Source: Flagellimonas sp. MMG031 (GTDB lineage Bacteria; Bacteroidota; Bacteroidia; Flavobacteriales; Flavobacteriaceae). Taken from it: a stretch of DNA of 64,000 nt. The translations under genes and the position numbers were made by a program. Positions 1-64,000 of the stretch are shown piece by piece. The notes beneath the pieces are model-generated. The model saw only the letters and a list, made by a program, of their open reading frames with translations. It was not told where the DNA came from and ran no database searches. Each line of letters starts with the position of its first letter. Positions within the stretch are counted from its first letter, which is position 1. Where the stretch lies: NCBI RefSeq assembly GCF_040112705.1, contig NZ_CP157804.1, forward strand, positions 932,501 through 996,500. Reading direction: 5' to 3'.

Positions 1-537
1 GAAGAGCTTGGAAAGGATGTAAAGGACGGCGCCATTGTGATGGCACTCAAACGCCTTTCGGATGATTTGGAGTTTAGGGCCACCCATAAAATTGTAAAGG
101 TCCTTAAAAATATTGGGGAGATTACGGTACGTTCCAACCTAACGGATTATACCTTTTTGGCTTCGGACACGATATTGGAACAACAGGCAAGGCTATTGGA
201 AGAGGTAAATGCCAATCAAGACGTTTTCTACACTTCGTCGCGTGGCGTGAACGAAATCAATATTGTTATCAGCAATGTAATGGACGGGGTAGTGGAGAAA
301 TACTTCAAAATGGAACGCTGTACCCAAAAGGCCGAAGGACTTTCTTCCATTACGGTAAAGTTGCCTGCTGAAAACGTCTCGGTGCCCGGAATCTATTACT
401 TCATCTTTCAGCGATTGGCCTGGGAGGGCATTGTGCTCTATGAGGTGATTTCCACGACCAATGAGTTTACCATTCTGGTGAACGACGAACAGGTGGATGT
501 TGCCTTCAAGACCATCAAGGATTTAAAATCACTTTAA
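1..537 (+). CDS. ACT-domain-like conserved protein, 5' end outside the window
   Basis: The reading frame is already open at base 1 and runs to a stop at 535-537, so the true start lies to the left; GTG at 37 and ATG at 40 are internal codons rather than convincing starts. The visible 178 residues resemble a Bacteroidota family related to the regulatory part of aspartate kinase: a helical start followed by two alternating beta-alpha units (around KIVKVLKNIG and SSITVKLPAENVSVPGIYYF) that look like paired ACT domains. No kinase motif is visible. ACT domains usually bind amino acids, so a regulatory or ligand-binding role is inferred. The next gene starts 74 bases downstream on the same strand and is unrelated. 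Confidence 0.55.
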   Translation, partial: EELGKDVKDGAIVMALKRLSDDLEFRATHKIVKVLKNIGEITVRSNLTDYTFLASDTILEQQARLLEEVNANQDVFYTSSRGVNEINIVISNVMDGVVEKYFKMERCTQKAEGLSSITVKLPAENVSVPGIYYFIFQRLAWEGIVLYEVISTTNEFTILVNDEQVDVAFKTIKDLKSL

Positions 538-611
538 AATCGGTTTCCAGTTTGTTGGTCTAAACTAAAACGGCATCTTCTTCGTTCTTGAAAAAGACGC
601 TTTTTTGAAAA

Positions 612-2594
612 ATGACCAAAAAAAGGATTTTGTTCGGTTTTTTGGGTCTGATCGTACTGTACCTGTGCTATCTGGCCTATATTTTTATTCTTTCCCCAAA
701 GACCAATCTGCAGTCCATTTACCTGATTCCCAAAGATGCGGTTTTCATTATTGAATCGGAACAGCCCGTAGAGAGTTGGGAGCAAATCAGCAAGAGCGAA
801 GGATGGCGCCACCTCAAGAAAAACGCCTATTTTTCGGACCTCACCGAGAACATTCAACGGGTAGATACGATTTTCAACAACAACCATAAACTGTTCGAGT
901 TTTTCGATAATCGTTCCCTGTTCATCTCCATCCATATGATTTCGCCCAAGGACTATGGAATTTTTTATGTACTGGATTTAAAACGAATAGCCAAACTGCA
1001 ACTGCTCAAAACCTATCTGAACACCTTGTTGGATGATGGTTACGTGTTGAGCAAGCGTACCTATCACGAACATGAGATTTTGGAAGTCCACGACAGGGAA
1101 AGCAAAGAGACCATGTATTTGGCCTTTATCAAAAACCAGTTGGTGGCGTCGTATACCCATACTTTGGTGGAGGCTTCCATTGATCAGTATTCGGAACCTG
1201 TTTTGGGACGCAATCTCAATTTTTTGGAGATCAATCAAAAAGTGGGACATGAAGATCTCTTCCGAATGTATGTGCAATACCATTATTTTGATGATTACGT
1301 TCAAATGTACTCCGACCGCCCTTCGGATTGGGTAAAACGGGTGAGTGAAAATTTCCTGTTCTCCGGTTTCTATTTTGATCTGGATGAAAACAGTACCCTC
1401 ACCGCCAATGGATATACCAATATCAGCGGCGTGAACGAATACTATTTGGAAGCGTTGCAAAAATCGGGCACGGCCAAACGGTCTGTTCCCGAAGTGGCTC
1501 CAAACAGCACGGCACTGTACATCAGTTATGGGTTTGATAGCTTCACTGAGTTCTATAAGAATTTCGAAATTGTCCAACAGAACGACCCTGAGCAGTTCGA
1601 GAGTTACCAAACAAGTATTGCCAAGGTGGAGAAGTTCCTAAAAATCGATGTGAAGGAACGTTTTATAAGCTGGATTGGGGACGAAATTGCCGTGCTTCAG
1701 ATTCAATCCCACATCAACAAGGGCAAGAACGACATGGCCTTGGTACTCAAGGCCAACGATGCCGAAGCTGCCAAGACCCATCTGGATTTTGTGGTAGAGC
1801 AGATCCGTAAAAAAACGCCCGTCAAGTTTAAGGCGGTCAACTATAAGGATTACGAAATCAATTTTCTCTCCATCAAAGGCTTTTTTAAGATGCTTCTGGG
1901 CGGCAGGTTTGATGAGTTTGACAAACCCTACTTCACCCTAATTGACGACTTTGTGATCTTTAGTGATAGTCCCAATACCCTAAAGGGTATAATTGATAAA
2001 GTATCGGAAGGGGAAATCCTGGCAACTTCAAAAGAGTTTAAAAGTTTTGATGAAAAGTTCGATACCGAATCCACGGTTTTTGTGTACAGTAATGTGCCTT
2101 TGCTTTTTGACAATATGTATGCCTTGGCCGATGCACCGACCAAACAAAAAATGCTGAAGAACAAGGATTTTATCATTTGCTTTCCGCAGGTAGGCCTGCA
2201 ACTGACTCCTGAGGATGACCTATTTGAAAGTCGATTGGTCCTGAAGTATCAGGATGTGGGAGAAGTCAAAAAAGCCATGAAACAGAAAGGATCCGTGGAT
2301 AAAACAACGGTAAAAAAGCCAGTTTCCGACTCAACGGAAATTACCGATGCCATTTTTGACCTTAAACCTATCTATCCAACCGATTTGAATGCCAAATCGT
2401 TCCGAAAGCAATATGCCAATGGGAACACTTGGTTTGAAGTGGATTTGAAAGATGGCCTAAAACATGGTCGCTACGAAGAATTCTATCCCGACGGTACTCG
2501 AAAAATAAGGGGTCGTTTTCGGGAGGATAAGCAAGTGGGCACATGGCGATACTATGATAAAACCGGAGAGCAGGTTCACAAAAAGCGGTTTTAG
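612..2594 (+). CDS. Membrane-anchored DUF3352-like protein with C-terminal MORN-like repeats
   Basis: 660 residues. An N-terminal hydrophobic segment (residues 6-28) with a short basic cytoplasmic start predicts an uncleaved signal anchor, placing the bulk in the periplasm. The long middle resembles DUF3352-type proteins, which are poorly characterised. The last ~50 residues carry a MORN/YwqK-like tail (HGRYEEFYPDGTRKIRGRF, then VGTWRYYDKTGE), a motif known for peripheral protein or membrane contacts. No catalytic motif is recognised. The start follows an A-rich stretch and is the first ATG of the frame. The stop overlaps the beginning of a palindromic repeat at 2593. Confidence 0.6.
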   Translation: MTKKRILFGFLGLIVLYLCYLAYIFILSPKTNLQSIYLIPKDAVFIIESEQPVESWEQISKSEGWRHLKKNAYFSDLTENIQRVDTIFNNNHKLFEFFDNRSLFISIHMISPKDYGIFYVLDLKRIAKLQLLKTYLNTLLDDGYVLSKRTYHEHEILEVHDRESKETMYLAFIKNQLVASYTHTLVEASIDQYSEPVLGRNLNFLEINQKVGHEDLFRMYVQYHYFDDYVQMYSDRPSDWVKRVSENFLFSGFYFDLDENSTLTANGYTNISGVNEYYLEALQKSGTAKRSVPEVAPNSTALYISYGFDSFTEFYKNFEIVQQNDPEQFESYQTSIAKVEKFLKIDVKERFISWIGDEIAVLQIQSHINKGKNDMALVLKANDAEAAKTHLDFVVEQIRKKTPVKFKAVNYKDYEINFLSIKGFFKMLLGGRFDEFDKPYFTLIDDFVIFSDSPNTLKGIIDKVSEGEILATSKEFKSFDEKFDTESTVFVYSNVPLLFDNMYALADAPTKQKMLKNKDFIICFPQVGLQLTPEDDLFESRLVLKYQDVGEVKKAMKQKGSVDKTTVKKPVSDSTEITDAIFDLKPIYPTDLNAKSFRKQYANGNTWFEVDLKDGLKHGRYEEFYPDGTRKIRGRFREDKQVGTWRYYDKTGEQVHKKRF

Positions 2595-2672
2595 ATTTCT
2601 CGTCGCTCCGCTCTGTCGAAATGACCATTGAAGGGTGATGTCATTTCGAACGAACGTGAGAAATCTGATTTG
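2593..2672. repeat. Short palindromic repeat, copy 1
   Basis: Inverted halves AGATTTCTCGTCGCTCCGCT...GTCGAAATGAC and GTCATTTCGAACG...GAGAAATCT fold into a long hairpin. Its central stretch CATTGAAGGGTGAT recurs almost unchanged in the copy at 4137-4209, on the other side of the serine hydrolase gene. A second, unrelated short motif (TCATTCTGAGCGCCGCGAAG) follows at 2673-2697. Confidence 0.8.
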
Positions 2673-2777
2673 TCATTCTGAGCGCCGCGAAGAATCTAAA
2701 AAGATATCCTTTGAATTGACAAAGGATAAATTCCCCAACAATCACTACCTTTCTTACCCAAACCAAACCTCCGAAAA

Positions 2778-3935
2778 ATGAAAAACTGTTTAGTGAAAAC
2801 AGCACTTCTGTTGGCCTTTGCCACAACCTTTATGGTCCACGGGCAAGAAATCAACTTTCCTCAACGCTACGAAACTTGGCAAACTGCGGAAAAAGGGCAA
2901 TTTAAGTTTGACCCATCTGCATTGGACAAAGCCGTAGCATTTGCCAATGCCAACGAATATTCAGGGTCTCGGGACTTGCGGATTGCCATTTTGGAAGGTT
3001 TTAAACGCGAACCCTTCCATCAAATTTTGGGTCCGACCAAAAAACGAGGAGGTCCTGCTGGTATGATTATGAAGAACGGCTATGTTTTGGCCTCTTGGGG
3101 CGATACCAAACGTGTGGATATGACCTTTAGTGTCACCAAAAGTTTTTTATCCACCGTTGCCGGATTGGCCGAAGATCATGGTTTGATAAAGGATACCAAA
3201 GACAAAGTGGGCGATTATATTTGGGATGGCACTTTTGATGGGGAGCACAATTCTAAAATAACTTGGGAACACCTATTGCAACAGAATTCCGATTGGTCGG
3301 GTGAGCTCTGGGGTGGCAAGGATTGGGCGGACCGTCCACCCAGAGAAGGTGGATTGGACGATTGGAAGTTCCGCAAACTGAATGAACCGGGAACCGTGAT
3401 GGAATACAACGACGTTCGTGTTAATGTTCTTGCCTATTCGCTTACTCATGTGTGGAGAAAACCTGTTCCCGTGGTCCTCAAAGAAGAAGTGATGGACAAA
3501 ATTGGGGCAACAACCTCTTGGCGTTGGTTTGGCTACGAGAACGCCTGGACGGTAGTCGATGGTATTAAAATGAAATCCGTGACCGGGGGAGGACATTCGG
3601 GTGCCGGACTTTTTATTTCCACAGAGGATATGGCCCGTTTTGGAACCTTGTTTTTGAATAACGGGAAATGGGAAAATGAGCAGCTCATCAGCGAAGATTG
3701 GATTAAGAAAGCCACTACGCCTTCTATACCCAATGTTAATTATGGCTATATGTGGTGGCTCAACCAAAAAGGAGACCGCCACTGGGAGGGTGTTCCGGAG
3801 CACGTGTTCTACGCTGCGGGATTTGGAGGCAACTTTATTGTGGTGGACCAAAAAAATGGGTTGGTCATTGTGACCCGTTGGTTGGAGCCCTCAAAAATCG
3901 GGGAGTTTGTAAAGCAGGTGTATGAGGCTTTTTAA
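2778..3935 (+). CDS. Exported serine hydrolase, class C beta-lactamase-like fold
   Basis: 385 residues with a cleavable signal peptide (residues 1-22, ending MVHGQ). The penicillin-binding/beta-lactamase family motifs are visible: S-V-T-K at 118-121 (nucleophile Ser118, Lys121), a Y-N-D motif in MEYNDVRVN, and GGGHSGAG where the family has its third motif. Such enzymes act in the periplasm on D-Ala-type peptides, esters or beta-lactams; the substrate cannot be told from sequence. It is a single gene between repeat clusters with no apparent operon partner. ATG 2778 is chosen because it directly precedes the basic start of the signal peptide. Confidence 0.85.
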   Translation: MKNCLVKTALLLAFATTFMVHGQEINFPQRYETWQTAEKGQFKFDPSALDKAVAFANANEYSGSRDLRIAILEGFKREPFHQILGPTKKRGGPAGMIMKNGYVLASWGDTKRVDMTFSVTKSFLSTVAGLAEDHGLIKDTKDKVGDYIWDGTFDGEHNSKITWEHLLQQNSDWSGELWGGKDWADRPPREGGLDDWKFRKLNEPGTVMEYNDVRVNVLAYSLTHVWRKPVPVVLKEEVMDKIGATTSWRWFGYENAWTVVDGIKMKSVTGGGHSGAGLFISTEDMARFGTLFLNNGKWENEQLISEDWIKKATTPSIPNVNYGYMWWLNQKGDRHWEGVPEHVFYAAGFGGNFIVVDQKNGLVIVTRWLEPSKIGEFVKQVYEAF

Positions 3936-3946
3936 GGTCATTCTGT

Positions 3947-4209
3947 ACGGATGTTGAGTCCCCGCCTGCGGCAGGCAGGAAGTCGAAGTATGCACGGAAT
4001 CTTGCTTGCTTGAGATTTCTCATCGCTTCGCTCTGTCGAAATGACAAATGATTTGTAACTGTCATTTCGAACGCAGTGAGAAATCTATTTTTGTCTGAGC
4101 TGGATGCTAAAGCATGCCTGGAAAGATGACTTTTTGAGATTTCTCGTCGCTTTGCTCTGTCGAAATGACCATTGAAGGTTGATGTCATTTCGAACGGATA
4201 TGAGAAATC
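3947..4209. repeat. Cluster of short palindromic repeats
   Basis: This gap contains a GCCTGCGGCAGGCAGG palindrome (about 3963-3979) and two full hairpin units, 4013-4086 and 4137-4209, each of the form AGATTTCTC...GTCGAAATGAC / GTCATTTCGAAC...GAGAAATC. The second unit carries nearly the same loop as the copy at 2593. They lie between the convergent ends of the serine hydrolase and mfd and may also act as a bidirectional transcription stop. No coding signal is visible. Confidence 0.8.
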
Positions 4210-6625
4210 CATTCTATGCTGAAACATTCTCTTTTTGAGGTGTAAAAGGCTCCAAGACCCTCAAAGCCTTATCCACACTCGTAATCCTGTCAAACGTCAA
4301 CAGTAACCGTAACCCAGTTCGGGTCTGTTTTTCCTTGAGCTTGGCCTGTTGGGGATGGCTCTGAACATATTGCAGCACTTGGGTAAACACGGCACTCTGG
4401 TAAAAACTGGATTGCTGATCGGCAATAAAATAGCCAATGAACTTGCCTTTTTTCATAATCACTTTTTCCAGACCAATGTGGGTGGCAATCCATTTAATGC
4501 GAACGGAATTCAGTAAGTCTGCCGCTTGTTCGGGTAATTCCCCAAAGCGGTCTACCAGTTGCGCCTCAAACTTTTGAAGGCCTTCTTCATCTTCCACTTC
4601 ATTCAGTTGGGTGTAGAGGTTGAGTCGCTCCGTAATATTGTTGATGTAATCATCAGGGAAGAGCAGCTCAAAATCGGTGTCCAACTGCATTTCTTTAACA
4701 TATACCTTTTCCTTGTCGCCCTCGACTTCCTCATACAATTCCTTGAACTCGTTTTCCTTGAGTTCCTCAATGGCTTCGGACAATATTTTTTGATAGGTTT
4801 CAAACCCTATTTCATTAATGAACCCACTCTGTTCACCGCCCAATAGATCTCCGGCACCGCGAATTTCTAAATCCTTCATCGCAATGTTAAAGCCACTGCC
4901 CAGGTCTGTGAATTGCTCCAAAGCCTCGATACGTTTGCGCGCTTCGGTGGTCATCACTTCGTAAGGCGGGGTAATGAAATAGCAGAAAGCCTTTTTATTG
5001 CTTCGGCCCACACGTCCGCGCATTTGGTGCAGGTCGCTCAATCCAAAATTGTTGGCATTATGTATAAAAATGGTATTGGCGTTGGTTACATCCAGCCCAC
5101 TTTCAATGATCGTGGTCGACACCAAAACATCAAACTCCCCGTTCATAAAGGCAAGCATAAGGTTTTCCAATTTTTTGCCTTCCATTTGGCCATGACCGAT
5201 GCCAATTTTGGCATCAGGTACCAAGCGTTGGATCATCCCAGCGACCTCTTTGATGTTTTCAATGCGGTTGTGGATAAAAAATACTTGTCCGCCCCTTTGG
5301 ATTTCGTAAGAAATGGCATCCCGAATAATTTCCTCGTTCAACTGAATCACCTGACTCTCGATGGGATAGCGGTTCGGCGGTGGCGTATTGATAACGGATA
5401 GGTCACGGGCGGCCATCAAACTAAATTGAAGGGTCCTTGGAATAGGTGTGGCCGTTAAGGTGAGCACATCCACGTTTTCTTTGATGGAACGCAGTTTTTC
5501 TTTGACGGACACTCCAAATTTTTGCTCCTCGTCTACTATCAACAATCCTAAATCCTTGAATTTTACATTTTTGTTGACCAGTTGGTGTGTTCCAATAATG
5601 ATATCCACTTTCCCACTTTCCAAATTCTCCAGGGTCTCCCTTTTCTCCTTCGCTGTTCTAAAACGGTTGAGGTAATCCACGGTTACGGGCATTTCTTTCA
5701 ATCGTTCGGAAAAAGTTCTATGGTGCTGAAAGGCCAAAATGGTAGTAGGAACCAAAACGGCCACCTGTTTGCCGTTGTCCACGGCCTTGAATGCGGCACG
5801 AATGGCAACCTCTGTTTTTCCAAAGCCTACATCCCCACAGATGAGGCGGTCCATTGGGCGTTCGCTCTCCATGTCCTTCTTGACGTCTTGGGTGCTTTTT
5901 TCTTGGTCCGGGGTGTCTTCGTAGAGGAAGGAAGCCTCCAATTCGTGCTGGAGATAGCTATCGGGCGCATACTGAAAACCCTTCTCAAGTCTTCGTTTGG
6001 CATATACCTTAATAAGGTCGAAGGCAATCTTTTTGACCCTCGCCTTGGTCTTTTGCTTGAGTTTTTTCCAAGCCGCCGAGCCCAGTTTAAAGATTTTGGG
6101 AGGAGCACCGTCCTTGCCGTTGTATTTGGAAATTTTGTGCAACGAGTGGATGCTCACGTACAAAATGTCACGGTCGCCATAGATCAATTTGATGGCTTCC
6201 TGCTTTTTGCCCTCCACATCGATTTTTTGCAGTCCACCAAATTTCCCGATGCCATGATCGATATGGGTAACGTAATCACCGATTTCCAGTTTGTTGAGTT
6301 CCTTAAGGGTGATGGCCTGCTTTTTTGCATAGCCATTCTTTAAATGGAACTTATGGTAGCGCTCAAAAATTTGATGGTCGGTGTAGCAGGCTACTTTTAG
6401 ATCTTGGTCCACAAAACCCTGGAACAGCGGAAAAATGATGGTTTGGTAGTGCACCGTCTCATCCACTTCATCAAAAATGTCGTGAAAACGCTTGGCCGCT
6501 GCTCCGTGGAACAGAAAATATAATTACTGTAACCCGCATCCCGGTTGTCATTGAGATTTTCAATGAGCAAATCGAACTTTTTATTGAACGAGGGCTGGGG
6601 TTTGGTATTGAATTGGATGATGCCA

Positions 6626-6683
6626 CTTCGACTTCGCTCAGTGACCGTTTCTCCTGTATTTTGATGGCTGAGCGGAGTCGAAG
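6626..6683. repeat. Palindromic repeat inserted inside mfd
   Basis: CTTCGACTTCGCTCAG (6626-6641) and CTGAGCGGAGTCGAAG (6668-6683) form an inverted repeat with one mismatch. In the mfd frame it encodes the low-complexity peptide LSHQNTGETVTERSRSG, an insertion signature typical of these Bacteroidota repeats. Confidence 0.75.
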
Positions 6684-7559
6684 CCCCAATTTCAACGAAT
6701 AAATAATCCTTCAACTGCTCTTTCAACAAAGTTGAATCCACAAAAAGTTCTTTGGGAGCCGCATGTTTGATTTCTTGGCTCAGCTTGGCAAAGCTTTCCT
6801 CTGCTTTTTCAAAAAAGGAATCGATACGGTCATAGATCAAGGCCGGGTTCTTGGCAAAGACCACCGTGTTGGCCGAAATATATTTTAGGAAGCTCTCCCG
6901 TATTTCTTCGGTGAACTTATTTTCTACATTGGGAATAATTGTGATTTTTTTCACCTTGTCCGTAGAAAGCTGTGTTTCTACATCAAAGGTTCGGATACTG
7001 TCCACTTCGTCCCCAAAAAATTCGATACGGTAAGGTTCATCATGGGAAAAAGAAAACACGTCTACTATACCGCCCCGAACAGAAAATTCGCCCGGTTCGG
7101 TCACAAAGTCCACCCGCTTGAACTGGTATTCAAAAAGGACTTCGTTTAAAAAGTCCAATGAAATCTCGTCGCCCAACTTTATTTTTTGGGTGTTTTTGTC
7201 CAGTTCCTTCCGAGTGACCACTTTTTTCAAAAAGCGCATCGGGATAGGTGACGATAACTGCAGGTTTTTTTCTGGAGTTGATGCGGTTGAGCACCTCGGC
7301 TCGCAAGAGCACATTGGCATTGTCCGTTTCCTCGATTTGGTAGGGCCTGCGGTAACTTCCTGGATAAAAAAGTACATCTTTTTCACCGATAAGCTGTTCC
7401 AGGTCATTGAGATGATAGGCTGCCTCTTCCTTGTCGTTCAAAATCAGCAAAAAGGGGGAGTCAACCGACTTAAACGTTTCTGCAATCACAAAGGATAGGG
7501 AAGAACCAACAAGTCCTTTAATGTTGATTTTTTGTGATACCAATGACTTATCGACTGCC

Positions 7560-7585
7560 CCTTCGACAAGCTCAGGGTGACAGCT
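7560..7585. repeat. Repeat half-unit inside the mfd N-terminus
   Basis: CTTCGACAAGCTCAGGGTGA on the plus strand is a frequent Bacteroidota repeat; read in the mfd frame it gives CHPELVEG, a recognisable translated-repeat signature between AQAVTSS and AVDKSL. Confidence 0.7.
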
Positions 7586-7689
7586 CGAAGTGACAGCTTG
7601 GGCAATAGCTTCCCTCAGTTTCCCGAGTTGGGGAGACTGTTCAAAAAGTTGGGAAATCGGGGTTTTGGTCAATCCAAAAAACTTTGCCG

Positions 7690-7697
7690 CAAAGATA
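7690..7697 (-). promoter_or_regulatory. Predicted -7 promoter element for mfd
   Basis: The minus strand reads TATCTTTG, a perfect match to the Bacteroidota TAnnTTTG -7 box, 18 bases upstream of the ATG at 7672. No convincing -33 TTTG is visible at the expected spacing. Confidence 0.5.
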
Positions 7698-7774
7698 AAC
7701 CGCGTAACCTTTTAGTAAAAATGTTTTTTGGGTTTGTTTTGATTTGGGTAGAATGTGTGTGCTTGGTGTGATGA

Positions 7775-8446
7775 GGGCGTTAAAGCGAGTTTATGGAACT
7801 AGGGTCGGGAGTCGGAAGTCGGAAGTCAGGCAAGAGTGGGCAGTGGTCGCTGAGCGTAGTCGAAGCGACAATAAAAAGTCCGAAGGTAATGGGCAGTTGA
7901 CACTAATTTCACGAATTATCACGAATAGGGTTCTTTGTCATTTCGAGCGCAGTCGAGAAATCTTTTGTTTGGGTCCGAAGTCAGTCAGCAGTGGGCAGTG
8001 GTCGCTGAGCGGTGGTCATTGAGCGTAGTCGAAATGAGTCGAAGCGACAATAAGAAGTCCGAAGACCGAAGGCAATGAGCAGTTGACACTAATGTCACGA
8101 ATTGGCACGAATAGGGTTCTTTGTCATTTGAAATGACCTTTTGAAGTAAAACCTTAAACTTAGAACCTTGAGTTTGAACTTGAACTTAAGCTTTCAAACA
8201 GATTTCTCCATCATCACTTCGTTCCTCAGTCGAAATAACCTTTTGAAGTTGTACCCTAAACCTTTAACCCTTAAACTTTGAACTTGAAACTTGCACTTGA
8301 GTTTTCAAACAGATTTCTCAATCGATGCATTGCATCTCATATCGAAATGACCTTTTTTGAACTTGACTTTTGAATTTGAACTTGAGTTTTTACAGCGGAT
8401 TCTTCAATATTAATCTCGCTCTTTATATAGAAAAGACGAAGTAATG
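7775..8446. repeat. Non-coding repeat array upstream of mfd
   Basis: About 670 bases without a credible gene. Two diverged copies of a ~140-base unit (about 7838-7970 and 7990-8130) share GCAGTGGTCGCTGAGCG, GTCGAAGCGACAATAA, AGTTGACACTAAT and CACGAATAGGGTTCTTTGTC. A second tandem family follows (about 8140-8410), with three copies of a unit built from CTTGAACTTGAGTTTTCAAA and CAGATTTCTC...TCGAAATGACC. A 27-base stretch at 7937-7963 is identical to 9111-9137. The layout is not CRISPR-like because units are long, diverged and unevenly spaced. Confidence 0.75.
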
Positions 8447-9079
8447 TTAAACTTTGATTATGCTATCTTCTACAATGGCAAAGACTTCATCCGAATCTTT
8501 GGGCTCAAGGGCATGGGTTCCGGTAAACTGGCCAAAAGCGGGCAAGATCATTTGGTTGCTGGACTTGAAAAAGCAGGGAAGTTTAATGCGCTCCCTGCCA
8601 AAACCCCTGAATTTAATGGAGGGGTGCACATGGCCGCAAAACGTAAAATACCCTTCGCGCTCCTCGGGATGGTGGGTCAATAGGAACGAATCGATGATCA
8701 ATTCGGGAAACAGGGAAATGTTCAGTTTTTGGAATTTTTCCGGGGCAATAATGTCGTGGTTACCCGCTACCAACAGTATCTCAGCAGGAGTTTTAGCGAC
8801 CCAGTTTTCGAACAATTCCCACTCTTTGTTCAATGACGAATGGAACAGATCGCCCAAAAAGCAGATTTGAAAGGGTTGGACATCGGAAACGATTTGGTCC
8901 AGCAGCAGGAAATTCTTGTGAATGGCCTTTCGGGGAACAGCAGCCCCAAATTTTCTAAAATGGGATACCTTGCCCAGATGCACATCGCTGATCAACAATA
9001 ACGACTTCTCTTCCCAGAATAGGCCACCCAAAGGGTGGAGCTGAAATGTTTGGTTGTGTATTTGAATATTTTCCGTCAT
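8447..9079 (-). CDS. pdeM: DNA-ligase-associated metallophosphoesterase PdeM
   Basis: 210 residues from ATG 9079; the frame stays open 12 codons further up, but those codons run into repeat sequence, and MTENIQIHNQ is the natural start. Calcineurin-type metal-binding motifs are complete: SDVHLGK (Asp32, His34), GDLFHS, GNHD, a His pair in LTHHPE and GHVH. PdeM is the phosphoesterase of the DNA-ligase-associated repair cassette and is thought to process DNA ends or phosphodiesters in the cytoplasm; biochemical data on the family are limited. It lies 200 bases downstream of the helicase gene on the same strand, separated by a repeat. Confidence 0.85.
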   Translation of the reverse strand: MTENIQIHNQTFQLHPLGGLFWEEKSLLLISDVHLGKVSHFRKFGAAVPRKAIHKNFLLLDQIVSDVQPFQICFLGDLFHSSLNKEWELFENWVAKTPAEILLVAGNHDIIAPEKFQKLNISLFPELIIDSFLLTHHPEEREGYFTFCGHVHPSIKFRGFGRERIKLPCFFKSSNQMILPAFGQFTGTHALEPKDSDEVFAIVEDSIIKV

Positions 9080-9110
9080 TAAAACCAGATACCGCAAAGT
9101 TAGTTCAATT

Positions 9111-9137
9111 GTCATTTCGAGCGCAGTCGAGAAATCT
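9111..9137. repeat. Short repeat between pdeM and the helicase gene
   Basis: A 27-base stretch beginning GTCATTTCGAGCGCAGTCGA is identical to 7937-7963. It falls in the 200-base gap that separates pdeM from the rest of its operon. Confidence 0.75.
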
Positions 9138-9279
9138 ATTTGACGCTGAATTTCTCAAATGACAGTCTGTTTTATAATAAAAATAACCACACAGGGTGAT
9201 TCAAAAAATGTTTCAGTATTCTTATTGGATGAGATTCCGTGTCGGGGCACGGAATGACAGGTGCAAGGATGTTCCGTGG

Positions 9280-11742
9280 TCATTTGGTTAGTTTATTTAC
9301 CATCCGTTTGATACGGTCAGCCAGTTTTTCGTTGGACAATTTTTCCCGCAACCTGTCCGTGATAATGGGAAACGAGAGGGGTGTAGGTTGTGAGCATTTT
9401 CGCCAAACGATTTCTTGTTCACCGATACGTTCCAAAGCCAATCGCAAACGACCTTCTTCCAATTGGTGCTCAAAGGTTTCGGTATAGGCTTGTTGGTAGA
9501 GCAGGTTGTCATCCTCAAAATCACGGAACACATCGAACAACAATTCCGAACTGCTTTGCAGATGCTTCATTTTGACACCTTTTTCCGGATAGCCCGTAAA
9601 CACCATCCCGCTGATAACGGCAATATCACGGAACTTTCTACGTGCCATTTCGTTGGAATTCAAACTTTTTTGTAGGTCGGACAACATATACTCTGGCGTA
9701 AAAAGGTTGTTGTCCAAAATCTCCTGAATGTTGATTTCACGGTCCGATAGCAATTCAAAACCGTAATCGTTGAAGGCAAGTGAGCAGGTAATGGGAGCCA
9801 ACAAGCTAATCCGATACGCCAACAAACTGCTCATCCCTTCGTGAATGGCCCTGCCCTCAAACGGATAAAACATATGATGGTAGCCATCACGGGTCTTGAA
9901 GGTTTCGATCAAAAACTGATGGGGCTGGGGTACAATGCTTTCCTCCCGTTGTTTGTTGAACATGGGCTGCAAAGCCTGTATCTCTTCCGATTGCTCGTCA
10001 AATTCCAGTTCGGCGGTGTACAATTCTTGACGCAATAACTCGGACATCTTTGCAGAAAAGCTCAAACGTCCGCCCATCCAACTAGGTACCTTGTTTGTCC
10101 GTTTGGAAGAATTTCGAACGTGTGCGGCCATTCCTTTGATCCTTATGAATTCCAGATTTCGCCCTGCAAAGGTGAAAACATCGCCGGGGCTCAATTTGGA
10201 GATAAAATATTCCTCGATACTGCCAATGTACCCTCCTTTTTGATAGCGAACAGAAATTGTGGCATCCCCAACAATGGTTCCTATTTGAAAACGGTGACGC
10301 ATGGCCACCGCCCTGCTGTTTACTTTAAATTTGCCGTCTTCTTCTACCTCTACTTTTTTGTATTCATCATAGCTCTTGAGACTTTGGCTTCCCATTACCA
10401 AAAAATTGAGCAGCCATTGCCACTGTTCTTCGGTCAAGGTCTGGTAACAAAAGGTTTGTTTGATTTCTGGATAGATTTCATCAGCATAAAACCCATCTGA
10501 AACCGCCAAGGTGGTCAAATATTGAATAAGGACATCAAAACTGTTCAAGTAGGGGATACGGTCTTCCACAGCACTGTTCAAAACCGCTTTTTGCATGGCC
10601 GAAGCTTCGACCAGCTCTATGGCATGAGTGGGCAGAAAATGAATGACGCTTTCTTTACCAGGTCGGTGACCGCTGCGTCCCGCGCGCTGCAAGAAACGGG
10701 CAACGCCTTTGGGTCCACCAATTTGGATCACGGTTTCCACAGGCGCAAAATCTACACCAAGGTCCAAACTGGATGTACAGACCACAGCCTTTAGGCTTTC
10801 GTTGCGAATGGCCTGCTCTACCCATAATCGGGTTTCCTTATTGATGCTCCCATGGTGCATGGCCATTTCCCCGGCGAACTCGGGATATTTTTCCAATATT
10901 TTCTGAAACCATATTTCGCATTGACTGCGCGTATTGGTAAAAAGCAAGGTAGTTTTACTGTTATTGATGATGGGCACCACCTGGTCCAAAAGATGCAGTC
11001 CCAAATGTCCGCGCCACGGAAAGGTTTCCATTTGCTTTGGAATAATACTTTTGACGGTGATTTTCTTGTTGAGGTTGGCCTTGACCAAAACCGAATTTTC
11101 CAGTTCTGGGGAGGTGGGTCCCAACAGTACTTCCCGTGCTTGTTCCAAATTCCCAATGGTGGCCGATATGCCCCAAATCCGTAACTCTTTGCAAATTGTT
11201 TTTAGGCGGGATAGCCCGAGTTCCATTTGAACGCCCCGTTTGGTGCCCAACAATTCGTGCCATTCGTCTACTACAATAGCCGAGCAATCCTTAAACGTTT
11301 TAGCATAATTTTTGGAGGATAGCAACAATTGTAAACTTTCGGGGGTAGTAATCAAAAGGTCGGGCATGTTGGTACGCATTTTGGCCCTTTCCTTGGTGGA
11401 GGTATCGCCTGTACGGATGCCCACGGTCATTTGCGTTTCCAAATCCTGGGTGATGCGTTCAGCGGATTGTTTGATTTCCTGCGAAAGCGCCCGTAGCGGC
11501 GTAATCCAAATGGCTTTTAATCCCTTTTTATGCTTTGTCTTGTAATCAGGGTTGTTTTTAATGTAGTTGAGCACGATGGGAAACCAAAGTGCATAGGTTT
11601 TTCCGCTACCCGTGGGCGCATTTAATAGGCCGTGTTTTCCATCCAAAAAAGCTTTCCAGCTCTCCTTTTGAAAAGGGAATGGCTTCCAATCTTGTTCTTG
11701 GAACCAATTTTCGGCGATATGGAAGAGGTCCTTTTGACTCAT
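9280..11742 (-). CDS. DNA-ligase-associated DEXH-box helicase (Lhr-like)
   Basis: 820 residues. Walker A NAPTGSGKTYA (around 41-50), Walker B VVDEWHEL (DEWH around 157), motif III SATIG, and motif VI QRAGRSGHRPG mark an SF2 helicase of the Lhr type, followed by the long Lhr-core C-terminal region. Members of this subfamily are encoded beside bacterial ATP-dependent DNA ligases and are thought to act in DNA damage repair. Its start overlaps the ligase stop by 4 bases (11739-11742), which indicates translational coupling. Confidence 0.9.
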   Translation of the reverse strand: MSQKDLFHIAENWFQEQDWKPFPFQKESWKAFLDGKHGLLNAPTGSGKTYALWFPIVLNYIKNNPDYKTKHKKGLKAIWITPLRALSQEIKQSAERITQDLETQMTVGIRTGDTSTKERAKMRTNMPDLLITTPESLQLLLSSKNYAKTFKDCSAIVVDEWHELLGTKRGVQMELGLSRLKTICKELRIWGISATIGNLEQAREVLLGPTSPELENSVLVKANLNKKITVKSIIPKQMETFPWRGHLGLHLLDQVVPIINNSKTTLLFTNTRSQCEIWFQKILEKYPEFAGEMAMHHGSINKETRLWVEQAIRNESLKAVVCTSSLDLGVDFAPVETVIQIGGPKGVARFLQRAGRSGHRPGKESVIHFLPTHAIELVEASAMQKAVLNSAVEDRIPYLNSFDVLIQYLTTLAVSDGFYADEIYPEIKQTFCYQTLTEEQWQWLLNFLVMGSQSLKSYDEYKKVEVEEDGKFKVNSRAVAMRHRFQIGTIVGDATISVRYQKGGYIGSIEEYFISKLSPGDVFTFAGRNLEFIRIKGMAAHVRNSSKRTNKVPSWMGGRLSFSAKMSELLRQELYTAELEFDEQSEEIQALQPMFNKQREESIVPQPHQFLIETFKTRDGYHHMFYPFEGRAIHEGMSSLLAYRISLLAPITCSLAFNDYGFELLSDREINIQEILDNNLFTPEYMLSDLQKSLNSNEMARRKFRDIAVISGMVFTGYPEKGVKMKHLQSSSELLFDVFRDFEDDNLLYQQAYTETFEHQLEEGRLRLALERIGEQEIVWRKCSQPTPLSFPIITDRLREKLSNEKLADRIKRMVNKLTK

Positions 11743-13451
11743 TTCTTATTGGATTCCTTCGTTCCACTCGGAATTAGTGCTTTTAACTCGTCCAATGTGT
11801 TGGCTTCTTCGATTTTCTTGTCCTTTCGCCATCTCAAAATCCTTGGAAAACGGGTAGCGACACCGCTTTTGTGGCGTTTGGAAGGAGCGATACCTTCAAA
11901 AGCGATTTCAAACACATGCTGCGGGGTGACGCTTCGGACAGGGCCGAAACGGTCCAAGGTATTTTTCTTGATCCAGGCATCCACTTGTCTAAACTCTTTG
12001 TCGGTAAGCCCGGAATATGCCTTGGCAAAGGTGACCAGTTCTTTATCACCTTCTTCGTTTTCATCCCAGAGGGCAAAAGTGTAGTCGGTAAAAAGGTTAC
12101 TGCGTCGACCGTGACCGCGCATCGCGTAGGTGAGTACGGCATCAATGGTTAGCGGGTCAACTTTCCATTTCCACCAATCCCCTTTTTTGCGCCCAACTTG
12201 ATAGGTGGATTCGTTTCGTTTGAGCATAAGGCCCTCGCTGCGTTTTTCCCTAGACTTTTCCCTTTCTTTGGTCACTTTGTCCCATGAATCGAATTGCATT
12301 CGTTCGGATAGGAGCAACGGTAATTCGTTACCAGATGAGTTGCTTCGACTCATTTCGACTTCCTGCCCGTCCGGCAGGCGGGCGCTCAATGACCAGCGCT
12401 CGGCGTCCTGATGATTGAGCGTAGTCGAAATCACAGACTCTAAAATTTTTCTTCGCTCCAGATAAGTTTTATTCCTGATGTCCCTCCCCTTCCATTCCAA
12501 AATATCATATACTTTCAATTTGACGGGAATCTTTTCTAAAAGTGATCTTGAAATATTTTTACGGCCGATGCGTGTCTGCAAATCTTTAAAAGTTCCGATT
12601 TCGCCCTTGGGATAGGGGAGCAGTTCACCGTCCAGAACGGTTCCATTGGGGATGACGCCAACGAAGGCTTCAAATTCCGGATATTTATCGGTGACCAGTT
12701 CTTCCCCACGGCTCCAAACAAAGAGTTCATCATTTCGAAGAATCACTTGGCAGCGAATACCATCCCATTTGTGTTCTACGGACCATTGGTTTACATCCCC
12801 CAAGTCGGAAACATCTTCTTCCACAGCATACGCCAAGTAAAAAGGATAGGGTTTGGATAGGTAATCGCTCTCCTTTTCTTCCAAAACAAGATCGTGAAAT
12901 GAAATGCGGTTCGGGTCCCAATTCCCCATTAACTTGTAGGCGAGAATATCCTCCTCGATACCCGTAGCTTTGGAAAGTGCCCGGGTCATTAATTTTTGGC
13001 TTACCCCGATACGGAAACCGCCTGTAATCAATTTGGTGAAGACAAACCTTTCGTAGTAATCCAGCACGGACCAATTTTGAAATAGGTATTCTTTTTTTTC
13101 TGCTTCGGACTTTGGTTTTAGGGCAATCATCTCCTGTAAAAATGTGGTCAATGATTTTTTGGAGCCTTTTTCTGATGATGGTACTACCAAGGCAATGGTC
13201 TCTGCCAAATCCCCAACAATATGGTAACTTTCTTCGAACAGCCAAGCAGGGATGTTGGAGAGCTCCGCGGCCCATGTGCGCAGCAAAGTTGTGTTTACTG
13301 GTCGTGGAGGTCTTCGGTGGGAGAGAATCGCAATGGTCCAAACCTTATCCTTATCGGTCGCCTCTAAAAAATAGTTGGAGAGCGCCTGTACCTTTACATT
13401 GGTTTTGTTGGTGCCATCCAAGGTTTTTATGAGCTGGGCAAACTGTCTCAT
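11739..13451 (-). CDS. ATP-dependent DNA ligase of the ligase-associated repair cassette
   Basis: 570 residues from ATG 13451. The frame is open to 13643, but the extra 64 codons overlap the exonuclease coding sequence out of frame and have no family character. The nucleotidyltransferase motif I is HKWDGIR with the adenylated Lys228; GELL and the C-terminal KWK motif (WWKWKVDP) complete the ligase core, preceded by a DNA-binding domain. Overlaps of 4 bases at both ends link it to the exonuclease and the helicase. Unusual feature: about 30 residues (…DAERWSLSARLPDGQEVEMS…) are the translation of a palindromic repeat inserted between ERRKILESVIS and LLLSERM, probably in a surface loop between the catalytic and OB domains. 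Confidence 0.9.
   Translation of the reverse strand: MRQFAQLIKTLDGTNKTNVKVQALSNYFLEATDKDKVWTIAILSHRRPPRPVNTTLLRTWAAELSNIPAWLFEESYHIVGDLAETIALVVPSSEKGSKKSLTTFLQEMIALKPKSEAEKKEYLFQNWSVLDYYERFVFTKLITGGFRIGVSQKLMTRALSKATGIEEDILAYKLMGNWDPNRISFHDLVLEEKESDYLSKPYPFYLAYAVEEDVSDLGDVNQWSVEHKWDGIRCQVILRNDELFVWSRGEELVTDKYPEFEAFVGVIPNGTVLDGELLPYPKGEIGTFKDLQTRIGRKNISRSLLEKIPVKLKVYDILEWKGRDIRNKTYLERRKILESVISTTLNHQDAERWSLSARLPDGQEVEMSRSNSSGNELPLLLSERMQFDSWDKVTKEREKSREKRSEGLMLKRNESTYQVGRKKGDWWKWKVDPLTIDAVLTYAMRGHGRRSNLFTDYTFALWDENEEGDKELVTFAKAYSGLTDKEFRQVDAWIKKNTLDRFGPVRSVTPQHVFEIAFEGIAPSKRHKSGVATRFPRILRWRKDKKIEEANTLDELKALIPSGTKESNKK
12343..12431. repeat. Palindromic repeat inserted inside the DNA ligase gene
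   Basis: TTCGACTCATTTCGACT at the left and AGTCGAAAT at the right enclose CCTGCCCGTCCGGCAGGCGG and GATTGAGCGTAG, all components of the repeat families seen between genes. It is in frame and has no stop codon in the ligase reading frame. Confidence 0.75.
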
Positions 13452-14476
13452 TCCACTTCCGATTTTTCCTGTTCGGTAGCATTGACCTCGGACAGCTCCC
13501 CTTCGTATTGCGTGGCTTCTGTTCGGGCATCGTATCCCAATTCTTGCAAATATTTGGAGAAAATATCCGTATAGCCATGGGTACAGATGATTTTTTCTGC
13601 TCCCGTAGCTTCTACAGTTTGCAACAGTCCGTTCCAATCGCAATGGTCGCTCAACACAAAGCCTTTATCAATGGCCCTGCGTCTTCGGGCACCCCGAAAC
13701 GCCATCCATCCGCTTGCCGTAGCCGTAACATAGGGCACCATTTTGCGGATCCAAGTGCTACCGTGGGCACTAGGAGGTGCCACCACGATGTTGCCCAAAA
13801 GCTCGTCTTTTTTGGTGTCCTTGGTAATCAAATGGGTCGGGGGTAAATCGACCAAGGGCCGTAATACCTCTGTCATGTTCTCCACGGCTCCGTGTGTGTA
13901 AATTTTTCCGATGGAGGTGTCCAAATGTTTGAGCAAACGCTGTGCCTTGCCCAAGGAATAACCGAACAATACGGAGGTTTTTCCTTCCGATTTGTTCTGG
14001 GCCCACCACTGGTTGATGTCGTTGAACACTTCTTTTTGCGGTCTCCATTGAAAGGCAGGCAATCCAAAGGTACATTCTGTGATGAAGGTGTGGCACTTTA
14101 CCAATTCGAATGGCGTGGTGAGACCGTCGTCCTCGATTTTGTAATCCCCCGTAAAGACCCAAACCTCCCCTTTGTGCTCTACCCGTATTTGGGAAGAACC
14201 CACCATATGTCCGGCTGGGTGCAAACTGAACTTTACATTGTTCAAGCTGAAGGTCTCGCCCCAATCCTTACCGGAAATGTTCACATCGCCTAGACGATGT
14301 TGTACAATGGGAACATTCTTGTGGTGGGTAATGTATTTTTGATGCCCCCATCTGCTGTGATCGGCATGTCCGTGCGAAATGATGGCTTTATCCACAGGTC
14401 TCCATGGGTCCAAATACACATCCGCTTGTTCACAGTAGATTCCTTTGGGGGTAAATTGCAGCAAAGGTGTTTTCAT
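13448..14476 (-). CDS. DNA-ligase-associated exonuclease (metallo-beta-lactamase/beta-CASP-like)
   Basis: 342 residues. The zinc ligand motif HGHADHS (His35, His37, Asp39, His40) lies near the N-terminus, followed by AGHMVGSSQ and, near the end, SDHCDWNGL and CTHGYTD. This matches the ligase-associated exonuclease family related to the SNM1/mRNA 3'-processing nucleases. It would trim DNA ends before ligation. It is the first gene of the exonuclease-ligase-helicase-PdeM operon and overlaps the ligase start by 4 bases. Confidence 0.88.
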   Translation of the reverse strand: MKTPLLQFTPKGIYCEQADVYLDPWRPVDKAIISHGHADHSRWGHQKYITHHKNVPIVQHRLGDVNISGKDWGETFSLNNVKFSLHPAGHMVGSSQIRVEHKGEVWVFTGDYKIEDDGLTTPFELVKCHTFITECTFGLPAFQWRPQKEVFNDINQWWAQNKSEGKTSVLFGYSLGKAQRLLKHLDTSIGKIYTHGAVENMTEVLRPLVDLPPTHLITKDTKKDELLGNIVVAPPSAHGSTWIRKMVPYVTATASGWMAFRGARRRRAIDKGFVLSDHCDWNGLLQTVEATGAEKIICTHGYTDIFSKYLQELGYDARTEATQYEGELSEVNATEQEKSEVE

Positions 14477-14541
14477 AGCAGCCGTAAATTACAAATTTCT
14501 TTTGGTGCCCATTTTATATATTTTAATCTCTTTTAAAGATT

Positions 14542-14549
14542 TATATTTG
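14542..14549 (+). promoter_or_regulatory. Predicted -7 element for the TerB-like gene
   Basis: TATATTTG matches the TAnnTTTG box 18 bases before the ATG at 14568. The upstream -33 element is not evident. Confidence 0.4.
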
Positions 14550-14567
14550 TCCCACAAAATTTGAGAT

Positions 14568-14996
14568 ATGCCCATTTTAGATCTTTACGAGCACGGGGAC
14601 CACAAGAAAAACTTGGCTCATTTTGCCACTTTGGCAAGTTTGGCAGCTGTTGATGGGGAAATCAACCCCAAGGAGATGGCCGTTTTGGAAAAGTTTGCCT
14701 TTAAATTGAACATCAGCGAGGAGGAATTTAAGGAGGTGATGAAAAAGGAGAACAAATATCCAATCGAGACTCCTCACAGTGGCGAGCAACGATATAAGAG
14801 GCTATTCGAATTTTTTCAGATTATTTTCTCAGACCATGATATTGACGAACAAGAGAGGCGCATAGTGGAGAAATATGCTATTGGCCTTGGCTTCTCACCG
14901 AAATCGGCAGCAGAACTCGTCGATAAATCCATCAAAATTTTTACAGGAAGAATCCCATTCGAGGATTATCACGAATTGGTAAGGCGCGAAAGCTAG
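14568..14996 (+). CDS. TerB-family protein
   Basis: 142 residues, all-helical. The first half ([22 protein letters not shown]) and second half ([20 protein letters not shown]) each contain the acidic D-x-D/E-x-x-E helix-loop-helix pattern of the TerB fold, known for binding divalent metal in tellurite-resistance and stress systems. No ter operon neighbours are present; it is a stand-alone cytosolic protein of unknown role. Its stop overlaps the stop of fbp by 4 bases in tail-to-tail orientation. Confidence 0.7.
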
Positions 14997-16000
14997 TATT
15001 TCGCCATAAATTCCTCTGCTTTCTCTACCATTTTTTTGCTTCCGCAGAAAAAAGGAACCCTTTGGTGCAATTCGGTGGGCTGGATTTCCATGATTCGCTG
15101 AAAGCCATCGCTCGCCTTACCATTGGCCTGCTCGGCCAAAAACGCCATGGGGTTGCATTCGTACAGCAAACGAAGTTTTCCATTTTGTGCCTTGCTGGTT
15201 TTGGGATAGATGTAAATTCCACCCTTGATCATGTTTCGATGAAAATCCGAGACCAGCGAACCGATATACCGTGAAGTGTAGGGCCTATCTCCTTCCTCCA
15301 TTTGACAGTATTTGATATAATCCTTTACCCCTTGCGGAAAATGCACATAGTTACCTTCATTTATGCTGTAGATATTCCCTATTTCCGAAAATTGCATGTT
15401 TGGATGGGATAGGTAAAAGGTGCCCAAGGCTGGATTAAGCGTGAAACCGTTTACCCCGTCCCCGGTGGTGTAGACCAGCATGGTCGATGTGCCGTAAATA
15501 ATGTAACCCGCCGCAATCTGATTCTTTCCGGGCTGTAAAAAGTCCTCCAAGGTCACCGGTGTTCCTACCGGAGTGACCCTTCTGTAAATGGAAAAAATGG
15601 TCCCCACCGAAACGTTTACATCTATGTTGGAAGAGCCGTCCAAAGGGTCTATCAAAACCACATATTTGTTTTGGTGCTGTTTGTCAAAACTGTTGATGCT
15701 GATAAAGTCCTCCTCCTCTTCCGAAGCAATGCCACAAACAATTTCACGATTTTTAAGGGTCTGGATGAATTTTTCATTGGCCAGAACATCCAATTTTTGT
15801 TGGTTTTCCCCCTGAATGTTGGTGTCTCCCGCAGCGCCGATAATGTCTACCAATCCCGCTTTGTTCACTTCGTGATTCACTACTTTTGCGGCCAAGCGAA
15901 TCCCGTTGAGCAGTCGTGAAAGTTCCCCAGAAGTATATTGAAATGAATTTTGATTGGCGATGATGAATTCACCGAGCGTGCGATGTTGTTTTTCAAACAT
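14993..16000 (-). CDS. fbp: Fructose-1,6-bisphosphatase class I
   Basis: 335 residues, the expected length. It hydrolyses fructose 1,6-bisphosphate in gluconeogenesis. The metal and substrate motif [10 protein letters not shown] (around 118-127), the acidic GIASEEEED site and the C-terminal [15 protein letters not shown] sugar-phosphate region are clear. The family is cytosolic and magnesium-dependent. It is divergent from the GNAT/aspartate kinase pair. Confidence 0.95.
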
Positions 16001-16084
16001 GGAAAGGCTGTTTTATTTGAGGACAAATATCGGGCATTTTGTGAAACTACAACGTTTTCGAAAGACTTTAATTATGTAATTTTA

Positions 16085-16092
16085 TAACTTTG
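16085..16092 (+). promoter_or_regulatory. Predicted -7 element for the GNAT/aspartate kinase pair
   Basis: TAACTTTG fits TAnnTTTG, 19 bases before the ATG at 16112. No clear -33 element is visible. Confidence 0.4.
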
Positions 16093-16111
16093 AGTTTTAT
16101 TTGTAACAGTT

Positions 16112-16594
16112 ATGGAATATACGATCAGGGCGGCCCAACCCGAAGACATGGGGCAAGTTTTTCAACTGATTCAGGAATTGGCGCATTATGAAAAGGAGCC
16201 CGATGCTGTAGAGATTACCGAAGAGGATTTGGTACAGCACGGTTTTGGCGACCAAAAGATGTTCCATTGCTTTGTTGCAGATACGTCGAATGGAATCGCG
16301 GGCATTGCCTTGGTGTACCCAAGGTACTCCACATGGAAAGGACCTGCCGTCCATTTGGAGGATTTAATTGTTTCCGAGAAGATGCGGGGAAGTGGTTTGG
16401 GAACCGCTTTGCTGGATGAGGTCGTTAAATATGGACATAGTCTTGGGGTAAAACGGATATGTTGGGAAGTGCTGGATTGGAACGAGCCCGCTATCGAATT
16501 TTATGAAAAGAAAGGGGCCCATGTGCTAAGGGATTGGGACGTGGTGCAGCTGGATGAAGCAGGAATCAAAAATTACATGGAGAGCCTAAATTAG
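16112..16594 (+). CDS. GNAT-family N-acetyltransferase, diamine acetyltransferase-like
   Basis: 160 residues. The acetyl-CoA-binding motif A is VSEKMRGSGLGTALLDEV (R-G-x-G-x-G/A), with the typical N-terminal IRAAQPEDMGQVFQLIQELA and C-terminal EVLDWNEPAIEFYEKKGA. The layout resembles spermidine/spermine acetyltransferases, but substrate cannot be assigned. It probably shares a transcript with the aspartate kinase 28 bases downstream. Confidence 0.8.
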   Translation: MEYTIRAAQPEDMGQVFQLIQELAHYEKEPDAVEITEEDLVQHGFGDQKMFHCFVADTSNGIAGIALVYPRYSTWKGPAVHLEDLIVSEKMRGSGLGTALLDEVVKYGHSLGVKRICWEVLDWNEPAIEFYEKKGAHVLRDWDVVQLDEAGIKNYMESLN

Positions 16595-16622
16595 GCCGAC
16601 AATTTTATAGAAGATAAGATAC

Positions 16623-17873
16623 ATGAGGGTATTTAAGTTTGGTGGAGCATCGGTGAAGGATGCCGACGCAGTGAGAAATGTGGTGAATGTGCTTAAAGAG
16701 GTGGGTTACCAAGATACTTTGGTCGTCATTTCTGCGATGGGGAAGATGACCAACGCCATGGAAAAGGTGGTGGAGTCCTATTTTAATGATAAGGCCAATG
16801 TACAGTCATCGCTACAAGAGGTGGTGGAGTATCATCATAACATTATTACCAATCTTTTTCAAAACCAAAACCACCCGGTTTATAACCGAGTAAAGATGCT
16901 CTTTGATGAAGTAAGAGGCTTTTTGGCGTGGAATAAGTCGCCCAAATATGGCTTTGTGTACGATCAGGTGGTCTGTTATGGCGAACTATTGTCCAGTACC
17001 ATCGTCAGTGCCTATTTGAACGAGGTTGGGATTTCCAATCAATGGTTGGATGTCCGAACCCTTATCAAGACCGATACGACCAACAGGGATGCGCAAGTAC
17101 TTTGGGACCGTACCCAAGCAGAAGTACTTTCCCGTGTCGACGTTTCCAAATTGAACATTACCCAAGGCTTTTTGGGAAGTGACGACAACAATTTTACGAC
17201 TACCTTGGGAAGGGAGGGTTCCGATTATTCCGCTGCAATTTTGGCCTATTGCCTCAATGCGGAATCCGTCACCATTTGGAAGGATGTTCCCGGAGTATTG
17301 AACGCCGACCCCAGAAATTTTGAGAACGCCCAATTGTTGGACAAGATTTCATACCGCGAAGCCATCGAACTAGCATTTTATGGAGCTTCGGTAATCCATC
17401 CCAAAACCTTACAGCCGCTTCAGCGTAAGGAGATACCCCTTCATGTAAAATCCTTTGTGAATCCAAAGGATAAGGGTACTACTGTGGGCAAGGGCAACGG
17501 TATTGAGCCCAAGGTACCCTGCTTTATCGTAAAGAAGAACCAAGTGTTGCTCAAACTATCTTCACTGGATTTTTCATTTATCGTGGAGGATAACATCAGC
17601 GAAATCTTCAAGTTGTTCCATGACCACCGCTTAAAGGTCGATTTGATCCAAAATTCGGCCATCAGCTTTTCGGTCTGTTTGGACAATAAGTTTAGGGGTC
17701 TTCCGCCATTGCTGGAAGAGCTTAAACGCAAATTTAAGGTGGTTTGTCACGAAGATGTGTCGCTATACACCATTCGCCATTTTAACGACGATTCGGTCAA
17801 ATCCCTTCAAAATGGAAAGTCCGTACTGGTGGAGCAGCGAGGCAAGGAAACGGTTCAATTGGTTGTGAAGTAA
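16623..17873 (+). CDS. Aspartate kinase (short monofunctional form with one visible ACT region)
   Basis: 416 residues. The amino-acid kinase N-terminus is KFGGASV (residues 5-11; the usual form is KFGGTSV), followed by the TTLGREGSDYSAAILAYCL nucleotide region and an ACT-like C-terminal part from about residue 300. Aspartate kinase phosphorylates aspartate at the entrance to lysine, threonine and methionine synthesis. The Ala in place of Thr in the first motif is a mild deviation, so catalytic competence is likely but not certain. It follows the GNAT gene and ends before a small hairpin. Confidence 0.8.
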   Translation: MRVFKFGGASVKDADAVRNVVNVLKEVGYQDTLVVISAMGKMTNAMEKVVESYFNDKANVQSSLQEVVEYHHNIITNLFQNQNHPVYNRVKMLFDEVRGFLAWNKSPKYGFVYDQVVCYGELLSSTIVSAYLNEVGISNQWLDVRTLIKTDTTNRDAQVLWDRTQAEVLSRVDVSKLNITQGFLGSDDNNFTTTLGREGSDYSAAILAYCLNAESVTIWKDVPGVLNADPRNFENAQLLDKISYREAIELAFYGASVIHPKTLQPLQRKEIPLHVKSFVNPKDKGTTVGKGNGIEPKVPCFIVKKNQVLLKLSSLDFSFIVEDNISEIFKLFHDHRLKVDLIQNSAISFSVCLDNKFRGLPPLLEELKRKFKVVCHEDVSLYTIRHFNDDSVKSLQNGKSVLVEQRGKETVQLVVK

Positions 17874-17896
17874 TGATTTAGCCTTAATATTTGGGT

Positions 17897-17920
17897 AAAA
17901 AACCCTATAGGGTTTATTTT
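17897..17920 (+). terminator. Weak intrinsic terminator after the aspartate kinase gene
   Basis: AAACCCTATAGGGTTT palindrome (17900-17915) followed by ATTTT; the stem is only about six base pairs. Confidence 0.4.
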
Positions 17921-17951
17921 CTATCTTTACGCGTACCTAAATACGTTTTCT

Positions 17952-19772
17952 ATGGGCTTGGTTTCTGCTAAAGAGGTGGCGAAGGTCATCCATCTGGACA
18001 AATATGGCTTTTTGGGCACGTTTGTAGGATGGCTTTTAATGGTGGCTACCCGAATTAGCACTATCAACAGGTTTTACGATAAGAACAAAGACCTTTCGGG
18101 TCCTGAGTTTCTGGATGCTATTCTAGAACATTATGAAATAGATTTTGAAATTCCCGAAGAAGATTTAAAACGACTCCCGAAATCGGGCCCCTATATTACT
18201 ATTAGCAATCATCCTTTGGGAGGTATTGATGGCGTACTGTTGCTCAAGTTATTGTTGAATGAGCGGCCAGATTATAAGATAATTGCCAACTTTTTGTTGC
18301 ACCGGATAGAGCCTTTGAAGCCCTACATTATGCCGGTGAACCCCTTTGAGAACCATAAGGATGCCAAGAGCAGCATCGTAGGGTTTAAAAATGCACTACA
18401 ACATTTACGCGATGGACATCCTCTCGGGATTTTCCCTGCCGGCGAGGTGTCTACCTATCGCGATGGAAAGTTGGTGGTGGACCGACCATGGGAAGAGGCC
18501 GCCATAAAACTGATTCGAAAGGCCGAAGTGCCCGTTGTGCCCATTTATTTTCATGCCCGAAATAGTAGGTTGTTCTATCGCCTCTCTAAAATTGACGATG
18601 TATTCCGAACGGCCAAATTACCTTCGGAATTGACATCCCAAAGCCGTCGTCCCATCAAAGTGCGGATTGGTCAACCCATTTCCGTCCAAACCCAAAATGA
18701 GGAGGATACTTTAGAAGGATTTGCAGAACTGCTCCGAAAGAAAACCTATTTGTTGGCCAATGTTTTTGAAAAGGAACGCTTCTTGGACAAGGTGCCGACC
18801 TCCCTCAAAATCCCCAAGCCGCCCAAAAAGATTGCCTCGGCCATCAGTGCAAAGGTTTTGGAGGGCGAGATTGAAAAATTGCGCGAGAAGGATTGCCGTA
18901 TGCTCCAGAGCAAGAACTACGAAGTGTTCTTGGCCCAGGCCAAGGATATGCCCTTTTGTTTGAACGAGATCGGGCGTCAGCGTGAGGTCACGTTCAGGGA
19001 AGTGGGAGAAGGTACCAACAATGCGATTGACTTAGACAAATTTGATTCCTATTACCACCATTTGTTTCTTTGGGATGACGACAGCAAGGCCATTGTAGGG
19101 GCTTACCGTATGGGATTGGGTTCCGAAATTTTCAGCAAGTACGGTATCGACGGTTTTTATTTGCAGGACTTGTTTCGATTTGAACCGGAGTTGTACGGAA
19201 TGATGGAGAAATCCATTGAGATGGGGCGAGCCTATATTGTAAAGGAATACCAACAAAAACCCATGCCCTTGTTCCTGCTTTGGAAAGGAATCGTACATAC
19301 GACCCTGAGACATCCAGAGCATAAATATTTGATTGGAGGGGTAAGCATCAGCAACCAATTCTCCAATTTCTCCAAATCCTTGATGATTGAATTCATGAAA
19401 TCCAATTACTGGGATCCCTACGTGGCGCAATACATTCGCCCCAAAAAGGAGTTCAAGGTAAAGTTGAAGGATGCGGATAAGGAGTTTGTTTTTGATGAGA
19501 CCCAAGCCGACCTGAATAAATTTGATAAACTAATCAGTGAGGTGGAGCCGGGAAGTTTGCGTTTACCGGTGTTGATCAAAAAGTACATCAAGCAAAATGC
19601 GAAGGTGGTGGCCTTTAATGTGGACCCGCTTTTTAATAATTCGGTGGACGGATTAATGTACATCCGGATAGCGGATTTACCGGAGAGTACCGTAAAACCC
19701 GTAATGGAAGAGTTTCAGGCCGAACTGGAGCGCAAAGTAGCGGAAGGGAACGGCCATTCTGAGGAGGATTAA
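17952..19772 (+). CDS. Bifunctional acyltransferase, OlsF-like (PlsC domain plus GNAT/hemolysin domain)
   Basis: 606 residues with two domains. Residues ~60-290 are a PlsC-type lysophospholipid acyltransferase with NHPLGGIDG (His87, Asp93) and the substrate motif FPAGEVS. Residues ~320-560 are an OlsB-like N-acyltransferase of the GNAT fold. This order is that of OlsF, described in Serratia and Flavobacterium johnsoniae, which makes ornithine lipids: the C-terminal part N-acylates ornithine and the N-terminal part O-acylates the product at the membrane. Assignment to ornithine rather than another amino acid is inferred. A TATCTTTA -7-like box lies at 17922. The stop overlaps the following minus-strand gene by 4 bases. 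Confidence 0.8.
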   Translation: MGLVSAKEVAKVIHLDKYGFLGTFVGWLLMVATRISTINRFYDKNKDLSGPEFLDAILEHYEIDFEIPEEDLKRLPKSGPYITISNHPLGGIDGVLLLKLLLNERPDYKIIANFLLHRIEPLKPYIMPVNPFENHKDAKSSIVGFKNALQHLRDGHPLGIFPAGEVSTYRDGKLVVDRPWEEAAIKLIRKAEVPVVPIYFHARNSRLFYRLSKIDDVFRTAKLPSELTSQSRRPIKVRIGQPISVQTQNEEDTLEGFAELLRKKTYLLANVFEKERFLDKVPTSLKIPKPPKKIASAISAKVLEGEIEKLREKDCRMLQSKNYEVFLAQAKDMPFCLNEIGRQREVTFREVGEGTNNAIDLDKFDSYYHHLFLWDDDSKAIVGAYRMGLGSEIFSKYGIDGFYLQDLFRFEPELYGMMEKSIEMGRAYIVKEYQQKPMPLFLLWKGIVHTTLRHPEHKYLIGGVSISNQFSNFSKSLMIEFMKSNYWDPYVAQYIRPKKEFKVKLKDADKEFVFDETQADLNKFDKLISEVEPGSLRLPVLIKKYIKQNAKVVAFNVDPLFNNSVDGLMYIRIADLPESTVKPVMEEFQAELERKVAEGNGHSEED

Positions 19773-20260
19773 TCCACGCCAACGGTCGAGCTTCGTCTTT
19801 CGAACAGCAAATTATCTTTCCAGACCCCGTGGATCTTGCCCACGCGTTCCCGTTTTCCAATATAGCGAAAACCCACTCTTTCATGTAATTTGATACTCGC
19901 CGTGTTCTCTGGAAAAATACCGGATTGAATAGTCCAAAATCCAGCTTTTTCACTTTCCCCGATCAAATGCTGCATCAATGCTTTCCCGACACCTTGGCCA
20001 CGGCTCTGGGCCGAAATGTAAACACTGACCTCGGCCACACCGCCGTACACACATCGACTGGATACGGGGGAGAGCGCTGCCCAACCCATGATGATGCCAT
20101 CCATTTCGGCGACCAAACGGCACTGGCTGGTATGGGCTTTGTCCCAATCATTATAGGAGGGTGCTTGTGTCTCAAATGTGGCAAAACCGGTTGCGATGCC
20201 TTCCAAATAAATCTTCGCGACTGCTTCCCAATCTGAAGCTTGCATGGTTCTAATGACCAT
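19769..20260 (-). CDS. GNAT acetyltransferase, phosphinothricin acetyltransferase-like
   Basis: 163 residues. It has motif A SVYISAQSRGQGVGKALMQHL (R-G-Q-G-V-G-K-A), the opening IRTMQASDWEAVAKIYLEGIATGFATFE and the ending GFRYIGKRERVGKIHGVWKDNLLFERR, a pattern characteristic of the Pat/MnaT group, which acetylates phosphinothricin, methionine sulfone or related amino acids. Native substrate unknown. It is transcribed alone, tail-to-tail with the OlsF-like gene. Confidence 0.8.
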   Translation of the reverse strand: MVIRTMQASDWEAVAKIYLEGIATGFATFETQAPSYNDWDKAHTSQCRLVAEMDGIIMGWAALSPVSSRCVYGGVAEVSVYISAQSRGQGVGKALMQHLIGESEKAGFWTIQSGIFPENTASIKLHERVGFRYIGKRERVGKIHGVWKDNLLFERRSSTVGVD

Positions 20261-20302
20261 ATGCTGTCTATTTATTGTAATATTACGATGAATAAGTCCT
20301 CA

Positions 20303-20330
20303 AAAAAAGCCAGATTTTATCTGGCTTTTA
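20303..20330 (-). terminator. Intrinsic terminator after the DUF4870 gene
   Basis: On the minus strand AAAAGCCAGAT-AAA-ATCTGGCTTTTTTT forms a stem of about ten pairs with a T-run, 9 bases beyond the stop at 20339. Confidence 0.8.
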
Positions 20331-20338
20331 CATACTTT

Positions 20339-20725
20339 TTATAGGCTCTTGAACCAATTTTGGAAATACTCGCCCACCAAAAATACAGGTTTTTGATTTC
20401 CATTAATGGCACCAATCAAGCTAATGATCCAAAGAATGAAGGTGATAAGTATACCAAAAAGGTTGATAATGGGTATTATACCTAAGACAAATCCAACGAG
20501 ATAAATCCCCAAGGTCTGCCTTATGTAAAAGGAACCTATTTCCGTTTTGTTGCTACTGTTCATAATGATAGCGATAATCCATCCAATGAAGGTCAAGTGA
20601 GCAATAATGGCTACGGTTTTTCCGCTTTCCGGATTTGCTGGATCGAATGCCTTGTTTACATCCTCCTTAAAGTCTTTGGCTGCTTCTTCGGCTTTATCAC
20701 CGAAGTCTTTTTTTTCTTCTGACAT
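20339..20725 (-). CDS. DUF4870 membrane protein
   Basis: 128 residues. A charged soluble start (EEKKDFGDKAEEAAKDF) is followed by GKTVAIIAHLTFIGWIIAII and then by two further hydrophobic stretches (LGIYLVGFVLGIIPIINLFG and ILITFILWIISLIGAING), a DUF4870/Tic20-like small membrane protein. Function unknown. It has its own terminator and lies in a minus-strand group with the VOC and DUF1801 genes. Confidence 0.75.
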   Translation of the reverse strand: MSEEKKDFGDKAEEAAKDFKEDVNKAFDPANPESGKTVAIIAHLTFIGWIIAIIMNSSNKTEIGSFYIRQTLGIYLVGFVLGIIPIINLFGILITFILWIISLIGAINGNQKPVFLVGEYFQNWFKSL

Positions 20726-20777
20726 GTTTTTTTATGTGTTGGTTAATGAGTTTTAAATGTAGCAAATAAATCCATAC

Positions 20778-21164
20778 CTACAGAAAGGCTTTATCAACAG
20801 GCTCCCAAAGTTCCAATTTATTGCCCTCGGGGTCCAAAATCCAGCCAAACTTACCATATTCGTATTCTTCCATTTCACCCACTACCCTCACGCCCTCTTC
20901 TCTAAGGGCTTCGAGCAGCGCTACCAGGTTTTCCACCCGGAAGTTCATCATAAACTGCTTTTCACTAGGTTTAAAGTACTCTGTTTTTTCATCCATCGGG
21001 CTCCATTGCGTAGAACAGTCGTTTCCATCTTTGTCTTTCCACCAAAAGGTACATCCATAGCGGTCCGTATTGAGGCCCAAATGATTTTTGTACCATTCTT
21101 TCATATGATCCGGATTCTTGCTTTTGAAGAAAAAGCCGCCCAATCCCGTTACTCTGTTTTTCAT
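20778..21164 (-). CDS. VOC/glyoxalase-superfamily protein
   Basis: 128 residues with paired beta-alpha-beta-beta-beta modules: GLGGFFFKSKNPDHMKEWYK at the start and GKFGWILDPEGNKLELWEP at the end, the latter the classical DPxGNxxEL(W) signature carrying a metal-ligand Glu. The substrate is unknown. Its start overlaps the stop of the DUF1801 gene by 4 bases, so the two are probably translated together. Confidence 0.8.
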   Translation of the reverse strand: MKNRVTGLGGFFFKSKNPDHMKEWYKNHLGLNTDRYGCTFWWKDKDGNDCSTQWSPMDEKTEYFKPSEKQFMMNFRVENLVALLEALREEGVRVVGEMEEYEYGKFGWILDPEGNKLELWEPVDKAFL

Positions 21165-21619
21165 GATTTCTTAATGTTTTGTTCGTACAAACCGATCCAT
21201 TGTTGCGGAGTCATTTTTTGGCACAATTCCGCAATCAAATCATACGGTATGTGGTTCACGTTTTTGAATCGGATACAGCTTTTGCCCATATCCAATTTGG
21301 TTTTTACATGCTTTGGATATTCACCCACAAACCAATCGTGGAGTTCTTGGTCTGCGTAGATGCCCGAATGGTAGAGTGCCACAAAGTTTTTCTGTGAGGC
21401 GATATTGATAAAGGGCAATGGCAATTTAGGATCACAGTGGTAACCCTCTGGATAAATGGCATGTGGCACCACATAGCCTATCATTTTATAGTTGATGCAT
21501 TCCTCAAAACCCTTGGGTAAATTGGATTTTACGGTTTCCCGTAATTTGGAGACCGCCTCTTTGCGGTCATCAGGAAGTTTTTCAATGTACTCGTCCGGTG
21601 TTTGGGCCTCAATGGTCAT
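21161..21619 (-). CDS. DUF1801 (YdhG-like) protein
   Basis: 152 residues. The conserved DUF1801 pattern is visible: TPDEYIEKLPDDRKEAVSKLRE, GFEECINYKMIGY, YHSGIY and a C-terminal MGKSCIRFKNVNHIPYDLI. The fold is iron-chaperone/frataxin-like in related proteins, but the role is unknown. It is the first gene of a pair with the VOC protein. Confidence 0.75.
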   Translation of the reverse strand: MTIEAQTPDEYIEKLPDDRKEAVSKLRETVKSNLPKGFEECINYKMIGYVVPHAIYPEGYHCDPKLPLPFINIASQKNFVALYHSGIYADQELHDWFVGEYPKHVKTKLDMGKSCIRFKNVNHIPYDLIAELCQKMTPQQWIGLYEQNIKKS

Positions 21620-21678
21620 AAAATAATCAATTTAATGAGCAATCAAGGTCAAGTATAGGATAGAAGAGGTTCTTAAAG

Positions 21679-22611
21679 TTAAGAAAATCTTTCTTTCACT
21701 TTGTCAACAATCGTCTGCGCCAATTTTTCCTTGCTTTCCACGGTCCATCCCGCTACATGGGGAGTTAGTAATACATTCTTGGCCTTGCGTAGGTATTTGA
21801 ACGGCTTTGGTTTTTTAGTGAACATATTCTCAAAGGACTTTTGCTCATATTCGAGTACATCCAATCCAGCGCCAAGCACTTTTCCAGATTTTAGTCCTTC
21901 CACCAGGTCTTTGGTGACCACACATTTTCCACGGGCGGTATTCAATAGCCAAAACGGTTTATGGAACTTTTCTATGAATTCGGTATTGACCATTCCTATG
22001 GTCTCCTCGGTCTGGGGAACGTGCAAACTCACTACATCCGAACGTTGCTGGAATTCCATAATGCCGACTTGCCGGGCGTTGTCATCACTTACGCCACCCA
22101 CAATATCATAACAGATGACCTCTACGTCAAATCCTTGCAATTTTTTGGCAAAGGCCTTGCCCATGTTTCCATAGCCAATAATCCCTACCGTTTTGCCTTC
22201 CAGTTCAACGCCTCTGTTTTGTTCGCGTTTCCATTTGCCTTTTCGCACTTGTCGGTCGGCCTTGCCCATCTGGTTCATCAAGGAGAGCAACATGCCAAGG
22301 GTGTGTTCGCCCACTGCATTTCGGTTACCCTCAGGTGCCGAAGCCAAGAAAATATCCTTGTATTTGGCATAATCCACATCAATATTTTCCAAGCCGGCGC
22401 CGACCCTTCCAATAAATTTGAGGTTGGTGGCCTTTTCCAAGAATTGTTGGTCGATGGTAAACCTGCTTCGGATGATGATGCCGTCGTATAGATGGATTTT
22501 TTTCTCTACTTGCTCCTTGGTAGAGCTGTAGTCTTCATGATTTTCGAACCCGAGCTCTGCAAATTGTTCCAAGAGCAGGGGATGGTTGGTGTCGAGGTGG
22601 AGAACTTTCAT
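21679..22611 (-). CDS. D-isomer-specific 2-hydroxyacid dehydrogenase (phosphoglycerate dehydrogenase-like)
   Basis: 310 residues from ATG 22611 (MKVLHLDTNH); the frame is open 21 codons further but that part overlaps the intergenic end of the cupin gene. The Rossmann motif GIIGYGNMGKAFAKKL binds NAD, and the catalytic Arg (NTARGKCV), acidic residue and His (LTPHVAGWT) are in place. It reduces a 2-oxo acid or oxidises a 2-hydroxy acid; a SerA-like role in serine synthesis is possible but there is no C-terminal ACT domain and no serC neighbour here. It is the last gene of a long minus-strand run. Confidence 0.85.
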   Translation of the reverse strand: MKVLHLDTNHPLLLEQFAELGFENHEDYSSTKEQVEKKIHLYDGIIIRSRFTIDQQFLEKATNLKFIGRVGAGLENIDVDYAKYKDIFLASAPEGNRNAVGEHTLGMLLSLMNQMGKADRQVRKGKWKREQNRGVELEGKTVGIIGYGNMGKAFAKKLQGFDVEVICYDIVGGVSDDNARQVGIMEFQQRSDVVSLHVPQTEETIGMVNTEFIEKFHKPFWLLNTARGKCVVTKDLVEGLKSGKVLGAGLDVLEYEQKSFENMFTKKPKPFKYLRKAKNVLLTPHVAGWTVESKEKLAQTIVDKVKERFS

Positions 22612-22630
22612 GGGGGCAAATATACGACTC

Positions 22631-22996
22631 CTATATTTTTGGGTAATGGGTCTGTGTTTTTTCATGGAGCACATTGCCCGTATGTGCTGTGCTCATTTTT
22701 TCAAAAAGGAGTACGTGCACCTCTTCGCCATTTTTGGTCATGGGATTATGTTCCACACCTTTGGGCACCACAATGATCTCACCTTCGTTCACCACTTCGG
22801 TCCTATCCCGAAACTGCATATAAAGGGTGCCTTTGATAACCTGAAACAGTTCATCCTCGTTTTCGTGGGCGTGCCACACGAATTCACCTTGGAGTTTGGC
22901 CAAAAGGACCTGCATATCGTCCACTACGGCAATTTGATGCGGATGCCACGGTTTGGTAAACTCGGCATGTTTTTCTTTTAGGTTGATGGATTTCAT
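22631..22996 (-). CDS. Cupin-domain protein
   Basis: 121 residues with a single small beta-barrel: cupin motif 1 WHAHENEDELFQVIKG (His, His, Glu metal ligands) and motif 2 VVPKGVEHNPMT (His). It is a mononuclear metal protein of unknown reaction. It lies 8 bases after mgtE and 19 bases before the dehydrogenase in the same direction. Confidence 0.85.
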   Translation of the reverse strand: MKSINLKEKHAEFTKPWHPHQIAVVDDMQVLLAKLQGEFVWHAHENEDELFQVIKGTLYMQFRDRTEVVNEGEIIVVPKGVEHNPMTKNGEEVHVLLFEKMSTAHTGNVLHEKTQTHYPKI

Positions 22997-23004
22997 GGCA
23001 AGAT

Positions 23005-24357
23005 TTAAATTCCCAAAATGATTTTTGCGATCCAGAAATAAATAAGGATGCCAAAAATATCGTTGCTGGTCGTAATAAAAGGACCCGTGGCAATGGCGGG
23101 ATCTATATTTCTTTTATGAAGGAAGAGGGGTACAAAGGTGCCTATAAATCCGGCCACCACAATCACCACGATCAGCGAAAGGGATATGGCCAAAGCAGTT
23201 TCAAAGGCCCCTTTCCATACCCAGGTAAAGAGCAGCAACAAAATAGCAAGGATAAATCCGTTGAGAAGAGCCAATAGCATTTCTTTCAACAGGTGGTTCC
23301 TCACACTGCCCTTTAAGTCGTCGTTGGCCAGACCTTGCACCACAATGGCACTGGATTGTACCCCAACGTTTCCGGCCATCGCAGCAATCAACGGGGTGAA
23401 AAAGAACAATACGGCGTGTTTGGCAATCATTTCCTCAAAGGTTCCCATAATGGCCGCAGCCCCAAGTCCGCCAAAAAGACCCAAGATCAACCATGGGAGG
23501 CGTGCTCGCGTAAGTATCCAAATACTATCACTTACTTCCACGTCCTGAGAGATACCGGCTGCCATTTGGTAATCCTTATCGGCTTCTTCACGGATTACAT
23601 CAACAATATCATCAATGGTGATTCGCCCCACCAAACGTCCTATCTCATCCACTACGGGAATGGCTTCCAAATCGTATTTGGACATCACCCTAGCGACTTC
23701 TTCGCCCTTTTCGTTCACGTTAACGGAATCTACCTTCGGAATGTATATTTCCCTGATATGGCTCTTGGCGGGAGCGGTAAGCAAATCCTTTAAGGAAAGC
23801 CTACCTTTGAGCTTGTCTTCATCATCTACTACGTAAATGGAATGTACACGGGTCACATTTTCGGCTTGGGCACGCATTTCCTTCACGCAGGTGGTAACGG
23901 TCCAATTCTCGTTGACCTTTACGAGCTCCTTCGCCATAAGACCACCGGCGGAGTCTTCTTCGTAGCGCAATAGGTCCACAATGTCCTTGGCGTGCTCCCT
24001 GTCCTCAATCTCCGAAATAACTTCCTGAACAAGCTCTTTGGGAAGTTCGTTGATGATATCCGCCGCATCATCGGTGTCGAGCTCAGCCAACTCTCCGGCA
24101 ATTTCCTTCGCGGTAAGGTTTTTAAGGACCGCCTCACGGATGTCCTCGTGCATTTCGGCAAGGATGTCCGAGGTTTTCTCGCTATCGAGCAGTTTGATAA
24201 GATATGTAGCCTCTTCGACCTCCAGTTCGTCCGCTATCTCCGCAATATCGGCATAGTGGAACTCCTTCATCATGGTCTGAAGCGCAGCATCCTTGCTGTC
24301 GCCGATCAGTTCCCTGATTTCTTCTAAAAGCTCGTCTGTGAGTTTAAACGGGGTCAT
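23005..24357 (-). CDS. mgtE: Magnesium transporter MgtE
   Basis: 450 residues. The order is an N-terminal superhelical MgtE_N domain (residues ~10-130, repeated DxxDAADII-type helices), two CBS domains (~135-255) that sense cytosolic magnesium, and about five membrane segments from ~285. The pore signature [16 protein letters not shown] is present. It imports Mg2+ across the inner membrane. Its start lies inside the 3' end of rsmA (14-base overlap). Confidence 0.95.
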
Positions 24358-25255
24358 TGGCTATCTTCTGTGTCAACGTTACAAAGTCAGCTACACTTAG
24401 CTGTTCCGGGCGTTGGTCAAAGATAGCATCTTCTTTGAGATTATCAGAAAGGTTGAAGGTTTTAAGACTGTTGCGTATTGTTTTTCTTCTTTGGTTGAAG
24501 GCGGTTTTCACCACTTTAAAAAAAAGGCGTTCGTCGCATGGCAAGGTGAGTTCCTTTTTTCGGGTCAACCGTAACACTCCCGAATCGACTTTTGGTGGTG
24601 GGTCAAAAACCCCGGGCGGTACGGTAAAAAGGTACTCGGCATCGTAATAGGCTTGGACCAACACGGAGAGAATCCCGTAGGTTTTGTTGCCAGGGCCCTC
24701 GCAAATACGTTTGGCCACTTCTTTTTGGAACATTCCTGAAAATTCAGGAATCTGATGGCGCATTTCCAGCATTTTAAAAACAATCTGACTGGAGATATTG
24801 TAAGGGAAGTTTCCCGTAATGGCAAACTGTTCCTCCCCATACAGCTCGGTCAGGTCAAACTTCAGGAAGTCCGCCTCTACGACGTTCAAGCGGTTGTTCT
24901 GTTTTAAGATGGCAGCGTGTTCGAGCGGGAAGCTGTGGTTGAGGTAGACAATGGATTCATCGTCCAAGTCCATCGCCACCAAATCCAAATCGCGTTTCAG
25001 TAAATGCTTGGTGAGCACTCCCATGCCCGGGCCAATTTCGAGCACGTTTTGATAGCCATCCAGCGAAAGGGTCTGTGCAATTTTTTGTGCTACGGATTCA
25101 TCTTTGAGAAAGTGCTGGCCCAAATGTTTTTTGGCCTTTACCGCGCCCTCCTCCTGTACCTGTTTTTGATTGTACTTGGGATTGTTCGGGTACTTCTTTT
25201 TTTTCTTTTTGGACACGGGAGCATTTTTTGGCAAGTTAATTGGAATTTTCGACAT
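24344..25255 (-). CDS. rsmA: 16S rRNA dimethyladenosine transferase RsmA/KsgA
   Basis: 303 residues. It dimethylates two adjacent adenines in the 3'-terminal helix of 16S rRNA during 30S maturation. SAM motif I is [11 protein letters not shown] and the catalytic motif IV is GNFPYNIS. The usual start motif KKHLGQHFL appears only at residue ~42, after an unusual Lys/Pro/Asn-rich lead ([13 protein letters not shown]). The longer start is favoured because its ATG overlaps the preceding gene by 20 bases as in the rest of the run, but a start near VKAKKHLG is an alternative. Confidence 0.93.
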
Positions 25256-25544
25256 AGATCCATGCTTTGGCGCCTGATTCCAAGGTGAAGAGTTCCCTTT
25301 TGTAGGCTTCGGTCTCGTAGCGGTCTGCCTTTTTCAGGTCAACGGAACTCACCTCATATGCCATGCCCTTAACTTTGTGTTTTGGGTTTCCGGTATGAGC
25401 TACTATGGGGTAACGTCCATAAACGGCATTTTCCATTTTTTGAAACCCCACAACTGCGTCAGTTTTTCCGTTGAGCAAGTGGCCAAAAACAGATTTCTGG
25501 ACCTGTGGGTCCTGTAGGGTTCCATAGGAAAACAGATACTCCAA
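25236..25544 (-). CDS. AIG2-like gamma-glutamylcyclotransferase
   Basis: 102 residues. The opening [13 protein letters not shown] is the substrate-loop signature (YGTL), and [11 protein letters not shown] has the catalytic Glu of this small fold. Family members cleave gamma-glutamylamines or related compounds to 5-oxoproline. It lies 3 bases after the DUF4286 gene and overlaps rsmA by 20 bases. Confidence 0.8.
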
Positions 25545-25547
25545 TTG

Positions 25548-25865
25548 TTATGGGATTTGTTGACTGATGATTTCTAGCTCCGTTCTAAAGGCAACGAATT
25601 TATTGGGGAACATCTGTTGCGCATCGGCACGCAGACGGTCGGCATCCTCCTTGTAATAGGCTTCCAAGGTGGCTCTGTCCTGTGTGGTATATTGAACGGA
25701 GTAGGTAATACCGCCCATATCCTCTTCTACCAAGACCTTTACCATTTTGGCGTGGGAGAATTTCCCTGTGGCCAGCATATCGGGTAAGTGTTTGTCCTTC
25801 ATCCATTCCAGCCATTGGTCGTGTACACTTTCATCGATGTTGATGGTTACGTTGTATATGAGCAT
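25548..25865 (-). CDS. DUF4286 family protein
   Basis: 105 residues. The dimeric alpha-beta barrel pattern MLIYNVTINIDESVHDQWLEWMKDKHLPDMLATG is diagnostic of DUF4286 in Bacteroidota. No active-site residue is known. It is first in the tight DUF4286-AIG2-rsmA-mgtE-cupin-dehydrogenase run. Confidence 0.8.
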   Translation of the reverse strand: MLIYNVTINIDESVHDQWLEWMKDKHLPDMLATGKFSHAKMVKVLVEEDMGGITYSVQYTTQDRATLEAYYKEDADRLRADAQQMFPNKFVAFRTELEIISQQIP

Positions 25866-25955
25866 TTGCTTTGTTTGTTTTAGCGTGGACGAAGTTAGTG
25901 TAATTCTGAGAAACCTCTTTAAGAGATTCCCGTCTTCGTAGTAATGGGCAGGTGA

Positions 25956-27740
25956 CTAGTTGATTACATCCCCTCGAAGCCGCCTGAAATTTTTTCGGGC
26001 TTGTGGAAAGTAATAGCTGTCCTGATAGTTGTAGATGATTTTCTCGTAGTGGGTCTTGGCCTTTTCAGGTTCGTTCAAAGTGTTCTCATAGAGTTCTCCC
26101 AAGGCAAAATGGGCGTCATCGGCCAAAATCCCATCGGAATAAAACTCGACTATTTTTTGATAGTTGAAGGCCGCAGCCTCATAATTTTTCTGCTCTACCA
26201 AAAGTTCGGCCTGCTTCAACAAGGCCTCGTCCTCAATTTTTTCCCCTTTGTGATTTTCCAAAATATCCTCGAGCACTTCAACAGCCTCTTTGTCTTTATT
26301 TTGATAGGCCAACAAGTCGGCACGGGCATATTTTTTCAAAGCGGTCTGGGTAGAGTCCTCCAAGGAGTTGTCCGAAATTAACAAACTTAACTGCATGGCA
26401 TCGTTGGCGATGAGCTGGGAGGTGGAACCGCGCAATACCTTAAGTTGGGTGAGGGCCCAATCAAAATCGCCCTTGTAAAAACTGGTCTGTGCCACTTTAA
26501 ACCGTGCATCTTGCCCCAGCACATCGTTCTTCATGCTTTTTTGCACTTGTGTGAATAAAATCAATGCTTCGTTAAACCGCTGGTCAAAAACCAAAATGTC
26601 CCCCAGTGCCAATTTTAAATACGCCATCGTCATTTGGCCCATGGGTAGTTCCAAACTTTGCTTGAGCATGGCTATGGCCGGTTCTGGTTGTTCTTTTTTA
26701 AAGGTCAGGAAATTGGCGTAGGCCACTTGTAGTTGAAGCGTCCTGCTCTGGTTTCCGTACATTTCTACCAAGTCCTCAAATTTTTTCTCAACCGTTTGCA
26801 ACACTTTTTCCGAGGGATTTTCCAAAGCAATGTCGATCAAGCTGAGTTCTGCATTGAGCCTGGTACTCGGATTCTCCGTGTTTTCCACAATGAACTCATA
26901 GATAGACGTGGCCGTTTCCAGGTCTTTTTCTTCCATAGCGATACGGCCCAAATTTTCCAAACGGTCTATGGATTGTCCTTCACTTCGTTTGTAAATGGCT
27001 TTTTCTTGGCCAAAGGCGCTATTGTATTGTTTTTGTTGGACAAACAACCAGCTCAGTAGTTCGTTCCAAAGAATGTCCGGTGCCTTTTGGGCATTTTGCA
27101 ACAACACTTTGCGCAGTAGCACATTGTTTTCGTTGGATGGGTCTTCGGAAATAAAGTCCTCAATATTGCGGAGCACGTTGGAGCGGGAAGTGCGGCCTTC
27201 CCAAATCAAATTGAGATAGGACTGATACATTTTGGCAATGTCGCCCTGTTCACCATAAATTCTAGCTAATTGAAAATCATAGTTGAGGTCCGGTTTGAGC
27301 TCCATGGCGCGGTTGTAGGCTTGGATGGCATAATCCAATAAGGCATAGGTTTGGAACCGATAGCCCACACTGTATCCGTAATTGGGGTTGTCCTCTATTT
27401 TTTGGATGGCCTTGTCGTAATAGGCATTGGCCTTTTCAGGTTCGTTCTTTAGGGTATGGTTATAGCCCAACTCAATAAAAAAGGTGGGAAAGGCATAACT
27501 ATCTTCTATTTTTTGAAGTAAGAATGCTTCGGCCTCATCGTAACGTTCCAATTGCTGATAGCAGGCTACCAATCCCTCTGCATAATCTGTGCGTCTTGGA
27601 TTGGTCTCCACCAATTTTTCGTAGAAGACCAATGCTTTTTCATAATCCCCATCTTGAAAGTATTGTTTGGCCAAGAAATCTTCTTGTGCCGACAACACGG
27701 TGCATGTAATTGCGAATATGAAAAATAAAAGGCGTTGCAA
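25956..27740 (-). CDS. Exported tetratricopeptide-repeat protein
   Basis: 594 residues with a signal peptide (MQRLLFFIFAITCTVLSAQ). Repeats of about 34 residues run almost throughout, for example AKQYFQDGDYEKALVFYEKLVETNP, NAYYDKAIQKIEDNPN and a C-terminal FALGELYENTLNEPEKAKTHYEKII that resembles outer-membrane assembly TPRs. It is predicted periplasmic, a scaffold for protein contacts. It lies between serS and the DUF4286 gene on the same strand. Confidence 0.8.
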   Translation of the reverse strand: MQRLLFFIFAITCTVLSAQEDFLAKQYFQDGDYEKALVFYEKLVETNPRRTDYAEGLVACYQQLERYDEAEAFLLQKIEDSYAFPTFFIELGYNHTLKNEPEKANAYYDKAIQKIEDNPNYGYSVGYRFQTYALLDYAIQAYNRAMELKPDLNYDFQLARIYGEQGDIAKMYQSYLNLIWEGRTSRSNVLRNIEDFISEDPSNENNVLLRKVLLQNAQKAPDILWNELLSWLFVQQKQYNSAFGQEKAIYKRSEGQSIDRLENLGRIAMEEKDLETATSIYEFIVENTENPSTRLNAELSLIDIALENPSEKVLQTVEKKFEDLVEMYGNQSRTLQLQVAYANFLTFKKEQPEPAIAMLKQSLELPMGQMTMAYLKLALGDILVFDQRFNEALILFTQVQKSMKNDVLGQDARFKVAQTSFYKGDFDWALTQLKVLRGSTSQLIANDAMQLSLLISDNSLEDSTQTALKKYARADLLAYQNKDKEAVEVLEDILENHKGEKIEDEALLKQAELLVEQKNYEAAAFNYQKIVEFYSDGILADDAHFALGELYENTLNEPEKAKTHYEKIIYNYQDSYYFPQARKNFRRLRGDVIN

Positions 27741-27817
27741 TTGCTTGTTTTATTTCAAATATAACGCAGAAATACGGGGGATTCTGTTAAGCGAATCCAA
27801 ATAAATGCCTGAAAACC

Positions 27818-29089
27818 TTAATCGATGGTATCAAAACCACAGTAGGGAACCAGAACCTCAGGGATTTTTATCCCGTCTTCGGTCTGATAGTTTTCCAAGA
27901 TACCCGCCAATACCCGTGGCAATGCCAAGGCACTTCCATTTAAGGTGTGGGCCAGCTGACTTTTCCCATTTTCGTCCTTAAAACGAAGTTTTAGGCGATT
28001 GGCCTGAAAGGTCTCAAAGTTGGACACGGAGCTGATTTCCAACCAACGGTCTTGCGCGGTGGAGAATACCTCAAAATCAAAGGTCAGGGCCGATGTAAAA
28101 CCAAGGTCGCCACCACAGAGCCGCAAGATGCGGTAGGGCAATTTGAGTTCGCGAAGAATGTTTTTAACATGCTCCACCATTTCATCTAGGGCCTGGTAAG
28201 AGTTGTTGGGGTGCTCCAAGCGCACGATTTCCACTTTGTCAAATTGGTGCAAACGGTTTAAACCACGGACATGTGCCCCATAACTGCCCGCCTCACGTCG
28301 GAAGCAGGGAGTGTAGCCTGTGTATTTGATAGGGAAATCACCTTCCGCCAAGATATCGCCTCGGTGCAAGTTGGTCACCGGCACTTCAGCCGTTGGGATT
28401 AGGTATAGGTCATCCGCCTGTACATGGTACATTTGCCCTTCCTTGTCGGGCAATTGTCCGGTTCCGTAGCCAGAGTCCTCATTGACCATGAGCGGCACTT
28501 GCATCTCGGTATACCCAGCTTCTGCATTTTTATCCAAGAAATAGGCGATCAAGGCGCGTTGCAAACGGGCACCCTTTCCTTTGTACACTGGAAAACCTGC
28601 TCCCGTGATTTTCACCCCAAGCTCAAAATCGATGATGTCATATTTCTTGGCCAATTCCCAGTGGGGCAATGCGCCTTCCGCTAAGGTTGGAATATCACCT
28701 TCCCGGAATACTTCCTCGTTGTCCTCTTCGGAATTACCCGCTGGAACCGATTCGTGCGGAACGTTCGGAATCAAATATAGTTGTTGCTGAAGTTCATCTG
28801 CAGTAAGGTTGAGGTCATCGCCCAACTTTTTTGACGCTTCTTTAAGTCCAGCGGTTTTTTCTTTTAGAACATTCGCTTCCTGCGCTTTTCCTGTTTTGAA
28901 AAGGATGCCGATTTCTTTGGAGATTTTGTTGGATTCGGCCAGAGTAGCATCCAATTCTGTTTGGATGGAACGTCGTTTTTCATCGAGTTCCAAAACCTTC
29001 GCAATCATCGGTGCTGCATCGATATTTCGCTTTTTTAAAGCGGTGATGATACTTTCCTTGTTTTCCCTGATGTTCTGTAGTTGAAGCAT
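27818..29089 (-). CDS. serS: Seryl-tRNA synthetase
   Basis: 423 residues. It charges tRNA-Ser in the cytosol. An N-terminal coiled-coil arm (~residues 25-105, ALKKRNIDAAPMIAKVLELDEKRRSI onward) contacts the long variable arm of the tRNA. The class II motifs follow: motif 2 YTPCFRREAGSYG and motif 3 near the C-terminus (NGSALALPRVLAGILEN). Confidence 0.96.
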   Translation of the reverse strand: MLQLQNIRENKESIITALKKRNIDAAPMIAKVLELDEKRRSIQTELDATLAESNKISKEIGILFKTGKAQEANVLKEKTAGLKEASKKLGDDLNLTADELQQQLYLIPNVPHESVPAGNSEEDNEEVFREGDIPTLAEGALPHWELAKKYDIIDFELGVKITGAGFPVYKGKGARLQRALIAYFLDKNAEAGYTEMQVPLMVNEDSGYGTGQLPDKEGQMYHVQADDLYLIPTAEVPVTNLHRGDILAEGDFPIKYTGYTPCFRREAGSYGAHVRGLNRLHQFDKVEIVRLEHPNNSYQALDEMVEHVKNILRELKLPYRILRLCGGDLGFTSALTFDFEVFSTAQDRWLEISSVSNFETFQANRLKLRFKDENGKSQLAHTLNGSALALPRVLAGILENYQTEDGIKIPEVLVPYCGFDTID

Positions 29090-29106
29090 GGCCTAGTTTT
29101 GAGCCG

Positions 29107-29114
29107 CAAATTTA
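29107..29114 (-). promoter_or_regulatory. Predicted -7 element for serS
   Basis: The minus strand reads TAAATTTG (TAnnTTTG consensus), 18 bases upstream of the serS ATG at 29089. It suggests serS can be transcribed independently of ribF and the HTTM gene. Confidence 0.45.
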
Positions 29115-29139
29115 ATCGAATCTGAACAAGTGCCCAATT

Positions 29140-30456
29140 TTATTCTTTGGTCGAGGGGAGAATCCAATCGTTATGGGAAAAATGGTTCCACGGAACGCTG
29201 GCCAAGTCCACTTTGGGGTCGATAAAGATTTTGTATGGCCCTTGGTTGATTTTGACCTTGTTGTCCACAAATACCTGAATGTCCTCTCCTTTTTGGGCAT
29301 AGTCCTTTTTGAGGTGTTGGGCAAATTGCCATATAAAATCGGGATAGCATTCCACTCTCCTCACCTGTTTGTTGGTCAGATATTCATTTAGGTTGATGAT
29401 GGTGGTGTCCTTGCTTTGGGTGTTCACTACTTTGTAGGTGATTCTGCCCGCTCGACTGCGAAGCATCATCCGCCAGCTCAGTCGATGGCCCTCCTCGGTC
29501 CAAAGTACATCATCTGGGAACAGATGGTGCCGAAGGGGCAACAGCAATTGAATGAGGAAATAGATGCCCAGCATCGAAAGAATGATGTTCTTGCTTTTGG
29601 GGACTACGATTTTGGTGTCCAGTATGAATTTTTTGGTTTTCAAAAAGAGATTTCGAATGGTCTGAGGTTCAAAAAAGAAGACCGTAAAGGCCAAAGAGAG
29701 GTAGGGGAATATCCCGATTTGGAAGACAATACTGTTGAACAGATGGAAAAAGATGGAAAATACAAAAGCAATTTTGCGCGTAGGTTTCCAAAGTAAGGCT
29801 GGAACGATCAAAAGGTCGAACACAATCCCGAATATCCCGACTATTTGATGCACCCATTTTTCTTGGAGTAAATCCCCGATCAGATAATAATGCTTTTTGG
29901 ATTCCATCAACAGTTCCACGATACTGAAATCCAGCCAATCCCCATATAGTTTGGCCACTGAGGCATAGGTGTACACAATGAACAATTGCAGTATGATGGT
30001 CCATCGAATCCAGTTGTACATGGTTTGGGAACGCAGCCCAGGGTTGAATTTGGCATCCAAAGAGGCATCCCTATTGGCGGGAAAAATGGCCATGATGTAG
30101 GCCAATAGCATCAATAGGTAGTAATGGTTATTGTAGGATGTTTTCTGCATGAGGTACACACCGGTCCACATGATGGCAAAGGCCAAAGCACTGAATCGGT
30201 ATTTGTACCCGAGGGCGATCAAAAGCCCCAAAGTGCCCATAACAGCAAAATAGATGTACATGCCATTGCCGGGCAGGGGCTGTAACCATTCAAACCCAAT
30301 AAAGGAAAAAGTGAACTTGGGCTCCACCATAGTTCTTCGAACCCAGCCTGTGGCGATGGCCCCGTAGCATTCCGCAGCGACCAATAAGCCGTAGAATATT
30401 CGGAAAACCACCAGTTGGGCGTTGTCAATTTTCCGAAATAGAAATTGGGTGAACAT
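29140..30456 (-). CDS. HTTM-domain membrane protein (vitamin K-dependent carboxylase-like)
   Basis: 438 residues. The first ~290 residues carry repeated hydrophobic helices with the HTTM pattern (horizontally transferred transmembrane, related to gamma-glutamyl carboxylase), e.g. LVVFRIFYGLLVAAECYGAI and LFIVYTYASVAKLYGDWLD; a soluble ~150-residue tail follows. Bacterial members are uncharacterised. It abuts the ribF stop codon directly (30456/30457). Confidence 0.75.
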   Translation of the reverse strand: MFTQFLFRKIDNAQLVVFRIFYGLLVAAECYGAIATGWVRRTMVEPKFTFSFIGFEWLQPLPGNGMYIYFAVMGTLGLLIALGYKYRFSALAFAIMWTGVYLMQKTSYNNHYYLLMLLAYIMAIFPANRDASLDAKFNPGLRSQTMYNWIRWTIILQLFIVYTYASVAKLYGDWLDFSIVELLMESKKHYYLIGDLLQEKWVHQIVGIFGIVFDLLIVPALLWKPTRKIAFVFSIFFHLFNSIVFQIGIFPYLSLAFTVFFFEPQTIRNLFLKTKKFILDTKIVVPKSKNIILSMLGIYFLIQLLLPLRHHLFPDDVLWTEEGHRLSWRMMLRSRAGRITYKVVNTQSKDTTIINLNEYLTNKQVRRVECYPDFIWQFAQHLKKDYAQKGEDIQVFVDNKVKINQGPYKIFIDPKVDLASVPWNHFSHNDWILPSTKE

Positions 30457-31386
30457 TTATTTGGAAATTAGGTCCAAAGAGTGGTTTTTGTCTTTCTTCA
30501 ATTGTTCCTTCAATTCTTCGATCGAGTTAAATTTATGCTCATCCCTGATACGGTGCAATAGTGCTACCTGTATTTTTTTCTCGTAGAGATTGCCGTCAAA
30601 CTCAAAAAAGTTGATTTCGATGCTTTTTTTGGAACCGTCTACCGTAGGGTTGAAGCCGATGTTCATCATGCCGTAATACTCCTTGCCATCCAAATGGCTC
30701 TTTACCACATAGGCTCCATTTTTTGGAATGAGTTTGTACTCTTCGGCAATGTGGAGGTTTGCGGTGGGGAAACCAAAATCCCTTCCTAGTCCGCGTCCTT
30801 TTTTCACCGTGCCCGTTAGCATGTAAGCATAGTTCAAGTAGCTATTGGCAGTTTCTACATCGCCATCCAACAACGCTTTCCTGATTTTGGTGGAGCTCAC
30901 CGAAACGTCTTCGATTTCTTGGGCAGGAATTTCCTCTACCTCAAAATCGAAGGTATTTCCAAAGGAAATTAAGTCCTTGATATTGGCATTTCGATTGCGA
31001 CCGAACCTGTGGTCGTATCCAATGATGATTCTTTTGGCCTTGATGTTGTTCACTAAAATGTCCCTTACGAAATCGATGGCCGATAGTCTGGAAAATTGTT
31101 TGGTAAACGGATGGATGATCAAATAATCCAGTCCCAAACCTTCCAAAATCTGCTTTTTCTCTTCGAGGGTGTTCAGCAGTTTGATGTCCACATCTTTTTG
31201 CAATACCATTCTTGGATGCGGGAAAAAGGTGAGGACCGTGGATTTGAGTCCGGTGTTTTTGGCATTGTTTGTGATGCGTTCCAATATCTTACGGTGGCCC
31301 AAATGCACACCATCAAATGTGCCGATGGTCACCACAGTTTGATGCGGAACTTGCTTAAAATGAGAAATGTTTTGGATTGTTTCCAA
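30457..31386 (-). CDS. ribF: Bifunctional riboflavin kinase/FAD synthetase
   Basis: 309 residues. The N-terminal FAD synthetase half has IGTFDGVHLGHRKIL (HxGH nucleotidyltransferase motif) and IIGYDHRFGRNRN; the C-terminal half is riboflavin kinase with GRGLGRDFGFPTANL (PTAN) and a conserved NIGFNPTV. It makes FMN and FAD from riboflavin. It heads the minus-strand run that includes serS. Confidence 0.95.
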   Translation of the reverse strand: METIQNISHFKQVPHQTVVTIGTFDGVHLGHRKILERITNNAKNTGLKSTVLTFFPHPRMVLQKDVDIKLLNTLEEKKQILEGLGLDYLIIHPFTKQFSRLSAIDFVRDILVNNIKAKRIIIGYDHRFGRNRNANIKDLISFGNTFDFEVEEIPAQEIEDVSVSSTKIRKALLDGDVETANSYLNYAYMLTGTVKKGRGLGRDFGFPTANLHIAEEYKLIPKNGAYVVKSHLDGKEYYGMMNIGFNPTVDGSKKSIEINFFEFDGNLYEKKIQVALLHRIRDEHKFNSIEELKEQLKKDKNHSLDLISK

Positions 31387-31410
31387 CTGATTTAGAAATA
31401 AAAAAAGGCT

Positions 31411-31418
31411 TACATTTG
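31411..31418 (+). promoter_or_regulatory. Predicted -7 element for the metalloprotease operon
   Basis: TACATTTG matches TAnnTTTG 25 bases upstream of the ATG at 31444. Confidence 0.45.
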
Positions 31419-31443
31419 AAAATATACTATGCCCTAACCGTGT

Positions 31444-34400
31444 ATGAAAGCTAAGTTACATCTTGTTTTTTCAATAACCATATTTTTTAGCTGCTTTTGC
31501 ATTTACGGGCAGCAGGGATATTGGAAAAACGTTCCGAACCGGTCCGGACTTCGCGCCAGTTCCCTAAAGGATATTTCGGATGCCAAAAAAGTGTTCACGT
31601 TGGACAAAAGTGGCTTATCCAAAACAATCAATTCCGTTTCGGTGGCCAAAAGTTCTGCAACCACGGTTTATCTTCCCAATGGGGAAGGGGATGTAGTTCC
31701 GTTTTACGTGAAGGAAACGGCCGTGCTCCATCCCGATCTTTCCAAGAAATACCCGGCTATCAAATCATTTACGGGAATCAGCGCCGATGGTAAATACAAG
31801 GTGAAGCTGAGCAGTTCGCACAAAGGTATCCAAACCATGATGGTGAGTTTGGAGGACAGCCGAATCACATTCATGGAGCCAGCCTCGAACGATTCGGATA
31901 CTTATGTTCTTTATGACAAGGAAGCAGGTCTTTCCTCAAAAATGGATTTTATCTGTACAACCAGCAAAGACCTATTTGGAAATGCTTCAAAATCATCCAA
32001 TTTAGCTGGAAAAACCATAGTCCCTTTGGTAGATGACCAAGTGCTCAGAACGTATCGGGTGGCGGTGTCCGCTTCGGGAGAATATACCCAATACATGGGC
32101 GGCACGGTAGAAGACGCGCTTGCTGGCATCAATGCAACTTTAACCCGGGTCAACGAAGTATTCGAGACCGATTTGGGCGTCACCTTGGAACTGATTCCCA
32201 ATAACGACCTGCTTATTTTTACCAATGCCAATACCGATCCTTTCAACAATAGTTTGAATTCGCAGATACAGTCCACTATTACATCGATTATTGGAGAAGA
32301 AAATTATGATGTTGGGCATTTGTTCCATCAAGTAGGCGTGGGATTGGACAATGGTAATGCTGGTTTTATCGCCTCTGTCTGTGTGGATAATCGAAAAGGT
32401 AGTGCCTTTTCTGCCGCCAACGTTCCCGAAGGGGATGTGTTCGATTTGGATTACGTAGCACACGAACTCGGTCATCAATTTGGCGCCAACCACACGTGGT
32501 CTTTCGAATCTGAGGGAACGGGAGTTCAAGCGGAACCTGCCAGTGGAAGCACCATTATGGGGTATGCAGGCATTGTAGAAGGGAACAATGTTGCGCTGCA
32601 GGGCGATGATTATTTCCATTACAATAGCATACTTCAAATATCTACCTATTTGGAGACCACTTCCTGTGCCCAAACCGAGGCAATCAGCAATGCACCGCCT
32701 GTTTTGGTGCCAGTGGATGATTACACCATACCTAGAGGAACCGCCTTTGTTTTGGAAGGTAATGCGACCGACCCCGACGCAGGGGATGTGCTGACCTATA
32801 CTTGGGAACAAATTGATGATGGATTGGTAACAACGGCATCTTTTGGCTCCTTGAACCCGAGCGGGGCCAATTTTAGATCGTTGCCACCATCAACCGATTC
32901 CAAAAGATATTTTCCCAGACTTTCCGAAGTTGTCCAAGGTAATTTGACTCAAGTAAACCCAGCCACAGGAGAAGCTTGGGAAACGGTTTCCGAGATAGAA
33001 CGGAACTTGAGATTTGCCTGTACGGTCCGTGACAACGCTGCTGGAGGTGGGCAAGTAGTTTCGGATGTATTGGATGTTCGGGTCATTAAAGCCGCAGGTC
33101 CTTTTATCGTTACTTCCCAAACTTCCGAAGAAACCTACGTGGCCGGCTCGGTACAAGAAATTACATGGGACGTGTCAAACACGGACATAGCTCCCATAAA
33201 TGCGCAACAGGTGGATATTTTTCTTTCTTTGGATGGTGGACTGACCTATCCCATAACCCTTTTGGAAAACACCTTGAACGATGGTGCCGAAGAAGTGCTT
33301 CTGCCAGGAAATGTGACCAATACGGGTCGAATTATGGTAAAAGCCAGTAACAATATCTTCTTCGCTGTGAACAGCACCGATTTTACCATTGAGCAATCCC
33401 AAGTGGTCCTTAATTTTGAAAACTTGGACTATGAGGTTTGCCAGCCCGATGATTTGGTGATACCTTTTGTTTATGAAACCTATGCAGGATTCAACGAGAA
33501 CACTACTTTTTCGGCTAACGTTCCTGCAGGCATGTCTGCCAATTTTTCTCCAACGAATGCAACCGCAAATAGTACGGCTGTAGACCTTACACTGTCGAAT
33601 ACCAACAGCGTTGCCCCAGGAACCTACGATATTGTGGTCACTGCGACCTCGGCTTCGGTGACCAAGAACGTTACGCTTACCCTTCTGGTGCAGGATGGCA
33701 ATTTTGCCGATGTGGCATTGCTCGCGCCAAGTGATGGAGAGGCGGGTGTGGCATTGGAGGCTTTGCTCAATTGGCAAGCTGACCCATCCTATTCGAATTA
33801 TGATGTGGAAGTGGCGACCGATTTGGCCTTTACCAATGTGGTAGAATCTGCATCTTTGCCCTTTACCACCTATAAGGCCACAACACTAGAGGCTGAGACC
33901 GAATATTTTTGGAGAGTGAGACCCAACAATGGTTGCGGTTCGGGAACTTTTGGAACACCTTTCAGCTTTACCACATCACAGATAAATTGCCGAAATAGAA
34001 ACGCAACGGATTTACCCATTACCATTTCATCATCTGGAACGCCAACCATTACCACCTCCATCCTGTTTGTGGAAGATTTGCCCATTTCGGATGTCAATGT
34101 AAACTTACAGCTAGATCATACCTATTTGGAAGACCTGATCATTACCCTTATCTCTCCTTCGGGAACCGAGGTGACCCTATTATCAAATAATTGCGGAGCG
34201 GATAACGATTTGAATGCAGTTTTTGATGATGATGGGGACCCCATTGTTTGTGGAGAAAACCCTGCAATTTCGGGAACAGTTGCGCCGATAGGATTTTTAT
34301 CATCCCTGAATGGCGAGTCCATATTGGGCGAGTGGGTCTTGGAAATAGAAGATACCGCTGCCAGTGATGGTGGTGCCTTGGTCGATTTTTCCCTGGATAT

Positions 34401-35238
34401 CTGTGTTGAGGGTAGTTATCGACCCGATGCTGATGAGGATGGCGTTTTTGATGATGGTGACGACCTCTGCTTGGGCACGCCAAAAGGTGTTGAGGTGAAT
34501 ACGAATGGCTGCGCGGTATATCGATTTGCTTCCGATAATTTTGAAATTGAAGTGGAAAGCGAAAGCTGCCGTAACAATAATGATGGTTCCATAACCATTA
34601 CACCTTTGGATACCGCGGTCAACTACACAGCTGTTTTGAACGGTGCCAGTGGTTCGGAATCTTTTGAATTTACCAATTCGCAAACGTTTAGCAATCTGCC
34701 TGCGGGAGAGTATTCTTTGTGCATAAGTGGAACGGATGGATTGATAACGTATGAGGAGGTGTGTTTCGATGCTATGCTGACCCAACCCGATGTGCTCGAT
34801 GTATCGGCATTGCTGGATGCGGGGGTATTGAACCTTGACCTGAACGGGGCTTCGTTTTACAATGTGGAGCTCAATGGTCTGGTTACCCAAACGGAGGCTT
34901 CCAAAATTCAACTTCCTTTGGAAAATGGTATCAACACCTTAAAGGTTTTTACCAATTTGCCTTGCCAAGGAAGTTTTGAAAAGTCCTTCTTTTATTCGGA
35001 AAGGCCAATTTTGTCACCAAACCCAGTGTATACCGCGACCCAAGTGTACATGGCCGGATTTGAAGGGATTGTGGGAATCCAACTGTTCACTGCCAATGGG
35101 AAGTTGGTCCGCACGGAACGCAGAAGGGTATTCGGTGAGGATTTGGAGTTGGATGTGTCCACCTTGCCCAAAGGACTGTATTATTTAGGTCTGGAAAAAT
35201 CCGGTAAAAAGGAAATGTTTAAACTGATCAAGGAATGA
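31444..35238 (+). CDS. Secreted reprolysin-like metalloprotease with FN3, P-domain and T9SS sorting domain
   Basis: 1264 residues. Signal peptide (1-24), a propeptide to ~residue 190, then an M12-type catalytic domain with the zinc site HELGHQFGANH (340-350) and Met-turn STIMGYAG. Beyond it are Ig/FN3-like beta domains, a proprotein-convertase P-domain (~855-990, with NLQLDHTYLEDLIITL), a calcium-binding RPDADEDGVFDDGDD segment and a C-terminal type A sorting domain (SPNP ... LPKGLYYLGLEKSGKKEMFKLIKE). It should be exported by the Sec system and secreted or surface-anchored by the type IX system, acting as an extracellular protease. It overlaps the next gene by 4 bases. Confidence 0.88.
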   Translation: MKAKLHLVFSITIFFSCFCIYGQQGYWKNVPNRSGLRASSLKDISDAKKVFTLDKSGLSKTINSVSVAKSSATTVYLPNGEGDVVPFYVKETAVLHPDLSKKYPAIKSFTGISADGKYKVKLSSSHKGIQTMMVSLEDSRITFMEPASNDSDTYVLYDKEAGLSSKMDFICTTSKDLFGNASKSSNLAGKTIVPLVDDQVLRTYRVAVSASGEYTQYMGGTVEDALAGINATLTRVNEVFETDLGVTLELIPNNDLLIFTNANTDPFNNSLNSQIQSTITSIIGEENYDVGHLFHQVGVGLDNGNAGFIASVCVDNRKGSAFSAANVPEGDVFDLDYVAHELGHQFGANHTWSFESEGTGVQAEPASGSTIMGYAGIVEGNNVALQGDDYFHYNSILQISTYLETTSCAQTEAISNAPPVLVPVDDYTIPRGTAFVLEGNATDPDAGDVLTYTWEQIDDGLVTTASFGSLNPSGANFRSLPPSTDSKRYFPRLSEVVQGNLTQVNPATGEAWETVSEIERNLRFACTVRDNAAGGGQVVSDVLDVRVIKAAGPFIVTSQTSEETYVAGSVQEITWDVSNTDIAPINAQQVDIFLSLDGGLTYPITLLENTLNDGAEEVLLPGNVTNTGRIMVKASNNIFFAVNSTDFTIEQSQVVLNFENLDYEVCQPDDLVIPFVYETYAGFNENTTFSANVPAGMSANFSPTNATANSTAVDLTLSNTNSVAPGTYDIVVTATSASVTKNVTLTLLVQDGNFADVALLAPSDGEAGVALEALLNWQADPSYSNYDVEVATDLAFTNVVESASLPFTTYKATTLEAETEYFWRVRPNNGCGSGTFGTPFSFTTSQINCRNRNATDLPITISSSGTPTITTSILFVEDLPISDVNVNLQLDHTYLEDLIITLISPSGTEVTLLSNNCGADNDLNAVFDDDGDPIVCGENPAISGTVAPIGFLSSLNGESILGEWVLEIEDTAASDGGALVDFSLDICVEGSYRPDADEDGVFDDGDDLCLGTPKGVEVNTNGCAVYRFASDNFEIEVESESCRNNNDGSITITPLDTAVNYTAVLNGASGSESFEFTNSQTFSNLPAGEYSLCISGTDGLITYEEVCFDAMLTQPDVLDVSALLDAGVLNLDLNGASFYNVELNGLVTQTEASKIQLPLENGINTLKVFTNLPCQGSFEKSFFYSERPILSPNPVYTATQVYMAGFEGIVGIQLFTANGKLVRTERRRVFGEDLELDVSTLPKGLYYLGLEKSGKKEMFKLIKE

Positions 35239-35921
35239 TTCGGAAGATAATTTATTTGAGCCTTTTGGCATTATTGGTTTCCTGTGGTGGGGACGATGGA
35301 CCTCCCCCAGCACCTGAAGGTGCCACTTTGGTTTTCCCTGAAGAAAATTCAGAGTGTACCACGGGAACGGATATCAATCAGACTTCATCCCAGGTCACCT
35401 TCAGATGGAATGCGTCCAAAAATACAACTAGGTATACGCTTTCTGTCATCAATTTAAATACCAATTTACCCCAGACCATTTCTACGGCTTCCACTTCAGC
35501 AAGTTTAACCATCACCAAGGGAGCCCCTTATGCCTGGTCGGTCACCAGCCAAAACACCGAATCTGATCAGGTAGCATCTAGCGAAACATGGCTTTTTTAC
35601 AATGCTGGGTCACAGACCACTTATGTTCCTTTTCCTGCACAATTGGAAAGCCCTAGGTCGGGAGCAACGGTCCAGAAGGATATTGCCAACGAAGTAACCT
35701 TGGAGTGGGCAGGTGCCGATGTGGACAATGACATCGACTTCTTTGAAGTATTTTTCTCGGAAACCAACCCTCCGGAAACATCGGTCGGGGTAACCAATGC
35801 GTCTACCATGGAACTTCCCGTCGGCGTTGAGTCGGGTACGGTGTATTACTGGCAAGTGATCACTACTGATTTGGAAGGGAATGTTTCCAGTTCCAGTGTG
35901 TTCGACTTTAAAGTTCTCTAA
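35235..35921 (+). CDS. Lipoprotein with two fibronectin-like domains
   Basis: 228 residues. A signal peptide with lipobox LLVSC (Cys17) and following GGDDGPPP predict an outer-membrane lipoprotein; the acidic residues after Cys resemble the Bacteroidota surface-export signal. Two FN3-like beta modules (GATLVFPEENSEC... and LESPRSGATV...) follow. The ATG overlaps the metalloprotease stop (ATGA), so the two are coupled; a role as partner or inhibitor of the protease is inference only. Confidence 0.7.
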   Translation: MIRKIIYLSLLALLVSCGGDDGPPPAPEGATLVFPEENSECTTGTDINQTSSQVTFRWNASKNTTRYTLSVINLNTNLPQTISTASTSASLTITKGAPYAWSVTSQNTESDQVASSETWLFYNAGSQTTYVPFPAQLESPRSGATVQKDIANEVTLEWAGADVDNDIDFFEVFFSETNPPETSVGVTNASTMELPVGVESGTVYYWQVITTDLEGNVSSSSVFDFKVL

Positions 35922-35922
35922 C

Positions 35923-36489
35923 TTATTTGCCGTTGAATTGATTCATGGTGTTTTTGGCACCAGCGAAGACGAACGATCGCACGAGATCCGCAGATTTTTC
36001 CAAACGTTCGGGCATGGATTTTTGTTGGTCATTATCCCATTTGCCCAACACATAATCCACTTGTTGGCCCTTTCCAAAATCCGAACCTACGCCAAATCTA
36101 AAACGGTTGTATGTGGTGGTCTGTAGCACATTTTGAATATCCTTCAAACCATTATGGCCGCCATCGCTACCCTTGCCCTTTAAACGAAGCGTTCCAAAAG
36201 GAAGGTTGATATCGTCGGTAATGACCAAAAGATTTTCCAGAGGGATACTTTCCTTATCCAGCCAATACTTCACAGCCTTACCGCTTAAGTTCATATAGGT
36301 GGACGGCTTTAGGCAGATAAGGCTCCTGCCCTTGTGCTTAAAAGTGCCCACGGCACCAAGTTTGGCACTTTCGAATGCGAAACTCTCCTGTTCGGCCAAA
36401 AAATCAAGGACTTTGAACCCGATATTGTGACGGGTGTCCTCGTATTCAGCACCTATGTTTCCAAGACCAACAATCAAAAATTTCTTCAT
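35923..36489 (-). CDS. pth: Peptidyl-tRNA hydrolase
   Basis: 188 residues from ATG 36489 (MKKFLIVGLGN), the standard length. It frees stalled peptides from tRNA. Catalytic His in NIGAEYEDTRHNIGFK, the KPSTYMNLSGKAV substrate motif and Asp in TDDINLPFG are present. The frame is open to 36588 (alternative ATG 36552, MLHFIKQLFGS), and longer versions occur in Flavobacteria, so the start is not certain. It is convergent with the lipoprotein gene and lies downstream of rplY. Confidence 0.92.
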   Translation of the reverse strand: MKKFLIVGLGNIGAEYEDTRHNIGFKVLDFLAEQESFAFESAKLGAVGTFKHKGRSLICLKPSTYMNLSGKAVKYWLDKESIPLENLLVITDDINLPFGTLRLKGKGSDGGHNGLKDIQNVLQTTTYNRFRFGVGSDFGKGQQVDYVLGKWDNDQQKSMPERLEKSADLVRSFVFAGAKNTMNQFNGK

Positions 36490-36580
36490 GGGTTCGGTTT
36501 CTTGCAATAATGGTTTATGTGAGCCAAAAAGCTGTTTGATAAAATGGAGCATCAGCCAAAATGGATTTGCCCAAAAATAC

Positions 36581-36622
36581 AAAAGCATCCCAAATTTTTA
36601 CCGAGGCAAAAATGGGATGCTC
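36581..36622 (-). terminator. Intrinsic terminator after rplY
   Basis: AGCATCCCA and TGGGATGCT pair around a loop that contains further A/T pairing; on the minus strand the hairpin is followed by TTTTG. It separates rplY from pth. Confidence 0.6.
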
Positions 36623-36642
36623 TTGTGAAAATTGTTGAAGTG

Positions 36643-37293
36643 CTATTCTGCAGCTTCCGCTTCTGGAGCTTCGCCACCTTCGGTAGCTTCTCCTTCAGCA
36701 CCTTCTACTCCTTCTTCATCTTCATCTTCAAGCTCTTCATCAACAGAAGTTCTAGAAGCTTTCACCTGAACGATAGCGGTACTATCTGGGTGCAAGAAAG
36801 TGTAATCGTCACTTAAAATAGTTTCCACAGCAATGGTCTGACCGATTCTCAATTTGGAAATATCTACAGTGATAAAATCGGGAAGCAATGCAGGCAATGC
36901 ACGGATGGATAGTTTACGCTTTCTGAAAAGCAAACGTCCACCGTTTCTCACACCAGGAGAGTTTCCTTCCAAACGAACAGGAATTCTCATGGTAATTGGT
37001 TTGTCCTCGAACAACTGGTAGAAATCTACGTGTAGGATGTTGTCGGTTACAGGGTGGAATTGAATATCCTGCAATACGGCGTCAAATTTTTGACCATCTT
37101 CCAATTCAATTACCGCGGTGTAGGCATTTGGGGTGTACACCAAGTCTTTGAATGCGATTTCATCAGCTGAAAAATGCACTGGTTTATCCCCTCCGTACAG
37201 CACGCAAGGGACCTTTCCAGCATTACGTAAGGCTTTGGTAGCAACCTTGCCCACGCTTTCTCTTTGGGATCCTTTGATTGTAATTGACTTCAT
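36643..37293 (-). CDS. rplY: 50S ribosomal protein L25/general stress protein Ctc
   Basis: 216 residues. An L25 RNA-binding domain (residues 1-95; [16 protein letters not shown] and [22 protein letters not shown]) binds 5S rRNA; a TL5/Ctc-type second beta domain (to ~180) follows, then an acidic E/A-rich tail typical of Bacteroidota. It lies 79 bases downstream of prs, as in many Flavobacteria, and is probably co-transcribed with it. Confidence 0.95.
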
Positions 37294-37330
37294 AATCTGT
37301 TATTAATATTTAATTTATGATAAAATTTAT

Positions 37331-37376
37331 CTTCGAAGTGCCAGGCGTTGTCAGCCTGAGCGTAGTCGAAGGCTAC
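37331..37376. repeat. Short repeat between prs and rplY
   Basis: CTTCGAAGTGCCAGGC followed by GCCTGAGCGTAGTCGAAGGC, the CTGAGCG/GTCGAA family, abutting the prs stop codon at 37373-37375. Confidence 0.65.
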
Positions 37377-38314
37377 ATTAAAAATTTTGATGATATTGAT
37401 GTATTGTGGTGGACCCTGTGCATCACATCGGCAAAGAGATCGGCACACGACAATATCTTTATTTTCTTTTGGCTTTGGTCCACAGGAATGGAATCGGTAA
37501 CGATCAGTTCTGTTAATTTGGACTCTTGAATGCGCTCATACGCCTTGCCCGAAAGCAATCCATGTGTTGTAACGGCACGTACGCTTTCCGCTCCCCGTTC
37601 CATCATCAGGTCGGCCGCTTTTGTAAGTGTTCCGGCCGTGTCGACCATATCATCTACCAAAACCACGTTTTTACCTTGGACATCGCCAATAAGTTCCATG
37701 TGGGAAATAACATTTGCTTTCGCTCGTTGCTTGTAACAAATCACCACATCACATTCCAAAGCTTTGGAGTAGGCATAGGCCCTTTTGGAACCTCCCATAT
37801 CGGGAGATGCAATACAAAGATTGTCCAAGTGCAACCCTTTTAAATAAGGCAAGAAAAGGGTGGATGCAAATAAATGGTCCACGGGCTTTTCAAAAAATCC
37901 TTGTATCTGGTCCGCATGGAGATCCATGGTGATGATTCTGGTGGCACCGGCGGTCTCCAGCATTTTGGCGACCAATTTGGCCGCAATGGGAACACGCGGT
38001 TTGTCCTTACGGTCTTGTCTTGCCCAACCAAAATAAGGCATAACGGCGGTAATGTGCCTTGCCGAAGCCCTTTTGGCCGCATCGAGCATCAGCAACATTT
38101 CCATCAAGTTTTCGGAACTGGGGTTGGTGGAGCCGATAATAAAAATACGCGCTCCCCTAATGGACTCCTCAAAGGAGGGCTGGAACTCTCCATCGCTGTA
38201 TCTGGAGAATTGAACTTTTCCCAATTCAGCTCCGTAGGAGGCAGCGATTTTGTTGCCCAGCTCAACACTTTGTGTGCAAGCAAATATTTTAGGTTCCGGG
38301 ACTTGATATGCCAT
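37373..38314 (-). CDS. prs: Ribose-phosphate pyrophosphokinase
   Basis: 313 residues. It makes PRPP from ribose 5-phosphate and ATP for nucleotide, histidine and NAD synthesis. The flexible catalytic loop FGWARQDRKDKPRVP, metal-binding MDLHADQIQGFF and the PRPP loop VVLVDDMVDTAGTLTKAA are present. The minus strand reads TAAATTTG (38365-38372) about 50 bases upstream, a likely -7 box. Confidence 0.96.
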   Translation of the reverse strand: MAYQVPEPKIFACTQSVELGNKIAASYGAELGKVQFSRYSDGEFQPSFEESIRGARIFIIGSTNPSSENLMEMLLMLDAAKRASARHITAVMPYFGWARQDRKDKPRVPIAAKLVAKMLETAGATRIITMDLHADQIQGFFEKPVDHLFASTLFLPYLKGLHLDNLCIASPDMGGSKRAYAYSKALECDVVICYKQRAKANVISHMELIGDVQGKNVVLVDDMVDTAGTLTKAADLMMERGAESVRAVTTHGLLSGKAYERIQESKLTELIVTDSIPVDQSQKKIKILSCADLFADVMHRVHHNTSISSKFLM

Positions 38315-38412
38315 TACAATTTCTTGTTAGCTAGCGTTTTAACGTACTTATAAATAAGGAGGTGCAAATTTAAAAATTAAATTGGGTTGCTAAAGGATAA
38401 ATCCAAGTATTT

Positions 38413-38446
38413 TTTGGCGATATATAAAATTATTTTTTTAGCTTTG
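38413..38446 (+). promoter_or_regulatory. Promoter of tRNA-Leu
   Basis: TTTG (38413-38416) and TAGCTTTG (38439-38446) are separated by 22 bases, a full match to the Bacteroidota TTTG-N19-23-TAnnTTTG promoter, 28 bases before the tRNA 5' end. It lies outside the island, so the tRNA kept its chromosomal promoter. Confidence 0.7.
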
Positions 38447-38474
38447 CACTCGCATTTGAAAATGTGGTACCGAT

Positions 38475-38556
38475 GCCTTGGTGGCGGAATTGGTAGACGC
38501 GCTGGATTCAAAATCCAGTTCCTTCGGGAGTGGGGGTTCGATTCCCCCCCAAGGTA
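38475..38556 (+). tRNA. tRNA-Leu (anticodon CAA), integration site of the island
   Basis: 82 bases without encoded CCA. Acceptor stem GCCTTGG/CCAAGGT (G-U first pair), D-arm TGGCGGAATTGGTAGACG, anticodon loop TTCAAAA in CTGGA-TTCAAAA-TCCAG (anticodon CAA, codon UUG), a long class II variable arm TTCCTTCGGGAG, T-arm GGGGG-TTCGATT-CCCCC, and discriminator A. From 38507 to 38557 it is repeated at 53295-53345 with two covarying differences. The 3' half is therefore probably supplied by the integrated element, restoring a functional tRNA. Confidence 0.93.
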
Positions 38557-38567
38557 CAAAAGGGATA

Positions 38568-38596
38568 AGCCGAGATTTACCTCTCGGCTTTTTTAT
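38568..38596 (+). terminator. Terminator downstream of tRNA-Leu, carried by the island
   Basis: AGCCGAGA (38568-38575) pairs with TCTCGGCT (38582-38589) over a six-base loop and is followed by a T-run. It would end the tRNA transcript after integration; the original chromosomal terminator appears to be the one at 53349. Confidence 0.75.
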
Positions 38597-38599
38597 TTT

Positions 38600-38620
38600 G
38601 GTACAACATAGGTACAACAT
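38600..38620. promoter_or_regulatory. Candidate integrase arm-type site, left end
   Basis: Two GGTACAACAT copies at 38600-38609 and 38611-38620, repeated with an 11-base period (one helical turn). The same 24-base block occurs at 53168-53191 near the right end, in the same orientation. It lies 43 bases inside the left core repeat. Confidence 0.55.
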
Positions 38621-38860
38621 TTTAAATTCTTCAACTTTAACATTTTGGTTGTGCTTTTTTGGTATCATTTGACCCTATTTCTTGCACTTGTTCAAGTTAT
38701 ACCCAACTCCATCCATGTATTTTAGAGCTTTCAGTCATTAAGACTGGGGGTACCGATCCAACTTCAAAGAGAGCAGAAAGCTACCCTATAAAACGGCTGA
38801 TAGTCAATATCGATGATGCAGCTCGAAATACTTTGCCGTAGAAAATGATTTTTATGCCCC

Positions 38861-39410
38861 AAAATTTTGATGATTTGATGACAGATTGATATTAGCCCAG
38901 CGTTTATAAGGGTTTAGGCTGTCATCACTTTGTCATCATACTGTCATCAAAATAAAAAATGATGACAGGGACGTTGAAGAAAAAAACAAAAACGATGAAA
39001 CGATGACAAAATGATGACGGGTGAATAATCAGTATTTATAGGGTCTCCGAGAGGTTTGTCATCAAATCATCAAAATTTCGTTGGAAACGGAACGCAGAGC
39101 GAAAGGAACAAATAAATCAAAAGATAAAGCACCCCAAACGACAGGTGTACGGCTATTTGTCCCGACCGCTCTTTGGGGTAAGCCCATGGGAAATGGATTT
39201 TGCAAAGAAAGAAGAATAATACCTACCTAGTTACCTAAAGTAGGATATAGTCAATGGTCATGGGGCAAAACCTTAGGTAGGATATATAACATTCATCTTA
39301 CCTAGAGGTTACCTAACCTACCTAAAGGGTAAGATAGGTAAGTTGAAAAAACATCTGACCTAGCTTAAAAACCCTCGTCATCATTGGGATAGGTAGGAAG
39401 GTAGGAGAAA
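38861..39410. other. Repeat-rich, origin-like region of the island
   Basis: Within the ~900-base gap 38640-39543 three structures occur. First, a perfect 22-base inverted repeat (38862-38883 and 39057-39078; halves begin AAATTTTGATGATTTGATGA and TGTCATCAAATCATCAAAAT). Second, eight copies of TGTCATC/GATGACA (exact TGATGACA/TGTCATCA or one base off) lie in or between these arms. Third, a separate family of ACCTAC/GTAGGT repeats lies at 39221-39406. Such iteron-like clusters are typical of replication origins or partition/transfer sites. It lies next to the primase-helicase gene. The first ~220 bases (38640-38860) show nothing recognisable. Confidence 0.5.
39025..39219 (+). pseudogene. Possible 3' remnant of an unrecognised gene
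   Basis: A 64-codon open stretch with no start codon except one near its end, closing at TAA 39217-39219. The translated end is protein-like rather than random (KHPKRQVYGYLSRPLFGV then SPWEMDFAKKEE). It looks like the C-terminal part of a gene whose 5' part has been lost or replaced by the GATGACA repeats. I do not recognise the family. Confidence 0.3.
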
Positions 39411-39543
39411 TAACAAAACTTGAGACAATGAGAGAAAAAATAGAAACGCCATGGACTGCGAAAAAGCTCGCAACATTGACATCGTTTCCACGCTGCCAAG
39501 TTGAGACACTTTCCAGTTCGGAATACGGAAAAAGACTAAGGTA

Positions 39544-42531
39544 TTACAGCAAACGTTCTTCCAAAGCATTTTTCCATTTATAGAAGCCTCTTCCATCTTC
39601 GCTATAGTCATGAATTATCCTACTGAAATTTTCTTTTTTGGTTTCCAAAAAAGATTGGCGCCCATTATTACGGATCCAATTCAATTTCTGGTTGATTCGT
39701 TCCAATTCTACTTTGAAAAGAGAATGTTCTTTTGGAAGATGCCACACATAGGTGGCCTCTTTGGTATTCAGTGTTTCCAGAATAATGTGATGTTTTTGTT
39801 CTCCCTCTACTAGGAAAACGAATGAAAATGGATTTAAAACAAATCTGATTTTCAGTTTTTCATACTGATGCTGTTTTGATAAATATAATAACTGCCTATA
39901 GTGGACATAATTGCTGTTTTTCAATAGGCTTTCCAACAGATTATCAGCTGAGCCAAAGAATGATCCTATTGTTCTAGGCACCTCTTCAGTATCTTCATCC
40001 TTTCCAAGTTTTACACTCTTAATAAAATGTTGTTCAATAAACTGAAATTTTACACTATCCACTATTTCTTTATTGATACGGTCAATATCATCCGAGGTGG
40101 CCAATTGCGAAACAACCGCAGCATCATTAAATCCTATATGGATACGGACCGTAATGAATTTGGAGTTTAAAACCCTAGTGAAATATGGTTTCAATACCTC
40201 AAACTCAGGTTGCATTTCTTCATTCTCGATTTCAAATTCAAATGAAGTTCCATTTGGGGATTTATATGAAAAACTGACCATTCCGTAATGAAAATCCAAA
40301 TTGTTGATAGCAACTTTAATGACCTTGTCGATATCGTTTAGTCTCGGTCCATTATCAATGTCTTCTTTTAAATCCTCAAACAGCGTTGCTTGTCGGTCAA
40401 GATTTCTATAGTAGGTGTTCCTTTTTAAAAAGAGCTTATCCAGATACGGGATTTGCTTATCCCGATAATCATAAATAACGGGTGTTAATTCAGAACGTTG
40501 TACCCTTCCGATATATTGGATTAGTTTGCCCTTAAAGGCAAACGGATATACCAAGAACAAGCAGGAGATGGTTTGGATATCCACCCCTTCCCCAAAAAAT
40601 TGCCCGGTAGTGATAATAGCTTGAAAGTTGCCTTGTTCGATATTTTTCCATTTCATCGAACGTGAGGTTGCGTTATCATCGCCTGAAATTGGAATAATCT
40701 CAAATTGATTTTTAAGATATTGATGAAGGGTTTGAATATGCTCTTTTCGCTCCGTAATGATTACTGCCTTTCTACCCTTTTTCAATTCATTTCCAACATC
40801 GTTTAAGATGAGTTTATTCCTTTCGGAATCGTGGACCAATATTTTGGAAAGGGTTTCAAAATGGTCAGTTTTTGGGTTAAAGGGAACGTTGAGATTGGTT
40901 TCGCGAATTACAACCCTTGCTTTTTTGTATTGTTCAATTTGTTGGGGCTTTATTTCAGAAATAATGTTTCCCAAATACACAAAAATTAATTTTTCATCAT
41001 TGCTTTTACGGAAGGGGGTTGCCGTTAACCCATATTGATAATACGGAGAGAGTTGATGCACGACCTCACGAAAGGATTTAGCCGGAATATGATGGCATTC
41101 GTCTATGATTATGGCGCCAAAAGCAGATGCTAATTTTTGTGCATCATTTTCGTTGGATAGTTTCTTTGCCAACGTTTGGATCAATGCCACTGTTACCTTT
41201 TTGCCAATCTTCATTTTGCCTTGACCAATTTTGCCGATTTCCCTTTTTGGAATTCCAAAGAAAGTTTCAATTCTATCCATCCACTGCTCGGCGATCTGTT
41301 TTCTATGGGTAAGGATTAATGCAGGTTGTTGCTTTTGTTCAATGATTTTTAGTCCTATTATTGTTTTTCCCGATCCTGGTGGGGCTACAATAATTCCGAA
41401 ATCCTTTTTTTTAGCTGTTTCTACCGGGTGGAATTGGTGTTTTAGCAGCTGAATTGAGGACTTCAACTCAATATTGTTCAACTGTTTTCTTTGGTCTATA
41501 AATTCATAATCAATGTGCTTTTGCTTACAGAACCGAACCAAGCTCCCTATAAAACCTCTCGGGATTTCAATTGTATTTTCGGTTTCATCAATAAGTTTAA
41601 AATAGCGCTCCGTCTTCCAAGTACTTCTTCCGGTGTTCTTTTTAACCGCATAATCAGCATTAAAAAAGTTCAAACGCTCTTTTAAAAAATCAACTATTGG
41701 TGGGATTAGGCCATTTCGATTAATCACGATACTGTTTCTTAAACTAATCTTCAATTTCCCGGTATTGACATTATGGCTTTTAGAAAAAACCTTTGTGACT
41801 ACGCTTTCCTTGGATAATTCTTCTAAAACCCTATCCAAATGAATGATCGAAACCCTTTTGATGCTTTTTAAAAATTGCCATTGATTTTGAAAGGGAGTAA
41901 AAGTCCGCAGGTCAATAAAACAGGAATTGCCCTTTTGTAAAGCTTCTCCTTGAAGCGGGAGGGCAATCAGGTTTCCAAACCCTTTTCCTGACAAATAATC
42001 TTGGTTTGGAAATAGCCTGTCGAAACTAGTGTTTTTGTCAAATTTGGAAAAAACACCTGCTTGCTCGAAAAGCTTCAATAAAACCTTTCTGCTTTTTATG
42101 GCCGGGTATGGCTGTTCAAAGAATATCCATACGTGTCCACCATTTCCTGAACGCGAACGTTCCAAATATGCAGGAATCCCATTTTCCTTACAAACAGTTA
42201 TAGCTTTAACGGACTGCTCTTTCCAGTCTTTTTTATCAAAATCGGCCACGATAAACCAAGAGGTGTTATCGGTCAAAAGTGGATAAACACCAATAAATTT
42301 GACGCCTTTTATATGTTTTGTTAGTTGATGGCCATCTAATTTTAAATAGGTCTTGTCCTTATAATTGTTGAATGTTCCTCCTTTTTGTTTGTGTAGGCGG
42401 TACATATAGGGGTCATAATGATAAGCTGGCATATAACCACTTTTATCACCCTTTTCCCATCGTATAGCAAAGACATCGTCACGCCCTTTGAAAAAGGTTT
42501 TCAGTAACTGTATTTGCTTTTCAATATTCAT
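39544..42531 (-). CDS. AEP primase-SF2 helicase fusion (TOTE conflict-system type)
   Basis: 995 residues. Residues ~1-240 match the archaeo-eukaryotic primase domain annotated for TOTE systems: ADFDKKDW (metal-binding D-x-D, 97-99), SGNGGHVWIFFEQP (His133) and a conserved FPNQDYLSGKGFGNLIALPLQG-type region. An SF2 helicase follows: Walker A VAPPGSGKT (~383-391), IIDECHHI (~476), GLTATPF and QYIGRVQR. The last ~240 residues are not recognised and may hold a further enzymatic or DNA-binding domain. It could make primers, replicate the element, or act in antiphage defence. It is transcribed alone, between the origin-like region and the AbiE operon. Confidence 0.75.
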   Translation of the reverse strand: MNIEKQIQLLKTFFKGRDDVFAIRWEKGDKSGYMPAYHYDPYMYRLHKQKGGTFNNYKDKTYLKLDGHQLTKHIKGVKFIGVYPLLTDNTSWFIVADFDKKDWKEQSVKAITVCKENGIPAYLERSRSGNGGHVWIFFEQPYPAIKSRKVLLKLFEQAGVFSKFDKNTSFDRLFPNQDYLSGKGFGNLIALPLQGEALQKGNSCFIDLRTFTPFQNQWQFLKSIKRVSIIHLDRVLEELSKESVVTKVFSKSHNVNTGKLKISLRNSIVINRNGLIPPIVDFLKERLNFFNADYAVKKNTGRSTWKTERYFKLIDETENTIEIPRGFIGSLVRFCKQKHIDYEFIDQRKQLNNIELKSSIQLLKHQFHPVETAKKKDFGIIVAPPGSGKTIIGLKIIEQKQQPALILTHRKQIAEQWMDRIETFFGIPKREIGKIGQGKMKIGKKVTVALIQTLAKKLSNENDAQKLASAFGAIIIDECHHIPAKSFREVVHQLSPYYQYGLTATPFRKSNDEKLIFVYLGNIISEIKPQQIEQYKKARVVIRETNLNVPFNPKTDHFETLSKILVHDSERNKLILNDVGNELKKGRKAVIITERKEHIQTLHQYLKNQFEIIPISGDDNATSRSMKWKNIEQGNFQAIITTGQFFGEGVDIQTISCLFLVYPFAFKGKLIQYIGRVQRSELTPVIYDYRDKQIPYLDKLFLKRNTYYRNLDRQATLFEDLKEDIDNGPRLNDIDKVIKVAINNLDFHYGMVSFSYKSPNGTSFEFEIENEEMQPEFEVLKPYFTRVLNSKFITVRIHIGFNDAAVVSQLATSDDIDRINKEIVDSVKFQFIEQHFIKSVKLGKDEDTEEVPRTIGSFFGSADNLLESLLKNSNYVHYRQLLYLSKQHQYEKLKIRFVLNPFSFVFLVEGEQKHHIILETLNTKEATYVWHLPKEHSLFKVELERINQKLNWIRNNGRQSFLETKKENFSRIIHDYSEDGRGFYKWKNALEERLL

Positions 42532-42596
42532 GAGAAGATATTTATATTTCTTTTTTGATGCATTGCCTTATAATTTCATTTTGGCGAATAGTTCAA

Positions 42597-43490
42597 TCAA
42601 TCCAATACGTTCTTCAATGAGGTAACAAAACTTTCATGCTTTTTAAGGTTCCTGTTTTTAAGATTGATAAGATTCTGTAGTTTCCATTGCACGGCAGGAA
42701 AACGTTCAAAATCATAAATATCCCAATTGGGAGTTCCTTGGCCAAAACCCAATAAGAACTCCTTGTCTTCAGCTGTTAGGTTTTGATGGATTTCTTTTAT
42801 CAATTCCTTCCTGATTTTTTCAAAATCCCCATAGGTAAAAGGTTCCGGACTCATACCTTCAAATTGGTTGAGCAAGGTTTTCCTTTGGTCGATAAAATTG
42901 GGATGCAACATTTCGTGAAGGGGGCGGTTACTGCTCAAAAGGAACAATAGGAACCCCTTTTTGATTTCGTCAGTAAATCCTTCGTTTTCCATCATATATT
43001 TTACATCGAACAAATCCCTGGGATGTTGTCGGTCCAATGCAGCGCATATTTTTCCACCATACAATTGACCTAAAGGAACTACCGGTACGGCGCAGAAAGC
43101 ATCAAACTCCTCTTGGGTTTTTTCGCATAGCGGCAATGTTACCGTTTCACCCATGACACCCCTATTGATTTGGTTAACTTCCAATTTTATCTGTGCGTTT
43201 ACAGTGGTGATCTGAAGTTTTAATGTCTCCTTTTTTAGGGTGATTGTAGCTTCCGGTAAAATTTTTTCGAGTTTTGTTTTTATATGGTCAAGACCATTAA
43301 TAATGTTCTTAAAGGATGTCTTTCTATCCTCTATGGGGATGTAGGTCAAATCAATATCTACCGACAATCTGGGCATGTCCCTTACAAACAGATTGATGGC
43401 CGTACCACCGTGCAGTGCGAAATCCGGTTCCTTTGCTACCTCCGGTAACACCTGTAACAATAGGGAAACCTGTTGCTTGTAATTATTCAT
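42597..43490 (-). CDS. abiEii: AbiEii/AbiGii-type nucleotidyltransferase toxin
   Basis: 297 residues from ATG 43490 (MNNYKQQVSL); the frame is open 18 codons more but those fall inside the antitoxin gene. The nucleotidyltransferase motif LHGGTAINLF...SVDIDLTY (GGT 28-30, DID 45-47) and the downstream GGKICAALDRQHPRDLFDV motif match AbiEii. In type IV toxin-antitoxin systems this toxin modifies RNA substrates (tRNA in studied relatives) and causes reversible growth arrest that limits phage spread. It overlaps the antitoxin stop by 8 bases. Confidence 0.88.
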   Translation of the reverse strand: MNNYKQQVSLLLQVLPEVAKEPDFALHGGTAINLFVRDMPRLSVDIDLTYIPIEDRKTSFKNIINGLDHIKTKLEKILPEATITLKKETLKLQITTVNAQIKLEVNQINRGVMGETVTLPLCEKTQEEFDAFCAVPVVPLGQLYGGKICAALDRQHPRDLFDVKYMMENEGFTDEIKKGFLLFLLSSNRPLHEMLHPNFIDQRKTLLNQFEGMSPEPFTYGDFEKIRKELIKEIHQNLTAEDKEFLLGFGQGTPNWDIYDFERFPAVQWKLQNLINLKNRNLKKHESFVTSLKNVLD

Positions 43491-44247
43491 AATTTTCCAA
43501 TGCTTTAGGGACCGTGATACGGTATTTGGATATATAAACACCATCTTTTACCAAGGAGCGTTTTCCTTTTCCAAGATCGATTTTTTCCAAGTTGGTGTAT
43601 TTAAACCAATCGTGCCCTGCCTTTTCTGCCATGTACAGAAAAAGTCGTTTCACCTTTACGGAAGTGCAGGCCTCCAAAAGTTCCTGTACCTGCTTTGGCC
43701 TTAGGTTGTTCAATCCTTCCATTATTTCATAGCACTCGACCAGTTCTTGTTTCTTGGGTATTAGATACAGACACTCCATTAAGGCCCTTGCTGGATTCGA
43801 CACCGACAAATTGAAAGTCCCTTGCTCCAAAGTTTGTAGTCCTAGATTGGAAGGAAGGAAGGAGGAACTATAGTAGTCCACTTTTAACCCCCAGTTGTAT
43901 TTTGAAAACCAAGCGGGCAATTTTTCTTCGCTTCCCCCGAACAACGTTATTTGTTTTGTGGATAGTTCCAGATAATGGACTTTTCCCAATAAGGATAAGG
44001 CGGTCTTACCTCCCGGATGGATAGTTAGGTTAGCTTGTTCTTGCAACGCAAATAATGCTCCTTGATAGGTAGGCTTATCACCCATTCTCATCCAAGCTCC
44101 GGAACCAATGGAATATATCCAACGGCTCTTTTTATATCGATTGAGCAATTGTGTGGAGAATCCATTTTCCGTTAACCATGAGCTTAAATAGACAACTCCC
44201 GGAGGCTGTGAATTAAGAAAACGGTTTATTTTTTGTTCTTTTTCCAA
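43483..44247 (-). CDS. abiEi: AbiEi-family antitoxin/transcriptional repressor
   Basis: 254 residues. An N-terminal winged-helix domain (residues ~1-75, ...LTENGFSTQLLNRYKKSRWIYSIGSGAWMR) is followed by the AbiEi C-terminal domain (NLTIHPGGKTALSLLGKVHYL, then NPARALMECLYLIP). Known AbiEi proteins repress their own operon and neutralise AbiEii without a stable complex. It is the first gene of the pair, behind the inverted repeats at 44276-44341. Confidence 0.85.
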   Translation of the reverse strand: MEKEQKINRFLNSQPPGVVYLSSWLTENGFSTQLLNRYKKSRWIYSIGSGAWMRMGDKPTYQGALFALQEQANLTIHPGGKTALSLLGKVHYLELSTKQITLFGGSEEKLPAWFSKYNWGLKVDYYSSSFLPSNLGLQTLEQGTFNLSVSNPARALMECLYLIPKKQELVECYEIMEGLNNLRPKQVQELLEACTSVKVKRLFLYMAEKAGHDWFKYTNLEKIDLGKGKRSLVKDGVYISKYRITVPKALENYE

Positions 44248-44275
44248 ACTAAAAGTTTTGATATTAAATCTTTTT

Positions 44276-44341
44276 TAAACCATAAAAAGGCCACATGGTT
44301 TATAATCATTCAAATATACAAACTAATAATTTGTGTATTTG
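44276..44341 (-). promoter_or_regulatory. AbiE promoter with two inverted-repeat operators
   Basis: Inverted repeat 1: CAAATATACAAA (44311-44322) and TTTGTGTATTTG (44330-44341), one mismatch over 12 bases. It contains the minus-strand -7 box TATATTTG. Inverted repeat 2: TAAACCAT (44276-44283) and ATGGTTTA (44295-44302). They lie 29-94 bases upstream of the abiEi ATG. Two inverted repeats at this place fit the known AbiEi negative autoregulation. Confidence 0.6.
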
Positions 44342-44701
44342 TATTTTTTTAAACTTTCATGTTTCCAAAAAGTGTCTATAAAAATGTATGGTAATGGATA
44401 AAGTATTCATGCAATATATCCGAAAGTTAAATGTTGTAAAACATTTCTCAGAAAGGTGACGGCCAACATTTTTTCAATGTTTACTTGTTCGATTTCATTG
44501 CCGCCCCAAAATTTTGGCTTCGATTTGGGCCGTGCTCAAATTGGAACGAAAGAACGGGAAAAAACGCTATAGATAAAGTTCGGCAACGAATTCAAGATGT
44601 GTCATTGTCATGACAATCATGCTTTTGCTCCCGGAGGGTCGCAAAAGAAAGACCGCAGTTCGTGATATTTTATCTTTTAAATTGAATAAGATTAAAGATT
44701 C
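44342..44701. other. Non-coding gap with palindromes (possible nick or operator site)
   Basis: No credible gene. It contains the perfect 14-base palindrome ATTGTCATGACAAT (44604-44617) and, just after it, CTTTTGC (44622-44628) pairing with GCAAAAG (44641-44647) around TCCCGGAGGGTC. The hairpin lacks a T-run, so it is not a normal terminator. A plus-strand open stretch starting at 44610 mostly shadows the permease gene. Confidence 0.4.
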
Positions 44702-47011
44702 TTATTCGTTTCGTAAAGCATCTACTGGGTTGGCCATGGCAGCTTTAAAACTTTGCCATGAAATTGTTACAAATGCAATAACTAAGGTCGTAACGCCTGC
44801 TAAAACAAAAATCCACCAACTCAATTTGGTTTTATATGCAAAATTTTCAAGCCATCTATTCATTGTATACAATGAAATCGGTACAGCAATAAAAAATGCC
44901 AATAATACCCATTTTAGAAAATCCTTATTCAATAGCGAAAGTACCTGTGCAATATTGGCTCCGTTTACTTTTCTGATTCCTATTTCCTTTTTCCGTTGCT
45001 GAGTGTAAAAAGTTGACATTGCCAAAATACCCATTGCAGATATTATAAAAGATAATAGTGTAAAATAGCCAATGACTTTACCTGTCCGTTCATCCTTTTC
45101 ATACCATTGGTTGATGGACTCATCAACAAAATTGATATCAAATTCGACATCCCCGATTAAATCTCCATAAACTGATTTGATCTTTTCGGCAATTTCAAAA
45201 ATAGATTTACCTTCAACTTTTAAGAATATATTGTCTGCATACCTATCAGGTGTTAGTTGTCTAATCATAAGTGGGCCAACATGGTTGCGAAGTTCTTTAA
45301 AATTAAAATCATTGACCACTCCTAATATTGGGAGTTCATCTTCATGGAACCTAAATGAATTTTCCCCATCCTTCAGTTCCAATGTTTTTAGTCCTGTTTC
45401 ATTTAAGAACACCCCATTTTCCGAGTAAGCGACATTATTTTTCTTAATATCAATTCCGAAGACATTATAGAATGAAGAGTCCACCGCAAACTCTTGAAAG
45501 CTAATAGATTTTCCATTATGATCAAATGTTTGGTTACTTCCACCACTCAATTGACTCTGCCATGTTATGGATACATTCTTGACACCAGGGATTGTCATAA
45601 GAGCATCCTTAATGGTGCTTTTTTGGTTCATTGCCCCTAGATATTCCATTTGGATGATATTATCTTTTTGAAACCCTAAATCATAATTGCGCAGAAATTC
45701 GGTCTGCTTTAGAATAATCCAACTACAGACCAATAGGGCTATTGTTACAGTATATTGAAAAGTGATAAAACCCTTAGCATATATACCCTTGGATTTTTTC
45801 TTAAACCCACCATTCACCACTTCAATAGGTTTAAAGCTTGAAATCTTCATAGCTGGAACAATCCCGGATAACAAACCTATGATGGTAAAAATTAATAAAA
45901 AGATCATTAGATTGGTAATGTTCAAAGCATTGTCCAGAAGTAATTGGGTATTCAACAGAGAATTAAAGATAGGTTCTACCAATATGGCAAGTAAAAGAGC
46001 AAGAAGCAATGAGAGAATACATAAAAAAACAGACTCTTTGACCAATTGAAAGACCAGTCTTTTCTTTGAACTTCCCAGTAGCTTTTTCATCGCTACTTCC
46101 TTCCCTCTGAAAGTAGATTGGGCAATTGTCAGATTGATATAATTGCCAACTGCAAGTAACAGGATAATAAATACTATGACTGATAGAACAGTAATTAAGG
46201 CTCTGCTATTACTCTTTGTGCCACTTCCTTGTTTTGAACTAAAATATAGATTCTTCAATGGTGTAAACTCTACGGTGTTTGCCCAACCTTCCTTATAAAG
46301 CCAAAAATTCTTTTTGAAGTTTTCGTGTATTTCAGGGGCTTTTGCAGGAAGATTGGTGTTTGCCTTGGCTAAAAAATAGATGCTGATTGAGCACCATCCA
46401 TATTCTTCCATTATGGTTTCAAATCCCCAAATGGATTTGAAAGCCTTTAGGTTCACAATGGCATCTTGTTTTTCAAAATGTGTATTCTCCGGAAAATCCT
46501 CCATTATACCAGTAACCGTGAACTTATTGTTGGAATTGATGAACACTGTTTCACCAATAATGTCCAAAGTTCCAAACAGGTTGAAAGCTCTTGATTCTGA
46601 AAGAACTATACCATCAGCCGATTGAAGAACACTACTTACATCACCTTTGATAAGTGGAAAGGAAAAGATTTTAAAAAATGATGCATCCACTCCAAGGTAG
46701 TCAAACTTAGTCTTTTGCCCATCTGTTTTCGAAATCCTCCCGGATTCACTGTAAACCCTGGTAAAATCCTCAATTTCAGGGTAGCTGTCTTTTAAATCGA
46801 CAGCTATGGGGGGCGAGAAATCTACACTTTCGTTTTCAAGCCGAAAGATCCTTTCTTTCTTTAAATGAAAATCATCTATGGAAAGCTCATTCTTAATATA
46901 TACACTTAGTAATAAAACAAAAGTTAGTGAAAAGGCAAAACCCAGAACAGTTACTACTGTGTATAATTTATTCTTCAAAAGATGTCGAAAGTATGGTTTT
47001 ATTTCATTCAT
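44702..47011 (-). CDS. FtsX/MacB-type ABC transporter permease, without ATPase partner
   Basis: 769 residues from ATG 47011 (MNEIKPYFRHL); an upstream ATG at 47035 lies only six bases from the proposed promoter, so the shorter start is preferred. N-terminal membrane helix (NKLYTVVTVLGFAFSLTFVLLL), a periplasmic MacB-like core, FtsX helices (~270-420), a second core and C-terminal helices ending in KAAMANPVDALRNE. This is the double-FtsX layout common in Bacteroidota mechanotransmission or export systems. No ATPase is nearby, so it must use one encoded elsewhere or be a passenger. Its place inside the island is unusual. Confidence 0.82.
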   Translation of the reverse strand: MNEIKPYFRHLLKNKLYTVVTVLGFAFSLTFVLLLSVYIKNELSIDDFHLKKERIFRLENESVDFSPPIAVDLKDSYPEIEDFTRVYSESGRISKTDGQKTKFDYLGVDASFFKIFSFPLIKGDVSSVLQSADGIVLSESRAFNLFGTLDIIGETVFINSNNKFTVTGIMEDFPENTHFEKQDAIVNLKAFKSIWGFETIMEEYGWCSISIYFLAKANTNLPAKAPEIHENFKKNFWLYKEGWANTVEFTPLKNLYFSSKQGSGTKSNSRALITVLSVIVFIILLLAVGNYINLTIAQSTFRGKEVAMKKLLGSSKKRLVFQLVKESVFLCILSLLLALLLAILVEPIFNSLLNTQLLLDNALNITNLMIFLLIFTIIGLLSGIVPAMKISSFKPIEVVNGGFKKKSKGIYAKGFITFQYTVTIALLVCSWIILKQTEFLRNYDLGFQKDNIIQMEYLGAMNQKSTIKDALMTIPGVKNVSITWQSQLSGGSNQTFDHNGKSISFQEFAVDSSFYNVFGIDIKKNNVAYSENGVFLNETGLKTLELKDGENSFRFHEDELPILGVVNDFNFKELRNHVGPLMIRQLTPDRYADNIFLKVEGKSIFEIAEKIKSVYGDLIGDVEFDINFVDESINQWYEKDERTGKVIGYFTLLSFIISAMGILAMSTFYTQQRKKEIGIRKVNGANIAQVLSLLNKDFLKWVLLAFFIAVPISLYTMNRWLENFAYKTKLSWWIFVLAGVTTLVIAFVTISWQSFKAAMANPVDALRNE

Positions 47012-47041
47012 AAACAAGGTTTTAGTTTCTTGCACCCCTTT

Positions 47042-47057
47042 AACAACACTTTTGCCA
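47042..47057 (-). promoter_or_regulatory. Possible sigma-54 promoter of the permease gene
   Basis: The minus strand reads TGGCAAAAGTGTTGTT, close to TGGCAYRNNNNTTGCW (GG and a G-T in place of GC ten bases apart), 31 bases upstream of ATG 47011. The inverted repeat TGTAAA/TTTACA at about 47150-47166 could be an activator site. The remaining gap 47170-47436 shows nothing else clear. Confidence 0.35.
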
Positions 47058-47436
47058 TTCCAAAAATTGAACCAACCTCCAAAAACTTTTTAATATTCTG
47101 ATATTAAGTATTTTAAATTACGCTCTTTTATTTAATCTGAAGTATGAGTGTAAATTTTTTTTACAAAAAGTGTCAATCTATTAGACATGTTTTTTCAACA
47201 CCAATAAGAGTTTTGGAATAACTTTATTAAGCGAACGGAACGAAGTGAAGTGCTGCAAGCCCCAAATACTTACACAAACTAATTTACTGAGCGAGGCAAA
47301 ATCTGTTAAGTTTTAAAGAGTTCCAATAGAATGTTTTTGAGAGGTACCCCAACCCATGACCATTAGAAGATATAGACTTTTCTAACTTTTTTTGTTGGTC
47401 ATTTCCAAAAAAGATCGACATCCTCTTTCCATTGCC

Positions 47437-47619
47437 TCATTTCCCTTTATTAATGTGTATAATGAAAGTATTCTCATCATGTTTGGCCTTTGTGGGAAAC
47501 CGGTTGATGCGCTGCATCAAATCCAAGAAACGGTAAATGCGTTCAATAGGGGTAAGTGCCAAGAAACCTCTTTCCTGTTCTATATTGGCCTCATCTTTGG
47601 TGCGAAATTGAACTTGCAT
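47437..47619 (-). CDS. Small conserved-looking protein of unknown function
   Basis: 60 residues, charged, with no signal peptide: KVQF-like start (MQVQFRTKDEANIEQERGFL), then ALTPIERIYRFLDLMQRINR. Its composition and length resemble small Bacteroidota proteins encoded next to minimal nucleotidyltransferases, but I cannot name the family. Its stop overlaps a following ATG (ATGA) that starts MRQWKEDVDLFWK and then hits a stop at once, so a second coupled gene seems to have been cut off here. Confidence 0.45.
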   Translation of the reverse strand: MQVQFRTKDEANIEQERGFLALTPIERIYRFLDLMQRINRFPTKAKHDENTFIIHINKGK

Positions 47620-47728
47620 ATACCTTTTATAACCGTTCTAGGATATAAAGATATTACAAATTGGCCAGAACTATACTTTTAGGTACATCTACCAATGAAG
47701 TAAGTGAGTGGTTGAAACTTAAAATAAT

Positions 47729-48136
47729 CTATTTCATCAGCTTTTCTAAATACGCAACCTTGTCCTTTTCAGCTTGTAACAAACGCTCATAAAGCTTCTT
47801 GTTTTCTTCGTATGCATCAATTAATTTATCCAAAGGATTGAATGTGCAAGTATTATTGTGGCCAAAGTTGCTACTGGACACCTTTTCATTAAAGGTGTTG
47901 AAATAGTTAATCATTGATTCCTCAGAAAAATTTTCAATAGCCTCTTTGGATACGCCAAGAGCCTTAGCAATCTCCTCTAGCTTGGCATCATCTACTTTTT
48001 CGCTGTTCTCTAAATTGGAAATGGCCTGTTGGCTGATACCCAGTTCTTCTGCAAGAGTTTCTTGTTTCATCCCTCGAAGTTCCCTGATTCTACTAATCTT
48101 TCTGCCTATATGGTTGTTTTTGGTCTTTGTCTGCAT
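47729..48136 (-). CDS. XRE-family transcriptional regulator
   Basis: 135 residues. A helix-turn-helix domain (residues ~10-65: KISRIRELRGMKQETLAEELGISQQAISNLENS) is followed by a helical tail rich in charged residues (EENKKLYERLLQAEKDKVAYLEKLM) that probably dimerises. It could control the island's defence genes or its excision. It is the only obvious stand-alone regulator in the element, divergent from the AAA-DUF4435 gene across a 650-base gap. Confidence 0.85.
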   Translation of the reverse strand: MQTKTKNNHIGRKISRIRELRGMKQETLAEELGISQQAISNLENSEKVDDAKLEEIAKALGVSKEAIENFSEESMINYFNTFNEKVSSSNFGHNNTCTFNPLDKLIDAYEENKKLYERLLQAEKDKVAYLEKLMK

Positions 48137-48788
48137 AGCTCAAATATAGGGTGTTTCCCACAATAAACCGATTGTAATTTACAAAACAGATTTAATAAAA
48201 TACAAATGCCATTTATGGGATGAAAAGGTACATTTTATTCAAAATGACTAATTATTTTTGATTTTTCCGTGAAAATTTTCTTGAATTTACTGGGCTGAAC
48301 ACCTTTTTCCGTGAAAAATAGAAGATTTGCCGATAAAATTATTGGACAAATAAAGCCTTCATTACTCAACTAAGCCATTCTTCAAAAAACCATTTTTTAG
48401 TAAAAAATCAATTGATTTTACTGGTCGGAAGGCCTTTTTTAGTAGAAAAAGCTATAAAGTTCATAGATCAATATTTTTAAAAACACCTTAGAAATGGGGT
48501 TTTCCGAAGGAAAATGAATCAATAACAGTGCGCCAGCATGTTACCCTCTTGCTTTACATTTTTCTTTTGCCAGGCAAAAGAAAAAAGAAAGCAATCCAAT
48601 ATTGGATTCTAAATAAATCCTCCATTCGATGCAATTATTAAACCTTTTACGGAATTTCACATTTTACAGTTTATTGAAAATTCTTACATTTAACTCAACC
48701 CCCTGCATATTTACAGTGAGTGATCCTGCGTACAACCCATAACTGATGTTATTAAATAACCGTTCCCTGCCATTTAAAAAATACTTGA
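48137..48788. other. Long divergent regulatory gap with duplicated element
   Basis: AT-rich, no credible gene. Two 60-base units, 48262-48320 and 48392-48450, are diverged direct copies about 130 bases apart. Each has TTTTT(CC/TA)GTGAAAA-like or TTTTTTAGTAAAAAA-like palindromic ends around a central TTTTACTGG stretch. A perfect 13-base inverted repeat with a one-base loop (TTTTTCTTTTGCC/GGCAAAAGAAAAA) lies at 48559-48585. These may be operators or an untranslated RNA for the genes on both sides. Confidence 0.45.
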
Positions 48789-50704
48789 ATGAACCAACAA
48801 CTACAAGCATTTTTAACTTACGTCCAAACTGCTAAAAATGATTTAAATATTCATAGACAAGTTTCTTTTGAATTAGAATGCAATGAATCAACATTGGACA
48901 TTATAGATAAAATTATTGCATTAGTTACCTTGATAGAAGAAAAGGCAACTGCCGGTAATTTTGAAATCAATTATCTAAATCAATTTAGGTCTAATATAGA
49001 TAACGTATTGAGTTCACTGCCCTTTAGAGGTCATCAAAACACTTCATTTATTCCCCAACAAAACGAGCACTGGATAAAACAAACGCGCACTAATATTGAA
49101 CAAAATGGGGTTAATTTTGTTAGGTATTACGACCAATTAAATTTTAATGTTGATTTTTTTGAAAAGATTGGATTTTTCAATAATAATGTGGTCGCAATTG
49201 GTGCTAATGGCAGTGGAAAAACAACCCTATCAAACAAGTTTAAAAGCTACCTTCAAAATAATGGAGTAGTAATTTCTGCCCAACGAATTTTATTGGTTCC
49301 CAGTTTTGATTCTATTTCAAACCCAGCTAAAACTGCAACGGAACTTAAAGAATCTCAACTTCGAGATAAAACAAACAAAAATGATGGCGAATTCAGATAC
49401 TTACAGCAAGAATTTTCCATAGTATTAAAAAATTTACTTGCAGATAATATTTCTGTTGGCAATTCATATAGGAAAAAAGCTATTGAATTGGTTAAGTCTG
49501 GAAAAGAAATGGAAAGCCCAAGATTAACTAATTTAGATATAACATTTCAAATATGGAATTCTTTAATAGAGCATAGAACAATTGAATGCAGGGATGGAAT
49601 TAATATCACAGCTTATTCAGAAGACGGTAGGTCGTACCCTGCAATACAAATGAGTGATGGTGAAAAAGTTATGCTATATCTCATTGCTCAAGTTTTACAA
49701 GCACCATCTCAAGGATTTATTGTCATTGATGAACCTGAAATGTATCTGCACAAAACTATATTAAAAAAGCTATGGGACATATTAGAAAGTGAAAGGAACG
49801 ATTGTCTTTTTATTTATCTTACACACGATTTAGATTTCGCAACCAGTAGAACGACTGCAAAAAAGATATGGATCAAATCATTTACACATCCCGACAAATG
49901 GGAAATTGAAGATATACCAACTGATGAAATACCTGAGACTCTTCTTTTTGAGTTATTAGGTAGTAGAAAAAATATTCTTTTCTGTGAAGGTGTTAAGGTA
50001 GTATTGACGAAAGGGTCTACTCAATCCTTTTCCCTGAATTGACAATAATGCCAGTGGGCAGTTGCTTTGATGTAATTAATCACACTAAAGCCTTTAATAA
50101 GTTACAAAATGTAAACACTAATGCATTTGGTCTTGTTGATTCTGATCATCACGATACTTCAAGACTGGAAAAACTAAAAGAAAGTGATGTCTATTCATTT
50201 TCAGTTGCTGAAGTTGAAAATTTATTTTTGGATTCAGATTTCCTGGCAATTCTTGCGAAACAGATTTTAACTGATGAAGCAAATGTTGATTTAATTAAAA
50301 CTGACGTCATTAAAGAATTAGACAAACTAAAAGAAGTTCAGGCTTCAAATTATGTAAGCACGAAGGTAAATTACTATTTCACCGATAGTGATGTTTCTAA
50401 AGGTAACGCCTTAAATCAGTTAGAAACTAATTATCAAAATTTCCTAGATAACATTACAATAAATGATTGGTTTACTGACCGTATTGCTCAATTAAATCAA
50501 ATGATAACCAGTGCAGACTATGACAAAGTGTTGGTTACTTTTAATCATAAAGGAATCAAAAATATAGCTAGTAAACATTTAAACATATCTGATTTTACGG
50601 ATAGAAGTATAAAATTGTTACAAGGGAATGAAGATGCAAAATTGGCTCTAATTAAATATTTCCCAGAAGAAATAAAAACTGCCGGCAAAGATGGCTATAA
50701 GTAA
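48789..50704 (+). pseudogene. AAA ATPase-DUF4435 (TOPRIM-like) fusion, PARIS/OLD-like, with one frameshift
   Basis: Read through one missing base this is a single protein of about 638 residues. N-terminal ABC-type ATPase: Walker A GANGSGKTT (~138-146), signature MSDGEKVMLY (~288), Walker B GFIVIDEPEMYLH (~310) and H-switch YLTHDLDFA (~344). The C-terminal DUF4435/TOPRIM-like part has ILFCEG, GLVDSDHHD and VAEVENLFL. The frame breaks at about 50000: GTTAAGGTAGT should be GTTAAAGGTAGT (CEGVKGSIDERVYSILFPEL). Otherwise it splits into 48789-50042 and 50039-50704. AriA/AriB of PARIS have these two parts, sometimes fused; OLD-family nucleases are the other relatives. Sequencing error or true inactivation cannot be separated here. 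Confidence 0.75.
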
Positions 50705-50772
50705 TTGCTTTACTTGCAAAGTTAAGTGCTAAACCTCGACTACGAACAGAGACCGTTAACTGCCAATATGAA

Positions 50773-51639
50773 ATGAAAGGAAAATTAAAGATAGAGTTTG
50801 ACCAAGTTCATAATCTTTTGCAAGAATTCAATTCTGTTACCTATGAACCAAATGAATTAAATTCCAAAATTTTCCAGTCTGTTTTGACAGGTATTTTTGC
50901 AAAATGTATTGAGTTCAACTTTTACATCGTCAATAAGAAAAAAACGGGTTCATTCTTTCTTTTGTCCAGCCTTCGGAGTATCACGGAGGAACTGATTGCC
51001 TTTAAGTATATAATCTTAAAATATAGTGGAGATAAAAACGAACTTATATCGACCTACGCACATAAGAATTGCTACGACAGCATAATCGCTCAACAGAACT
51101 TTTTCAAACAAATCGGTTCTCAACAGCCAATAATGAATGAAGCACTAATTCCAGAAATGATTAAAGAGGCATCCAATGATTTGAAAAAAATTTGGGAAAG
51201 AGAAGGATTAAATAAAAAAAGAGATTTTCCAAGTGTTGCCCAAATGGCAACAGATGGAAAGCTAATAAAACTTTATGATTACCTGTATTCGGCTTCTTCC
51301 TCTCATGTACATTTTAACCCTCATATTATTTTGAGAACGGGTTGGAGTAAAGATTTAGATGAACGGCCTCAAGTTCATAAATTTTCAACTAACAATTTCG
51401 ACCAGTACTACGAAGATTTTATTATTTATTATGGGTGCTTCTTATTCGTAGAAATGATTAAAGCATTTAAAAAAGACCTGAATTTAACAAAGGAATTTTT
51501 AAATCACTACAAAGCGATAAAATCCATATTGGAAAAGGAAAAAAGAATTCCAGAATTAGTAACTTTCGAAGAGTTTAACATTGAAAGGGGAATGTTCTTC
51601 ACATTATCGGGAATTGGACTAGAGCACATGAAAAAATAA
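50773..51639 (+). CDS. DUF5677-like protein
   Basis: 288 residues, mostly helical, no signal peptide or membrane segment. The family pattern is visible in SSLRSITEELIAFKYIILKY, AHKNCYDSIIAQQNFF and LYDYLYSASSSHVHFNP (conserved Arg, Glu, His and Asn). Function unknown; the domain often appears near defence genes. It starts 68 bases after the AAA-DUF4435 gene on the same strand and could be its partner, but the spacing also allows independent expression. It is AT-rich like that gene, unlike the backbone. Confidence 0.6.
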   Translation: MKGKLKIEFDQVHNLLQEFNSVTYEPNELNSKIFQSVLTGIFAKCIEFNFYIVNKKKTGSFFLLSSLRSITEELIAFKYIILKYSGDKNELISTYAHKNCYDSIIAQQNFFKQIGSQQPIMNEALIPEMIKEASNDLKKIWEREGLNKKRDFPSVAQMATDGKLIKLYDYLYSASSSHVHFNPHIILRTGWSKDLDERPQVHKFSTNNFDQYYEDFIIYYGCFLFVEMIKAFKKDLNLTKEFLNHYKAIKSILEKEKRIPELVTFEEFNIERGMFFTLSGIGLEHMKK

Positions 51640-51917
51640 CAGCAGATAACAATTAGTAAACGAAATACGGTCCAAATGATAAGACCGAACCTTTTAGACC
51701 TTAAGAAAGCATAGAAAATATAATTCTTAACCCTTCCACTTTTTAAATCTTCCTTAAAATAGGACTAACCTAAATAAGATCTTGCCGGAACATTAATAGC
51801 AAAGTAAATTGCACCCTATTCCAATTCTATTTAACGCTTATCTGCCGGAACGCTATAAAATTGGAACAGGAACCATGTGCAAAAGTTCTGGTAAGATTGG
51901 GACAAACTTAAGTCAAT
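51640..51917. other. Convergent gap with short repeats
   Basis: TGCCGGAAC occurs twice exactly 60 bases apart (51783-51791, 51843-51851). TTCCAATT (51819-51826) and AATTGGAA (51859-51866) form an 8-base inverted repeat around the second copy, and the inverse-like GTTCTGGTAAGATT follows at 51885. No gene. Possible roles are termination between convergent genes or a directionality-factor site. Confidence 0.35.
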
Positions 51918-53132
51918 TTAGAAATTTACCACACTTTGAAGTGCGTCATCGGTTTTTTTGTTCATGAAATTGGATTGGTACATCATTGTGGTGGTAATCG
52001 AAGAATGGCGGTAAAGTTGTTGTAGCAACTGCACAGGGATATTGTCTCCAGCAATATTTCCAAAACTGTGCCTTGCAATGTGCATGGTGATTTTTTTGTT
52101 TATCTCCGCTTTGTCTGCAATAGTGCCCATTTCATCATTGATTTTTCTAATGGCTAGCTTGGTTTTTTTCCAAAGTACCTTTCCATCCTTTGAATTTACA
52201 TATTTGAGATATGGAAAGATAAAATCATTGTTTCCTCCCTTTGTTCTTTGATGGGAGTCAATAATTTTCTTAGCCTTATCCGGGATTAACAACGAAACTA
52301 TTTTGGAGTTTTTCTTCATTGTATAGTGCAAGCGGCCATCATATATATCGCTCCACTTCAATTGTAGGACATCCGAAGCCCTTATTCCTGCTAGATAAAA
52401 ACTAAATAACCAGACATCCCTGGCATGTTTTTGGCTTTCGGACAAGGAAGCTAAGTTTTCAATTTTTTTTATTTCACTGGCATTTAGGCCCACTTTTTCC
52501 GTTTCAGGAAATTTGATGGCAATTTTGTTATGCCCAAAAGGATATAGCTTTCTGTCAACAAGCCCCATTTTAATTCCCCTATTGTAAATGGTTCTAATTA
52601 CCACAAGATTGTTGACTACCGATCTTTCGGAAACTTTTCGCTCCGATTTTAGATACCGGATAAACCCTTTTAAAAAGCGTTCACTTATTTCTTTAAATGG
52701 AAGGGTCGAAGACCTGCTATATTTCTTTAGATGATTGATGCGTGCTTTGTCCGAAGAATGTTGACTTAATCTGTTGTTGTTTTCCAATTCATCCAAATGC
52801 TCTTGGGCAACTTGAAAAAAGTCTTTCTTATTTAAGACAGATTCAATCTCTGCCTTGATTTGACTGGCAGAAATATCTTTGTTCTCCGCTTGCAGCCTTA
52901 AAATAACCTTACCCGTTTCAGCAAGCTTTATTTCCAAAAAGTTATTTAGGTGAGCGGGATTAGGATGAGATCTTTTGACTTGTCTTTTTTTGGCATCCCA
53001 GTATTTTGCATCGACATAATGACCCAAATAAATGTAGCTTGTTCTCCGATCTTTTGATATTCTGATGGCCAGAGGGTATTCACCAAATTTATTTGGTTTT
53101 TTCCGGAGTACTATTTTTGTATTACTGGCCAT
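51918..53132 (-). CDS. int: Tyrosine-type site-specific integrase
   Basis: 404 residues. Bacteroidota phage-integrase layout: an arm-binding N-terminal domain (YLGHYVDAKYWDAKKRQVKR), a SAM-like core-binding domain (~105-200) and a catalytic domain. Catalytic residues visible: first Arg in LAGIRASDVLQLKW, HIARHSFG (His-x-x-Arg), a second His in YRHSSITTT, and nucleophile Tyr in TTMMYQSNF. It recombines attachment sites to integrate and excise the island. Its 5' end is 160 bases from the right core repeat. Confidence 0.93.
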   Translation of the reverse strand: MASNTKIVLRKKPNKFGEYPLAIRISKDRRTSYIYLGHYVDAKYWDAKKRQVKRSHPNPAHLNNFLEIKLAETGKVILRLQAENKDISASQIKAEIESVLNKKDFFQVAQEHLDELENNNRLSQHSSDKARINHLKKYSRSSTLPFKEISERFLKGFIRYLKSERKVSERSVVNNLVVIRTIYNRGIKMGLVDRKLYPFGHNKIAIKFPETEKVGLNASEIKKIENLASLSESQKHARDVWLFSFYLAGIRASDVLQLKWSDIYDGRLHYTMKKNSKIVSLLIPDKAKKIIDSHQRTKGGNNDFIFPYLKYVNSKDGKVLWKKTKLAIRKINDEMGTIADKAEINKKITMHIARHSFGNIAGDNIPVQLLQQLYRHSSITTTMMYQSNFMNKKTDDALQSVVNF

Positions 53133-53167
53133 TTACTTGATAATCTTGTAGTAAAGATAATACAAAG

Positions 53168-53191
53168 TTGGTACAACATAGGTACAACATT
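53168..53191. promoter_or_regulatory. Candidate integrase arm-type site, right end
   Basis: GGTACAACAT at 53170-53179 and 53181-53190, identical in sequence, spacing and orientation to the left site at 38600-38620. It lies 37 bases upstream of the integrase ATG and 104 bases before the right core, so integrase binding could also repress its own gene. A perfect hairpin TTTTATTTG/CAAATAAAA (53208-53229) lies between it and the core. Confidence 0.55.
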
Positions 53192-53294
53192 TCTTGGGTT
53201 TAATTGATTTTATTTGAAATCAAATAAAATAAAAAAACTGATAAACAATTGAAAATGAGTTGATAATAGATAAAATGACCTAATACCGCTTGGC

Positions 53295-53345
53295 TTCAAA
53301 ATCCAGTTCCTTCGGGAGTGTGGGTTCGATTCCCACCCAAGGTAC
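53295..53345 (+). other. attR: displaced 3' part of tRNA-Leu
   Basis: Copy of 38507-38557 starting in the anticodon loop (TTCAAAATCCAGTTCCTTCG...) and ending CCAAGGTAC. It differs from the left copy only at 53321 (T for G) and 53335 (A for C), the two partners of one T-stem pair. It lacks the 5' half and promoter, so it is not a functional tRNA. Confidence 0.9.
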
Positions 53346-53348
53346 TGC

Positions 53349-53380
53349 AAAACCCTGACATTTTTGTCAGGGTTTTTTAT
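53349..53380. terminator. Original tRNA-Leu terminator, also facing the TonB receptor gene
   Basis: AAAACCCTGACA and TGTCAGGGTTTTTT pair around TTTT; the T-run is on the plus strand. It directly follows the tRNA fragment and lies 11 bases beyond the stop of the minus-strand TonB receptor gene. Confidence 0.75.
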
Positions 53381-53390
53381 TTCTCCTAAA

Positions 53391-55961
53391 TCAGAAAAAC
53401 AATCTCAAAGTAAGATTTGGAGTGAAGCCCAGCGATTTTCTTTGTATTACCTGTTCCAACAATAACGCTCCATTCTGTTGTGAAGTCCTATGGATGACTG
53501 CGAGGGGTACTATCCGGGCGTAGATGTTCAATGCAGAAAGCCCCAATTGGATTTTTGTGGATTTTGGATTGACATCAAAATTATAGATTACAGAAGCATC
53601 CAGTCTATGAAAGTTGGGCAACCTGCCGCTGTTCAAGGATTCAAACGAGACTATTCTGGTTGCTTCATCATAATTTTTAATGGGAGTATATGGTGATCCT
53701 GTACGATATTGCCATCCAACAGAGAGCTTTAGGTTTTTAATGTTCAAACTATTGGAAATCCTAAAGCTGTTGGGTATGTCGTTGTTGCCTGAAAAGCTTT
53801 GGTCCTGGAGGTCTTCAAATATAAAATCCACATTGTTCAAGGTATAACCCATCCAAAATCTATAATTTTTGATACGCTTTTTTAATAGGATGTCCAATCC
53901 CTTAATGCGACTTTTGCCTTCAGCAAGAATGGGTTGGGGCAGATTGAATCCTTGGTTAAACGAGGTTAGTCCGGTGAGGTTTTTATAGTAGACTTCCGCA
54001 TCAAAGGTCCAGCCATTCTTATCGAAAAGAATGCCTGCAGAAAACTGATTACTTTGCAATAGCGGGTAGTCCGCATTGTCCGATAGCCTCCATAGGTTGT
54101 TTTCCAGTCTGAGTTCGGTCTGGTCAAATTCAATAAGCTGTGCAATGGGCTGGTTTCTCCTTTCGTAGCCTGTTCTTATTCTGAATGATGGGCTCAATGG
54201 TATCTCCAGATTCAATCTCGGCTCGATCAGAAACCGGCCCAAACTACCATAATGAACCGCCCTTAGTCCTATTTTGAATAAATTTCCCTTTTCCTTTCTA
54301 ATACTGTATTCCCCGAAAAGTACGTTTTTTAGGTTACTATCCTGCACAGGAAGGCTAACATTGTTTGCAGGGTCAATATTGGAAAAGTAGTTTAGGTCAA
54401 TTTCTAAATTCGTGTTGGAAAGTTGGTATCCGAAACCTACTATATCGTTGTTTTTTAAGACCCTATCCGACTTGAGTTCCAATCCAAAATCACTGATTCG
54501 ATTACCTCTAATATTGGTTTCTTCGAGCTCGTTTCCATATAGTTCAAGGTTTTGGTAATAGGAATCGTAGGAAGAGAAGTACGTGGTTAACTGATCAATC
54601 TGGCCATTGGAAGAATGACGTTTCCAGTTAATACTTATTCCCCCGTTACCAGTGGCCAATGAATCTCTTTTGGTTTCCCCTTGATTGCTGAACGAGAACA
54701 AGGTTCGGTTTCTTGTCATTAAGGCACTAACGGAAAGTATGTCCTTTTCCGATGGTTTAAAGACATATTTGGCGTTAATGTCGTAGAACCGAAACTCACT
54801 ATTGCTTGTTTCGTAGGTGTAGCTATCGTCCGAAACCACATTTAGAGGATTCCCACTACTATCTGATATAGCCCCGGAATTATCGAAAATTTTCTTGGCA
54901 TAGGCCTCATAGGTCTGGGATTCGAAAATGTCTTGATACGCATTTCTGGCAAAGAGCGAGATGGATGATTTTTTTGATAACGGTATTTTGATATATCCGT
55001 CAACGCTCAATCCATCCATTCCAATTCCTCCTGACATTTTTGAGGATACCGTATCGTCCGTGCTAATATCGATTATTCCAGAAACCCTATCGCCATAGGA
55101 TGCGCTAGTTGCGGTTTTAAAAATGGTTGCTTTTTGGGTTGCATAGGGATTAAATCTGGAAAGCATACCGTACAAATAGCCTGTATTGAACACACGAATA
55201 TGGTCGAACAGAACCAAGTTTTGGTCCGAGGTGCCACCATGTATCTGTATTCCCGATGCTGACTCATCCAAAGCTGCAACTCCGGGAATCAATTGGATGC
55301 TTTGCAAAATATCTGGTGAAGTCTGCCCGGGAATGGGTCCCAATGGTTCTTGTAAAAGGGTAATGGAACCGTCTTGATTTCTATCAATACCTGTGGTGAT
55401 ATAGGATGTGACCACTACCTCTTTGAGTTCTTGATATGCTGGGGTAAGGTAAATGGGGCGAACCTGTTCTTTTTTTGATAAAAATATGGTTCGGTATCCA
55501 TTCGCTTCCAACCGATAGGTAGGTTTTCCAGTATCCTTGAACTGGATAAAACCGCTTTTGTCCGTTGCCAATATTAGGTTAGAGTCTATCACAACTTGAT
55601 TTTCGGATATAGGCATTCGTGTATCCTTATCTAAAAGATACACTTGGAATAAATCCTTTGCTGTGGGCAAGGGAACAACGATTATTTGTGGTTGCCCATC
55701 AATTTTTTCAAAACGTAGTCCTGTTTGGGCTTCAAGGGTACCTAAAAGTATATTCAGGCTTAAGCCGTCTGCAAATAGTTCTATTTTTTTGTCTTTGATC
55801 AGATCCTCTGCATATGAAAACCGTAGGTCCAAATCTTTTTCCAGTTGTCCAATAACCTTTTTTAATGGGGTGTCCCTAAATTCAAGGAATAGATGTTCTT
55901 GGGCACTGGACGTAAAAATGCCAAATAGGAACAATGCCGCAACTATGAAAATCCTCATCAC
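53391..55961 (-). CDS. TonB-dependent outer-membrane receptor with N-terminal STN domain
   Basis: 856 residues with a signal peptide (MMRIFIVAALFLFGIFTSSAQ). An STN domain (~22-95, FRDTPLKKVIGQLEKDLDLRFSY), a carboxypeptidase-like beta domain (~105-180), a TonB-type segment with EVVVTSY, a plug (IPGQTSPDILQSIQLIPGVAALDES) and a beta-barrel ending in aromatic LRLFF follow. Such transducing receptors import a ligand and signal to a FecR/FecI pair. FecR and FecI are encoded directly upstream; FecR stop and receptor start are adjacent. The ligand is not known. Confidence 0.9.
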   Translation of the reverse strand: MMRIFIVAALFLFGIFTSSAQEHLFLEFRDTPLKKVIGQLEKDLDLRFSYAEDLIKDKKIELFADGLSLNILLGTLEAQTGLRFEKIDGQPQIIVVPLPTAKDLFQVYLLDKDTRMPISENQVVIDSNLILATDKSGFIQFKDTGKPTYRLEANGYRTIFLSKKEQVRPIYLTPAYQELKEVVVTSYITTGIDRNQDGSITLLQEPLGPIPGQTSPDILQSIQLIPGVAALDESASGIQIHGGTSDQNLVLFDHIRVFNTGYLYGMLSRFNPYATQKATIFKTATSASYGDRVSGIIDISTDDTVSSKMSGGIGMDGLSVDGYIKIPLSKKSSISLFARNAYQDIFESQTYEAYAKKIFDNSGAISDSSGNPLNVVSDDSYTYETSNSEFRFYDINAKYVFKPSEKDILSVSALMTRNRTLFSFSNQGETKRDSLATGNGGISINWKRHSSNGQIDQLTTYFSSYDSYYQNLELYGNELEETNIRGNRISDFGLELKSDRVLKNNDIVGFGYQLSNTNLEIDLNYFSNIDPANNVSLPVQDSNLKNVLFGEYSIRKEKGNLFKIGLRAVHYGSLGRFLIEPRLNLEIPLSPSFRIRTGYERRNQPIAQLIEFDQTELRLENNLWRLSDNADYPLLQSNQFSAGILFDKNGWTFDAEVYYKNLTGLTSFNQGFNLPQPILAEGKSRIKGLDILLKKRIKNYRFWMGYTLNNVDFIFEDLQDQSFSGNNDIPNSFRISNSLNIKNLKLSVGWQYRTGSPYTPIKNYDEATRIVSFESLNSGRLPNFHRLDASVIYNFDVNPKSTKIQLGLSALNIYARIVPLAVIHRTSQQNGALLLEQVIQRKSLGFTPNLTLRLFF

Positions 55962-56879
55962 TTATTCGGACAAGGTAATAATTCTTTTGTCTTCGGAAAT
56001 ATGATATTCGACAGCCATGGGTTCCATGGTCGTTTTTAAGGCACTCTCAAGGCTGTTGTGAGAAAAAATTCCTGTAAACTCCCGGTTCATGTCAACGCCT
56101 TTTGTTCTAAATTCCACGGGATATTGTAGAGCAAGTTCCTCCAATACTTCGTACAAGGGCTGATTTGAAAAGGAAGAGAAACCATTTTTCCAATCTGGGG
56201 CATTCTTGGAAAGCAGTTCTTTTTGGATTTTCCCTTTCGATAGGAGAATTCCCATACCTTTTTCCAGTTCGATAATGGGATGATTTTCGTTCAATGGCAT
56301 AAATATAATAGCGCCCTCGTAGCACTGTATTGCATAATCTTTTCTGTCCCTTATGTTGAATTGGGTTCCCAAAACGGAAATTTTGCCCTTGTCGGTGTTT
56401 ACCGTAAAATCCTTGCCCGGAACAACATCAAAAAAAGCTTCTCCGTCAAAGTTAACGGATCGGTCTTCCTCCCAGCCGAATCTTTTAAAAGATACTGAAG
56501 AGTTGGCGTTCAGCTCAATTAGGGAGCCATCTGCAAGAAGAACGGTTTCTTTTTCCCCAATGCCTGTGGAATAGGTCTTGTACCCGAAGAAATAGGTGTA
56601 TCCTGCGAAAAGTATGGCAATGCAAGCTGCCGCTACAGTAAATGACCATAACCGTTTTACCTTAGGTGTTGTTCTCCTAATGTTTTGATTCCGTGCCGTG
56701 ACCAATGAGAGCGCTCTTTCCACATCAACTTTAGGGCCACTTAGGGATTTGGCCGCAGTATCAATGGCCAAAATGTCCCTGAAGACATTGGATGCCTCGA
56801 ACCCTGCTAGCTCTTCCTTGCTCAATTCCCCTGCAAGCCATCGGGCCAAAAAATCTTCACTGGCGTATTTTTCTTCCAT
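55962..56879 (-). CDS. FecR-family anti-sigma factor
   Basis: 305 residues. A cytoplasmic N-terminal part (ASEDFLARWLAGELSKEELAGFE), one membrane helix (~81-99, LWSFTVAAACIAILFAGYTYFF), and a periplasmic FecR domain (TYSTGIGEKETVLLADGSLIELN, GEAFFDV, TVNTDKGKISVLGTQFNI) with a C-terminal secretin/TonB-like subdomain. It binds the sigma factor and receives the receptor's signal. It lies 49 bases after the sigma gene. Confidence 0.9.
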   Translation of the reverse strand: MEEKYASEDFLARWLAGELSKEELAGFEASNVFRDILAIDTAAKSLSGPKVDVERALSLVTARNQNIRRTTPKVKRLWSFTVAAACIAILFAGYTYFFGYKTYSTGIGEKETVLLADGSLIELNANSSVSFKRFGWEEDRSVNFDGEAFFDVVPGKDFTVNTDKGKISVLGTQFNIRDRKDYAIQCYEGAIIFMPLNENHPIIELEKGMGILLSKGKIQKELLSKNAPDWKNGFSSFSNQPLYEVLEELALQYPVEFRTKGVDMNREFTGIFSHNSLESALKTTMEPMAVEYHISEDKRIITLSE

Positions 56880-56928
56880 GGGTATTTGTTCTCTTATTTA
56901 AAGGACAGTTAAACAATGGTTTACCCTA

Positions 56929-57456
56929 TTATAACTTTAAATCATTTCCAAGAAGCTCCCTTAACAATAACAGAGCCTTGCTCATCCTCCGCTCTATGGC
57001 TTTGATTCCAAGTCCCAGAATTTCAGCGATTTCGGGATAGGTTTTTTTTTCTATCCTACTTAATAGGTATACTTCCCTTTCCTTGGGCGGCAACGATGCA
57101 ATCGCCTCTTTGAGTTTTTTGTGGAACTCTTCCATTTGTATCAGGTATTCTGGAGTTTCGTGATCAATGGGCCGAACAATGGTTTGCATGTGCTTTAGGA
57201 CTACTTTTTCATGTGCTTTTTCGTTTAGGAAGGAATTGTTGGCGGCTCTATACAGATAAGCTTTTACCTTTTCAAACGATACTGAGGCGCATAACTTCCA
57301 GAGCTTTACAAATACATCCTGAACGATATCTTCAGCTTGTTGTAGGTCGCCGCATTTAAAATATATAAACCGGGTAACGGCTTCGTAGTGTGTACGAAAT
57401 ATTTGATTATAGGTTTGCTGCTCGCAAATGGATGGTTCTTCCTTGGTCGTATTCAA
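56929..57456 (-). CDS. ECF RNA polymerase sigma factor, FecI type
   Basis: 175 residues. Sigma region 2 (YEAVTRFIYFKCGDLQQAEDIVQDVFVKLW) and region 4 (IASLPPKEREVYLLSRIEKKTYPEIAEILGLGIKAIERRMSKAL) are clear; there is no extra C-terminal domain. First gene of the sigma-FecR-receptor operon; it should direct transcription of this operon and perhaps of the divergent thioredoxin cluster. Confidence 0.92.
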   Translation of the reverse strand: MNTTKEEPSICEQQTYNQIFRTHYEAVTRFIYFKCGDLQQAEDIVQDVFVKLWKLCASVSFEKVKAYLYRAANNSFLNEKAHEKVVLKHMQTIVRPIDHETPEYLIQMEEFHKKLKEAIASLPPKEREVYLLSRIEKKTYPEIAEILGLGIKAIERRMSKALLLLRELLGNDLKL

Positions 57457-57560
57457 TGTTGGCGAAACTATTTTAAATAGGGTATAAAAATAATGAGAAA
57501 AAAATAGGGTGTCCCTTCTTTTGGCTGTCTAACTATTGATAAAATGTAATAAATCTAGTT

Positions 57561-58007
57561 ATGCAAATAAGGAAGCGGTATTCTTTTTTAATGGTATTCA
57601 GTTTTTTTTTCATTCAGCAAATCTCTGCTCAAGAATGGCAAACGAACATGGACACTGCCAAAGAACTGGCACTGAAACACGAAAAAAACATCATACTGGT
57701 CTTTCAGGGATCCGACTGGTGTGCGCCATGTATCAAATTGGATAGAGAGGTCTGGAGCACAAAGGAGTTTCAACAATTGGCAAAGGACCGTTTTGTAATG
57801 CTCAAGGCAGATTTTCCACGAAAGAAGGGGAATAAGTTGCCTGAAGAACAAGAAGCCAGAAACAAGGCCCTGGCGGCGAAGTACAATCCCAAAGGTTACT
57901 TTCCTTACGTGGTGGTGTTGGACGCAACAGGAAAGGTGCTCGGGCAGGCTGGTTATGAAAAAACAGGTCCAAAAGCCTATTTCAACAAATTGAGCTCCTT
58001 TAAATAA
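57561..58007 (+). CDS. Exported thioredoxin-family protein
   Basis: 148 residues with a signal peptide (RKRYSFLMVFSFFFIQQISAQ). Thioredoxin fold with active site DWCAPC (Cys54, Cys57) preceded by NIILVFQGS and a cis-Pro region (FPYVVVLD). It is a periplasmic disulfide oxidoreductase of the thioredoxin-7/DUF255-like kind. It lies 7 bases before the ApbE gene and starts the ApbE-DUF4266-DUF3570 cluster, a recurrent Bacteroidota set. Confidence 0.85.
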   Translation: MQIRKRYSFLMVFSFFFIQQISAQEWQTNMDTAKELALKHEKNIILVFQGSDWCAPCIKLDREVWSTKEFQQLAKDRFVMLKADFPRKKGNKLPEEQEARNKALAAKYNPKGYFPYVVVLDATGKVLGQAGYEKTGPKAYFNKLSSFK

Positions 58008-58013
58008 ACAGAT

Positions 58014-59057
58014 ATGTTGAGAACAGGGCTTATATATTGTGTGTTATTCCTCTTTCTTTCTTTGGCGGGCTATTCGGGACAAACCAACTATCATTTGCGC
58101 GATGTGACCTTGCAAAAAACGGTCTATCAGCGCACCTTAAAGTTGATGGGGAGTAGGTTCGATCTTACGGTAGTGGCCGAAAATCTTGAACAAGGCAATA
58201 CCTATTTGGATATGGCCGTAGCCGAAATTTCTCGAATAGAAAAGCTGATTTCTTCTTGGGACCCACAATCCCAGACATCGGCCATCAACCAAAATGCAGG
58301 ACTACGACCGGTAAAAGTAGACAAAGAATTGTTCCAGCTGATCGAACGGGCATTGAAGATTTCCAAGCTTACACAGGGCGCTTTCGATATCAGTTATGCT
58401 TCCATGGACCGTATCTGGAAATTCGATGGATCCGTTACCGAAATGCCGTCACCAGACATTGTTCGTGAATCGGTCTCAAAAGTGGGATACCAAAATATTA
58501 TCCTAGATCACGCCGCCCAGACTGTTTTTTTAAAGAACAAGGGTATGAAGATAGGTTTTGGTGCCATAGGTAAGGGATATGCCGCCGATAAAGCCAAAGC
58601 GCTGTTGGTGGAGCAGGGTGTCGAATCGGGGATAATCAATGCTTCGGGAGATTTGAATGCCTGGGGTGCGCAGCCTGATGGCAAGGACTGGATGGTCGCC
58701 ATAATAAATCCTTTGAACAAAGAGAAGGTGTTTTCTTGGTTGCCCGTGGAAGATCAGGCCGTCGTAACATCAGGTAATTATGAAAAGTACATTATTATCA
58801 ACGGCGAACGCTATACCCATATCATCGACCCAAGGACAGGATATCCCAGCAAAGGAATACTCAGCGCCACCATTTTTACCAAGAATGCAGAGCTTGCCGA
58901 TGCACTTGCAACATCAGTATTTGTGATGGGAGTGGATATCGGTCTTGACTTTATCAACCAATTGAAAGGGGTGGAATGCATTATTGTGGATGAAAACAAC
59001 AAGGTAATCACCTCCAAAAACATTGCCCTAAAGGAAATAGAAACTCAAAGTAAATAA
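58014..59057 (+). CDS. apbE: FAD:protein FMN transferase (ApbE)
   Basis: 347 residues with a signal peptide (MLRTGLIYCVLFLFLSLAG). ApbE covalently attaches FMN from FAD to Thr or Ser of exported proteins. Motifs include MGSRFDLTVVA, GFGAIGKGYAADKA, GIINASGDLNAWG and HIIDPRTGYP (about 263-272), with a conserved TSVFVMG near the end. Periplasmic, magnesium-dependent. Co-oriented with the thioredoxin and DUF4266 genes at 6-10 base spacing. Confidence 0.93.
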   Translation: MLRTGLIYCVLFLFLSLAGYSGQTNYHLRDVTLQKTVYQRTLKLMGSRFDLTVVAENLEQGNTYLDMAVAEISRIEKLISSWDPQSQTSAINQNAGLRPVKVDKELFQLIERALKISKLTQGAFDISYASMDRIWKFDGSVTEMPSPDIVRESVSKVGYQNIILDHAAQTVFLKNKGMKIGFGAIGKGYAADKAKALLVEQGVESGIINASGDLNAWGAQPDGKDWMVAIINPLNKEKVFSWLPVEDQAVVTSGNYEKYIIINGERYTHIIDPRTGYPSKGILSATIFTKNAELADALATSVFVMGVDIGLDFINQLKGVECIIVDENNKVITSKNIALKEIETQSK

Positions 59058-59067
59058 TATACCAGAT

Positions 59068-59277
59068 ATGAAAAAGATTTTAATTGTGCTATGTGGATTG
59101 TGTAGTCTTTCTTCTTGTGCCGTATTACATGAATATGACAAAGTGAACATCAATGATCCTGACATGGTACTGGCCGATAAAAAATTCACAAAGTTTGAGA
59201 CCAACTATCAAGTTTACCGTGAAGGTGCCTCGGGCGGAAACGGGGGCAAAACCGGTGGGGGATGTGGATGTAACTGA
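59068..59277 (+). CDS. DUF4266 small lipoprotein
   Basis: 69 residues. Signal peptide with lipobox LSSC (Cys17), then AVLHEYDKVNINDPDMVLADKK and the Gly/Cys-rich end GGNGGKTGGGCGCN that marks DUF4266. Role unknown; in Bacteroidota it is almost always beside DUF3570 and ApbE. It has one EGAS sequence before the Gly-rich tail. Confidence 0.85.
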   Translation: MKKILIVLCGLCSLSSCAVLHEYDKVNINDPDMVLADKKFTKFETNYQVYREGASGGNGGKTGGGCGCN

Positions 59278-59284
59278 TCAAGAA

Positions 59285-60814
59285 ATGGGAAAAATTGTTG
59301 TACTAGCATTGTTGTTTCCGCTGTTGGGATGGGCACAACAAACAAATGTTGAAGGCTATAAAAAGCGGGTGTTGGAGGCCACGGAGGTCGATATTTTGTC
59401 CAGCTATTACGAACAGGATGGAAACAATGCCTCTGTGACCGGGGGAATTGGCACGGAACAGCTAACAGATGTGGCTCCTTCTTTTGTAGTGAGCATTCCA
59501 TTGAATGATGACGATGTTTTGACGGTAGACGTGGGTATTTCCACCTACACTTCTGCATCATCGAGTAACTTGAATCCGTTTGACCTGACCAACTCCAATG
59601 CTGGCTCTGGTGTTAGTGGTGCTTCACGGGGCGCTGTGGCCACTTCGGCAAAAACAGGGGGTAACCGCTACGCGGATGATGATGGTTTTGAGGATGATGA
59701 CAATTTTAGCGCCGGTAGCGGATATTCGGGTGTAATCGGGAGCCCTTGGGTGGCATCTTCAGGGGCCTCCCGGCAAGATACTTGGGGAAGTGTTTCTGCG
59801 GCCTACGCCCATAGTTCCGATGATAGGAACCAGATATGGAGCGCCAATGCCTCTTTCGCTACGGAATACGACTACCTATCCTTTGGTTTTGGGGCGGGCA
59901 TTACCAAACTGTTCAATGAAAAGAATACGGAAATCAATCTTAAAGGAAGTGTGTTTCTAGATACCTGGTTGCCCAGATATCCAACAGAACTGGATAGCTA
60001 CCTGGAATCCGGTACCAACTTGAACAGCGGCTTTTTCAATGGCGTGGATATTTTGAACGATAACGGAGAGGTAACCAATAAGAATGGTGCTGATACGTGG
60101 CGTCCCGTGGATGGTTTCAGCCTGATTTCTGATAAGAAACGGAACAGTTTTGCACTATCGGTTTCCTTTTCACAAATATTGGGAAAGAATACCCAAATGT
60201 CCATATTTGCTGATGTAGTGCGTCAACAAGGCTGGCTGGCCAACCCCATGCAAAGGGTTTATTTTGCTGATAGACTCAATTATTTTATTGGAAACCCCGC
60301 AAGTATTCCCAATTACACTTCGTCACAGAATGGGGATGTATTTATGTTGGCCGACGACATGGAGCGATTGCCGGACAATCGAATGAAGTTTCCAATCGGA
60401 TTTCGGCTGAACCACTATTTTAATGAGTTGATTACCGTTCGAACCTATTATCGCTACTATTTTGATGATTGGGGCCTTCGGGCACATACAGCCAGTGTAG
60501 AACTCCCCATCAAGGTGTTGCAAAACTTTACCTTTTACCCATCTTATCGGTATTACACGCAGAACCAGATCGATTATTTTGCACCTTTCGATACCCACCT
60601 TTCAACCAGTGCTTTCTATACCTCCGATTTTGATCTTTCAGCCTACGATGCCCATCAATACGGCTTCGGAATTACCTATACGGATATTTTCACCAAGTTC
60701 AGGACATGGAGGTTTGGATTAAAGAGCATTGATTTTAAATACAATAATTATCATCGAACCACTGGGCTAAAGGCTCATTATTTTGGTATTGGTTTCAAGT
60801 TTGTAATGGATTAA
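59285..60814 (+). CDS. DUF3570 outer-membrane beta-barrel protein
   Basis: 509 residues from ATG 59285; the frame is open to 59153, but that part overlaps the DUF4266 gene. Signal peptide ends near GWAQQ. After it come VEGYKKRVLEATEVDILSSYYEQDGNNASVTGGIGTE, then amphipathic strands and a final aromatic FGIGFKFVMD. Probably an outer-membrane barrel. Two SGAS motifs (residues 111-114 and 159-162) lie in an exposed-looking loop and resemble ApbE target sites, which is inference. Confidence 0.85.
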   Translation: MGKIVVLALLFPLLGWAQQTNVEGYKKRVLEATEVDILSSYYEQDGNNASVTGGIGTEQLTDVAPSFVVSIPLNDDDVLTVDVGISTYTSASSSNLNPFDLTNSNAGSGVSGASRGAVATSAKTGGNRYADDDGFEDDDNFSAGSGYSGVIGSPWVASSGASRQDTWGSVSAAYAHSSDDRNQIWSANASFATEYDYLSFGFGAGITKLFNEKNTEINLKGSVFLDTWLPRYPTELDSYLESGTNLNSGFFNGVDILNDNGEVTNKNGADTWRPVDGFSLISDKKRNSFALSVSFSQILGKNTQMSIFADVVRQQGWLANPMQRVYFADRLNYFIGNPASIPNYTSSQNGDVFMLADDMERLPDNRMKFPIGFRLNHYFNELITVRTYYRYYFDDWGLRAHTASVELPIKVLQNFTFYPSYRYYTQNQIDYFAPFDTHLSTSAFYTSDFDLSAYDAHQYGFGITYTDIFTKFRTWRFGLKSIDFKYNNYHRTTGLKAHYFGIGFKFVMD

Positions 60815-60828
60815 TCAACAAGATATTT

Positions 60829-62796
60829 ATGGTTAAAAAAATATTTCCATCCCGTTTTTCGATCATCAACGCTTTTGCATTGTTGTTTTTGATTGTTTCA
60901 TTCGTGGTTAGGTCCATTTTCCTTGCCATGGATTTCTCTCAAGTGGAACATTCCTTTTTTGGATTGGTCAAGGTCTTTATGATAGGATTGTTCTTCGATA
61001 TAGGTGCGCTGTCATTTTTTTATACGGTGGCGGCCTTGTATTTCATGTTGTTGCCCGAGAAATTCCATGGCTCGGTCGTGGACCGAATAATATGTTATCT
61101 CGGGTGGTCGCTGGGCTTGCTCATTGTCTATTTCTCCTTTTTCGCAGAGATTACTTTTTGGGATGAGTTCCAAAGACGCTTCAATTTTATTGCCGTTGAT
61201 TACTTGATCTATACCTACGAGGTGGTAAAAAATATAAATGAATCCTATCCATTGCCCCTTCTTATTGGTGGTATGTTGCTCTTAGTAGTGCTCACAACAT
61301 GGTACGTTAATAAGAAAGGGGTTTTTAGAAAGGCATTTCGGTCAACTACCACTTTCCGACAAAAACTGGTGCCGGCCATATTGGCCATTGGAATAATGCT
61401 TACCTATAGCGGTAAGGTTGAGAATGAAGATGCCGAGCTTTCGAACAACAGATACAACAACGAGTTGTCCAAGGCAGGAATCTATTCCTTTTTTGCAGCT
61501 TTCAGAAACAATGAGCTTAGTTATACGGACTTCTATCAAACTATTCCCGAAACCGATGCCCTAGCTGTCGTGGAGGAACATATTAAGACCCCTGCTGACA
61601 GTTTGCTCTTCCCGAACCAAAATATTCTCCGGTATGTGAAGGGAAATCGGGAACAACGGCCAAATGTAGTATTAATATGTGTGGAGAGCCTAAGTGCGGA
61701 CTATTTAGGAGTTTTCGGCAACCAAAAGGGGTTGACCCCCAATTTGGACTCCATTGCCAGAGCCGAGGCCTATTTTACCGAGTTGTTCGCTACCGGAACA
61801 AGAACGGTACGCGGTATGGAGGCCATTACCTTGGCCGTGCCGCCCACCCCGGGAAGAAGTATTGTAAAGCGCGAACGTAACCAAGGTCTTTATACGATAG
61901 GTGAGGTATTTAAAAACAAAGGTTATTCACGGACTTTTTTCTACGGTGGCGATGGTTATTTTGACAATATGGACAAGTTTTTCAGCGGTAATGGATTTGA
62001 TATTGTCGATAGGGGAAGAGGCTTTTTGCCCTCCGGTGATATAGTGACCGACCGCAGGAACATAGAAAATGGGGAAGTGACCTTTGAGAACGCATGGGGG
62101 GTGTGTGATGAGGATATTTTTGAAAAAGTGCTCAAAGAGGCGGACCGATTCTCTTCGGAGGGAAAGCCATTTTTTAGCTTTATCATGACGACCTCTAACC
62201 ATAAGCCTTATACCTATCCAGAAGGAAAAATAGATATTCCCTCTGGTACTGGCAGGAACGGAGCCGTGAAGTATACCGACTATGCCATAGGCAAGTTTTT
62301 TAGAAATGCGAAGACCAAACCATGGTACAGGAATACGGTTTTCGTGATTATGGCCGACCACTGCGCGAGTAGTGCCGGTAAGTGGGAACTGGATGTGGCC
62401 AATTATCGAATTCCCGCCATCTTGGTCAATTTTGATGGTCTGTCACAAAAAAAGATCAACACTCAGTGCTCCCAGATCGATGTTATGCCTACCGTTTTTT
62501 CATTGCTGGGATGGGAATACAAGAACAATTTTTTTGGCAGAAACGTATTCGCCACGGATTCTTTGGAACAACGCGCTTTTATTGGCAATTATAGAAAGCT
62601 AGGATTGTTAAAGCAGACCGACCTAATGGTCTTGGGAGATGGCAAGACAGCAAATCAATATCAATGGGATCCAGAAGAGAACAGTTTGATAAAGAGTCCC
62701 CTGGACACATTGTTTTTGAATGAAGCCATTTCATATTACCAATTGGCCGATTTTCTATATAACCATGGCGGGCTGAACGCAAATCCGGGACAATGA
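60829..62796 (+). CDS. LtaS-like phosphoglycerol transferase/sulfatase family protein
   Basis: 655 residues. About five N-terminal membrane helices (to ~residue 200), then a periplasmic alkaline-phosphatase-superfamily domain: VVLICVESLSADYLG (metal-binding Glu), TGTRTVRGMEA (nucleophile Thr region), MTTSNHKPYTYP and IMADHCAS (Asp/His metal ligands). Relatives transfer glycerol phosphate from phosphatidylglycerol or process similar head groups; a Gram-negative acceptor such as an osmoregulated glycan or lipid is a guess. The stop overlaps the start of the diacylglycerol kinase gene by 4 bases. Confidence 0.85.
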   Translation: MVKKIFPSRFSIINAFALLFLIVSFVVRSIFLAMDFSQVEHSFFGLVKVFMIGLFFDIGALSFFYTVAALYFMLLPEKFHGSVVDRIICYLGWSLGLLIVYFSFFAEITFWDEFQRRFNFIAVDYLIYTYEVVKNINESYPLPLLIGGMLLLVVLTTWYVNKKGVFRKAFRSTTTFRQKLVPAILAIGIMLTYSGKVENEDAELSNNRYNNELSKAGIYSFFAAFRNNELSYTDFYQTIPETDALAVVEEHIKTPADSLLFPNQNILRYVKGNREQRPNVVLICVESLSADYLGVFGNQKGLTPNLDSIARAEAYFTELFATGTRTVRGMEAITLAVPPTPGRSIVKRERNQGLYTIGEVFKNKGYSRTFFYGGDGYFDNMDKFFSGNGFDIVDRGRGFLPSGDIVTDRRNIENGEVTFENAWGVCDEDIFEKVLKEADRFSSEGKPFFSFIMTTSNHKPYTYPEGKIDIPSGTGRNGAVKYTDYAIGKFFRNAKTKPWYRNTVFVIMADHCASSAGKWELDVANYRIPAILVNFDGLSQKKINTQCSQIDVMPTVFSLLGWEYKNNFFGRNVFATDSLEQRAFIGNYRKLGLLKQTDLMVLGDGKTANQYQWDPEENSLIKSPLDTLFLNEAISYYQLADFLYNHGGLNANPGQ

Positions 62797-63680
62797 CGGA
62801 CATCCATTTTATAGTGAACCCCATTGCTGGTAAAGGAGGTCAGGTTTTGGATAAGGTTACCCTGTCCAAATATTTTGATCCCCAGTACTATCATATTACT
62901 GTAAAAATCTCCAATTATGCTGGACATGCATCAAAATTGGCGGAAGAGTCGATTGGGCAAAGAGCTGAAATTTTGGTCGCCTGCGGAGGGGATGGGACCA
63001 TTAATGAGGTCGCTTCTTGTTTGGTGCAAACCAAGGTACTTTTAGGGATCATCCCAACAGGTTCTGGAAACGGACTTGCCGAAAGTCTTGGTATTCCCCG
63101 AAGGCTTCAAGAGGCGGCCGATATTATTAAGAAGGGAAGGACCAGTGTGATTGATGTGGCCTTGGTAAACGGAAAACCTTTTTTTTCCAATATGGGAATC
63201 GGGTTCGATGCAAAAGTGATTTCCAATTATAATAAAGCCAATGGCCGAAGGTTTTGGGCTTATTTAAAGGCGGTTTTTAAATCCATTAGAGAATTTAAAC
63301 CAGTCGAAAATATCAACGTGGAACTCAACGGGAAAACCTTTAGTGTAAATCCATTTATGTTTTTTGTTTCCAATTCCAAGGTTATGGGCTATGATATTTC
63401 CCTAACAAGAATGGCATCCATGGAAGATGGCTTGTTAGATGTGGTGGTCATAGAAAGCCTTGGTCGTGGGGAGATGCTTTTGGTGGGTCTTATGGTTCTT
63501 TTTAGATTGAATCAGTACCTTGATAAAATCCAATATTTCAAGGTAAAGGAAATTAAGCTGGCGTTTGAAGGAGGGCGTTGTGATCGTTTAATGCAGGCCG
63601 ATGGAGAATTACATCATTTAGAAAATAACGAGTTAACGGTATCAATTGTTGGAAAGGCATTGAAGGTACTTGTTCCGTAG
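62793..63680 (+). CDS. Diacylglycerol kinase-family lipid kinase
   Basis: 295 residues. The nucleotide motif ACGGDGTINEVAS, PTGSGNGLAESLGIP and the C-terminal fold (LMQADGE) identify the DagK/YegS family. It phosphorylates diacylglycerol or a related lipid in the inner leaflet. Coupling to the LtaS-like gene makes recycling of released diacylglycerol to phosphatidate a reasonable role. Confidence 0.9.
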   Translation: MTDIHFIVNPIAGKGGQVLDKVTLSKYFDPQYYHITVKISNYAGHASKLAEESIGQRAEILVACGGDGTINEVASCLVQTKVLLGIIPTGSGNGLAESLGIPRRLQEAADIIKKGRTSVIDVALVNGKPFFSNMGIGFDAKVISNYNKANGRRFWAYLKAVFKSIREFKPVENINVELNGKTFSVNPFMFFVSNSKVMGYDISLTRMASMEDGLLDVVVIESLGRGEMLLVGLMVLFRLNQYLDKIQYFKVKEIKLAFEGGRCDRLMQADGELHHLENNELTVSIVGKALKVLVP

Positions 63681-63712
63681 TTTTTTACAAAGATATATCG
63701 GTTCCCCCAAAC

Positions 63713-64000
63713 TTAAGCGGCCATTAATTCCTTCTCCAGCGCAATAAAATGCGTAAGCTCCTTTTGGGAATCGTAAAGGGGCAATATTTGAATTTTGCAG
63801 AGATAAGGCTCGCCGTTCTTTCGGTGGTTGATTACGGAACCACTATACGTGTTGGTTGCCTTTAGTTGTTCCCTAATTTCGTTGGTAGTGCTTTTTGGGG
63901 TTTCCTTGCCCTGAAGAAAACTGGGCCGTTTGCCGATAGCGAAATGTTTGGTGTAACCGGTCATTTGCGTGAAACCATCGTTTACCCAAACAATGTGTTG
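63713..64000 (-). CDS. PAS-domain protein, C-terminal part (5' end outside the window)
   Basis: The frame is open to the window edge. The visible residues are the second half of a PAS domain: HIVWVNDGFTQMTGYTKHFAIGKRPSFLQGKET, then SGSVINHRKNGEPYLCKIQILPLYDS, ending shortly afterwards (KELMAA). The GKRPSFLQG pattern resembles light/oxygen/voltage PAS (the N-C-R-F-L-Q motif is here G-K-R-P-S-F-L-Q, without the flavin-binding Cys). With a stop directly after the PAS it has no C-terminal output domain; upstream domains are unknown. Confidence 0.7.
   Translation of the reverse strand, partial: QHIVWVNDGFTQMTGYTKHFAIGKRPSFLQGKETPKSTTNEIREQLKATNTYSGSVINHRKNGEPYLCKIQILPLYDSQKELTHFIALEKELMAA

Follow-up and report, generated by a model that had tools for sequence, protein, structure and literature searches.

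How does an island that carries defence-type genes and encodes no relaxase move between genomes? This question is raised by a ~15-kb island (38503-53345) in the tRNA-Leu(CAA) gene of Flagellimonas sp. MMG031, a marine Allomuricauda-type flavobacterium. Positions refer to the window, the whole 64,000-nucleotide stretch that was analysed. ARAGORN finds a complete tRNA-Leu(CAA) at 38475..38557 (+). A repeat search places attL at 38503-38557 (+) and attR, the 3′ half of the original tRNA gene, at 53291..53345 (+); they form a 55-bp direct repeat, 95% identical, with an identical 26-bp core (38507-38532). T-stems compared over 30 loci indicate that the T-arm of attL (GGGGG/CCCCC) is the island's own. 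The island also brought a terminator (38567..38590, +), with similar terminators 3′ of the tRNA in several other congeners, and a second terminator lies at 53349-53376. GC content is 0.32-0.41 in the island, 0.42-0.47 in the 8 kb to its left and 0.41-0.46 to the right of 54000.

Just inside the left end are two copies of GGTACAACAT, an exact repeat spaced 11 bp apart (38598..38622, +), and the repeat search finds the matching arm-type pair upstream of int (53168..53192, +). The double arm-type site, GGTACAACATNGGTACAACAT, occurs exactly twice in the 3.76-Mb genome, once per inner end, and its reversed control nowhere. The intact 404-aa tyrosine integrase (51918..53132, −; Pfam) has R251, H351xxR354, H376 and Y385 assigned by motif. 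No excision factor was recognised among the island genes. Joined in silico, the flanks restore tRNA-Leu(CAA) and are collinear over 2.3-2.4 kb with three congeners, G018, G021 (79%) and G034 (73%), in which the tRNA adjoins a TonB receptor and the site is empty; a search with the island's left end gave no match in the same-species genome G1162. Direct repeats, an adjacent integrase and an empty site in relatives thus confirm a genuine, site-specifically integrated element. The first-pass annotation had reported the repeat, the integrase at its right copy and both terminators, all of which hold, and had made its reading hinge on some strain having an empty site, as three do.

Within the left part of this element lie the traces of a mobilization module. 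Site A (38862..39078, +) is an origin-like block with a perfect 22-bp inverted repeat around TGATGACA repeats. It is followed by the 33-codon 3′-end remnant of a VapE-like gene (39118..39216, +; 91% by tblastn, and by translation) and by site B (39217..39435, +), a one-time VapE-Toprim intergenic region recognised by its conservation and rich in ACCTA/TAGGT repeats, which falls within a 92% match to the intact element L088. The 5′-end remnant of a Toprim/CHC2 primase gene follows (39436..39535, +). The 3′ end of a Toprim gene and the start of mobC persist at 44545..44650 (+), and this remnant includes block C (44589-44648, +), two hairpins at the one-time primase/mobC junction that fold better than shuffles (z −3.1/−4.0 by strand). 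The remnants are collinear with intact IMEs, which read HTH, helicase-type gene, origin-like block, Toprim primase, MobC, MobA; block A occurs in one IME lineage and block B in a second. No relaxase was found in the island by Pfam or homology searches, so it is not a relaxase-encoding IME (iMOB). The first-pass statement that the island has no conjugation genes had overlooked these mobilization remnants. An origin-like region was mentioned there without coordinates; the intergenic stretch 48137-48788, considered as a replication origin and rejected, contains a single direct repeat of 72%, while denser repeat arrays lie at 38862-39435.

These blocks are well kept. Among four satellites, conserved columns number 184/217 in A and 177/204 in B, against 71/99 and 67/101 in the coding remnants, and a linker of 38 bp with no assigned function is kept to the same degree (33/38). 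Block C is present in all five satellites that reach that far, the other four copies being 95-98% identical to that of the window in differing surroundings; it is also 93% identical in IMEs, where part of it is coding (the Toprim end).

A census of the genus extends the pattern. At least six elements joining A and B occur among 71 genomes, none with MobA within 3.5 kb, though one of the six lies on a 4.3-kb contig; further copies may be missing, because at most the best eight candidates per genome were scored. MobA is present at 19 of the 20 retrieved loci with A or B alone, which are part of the places listed: all 16 A-only loci, each with A directly upstream of Toprim, and three of four B-only loci, the fourth (L097) ending at a contig edge. 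A Fisher test of MobA against A+B gave p = 9e-6 with L225 counted twice; the counts just given are the corrected ones. The six satellites share ancestry and therefore do not represent six independent events. Two relatives, G001 and G1144, carry satellites at the same tRNA site with integrase proteins 98% and 97% identical to that of the island and with different cargo. Some of that cargo consists of metabolic or unknown genes, and these elements therefore carry more than defence. Immediately after the satellite's attR in G1144 begins a complete-looking B-type IME, which owns the sole MobA in that piece. Across the genus, the reduced backbone is found in several species, with varied cargo and two integrase lineages that are 41% identical. 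The MMG031 genome itself holds two apparently complete A-type elements (L176, L177), in which A and C are 93% identical to the island's. The island thus lacks a relaxase of its own and has cis sequences in common with relaxase-bearing candidate helpers in the same cell.

Between B and C sits a minus-strand cassette. Its largest gene encodes a 995-aa AEP primase and SF2 helicase (39544..42531, −; Pfam and alignments, motif residues intact) with an AEP-TOTE domain (PF22548, E 1.8e-83). Upstream are the AbiEii nucleotidyltransferase toxin (42597..43544, −; Pfam) and the AbiEi_3 antitoxin/repressor (43483..44247, −; Pfam), overlapping genes predicted from sequence to form an operon, and a leader with operator-like CAAACTA repeats (44248..44541, −). 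The Flavivirga and G254 cassettes remain homologous up to one position, the far end of this leader; no TIRs or target duplications were seen there by eye. In 9 of 19 helicase genomes an AbiEii gene is found no more than 2 kb from the helicase (10 if an opposite-strand partial match in G149 is counted), versus 0.07 expected from density and rounded genome sizes, a figure that ignores kinship and defence clustering. The AbiEii genes beside the helicase belong to five lineages of at most 27% identity, and 8 of 11 upstream ones end 2-129 nt before it.

Partners other than AbiE occur as well. Among 25 long-subfamily loci, a set that leaves aside partial contigs (L065, L066, L072, L077, L079, L156) and short-subfamily or distant loci (L073-L076, L153-L155, L157-L165), 19 have an upstream AbiE, Fic, Schlafen-AlbA, YhcG, OLD/UvrD or other such gene. 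In the loci left aside, L161 has AbiEi_1 and AbiEii upstream, L155 an AAA_14/DUF4143 protein, and most others no such upstream partner. Partner labels are also clustered on the tree, with 11 changes against a minimum of 9 for 10 labels and a shuffled mean of 13.6. By these neighbourhoods, the supposed TOTE gene and AbiE read as a single cassette whose upstream partners appear swappable. The AlphaFold model of the helicase is poor (pLDDT 64.5, pTM 0.35). The helicase was also considered as a constant core of the tRNA-Leu element and rejected as such: 12 queries found no such integrase in the available sequence of 16 of 18 loci (L062-L079), several of them short contigs.

A second cargo region contains a broken PARIS gene. 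The profile PDLC02982 spans two ORFs, with an AriA ATPase domain in the first (48789..50042, +), which runs through an ILFCEG motif and then leaves the frame, and the AriB DUF4435/Toprim domain in the second (50039..50704, +), which begins after that motif in another frame. Among the matches listed, 116 of 120 AriAB homologs are single chains of 626-678 aa. The sequence thus reads as one single-chain AriAB gene broken by a frameshift, which may be a sequencing error. A natural split was considered and set aside on those 116 single chains and on the start of the second ORF beyond the motif; for this or a programmed frameshift, the site offers no classic slippery sequence by eye. Of the three conflict modules first proposed, the genes are present and reduce to one primase-helicase/AbiE cassette plus this gene, the AAA and DUF4435 of the third module being the two halves of AriAB. 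The remaining genes are an FtsX/MacB-type permease (44702..47035, −; Pfam), an added insert that the G001 copy lacks; a 60-codon ORF region (47392..47680, −); an XRE HTH regulator (47729..48136, −; Pfam), a family backbone gene with homology to about 48567; and a 288-aa DUF5677 protein (50773..51639, +; Pfam). The 60-aa product was considered as an excisionase and has no Pfam match; its G1144 homologue precedes a DUF6036 nucleotidyltransferase gene.

We consider that the island is probably a relaxase-less, iOriT-type hitchhiker, a satellite of IMEs with slots for toxin or defence cargo. Int would excise it as a circle. Block C is a putative oriT, and A and B may be replication or relaxosome sites, all three being recognised by conservation; if so, the MobA/MobC of a resident IME, and perhaps its Toprim/helicase proteins, would process the circle, with L176 and L177 as candidates. 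Mobilization would thus occur in trans, and the circle would leave through the pore of a conjugative element. The B-to-C space would serve as a slot for cassettes of toxin/antitoxin or defence type. In the one present here, AbiEi-AbiEii-AEP helicase, the helicase-primase might engage invading or replicating DNA, with growth arrest coming from the presumably co-transcribed AbiE pair; a further cargo region holds the PARIS gene, now frameshifted. A defence role for the island is suggested by its gene content. More tentatively, and with somewhat less than even confidence, we propose that such satellites form a family in marine Bacteroidota that joins origin blocks from two IME lineages to a common transfer hairpin, so that either lineage could help, and that pays its way with an exchangeable toxin/defence slot (AbiE plus AEP helicase, AbiE, Fic), and that the AEP primase-helicase serves generally to sense DNA and exchanges its killing partner (AbiE, Fic, Schlafen-AlbA, YhcG nuclease, OLD/UvrD). 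The first-pass description, a small self-mobile or satellite-like defence carrier, keeps its second half, given the empty sites, att repeats, integrase and relatives with swapped cargo; the element is not plainly self-mobile, and would be a satellite of IMEs rather than phages.

The same remnants could instead belong to a dead, once mobilizable IME whose cis blocks are leftovers and which moves, if ever, by its integrase together with transformation or transduction. Its broken coding remnants, the frameshifted PARIS gene and a backbone interrupted by inserts (FtsX, the 60-codon ORF) fit such decay, and slow decay would leave some sequence too. However, conservation is higher in A, B and C than in the adjacent coding remnants, and the same reduced backbone recurs with both integrase lineages, different cargo and different species, so we regard simple decay as rather unlikely.

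It is improbable that the locus is a plain defence island, moved by its integrase alone, in which primase-helicase, AbiE and PARIS gathered by chance. Defence genes do cluster generally, and the helicase is found outside such islands too, as noted above; a chance gathering nonetheless fits poorly with the excess of AbiEii near the helicase, the five AbiEii lineages, the short gaps before the helicase and the cassettes that stop at one leader position. A further possibility is that a helper phage packages the island: phage satellites resemble it in their size, their insertion at a tRNA, their integrase and the defence genes they carry, and PARIS is described in P4-like satellites in the available text of PMC9122126. 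Yet gene searches with Pfam and PHROGs gave no capsid, terminase or packaging gene; a single weak terminase-small match (E 4e-5) is an HTH match; no phage record covers at least 80% of the helicase, and none of six peptide patterns occurs in IMG/VR. With remnants that belong to a mobilization module, packaging by a phage is very hard to credit.

The IME-satellite reading bears on a broader problem. Relaxase-less hitchhikers are considered common yet hard to recognise because their transfer origins are often unknown, according to the portion of PMC11389934 available. Here, comparing satellites with intact elements yields candidate sites (A, B, C) and candidate helpers in one genome, and helper dependence is therefore directly testable in Bacteroidota. 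If true, this reading would account for the spread of a defence island without transfer proteins and for the change of cargo at a fixed place. The island looks like a stripped-down element that retains the landing and transfer-type DNA signals of larger mobile elements residing in that genome, with interchangeable toxin or defence genes in the freed space. Another lead open to testing is the primase-helicase operon with its exchanged partners; the literature searched, subscription papers being outside its scope, yielded no paper on how it works.

Known systems resemble parts of this island. PARIS comprises AriA and AriB and has a known single-chain form (available text of PMC9122126 and PMC12409363); the island has its ABC ATPase and Toprim/DUF4435 halves, but the frame is broken between them. 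TOTE conflict systems, named for TPR, OB, TBP and Effector (PMC12458937, as available, citing Aravind, Iyer et al. 2022), share the AEP-TOTE primase domain; in contrast, TBP (PF00352) matched none of 19 genomes (the control matched 4 of 14, all archaea), no TPR or OB/cold-shock Pfam match occurs among the ten island proteins, and there is an upstream toxin partner. Without TBP this is not a canonical TOTE system, and of the original TOTE-type label only the AEP domain stands. AbiE type IV toxin-antitoxins likewise have an overlapping abiEi/abiEii pair and operator-like repeats, but the island's pair is followed 65 nt on, on the same strand, by the primase-helicase. The iOriT elements, oriT-mimic mobilizable genomic islands such as MGIVflInd1 with SXT/R391 (available text of PMC11389934 and PMC5397120), similarly have an integrase, no relaxase and cis sequences common to a relaxase-bearing helper. 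Unlike them, the island is in Bacteroidota, has a toxin/defence slot, an oriT that is a candidate, and origin-like blocks from two IME lineages, and its candidate helpers are themselves IMEs. Those genus IMEs (L088, L176, L177) differ in having their own MobA/MobC and Toprim/helicase genes, A only or B only, and other integrases; they share the gene order of the island's remnants, block A or B, block C and, in L088, a tRNA-Leu site.

The island (38503-53345) is integrated in a tRNA-Leu(CAA) gene. A complete tRNA-Leu(CAA) occupies 38475-38557, and its 3′ 55 bp are repeated at 53291-53345 with 95% identity; a terminator lies behind each copy. These att repeats differ at three positions and share an identical 26-bp core (38507-38532). 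Because two of the three mismatches form a compensating T-stem change, the left tRNA carries the island's T-arm. A GGGGG/CCCCC T-stem occurs only in G000, G001 and G005 among 30 genomes whose tRNA-Leu loci were compared (prs was present in 35/35 genomes searched). Pfam assigns arm, SAM-like and catalytic domains to the integrase (51918-53132), and a motif comparison gives its R, HxxR, H and Y residues. Inside each island end is a 25-bp exact repeat consisting of two GGTACAACAT motifs, 11 bp apart. This double site matches the 3.76-Mb genome twice, both times at the island ends, and its reversed control not at all. Three other congeners (L059-L061) also have the motif upstream of an integrase, here of 54-56% identity, once as a pair and twice singly.

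In G018, G021 and G034 the site is empty: prs, tRNA-Leu and a TonB receptor are contiguous, and the joined island flanks align with them over 2.3-2.4 kb. The island may be able to excise. The tRNA is a hotspot, and G016 carries a different ~10-kb element there with the same right flank as the window. To the right of attR, G001 has a further left end, made up of a terminator, an arm site and a 60-codon ORF region. This extra left end (L058 13963-14431 in G001; L080 301-773), also found beside the tRNA in G005, is an older scar at the hotspot.

By Pfam, the G016 element, an integrative mobilizable element (IME), encodes HTH_17, VapE-like, CHC2/Toprim primase, NikA-like MobC and MobA relaxase proteins. 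In tblastn searches, G011 has the same HTH-to-MobA gene set and G007 has it up to mobC, where the contig ends. The island has no relaxase gene. It retains collinear remnants of this arrangement: at 92% identity, 39117-39535 matches G016 from the 3′ end of VapE through the intergenic region into the beginning of Toprim, and 44545-44648 matches, at 88%, the end of Toprim and the beginning of mobC in the same element. Translated, the remnants fit the VapE C-terminus, stop included (91% over 33 residues), and the last Toprim residues. An AbiEi-AbiEii-helicase cassette occupies the space between them. In Flavivirga (L063) and G254 (L142), the region homologous to the cassette stops on the right at window position 44541, adjoining the start of the Toprim-end/mobC remnant.

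Three blocks in and around these remnants are conserved. In block A (38862-39078), TGATGACA repeats are flanked by a perfect 22-bp inverted repeat. A scan found the block in 25/99 relatives, often as multiple copies in one genome; three of the 25 belong to other genera and match only partially, over a short length. At loci with block A only, it lies just upstream of a Toprim gene with MobA present (16/16 fetched). The window's own genome holds such helper-type elements: two (L176, L177), each with a 92%-identical block A, and a third, more distant one (L178). In L176, the gene on the other side of block A carries a DUF5906 domain. Block B (39217-39435) corresponds to the VapE-Toprim intergenic region of the L088 lineage; MobA is present at 3/4 B-only loci fetched, and the remaining locus is truncated. 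Block C (44589-44648), at the former Toprim/mobC junction, comprises two hairpins, with folding z-scores of -3.1 and -4.0 by strand and 1/200 shuffles as good on each. Its identity is 95-98% in the four other satellites long enough to include it and 93% in IMEs with a related MobA; it was not found in the two IMEs with a 52% MobA. Block C is kept although its neighbourhood differs.

Blocks A and B occur together at six places among 71 genus genomes: the window, G001 tRNA-Leu, G001 (C2, 5.8 kb), G021 (C41), G1144 and, at a contig end, G1156. None of the six has MobA within 3.5 kb, the G1156 place being on only 4.3 kb. Across four satellites, conserved columns number 184/217 in A, 177/204 in B and 33/38 in a 38-bp linker that separates A from the VapE remnant, against 71/99 in the VapE and 67/101 in the Toprim remnant: noncoding sequence has persisted better than the remains of the genes.

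Cargo is exchanged among these satellites. The slot between B and C holds the same AbiE-helicase cassette in G001 as in the window, DUF6088 plus AbiEii in L181 and Fic in L186, the latter two being satellites with a 41%-identical integrase. In G1144, whose integrase and HTH protein are 97% and 99% identical to those of the window, the slot is empty except for ~170 bp of filler. Where the window has PARIS, G001 carries methyltransferase, dehydrogenase, DinB, cNMP-binding and other genes after the cassette. The common backbone includes the HTH gene and its upstream region; compared with L181, the window has two insertions, FtsX and the 60-codon ORF region. In G1144 (L223), the same tRNA-Leu(CAA) hosts the satellite and a complete-looking, B-type relaxase-bearing IME as a tandem pair, the IME directly after the satellite's attR.

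Pfam and PADLOC identify among the island proteins a 995-aa AEP-TOTE primase and helicase, AbiEii, AbiEi_3, an FtsX/MacB permease, an XRE regulator, AriA-like and AriB-like ORFs, DUF5677 and the integrase; PHROGs detected no structural phage genes among them. The AAA and DUF4435 ORFs match successive parts of one PADLOC AriAB model. Single chains of 626-678 aa make up 116 of the 120 homologs listed out of 1438. The best listed homolog (93%) fits the first ORF with residues 1-403 and the second, in another frame, with residues 404-633; the frames meet at about 49,997. The break falls just past ILFCEG, which presumably holds the catalytic glutamate of the Toprim motif. PARIS is probably inactive in this sequence. 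E. coli PARIS is described as needing both genes (PMC9122126), and an AriB E26A Toprim mutant, unlike wild type, as causing no ribosome stalling (PMC12409363). Directly after AriAB, a DUF5677 protein (50773-51639) may be a third component of the system or independent.

The helicase was found in 26/395 phylum genomes (E 1e-30) and in 9/397 family and 10/395 order genomes (E 1e-60), in overlapping samples. The ~995-aa subfamily was compared at 25 loci (window; L062-L064, L067-L071, L078; L138-L152), and at 19 of them a codirectional toxin- or defence-like gene precedes the helicase. This gene is AbiEii at 11: with AbiEi_3 (window, L062, L063, L142), DUF6577 type (L064, L071, L140, L145, L150), with DUF6088 (L141), or with AbiEi_2 and an intervening PP2C gene (L148). 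The others have Fic (L078, L070), Schlafen AlbA_2 (L139, L067), DUF1016/YhcG (L143, L144), a weakly matching HTH/WCX protein plus a large protein (L147), or, in G926 (L146), an OLD-Toprim ATPase and UvrD, a Gabija-like pair directly upstream. AbiE lies downstream at L149, a zeta-toxin-like kinase lies near the helicase (antisense upstream, and downstream) at L138 and L152, and L151, L068 and L069 have no partner gene. For L062, L142, L145 and L150, AbiEii comes from the genome scan and its type from similarity; the L071 and L070 partners were assigned by similarity only. Helicase frames are broken in L071, L142, L145 and L149; in L150 the helicase is truncated and further ORFs intervene, one IS200-like by eye. 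The Carboxylicivirga helicases (53-54% identical) lie near tRNA-Leu(CAA) (L068 18979-19063; L069 7630-7714), with a distant integrase in L068. In G439, the C-terminal ~275 helicase residues are on a separate 420-aa protein (L125 1489-2751), which adjoins a 362-aa protein resembling, by eye, an Mrr-type restriction nuclease.

AbiEii lies within 2 kb of the helicase in 9/19 helicase genomes (10 with G149, on the opposite strand) versus 0.07 expected from 41 matches in about 74 Mb. These AbiEii proteins form five groups with mutual identity of at most 27%. The Arenibacter helicase, which is Fic-linked, falls within the AbiEi_3-linked ones on a 23-row tree (100/100 and 100/99). The 10 partner labels require 11 changes, between the minimum of 9 and the shuffled 13.6; partners are thus both clustered and exchanged. 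Fic-linked L070 keeps a 152-bp stretch of AbiE leader (73% identical), as if the partner had been swapped inside an existing operon. The window protein retains primase and helicase motif residues and could cooperate with AbiE. TOTE systems are described as TPR, OB, TBP and Effector (PMC12458937). The window's protein has the AEP-TOTE domain, but TBP is absent from all 19 helicase genomes, so the name fits the domain, not the system.

The island's cargo may act in defence. Block C is a candidate oriT, A and B may serve as replication or relaxosome sites, and a relaxase acting in trans could mobilize the island. A description of this satellite family was not found in the literature searched (subscription papers lay outside its scope). 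The proposed mode of transfer has precedents in the iOriT elements, a known class that needs a relaxase from an ICE or iMOB (PMC11389934), and in the known oriT-mimic islands (PMC5397120).
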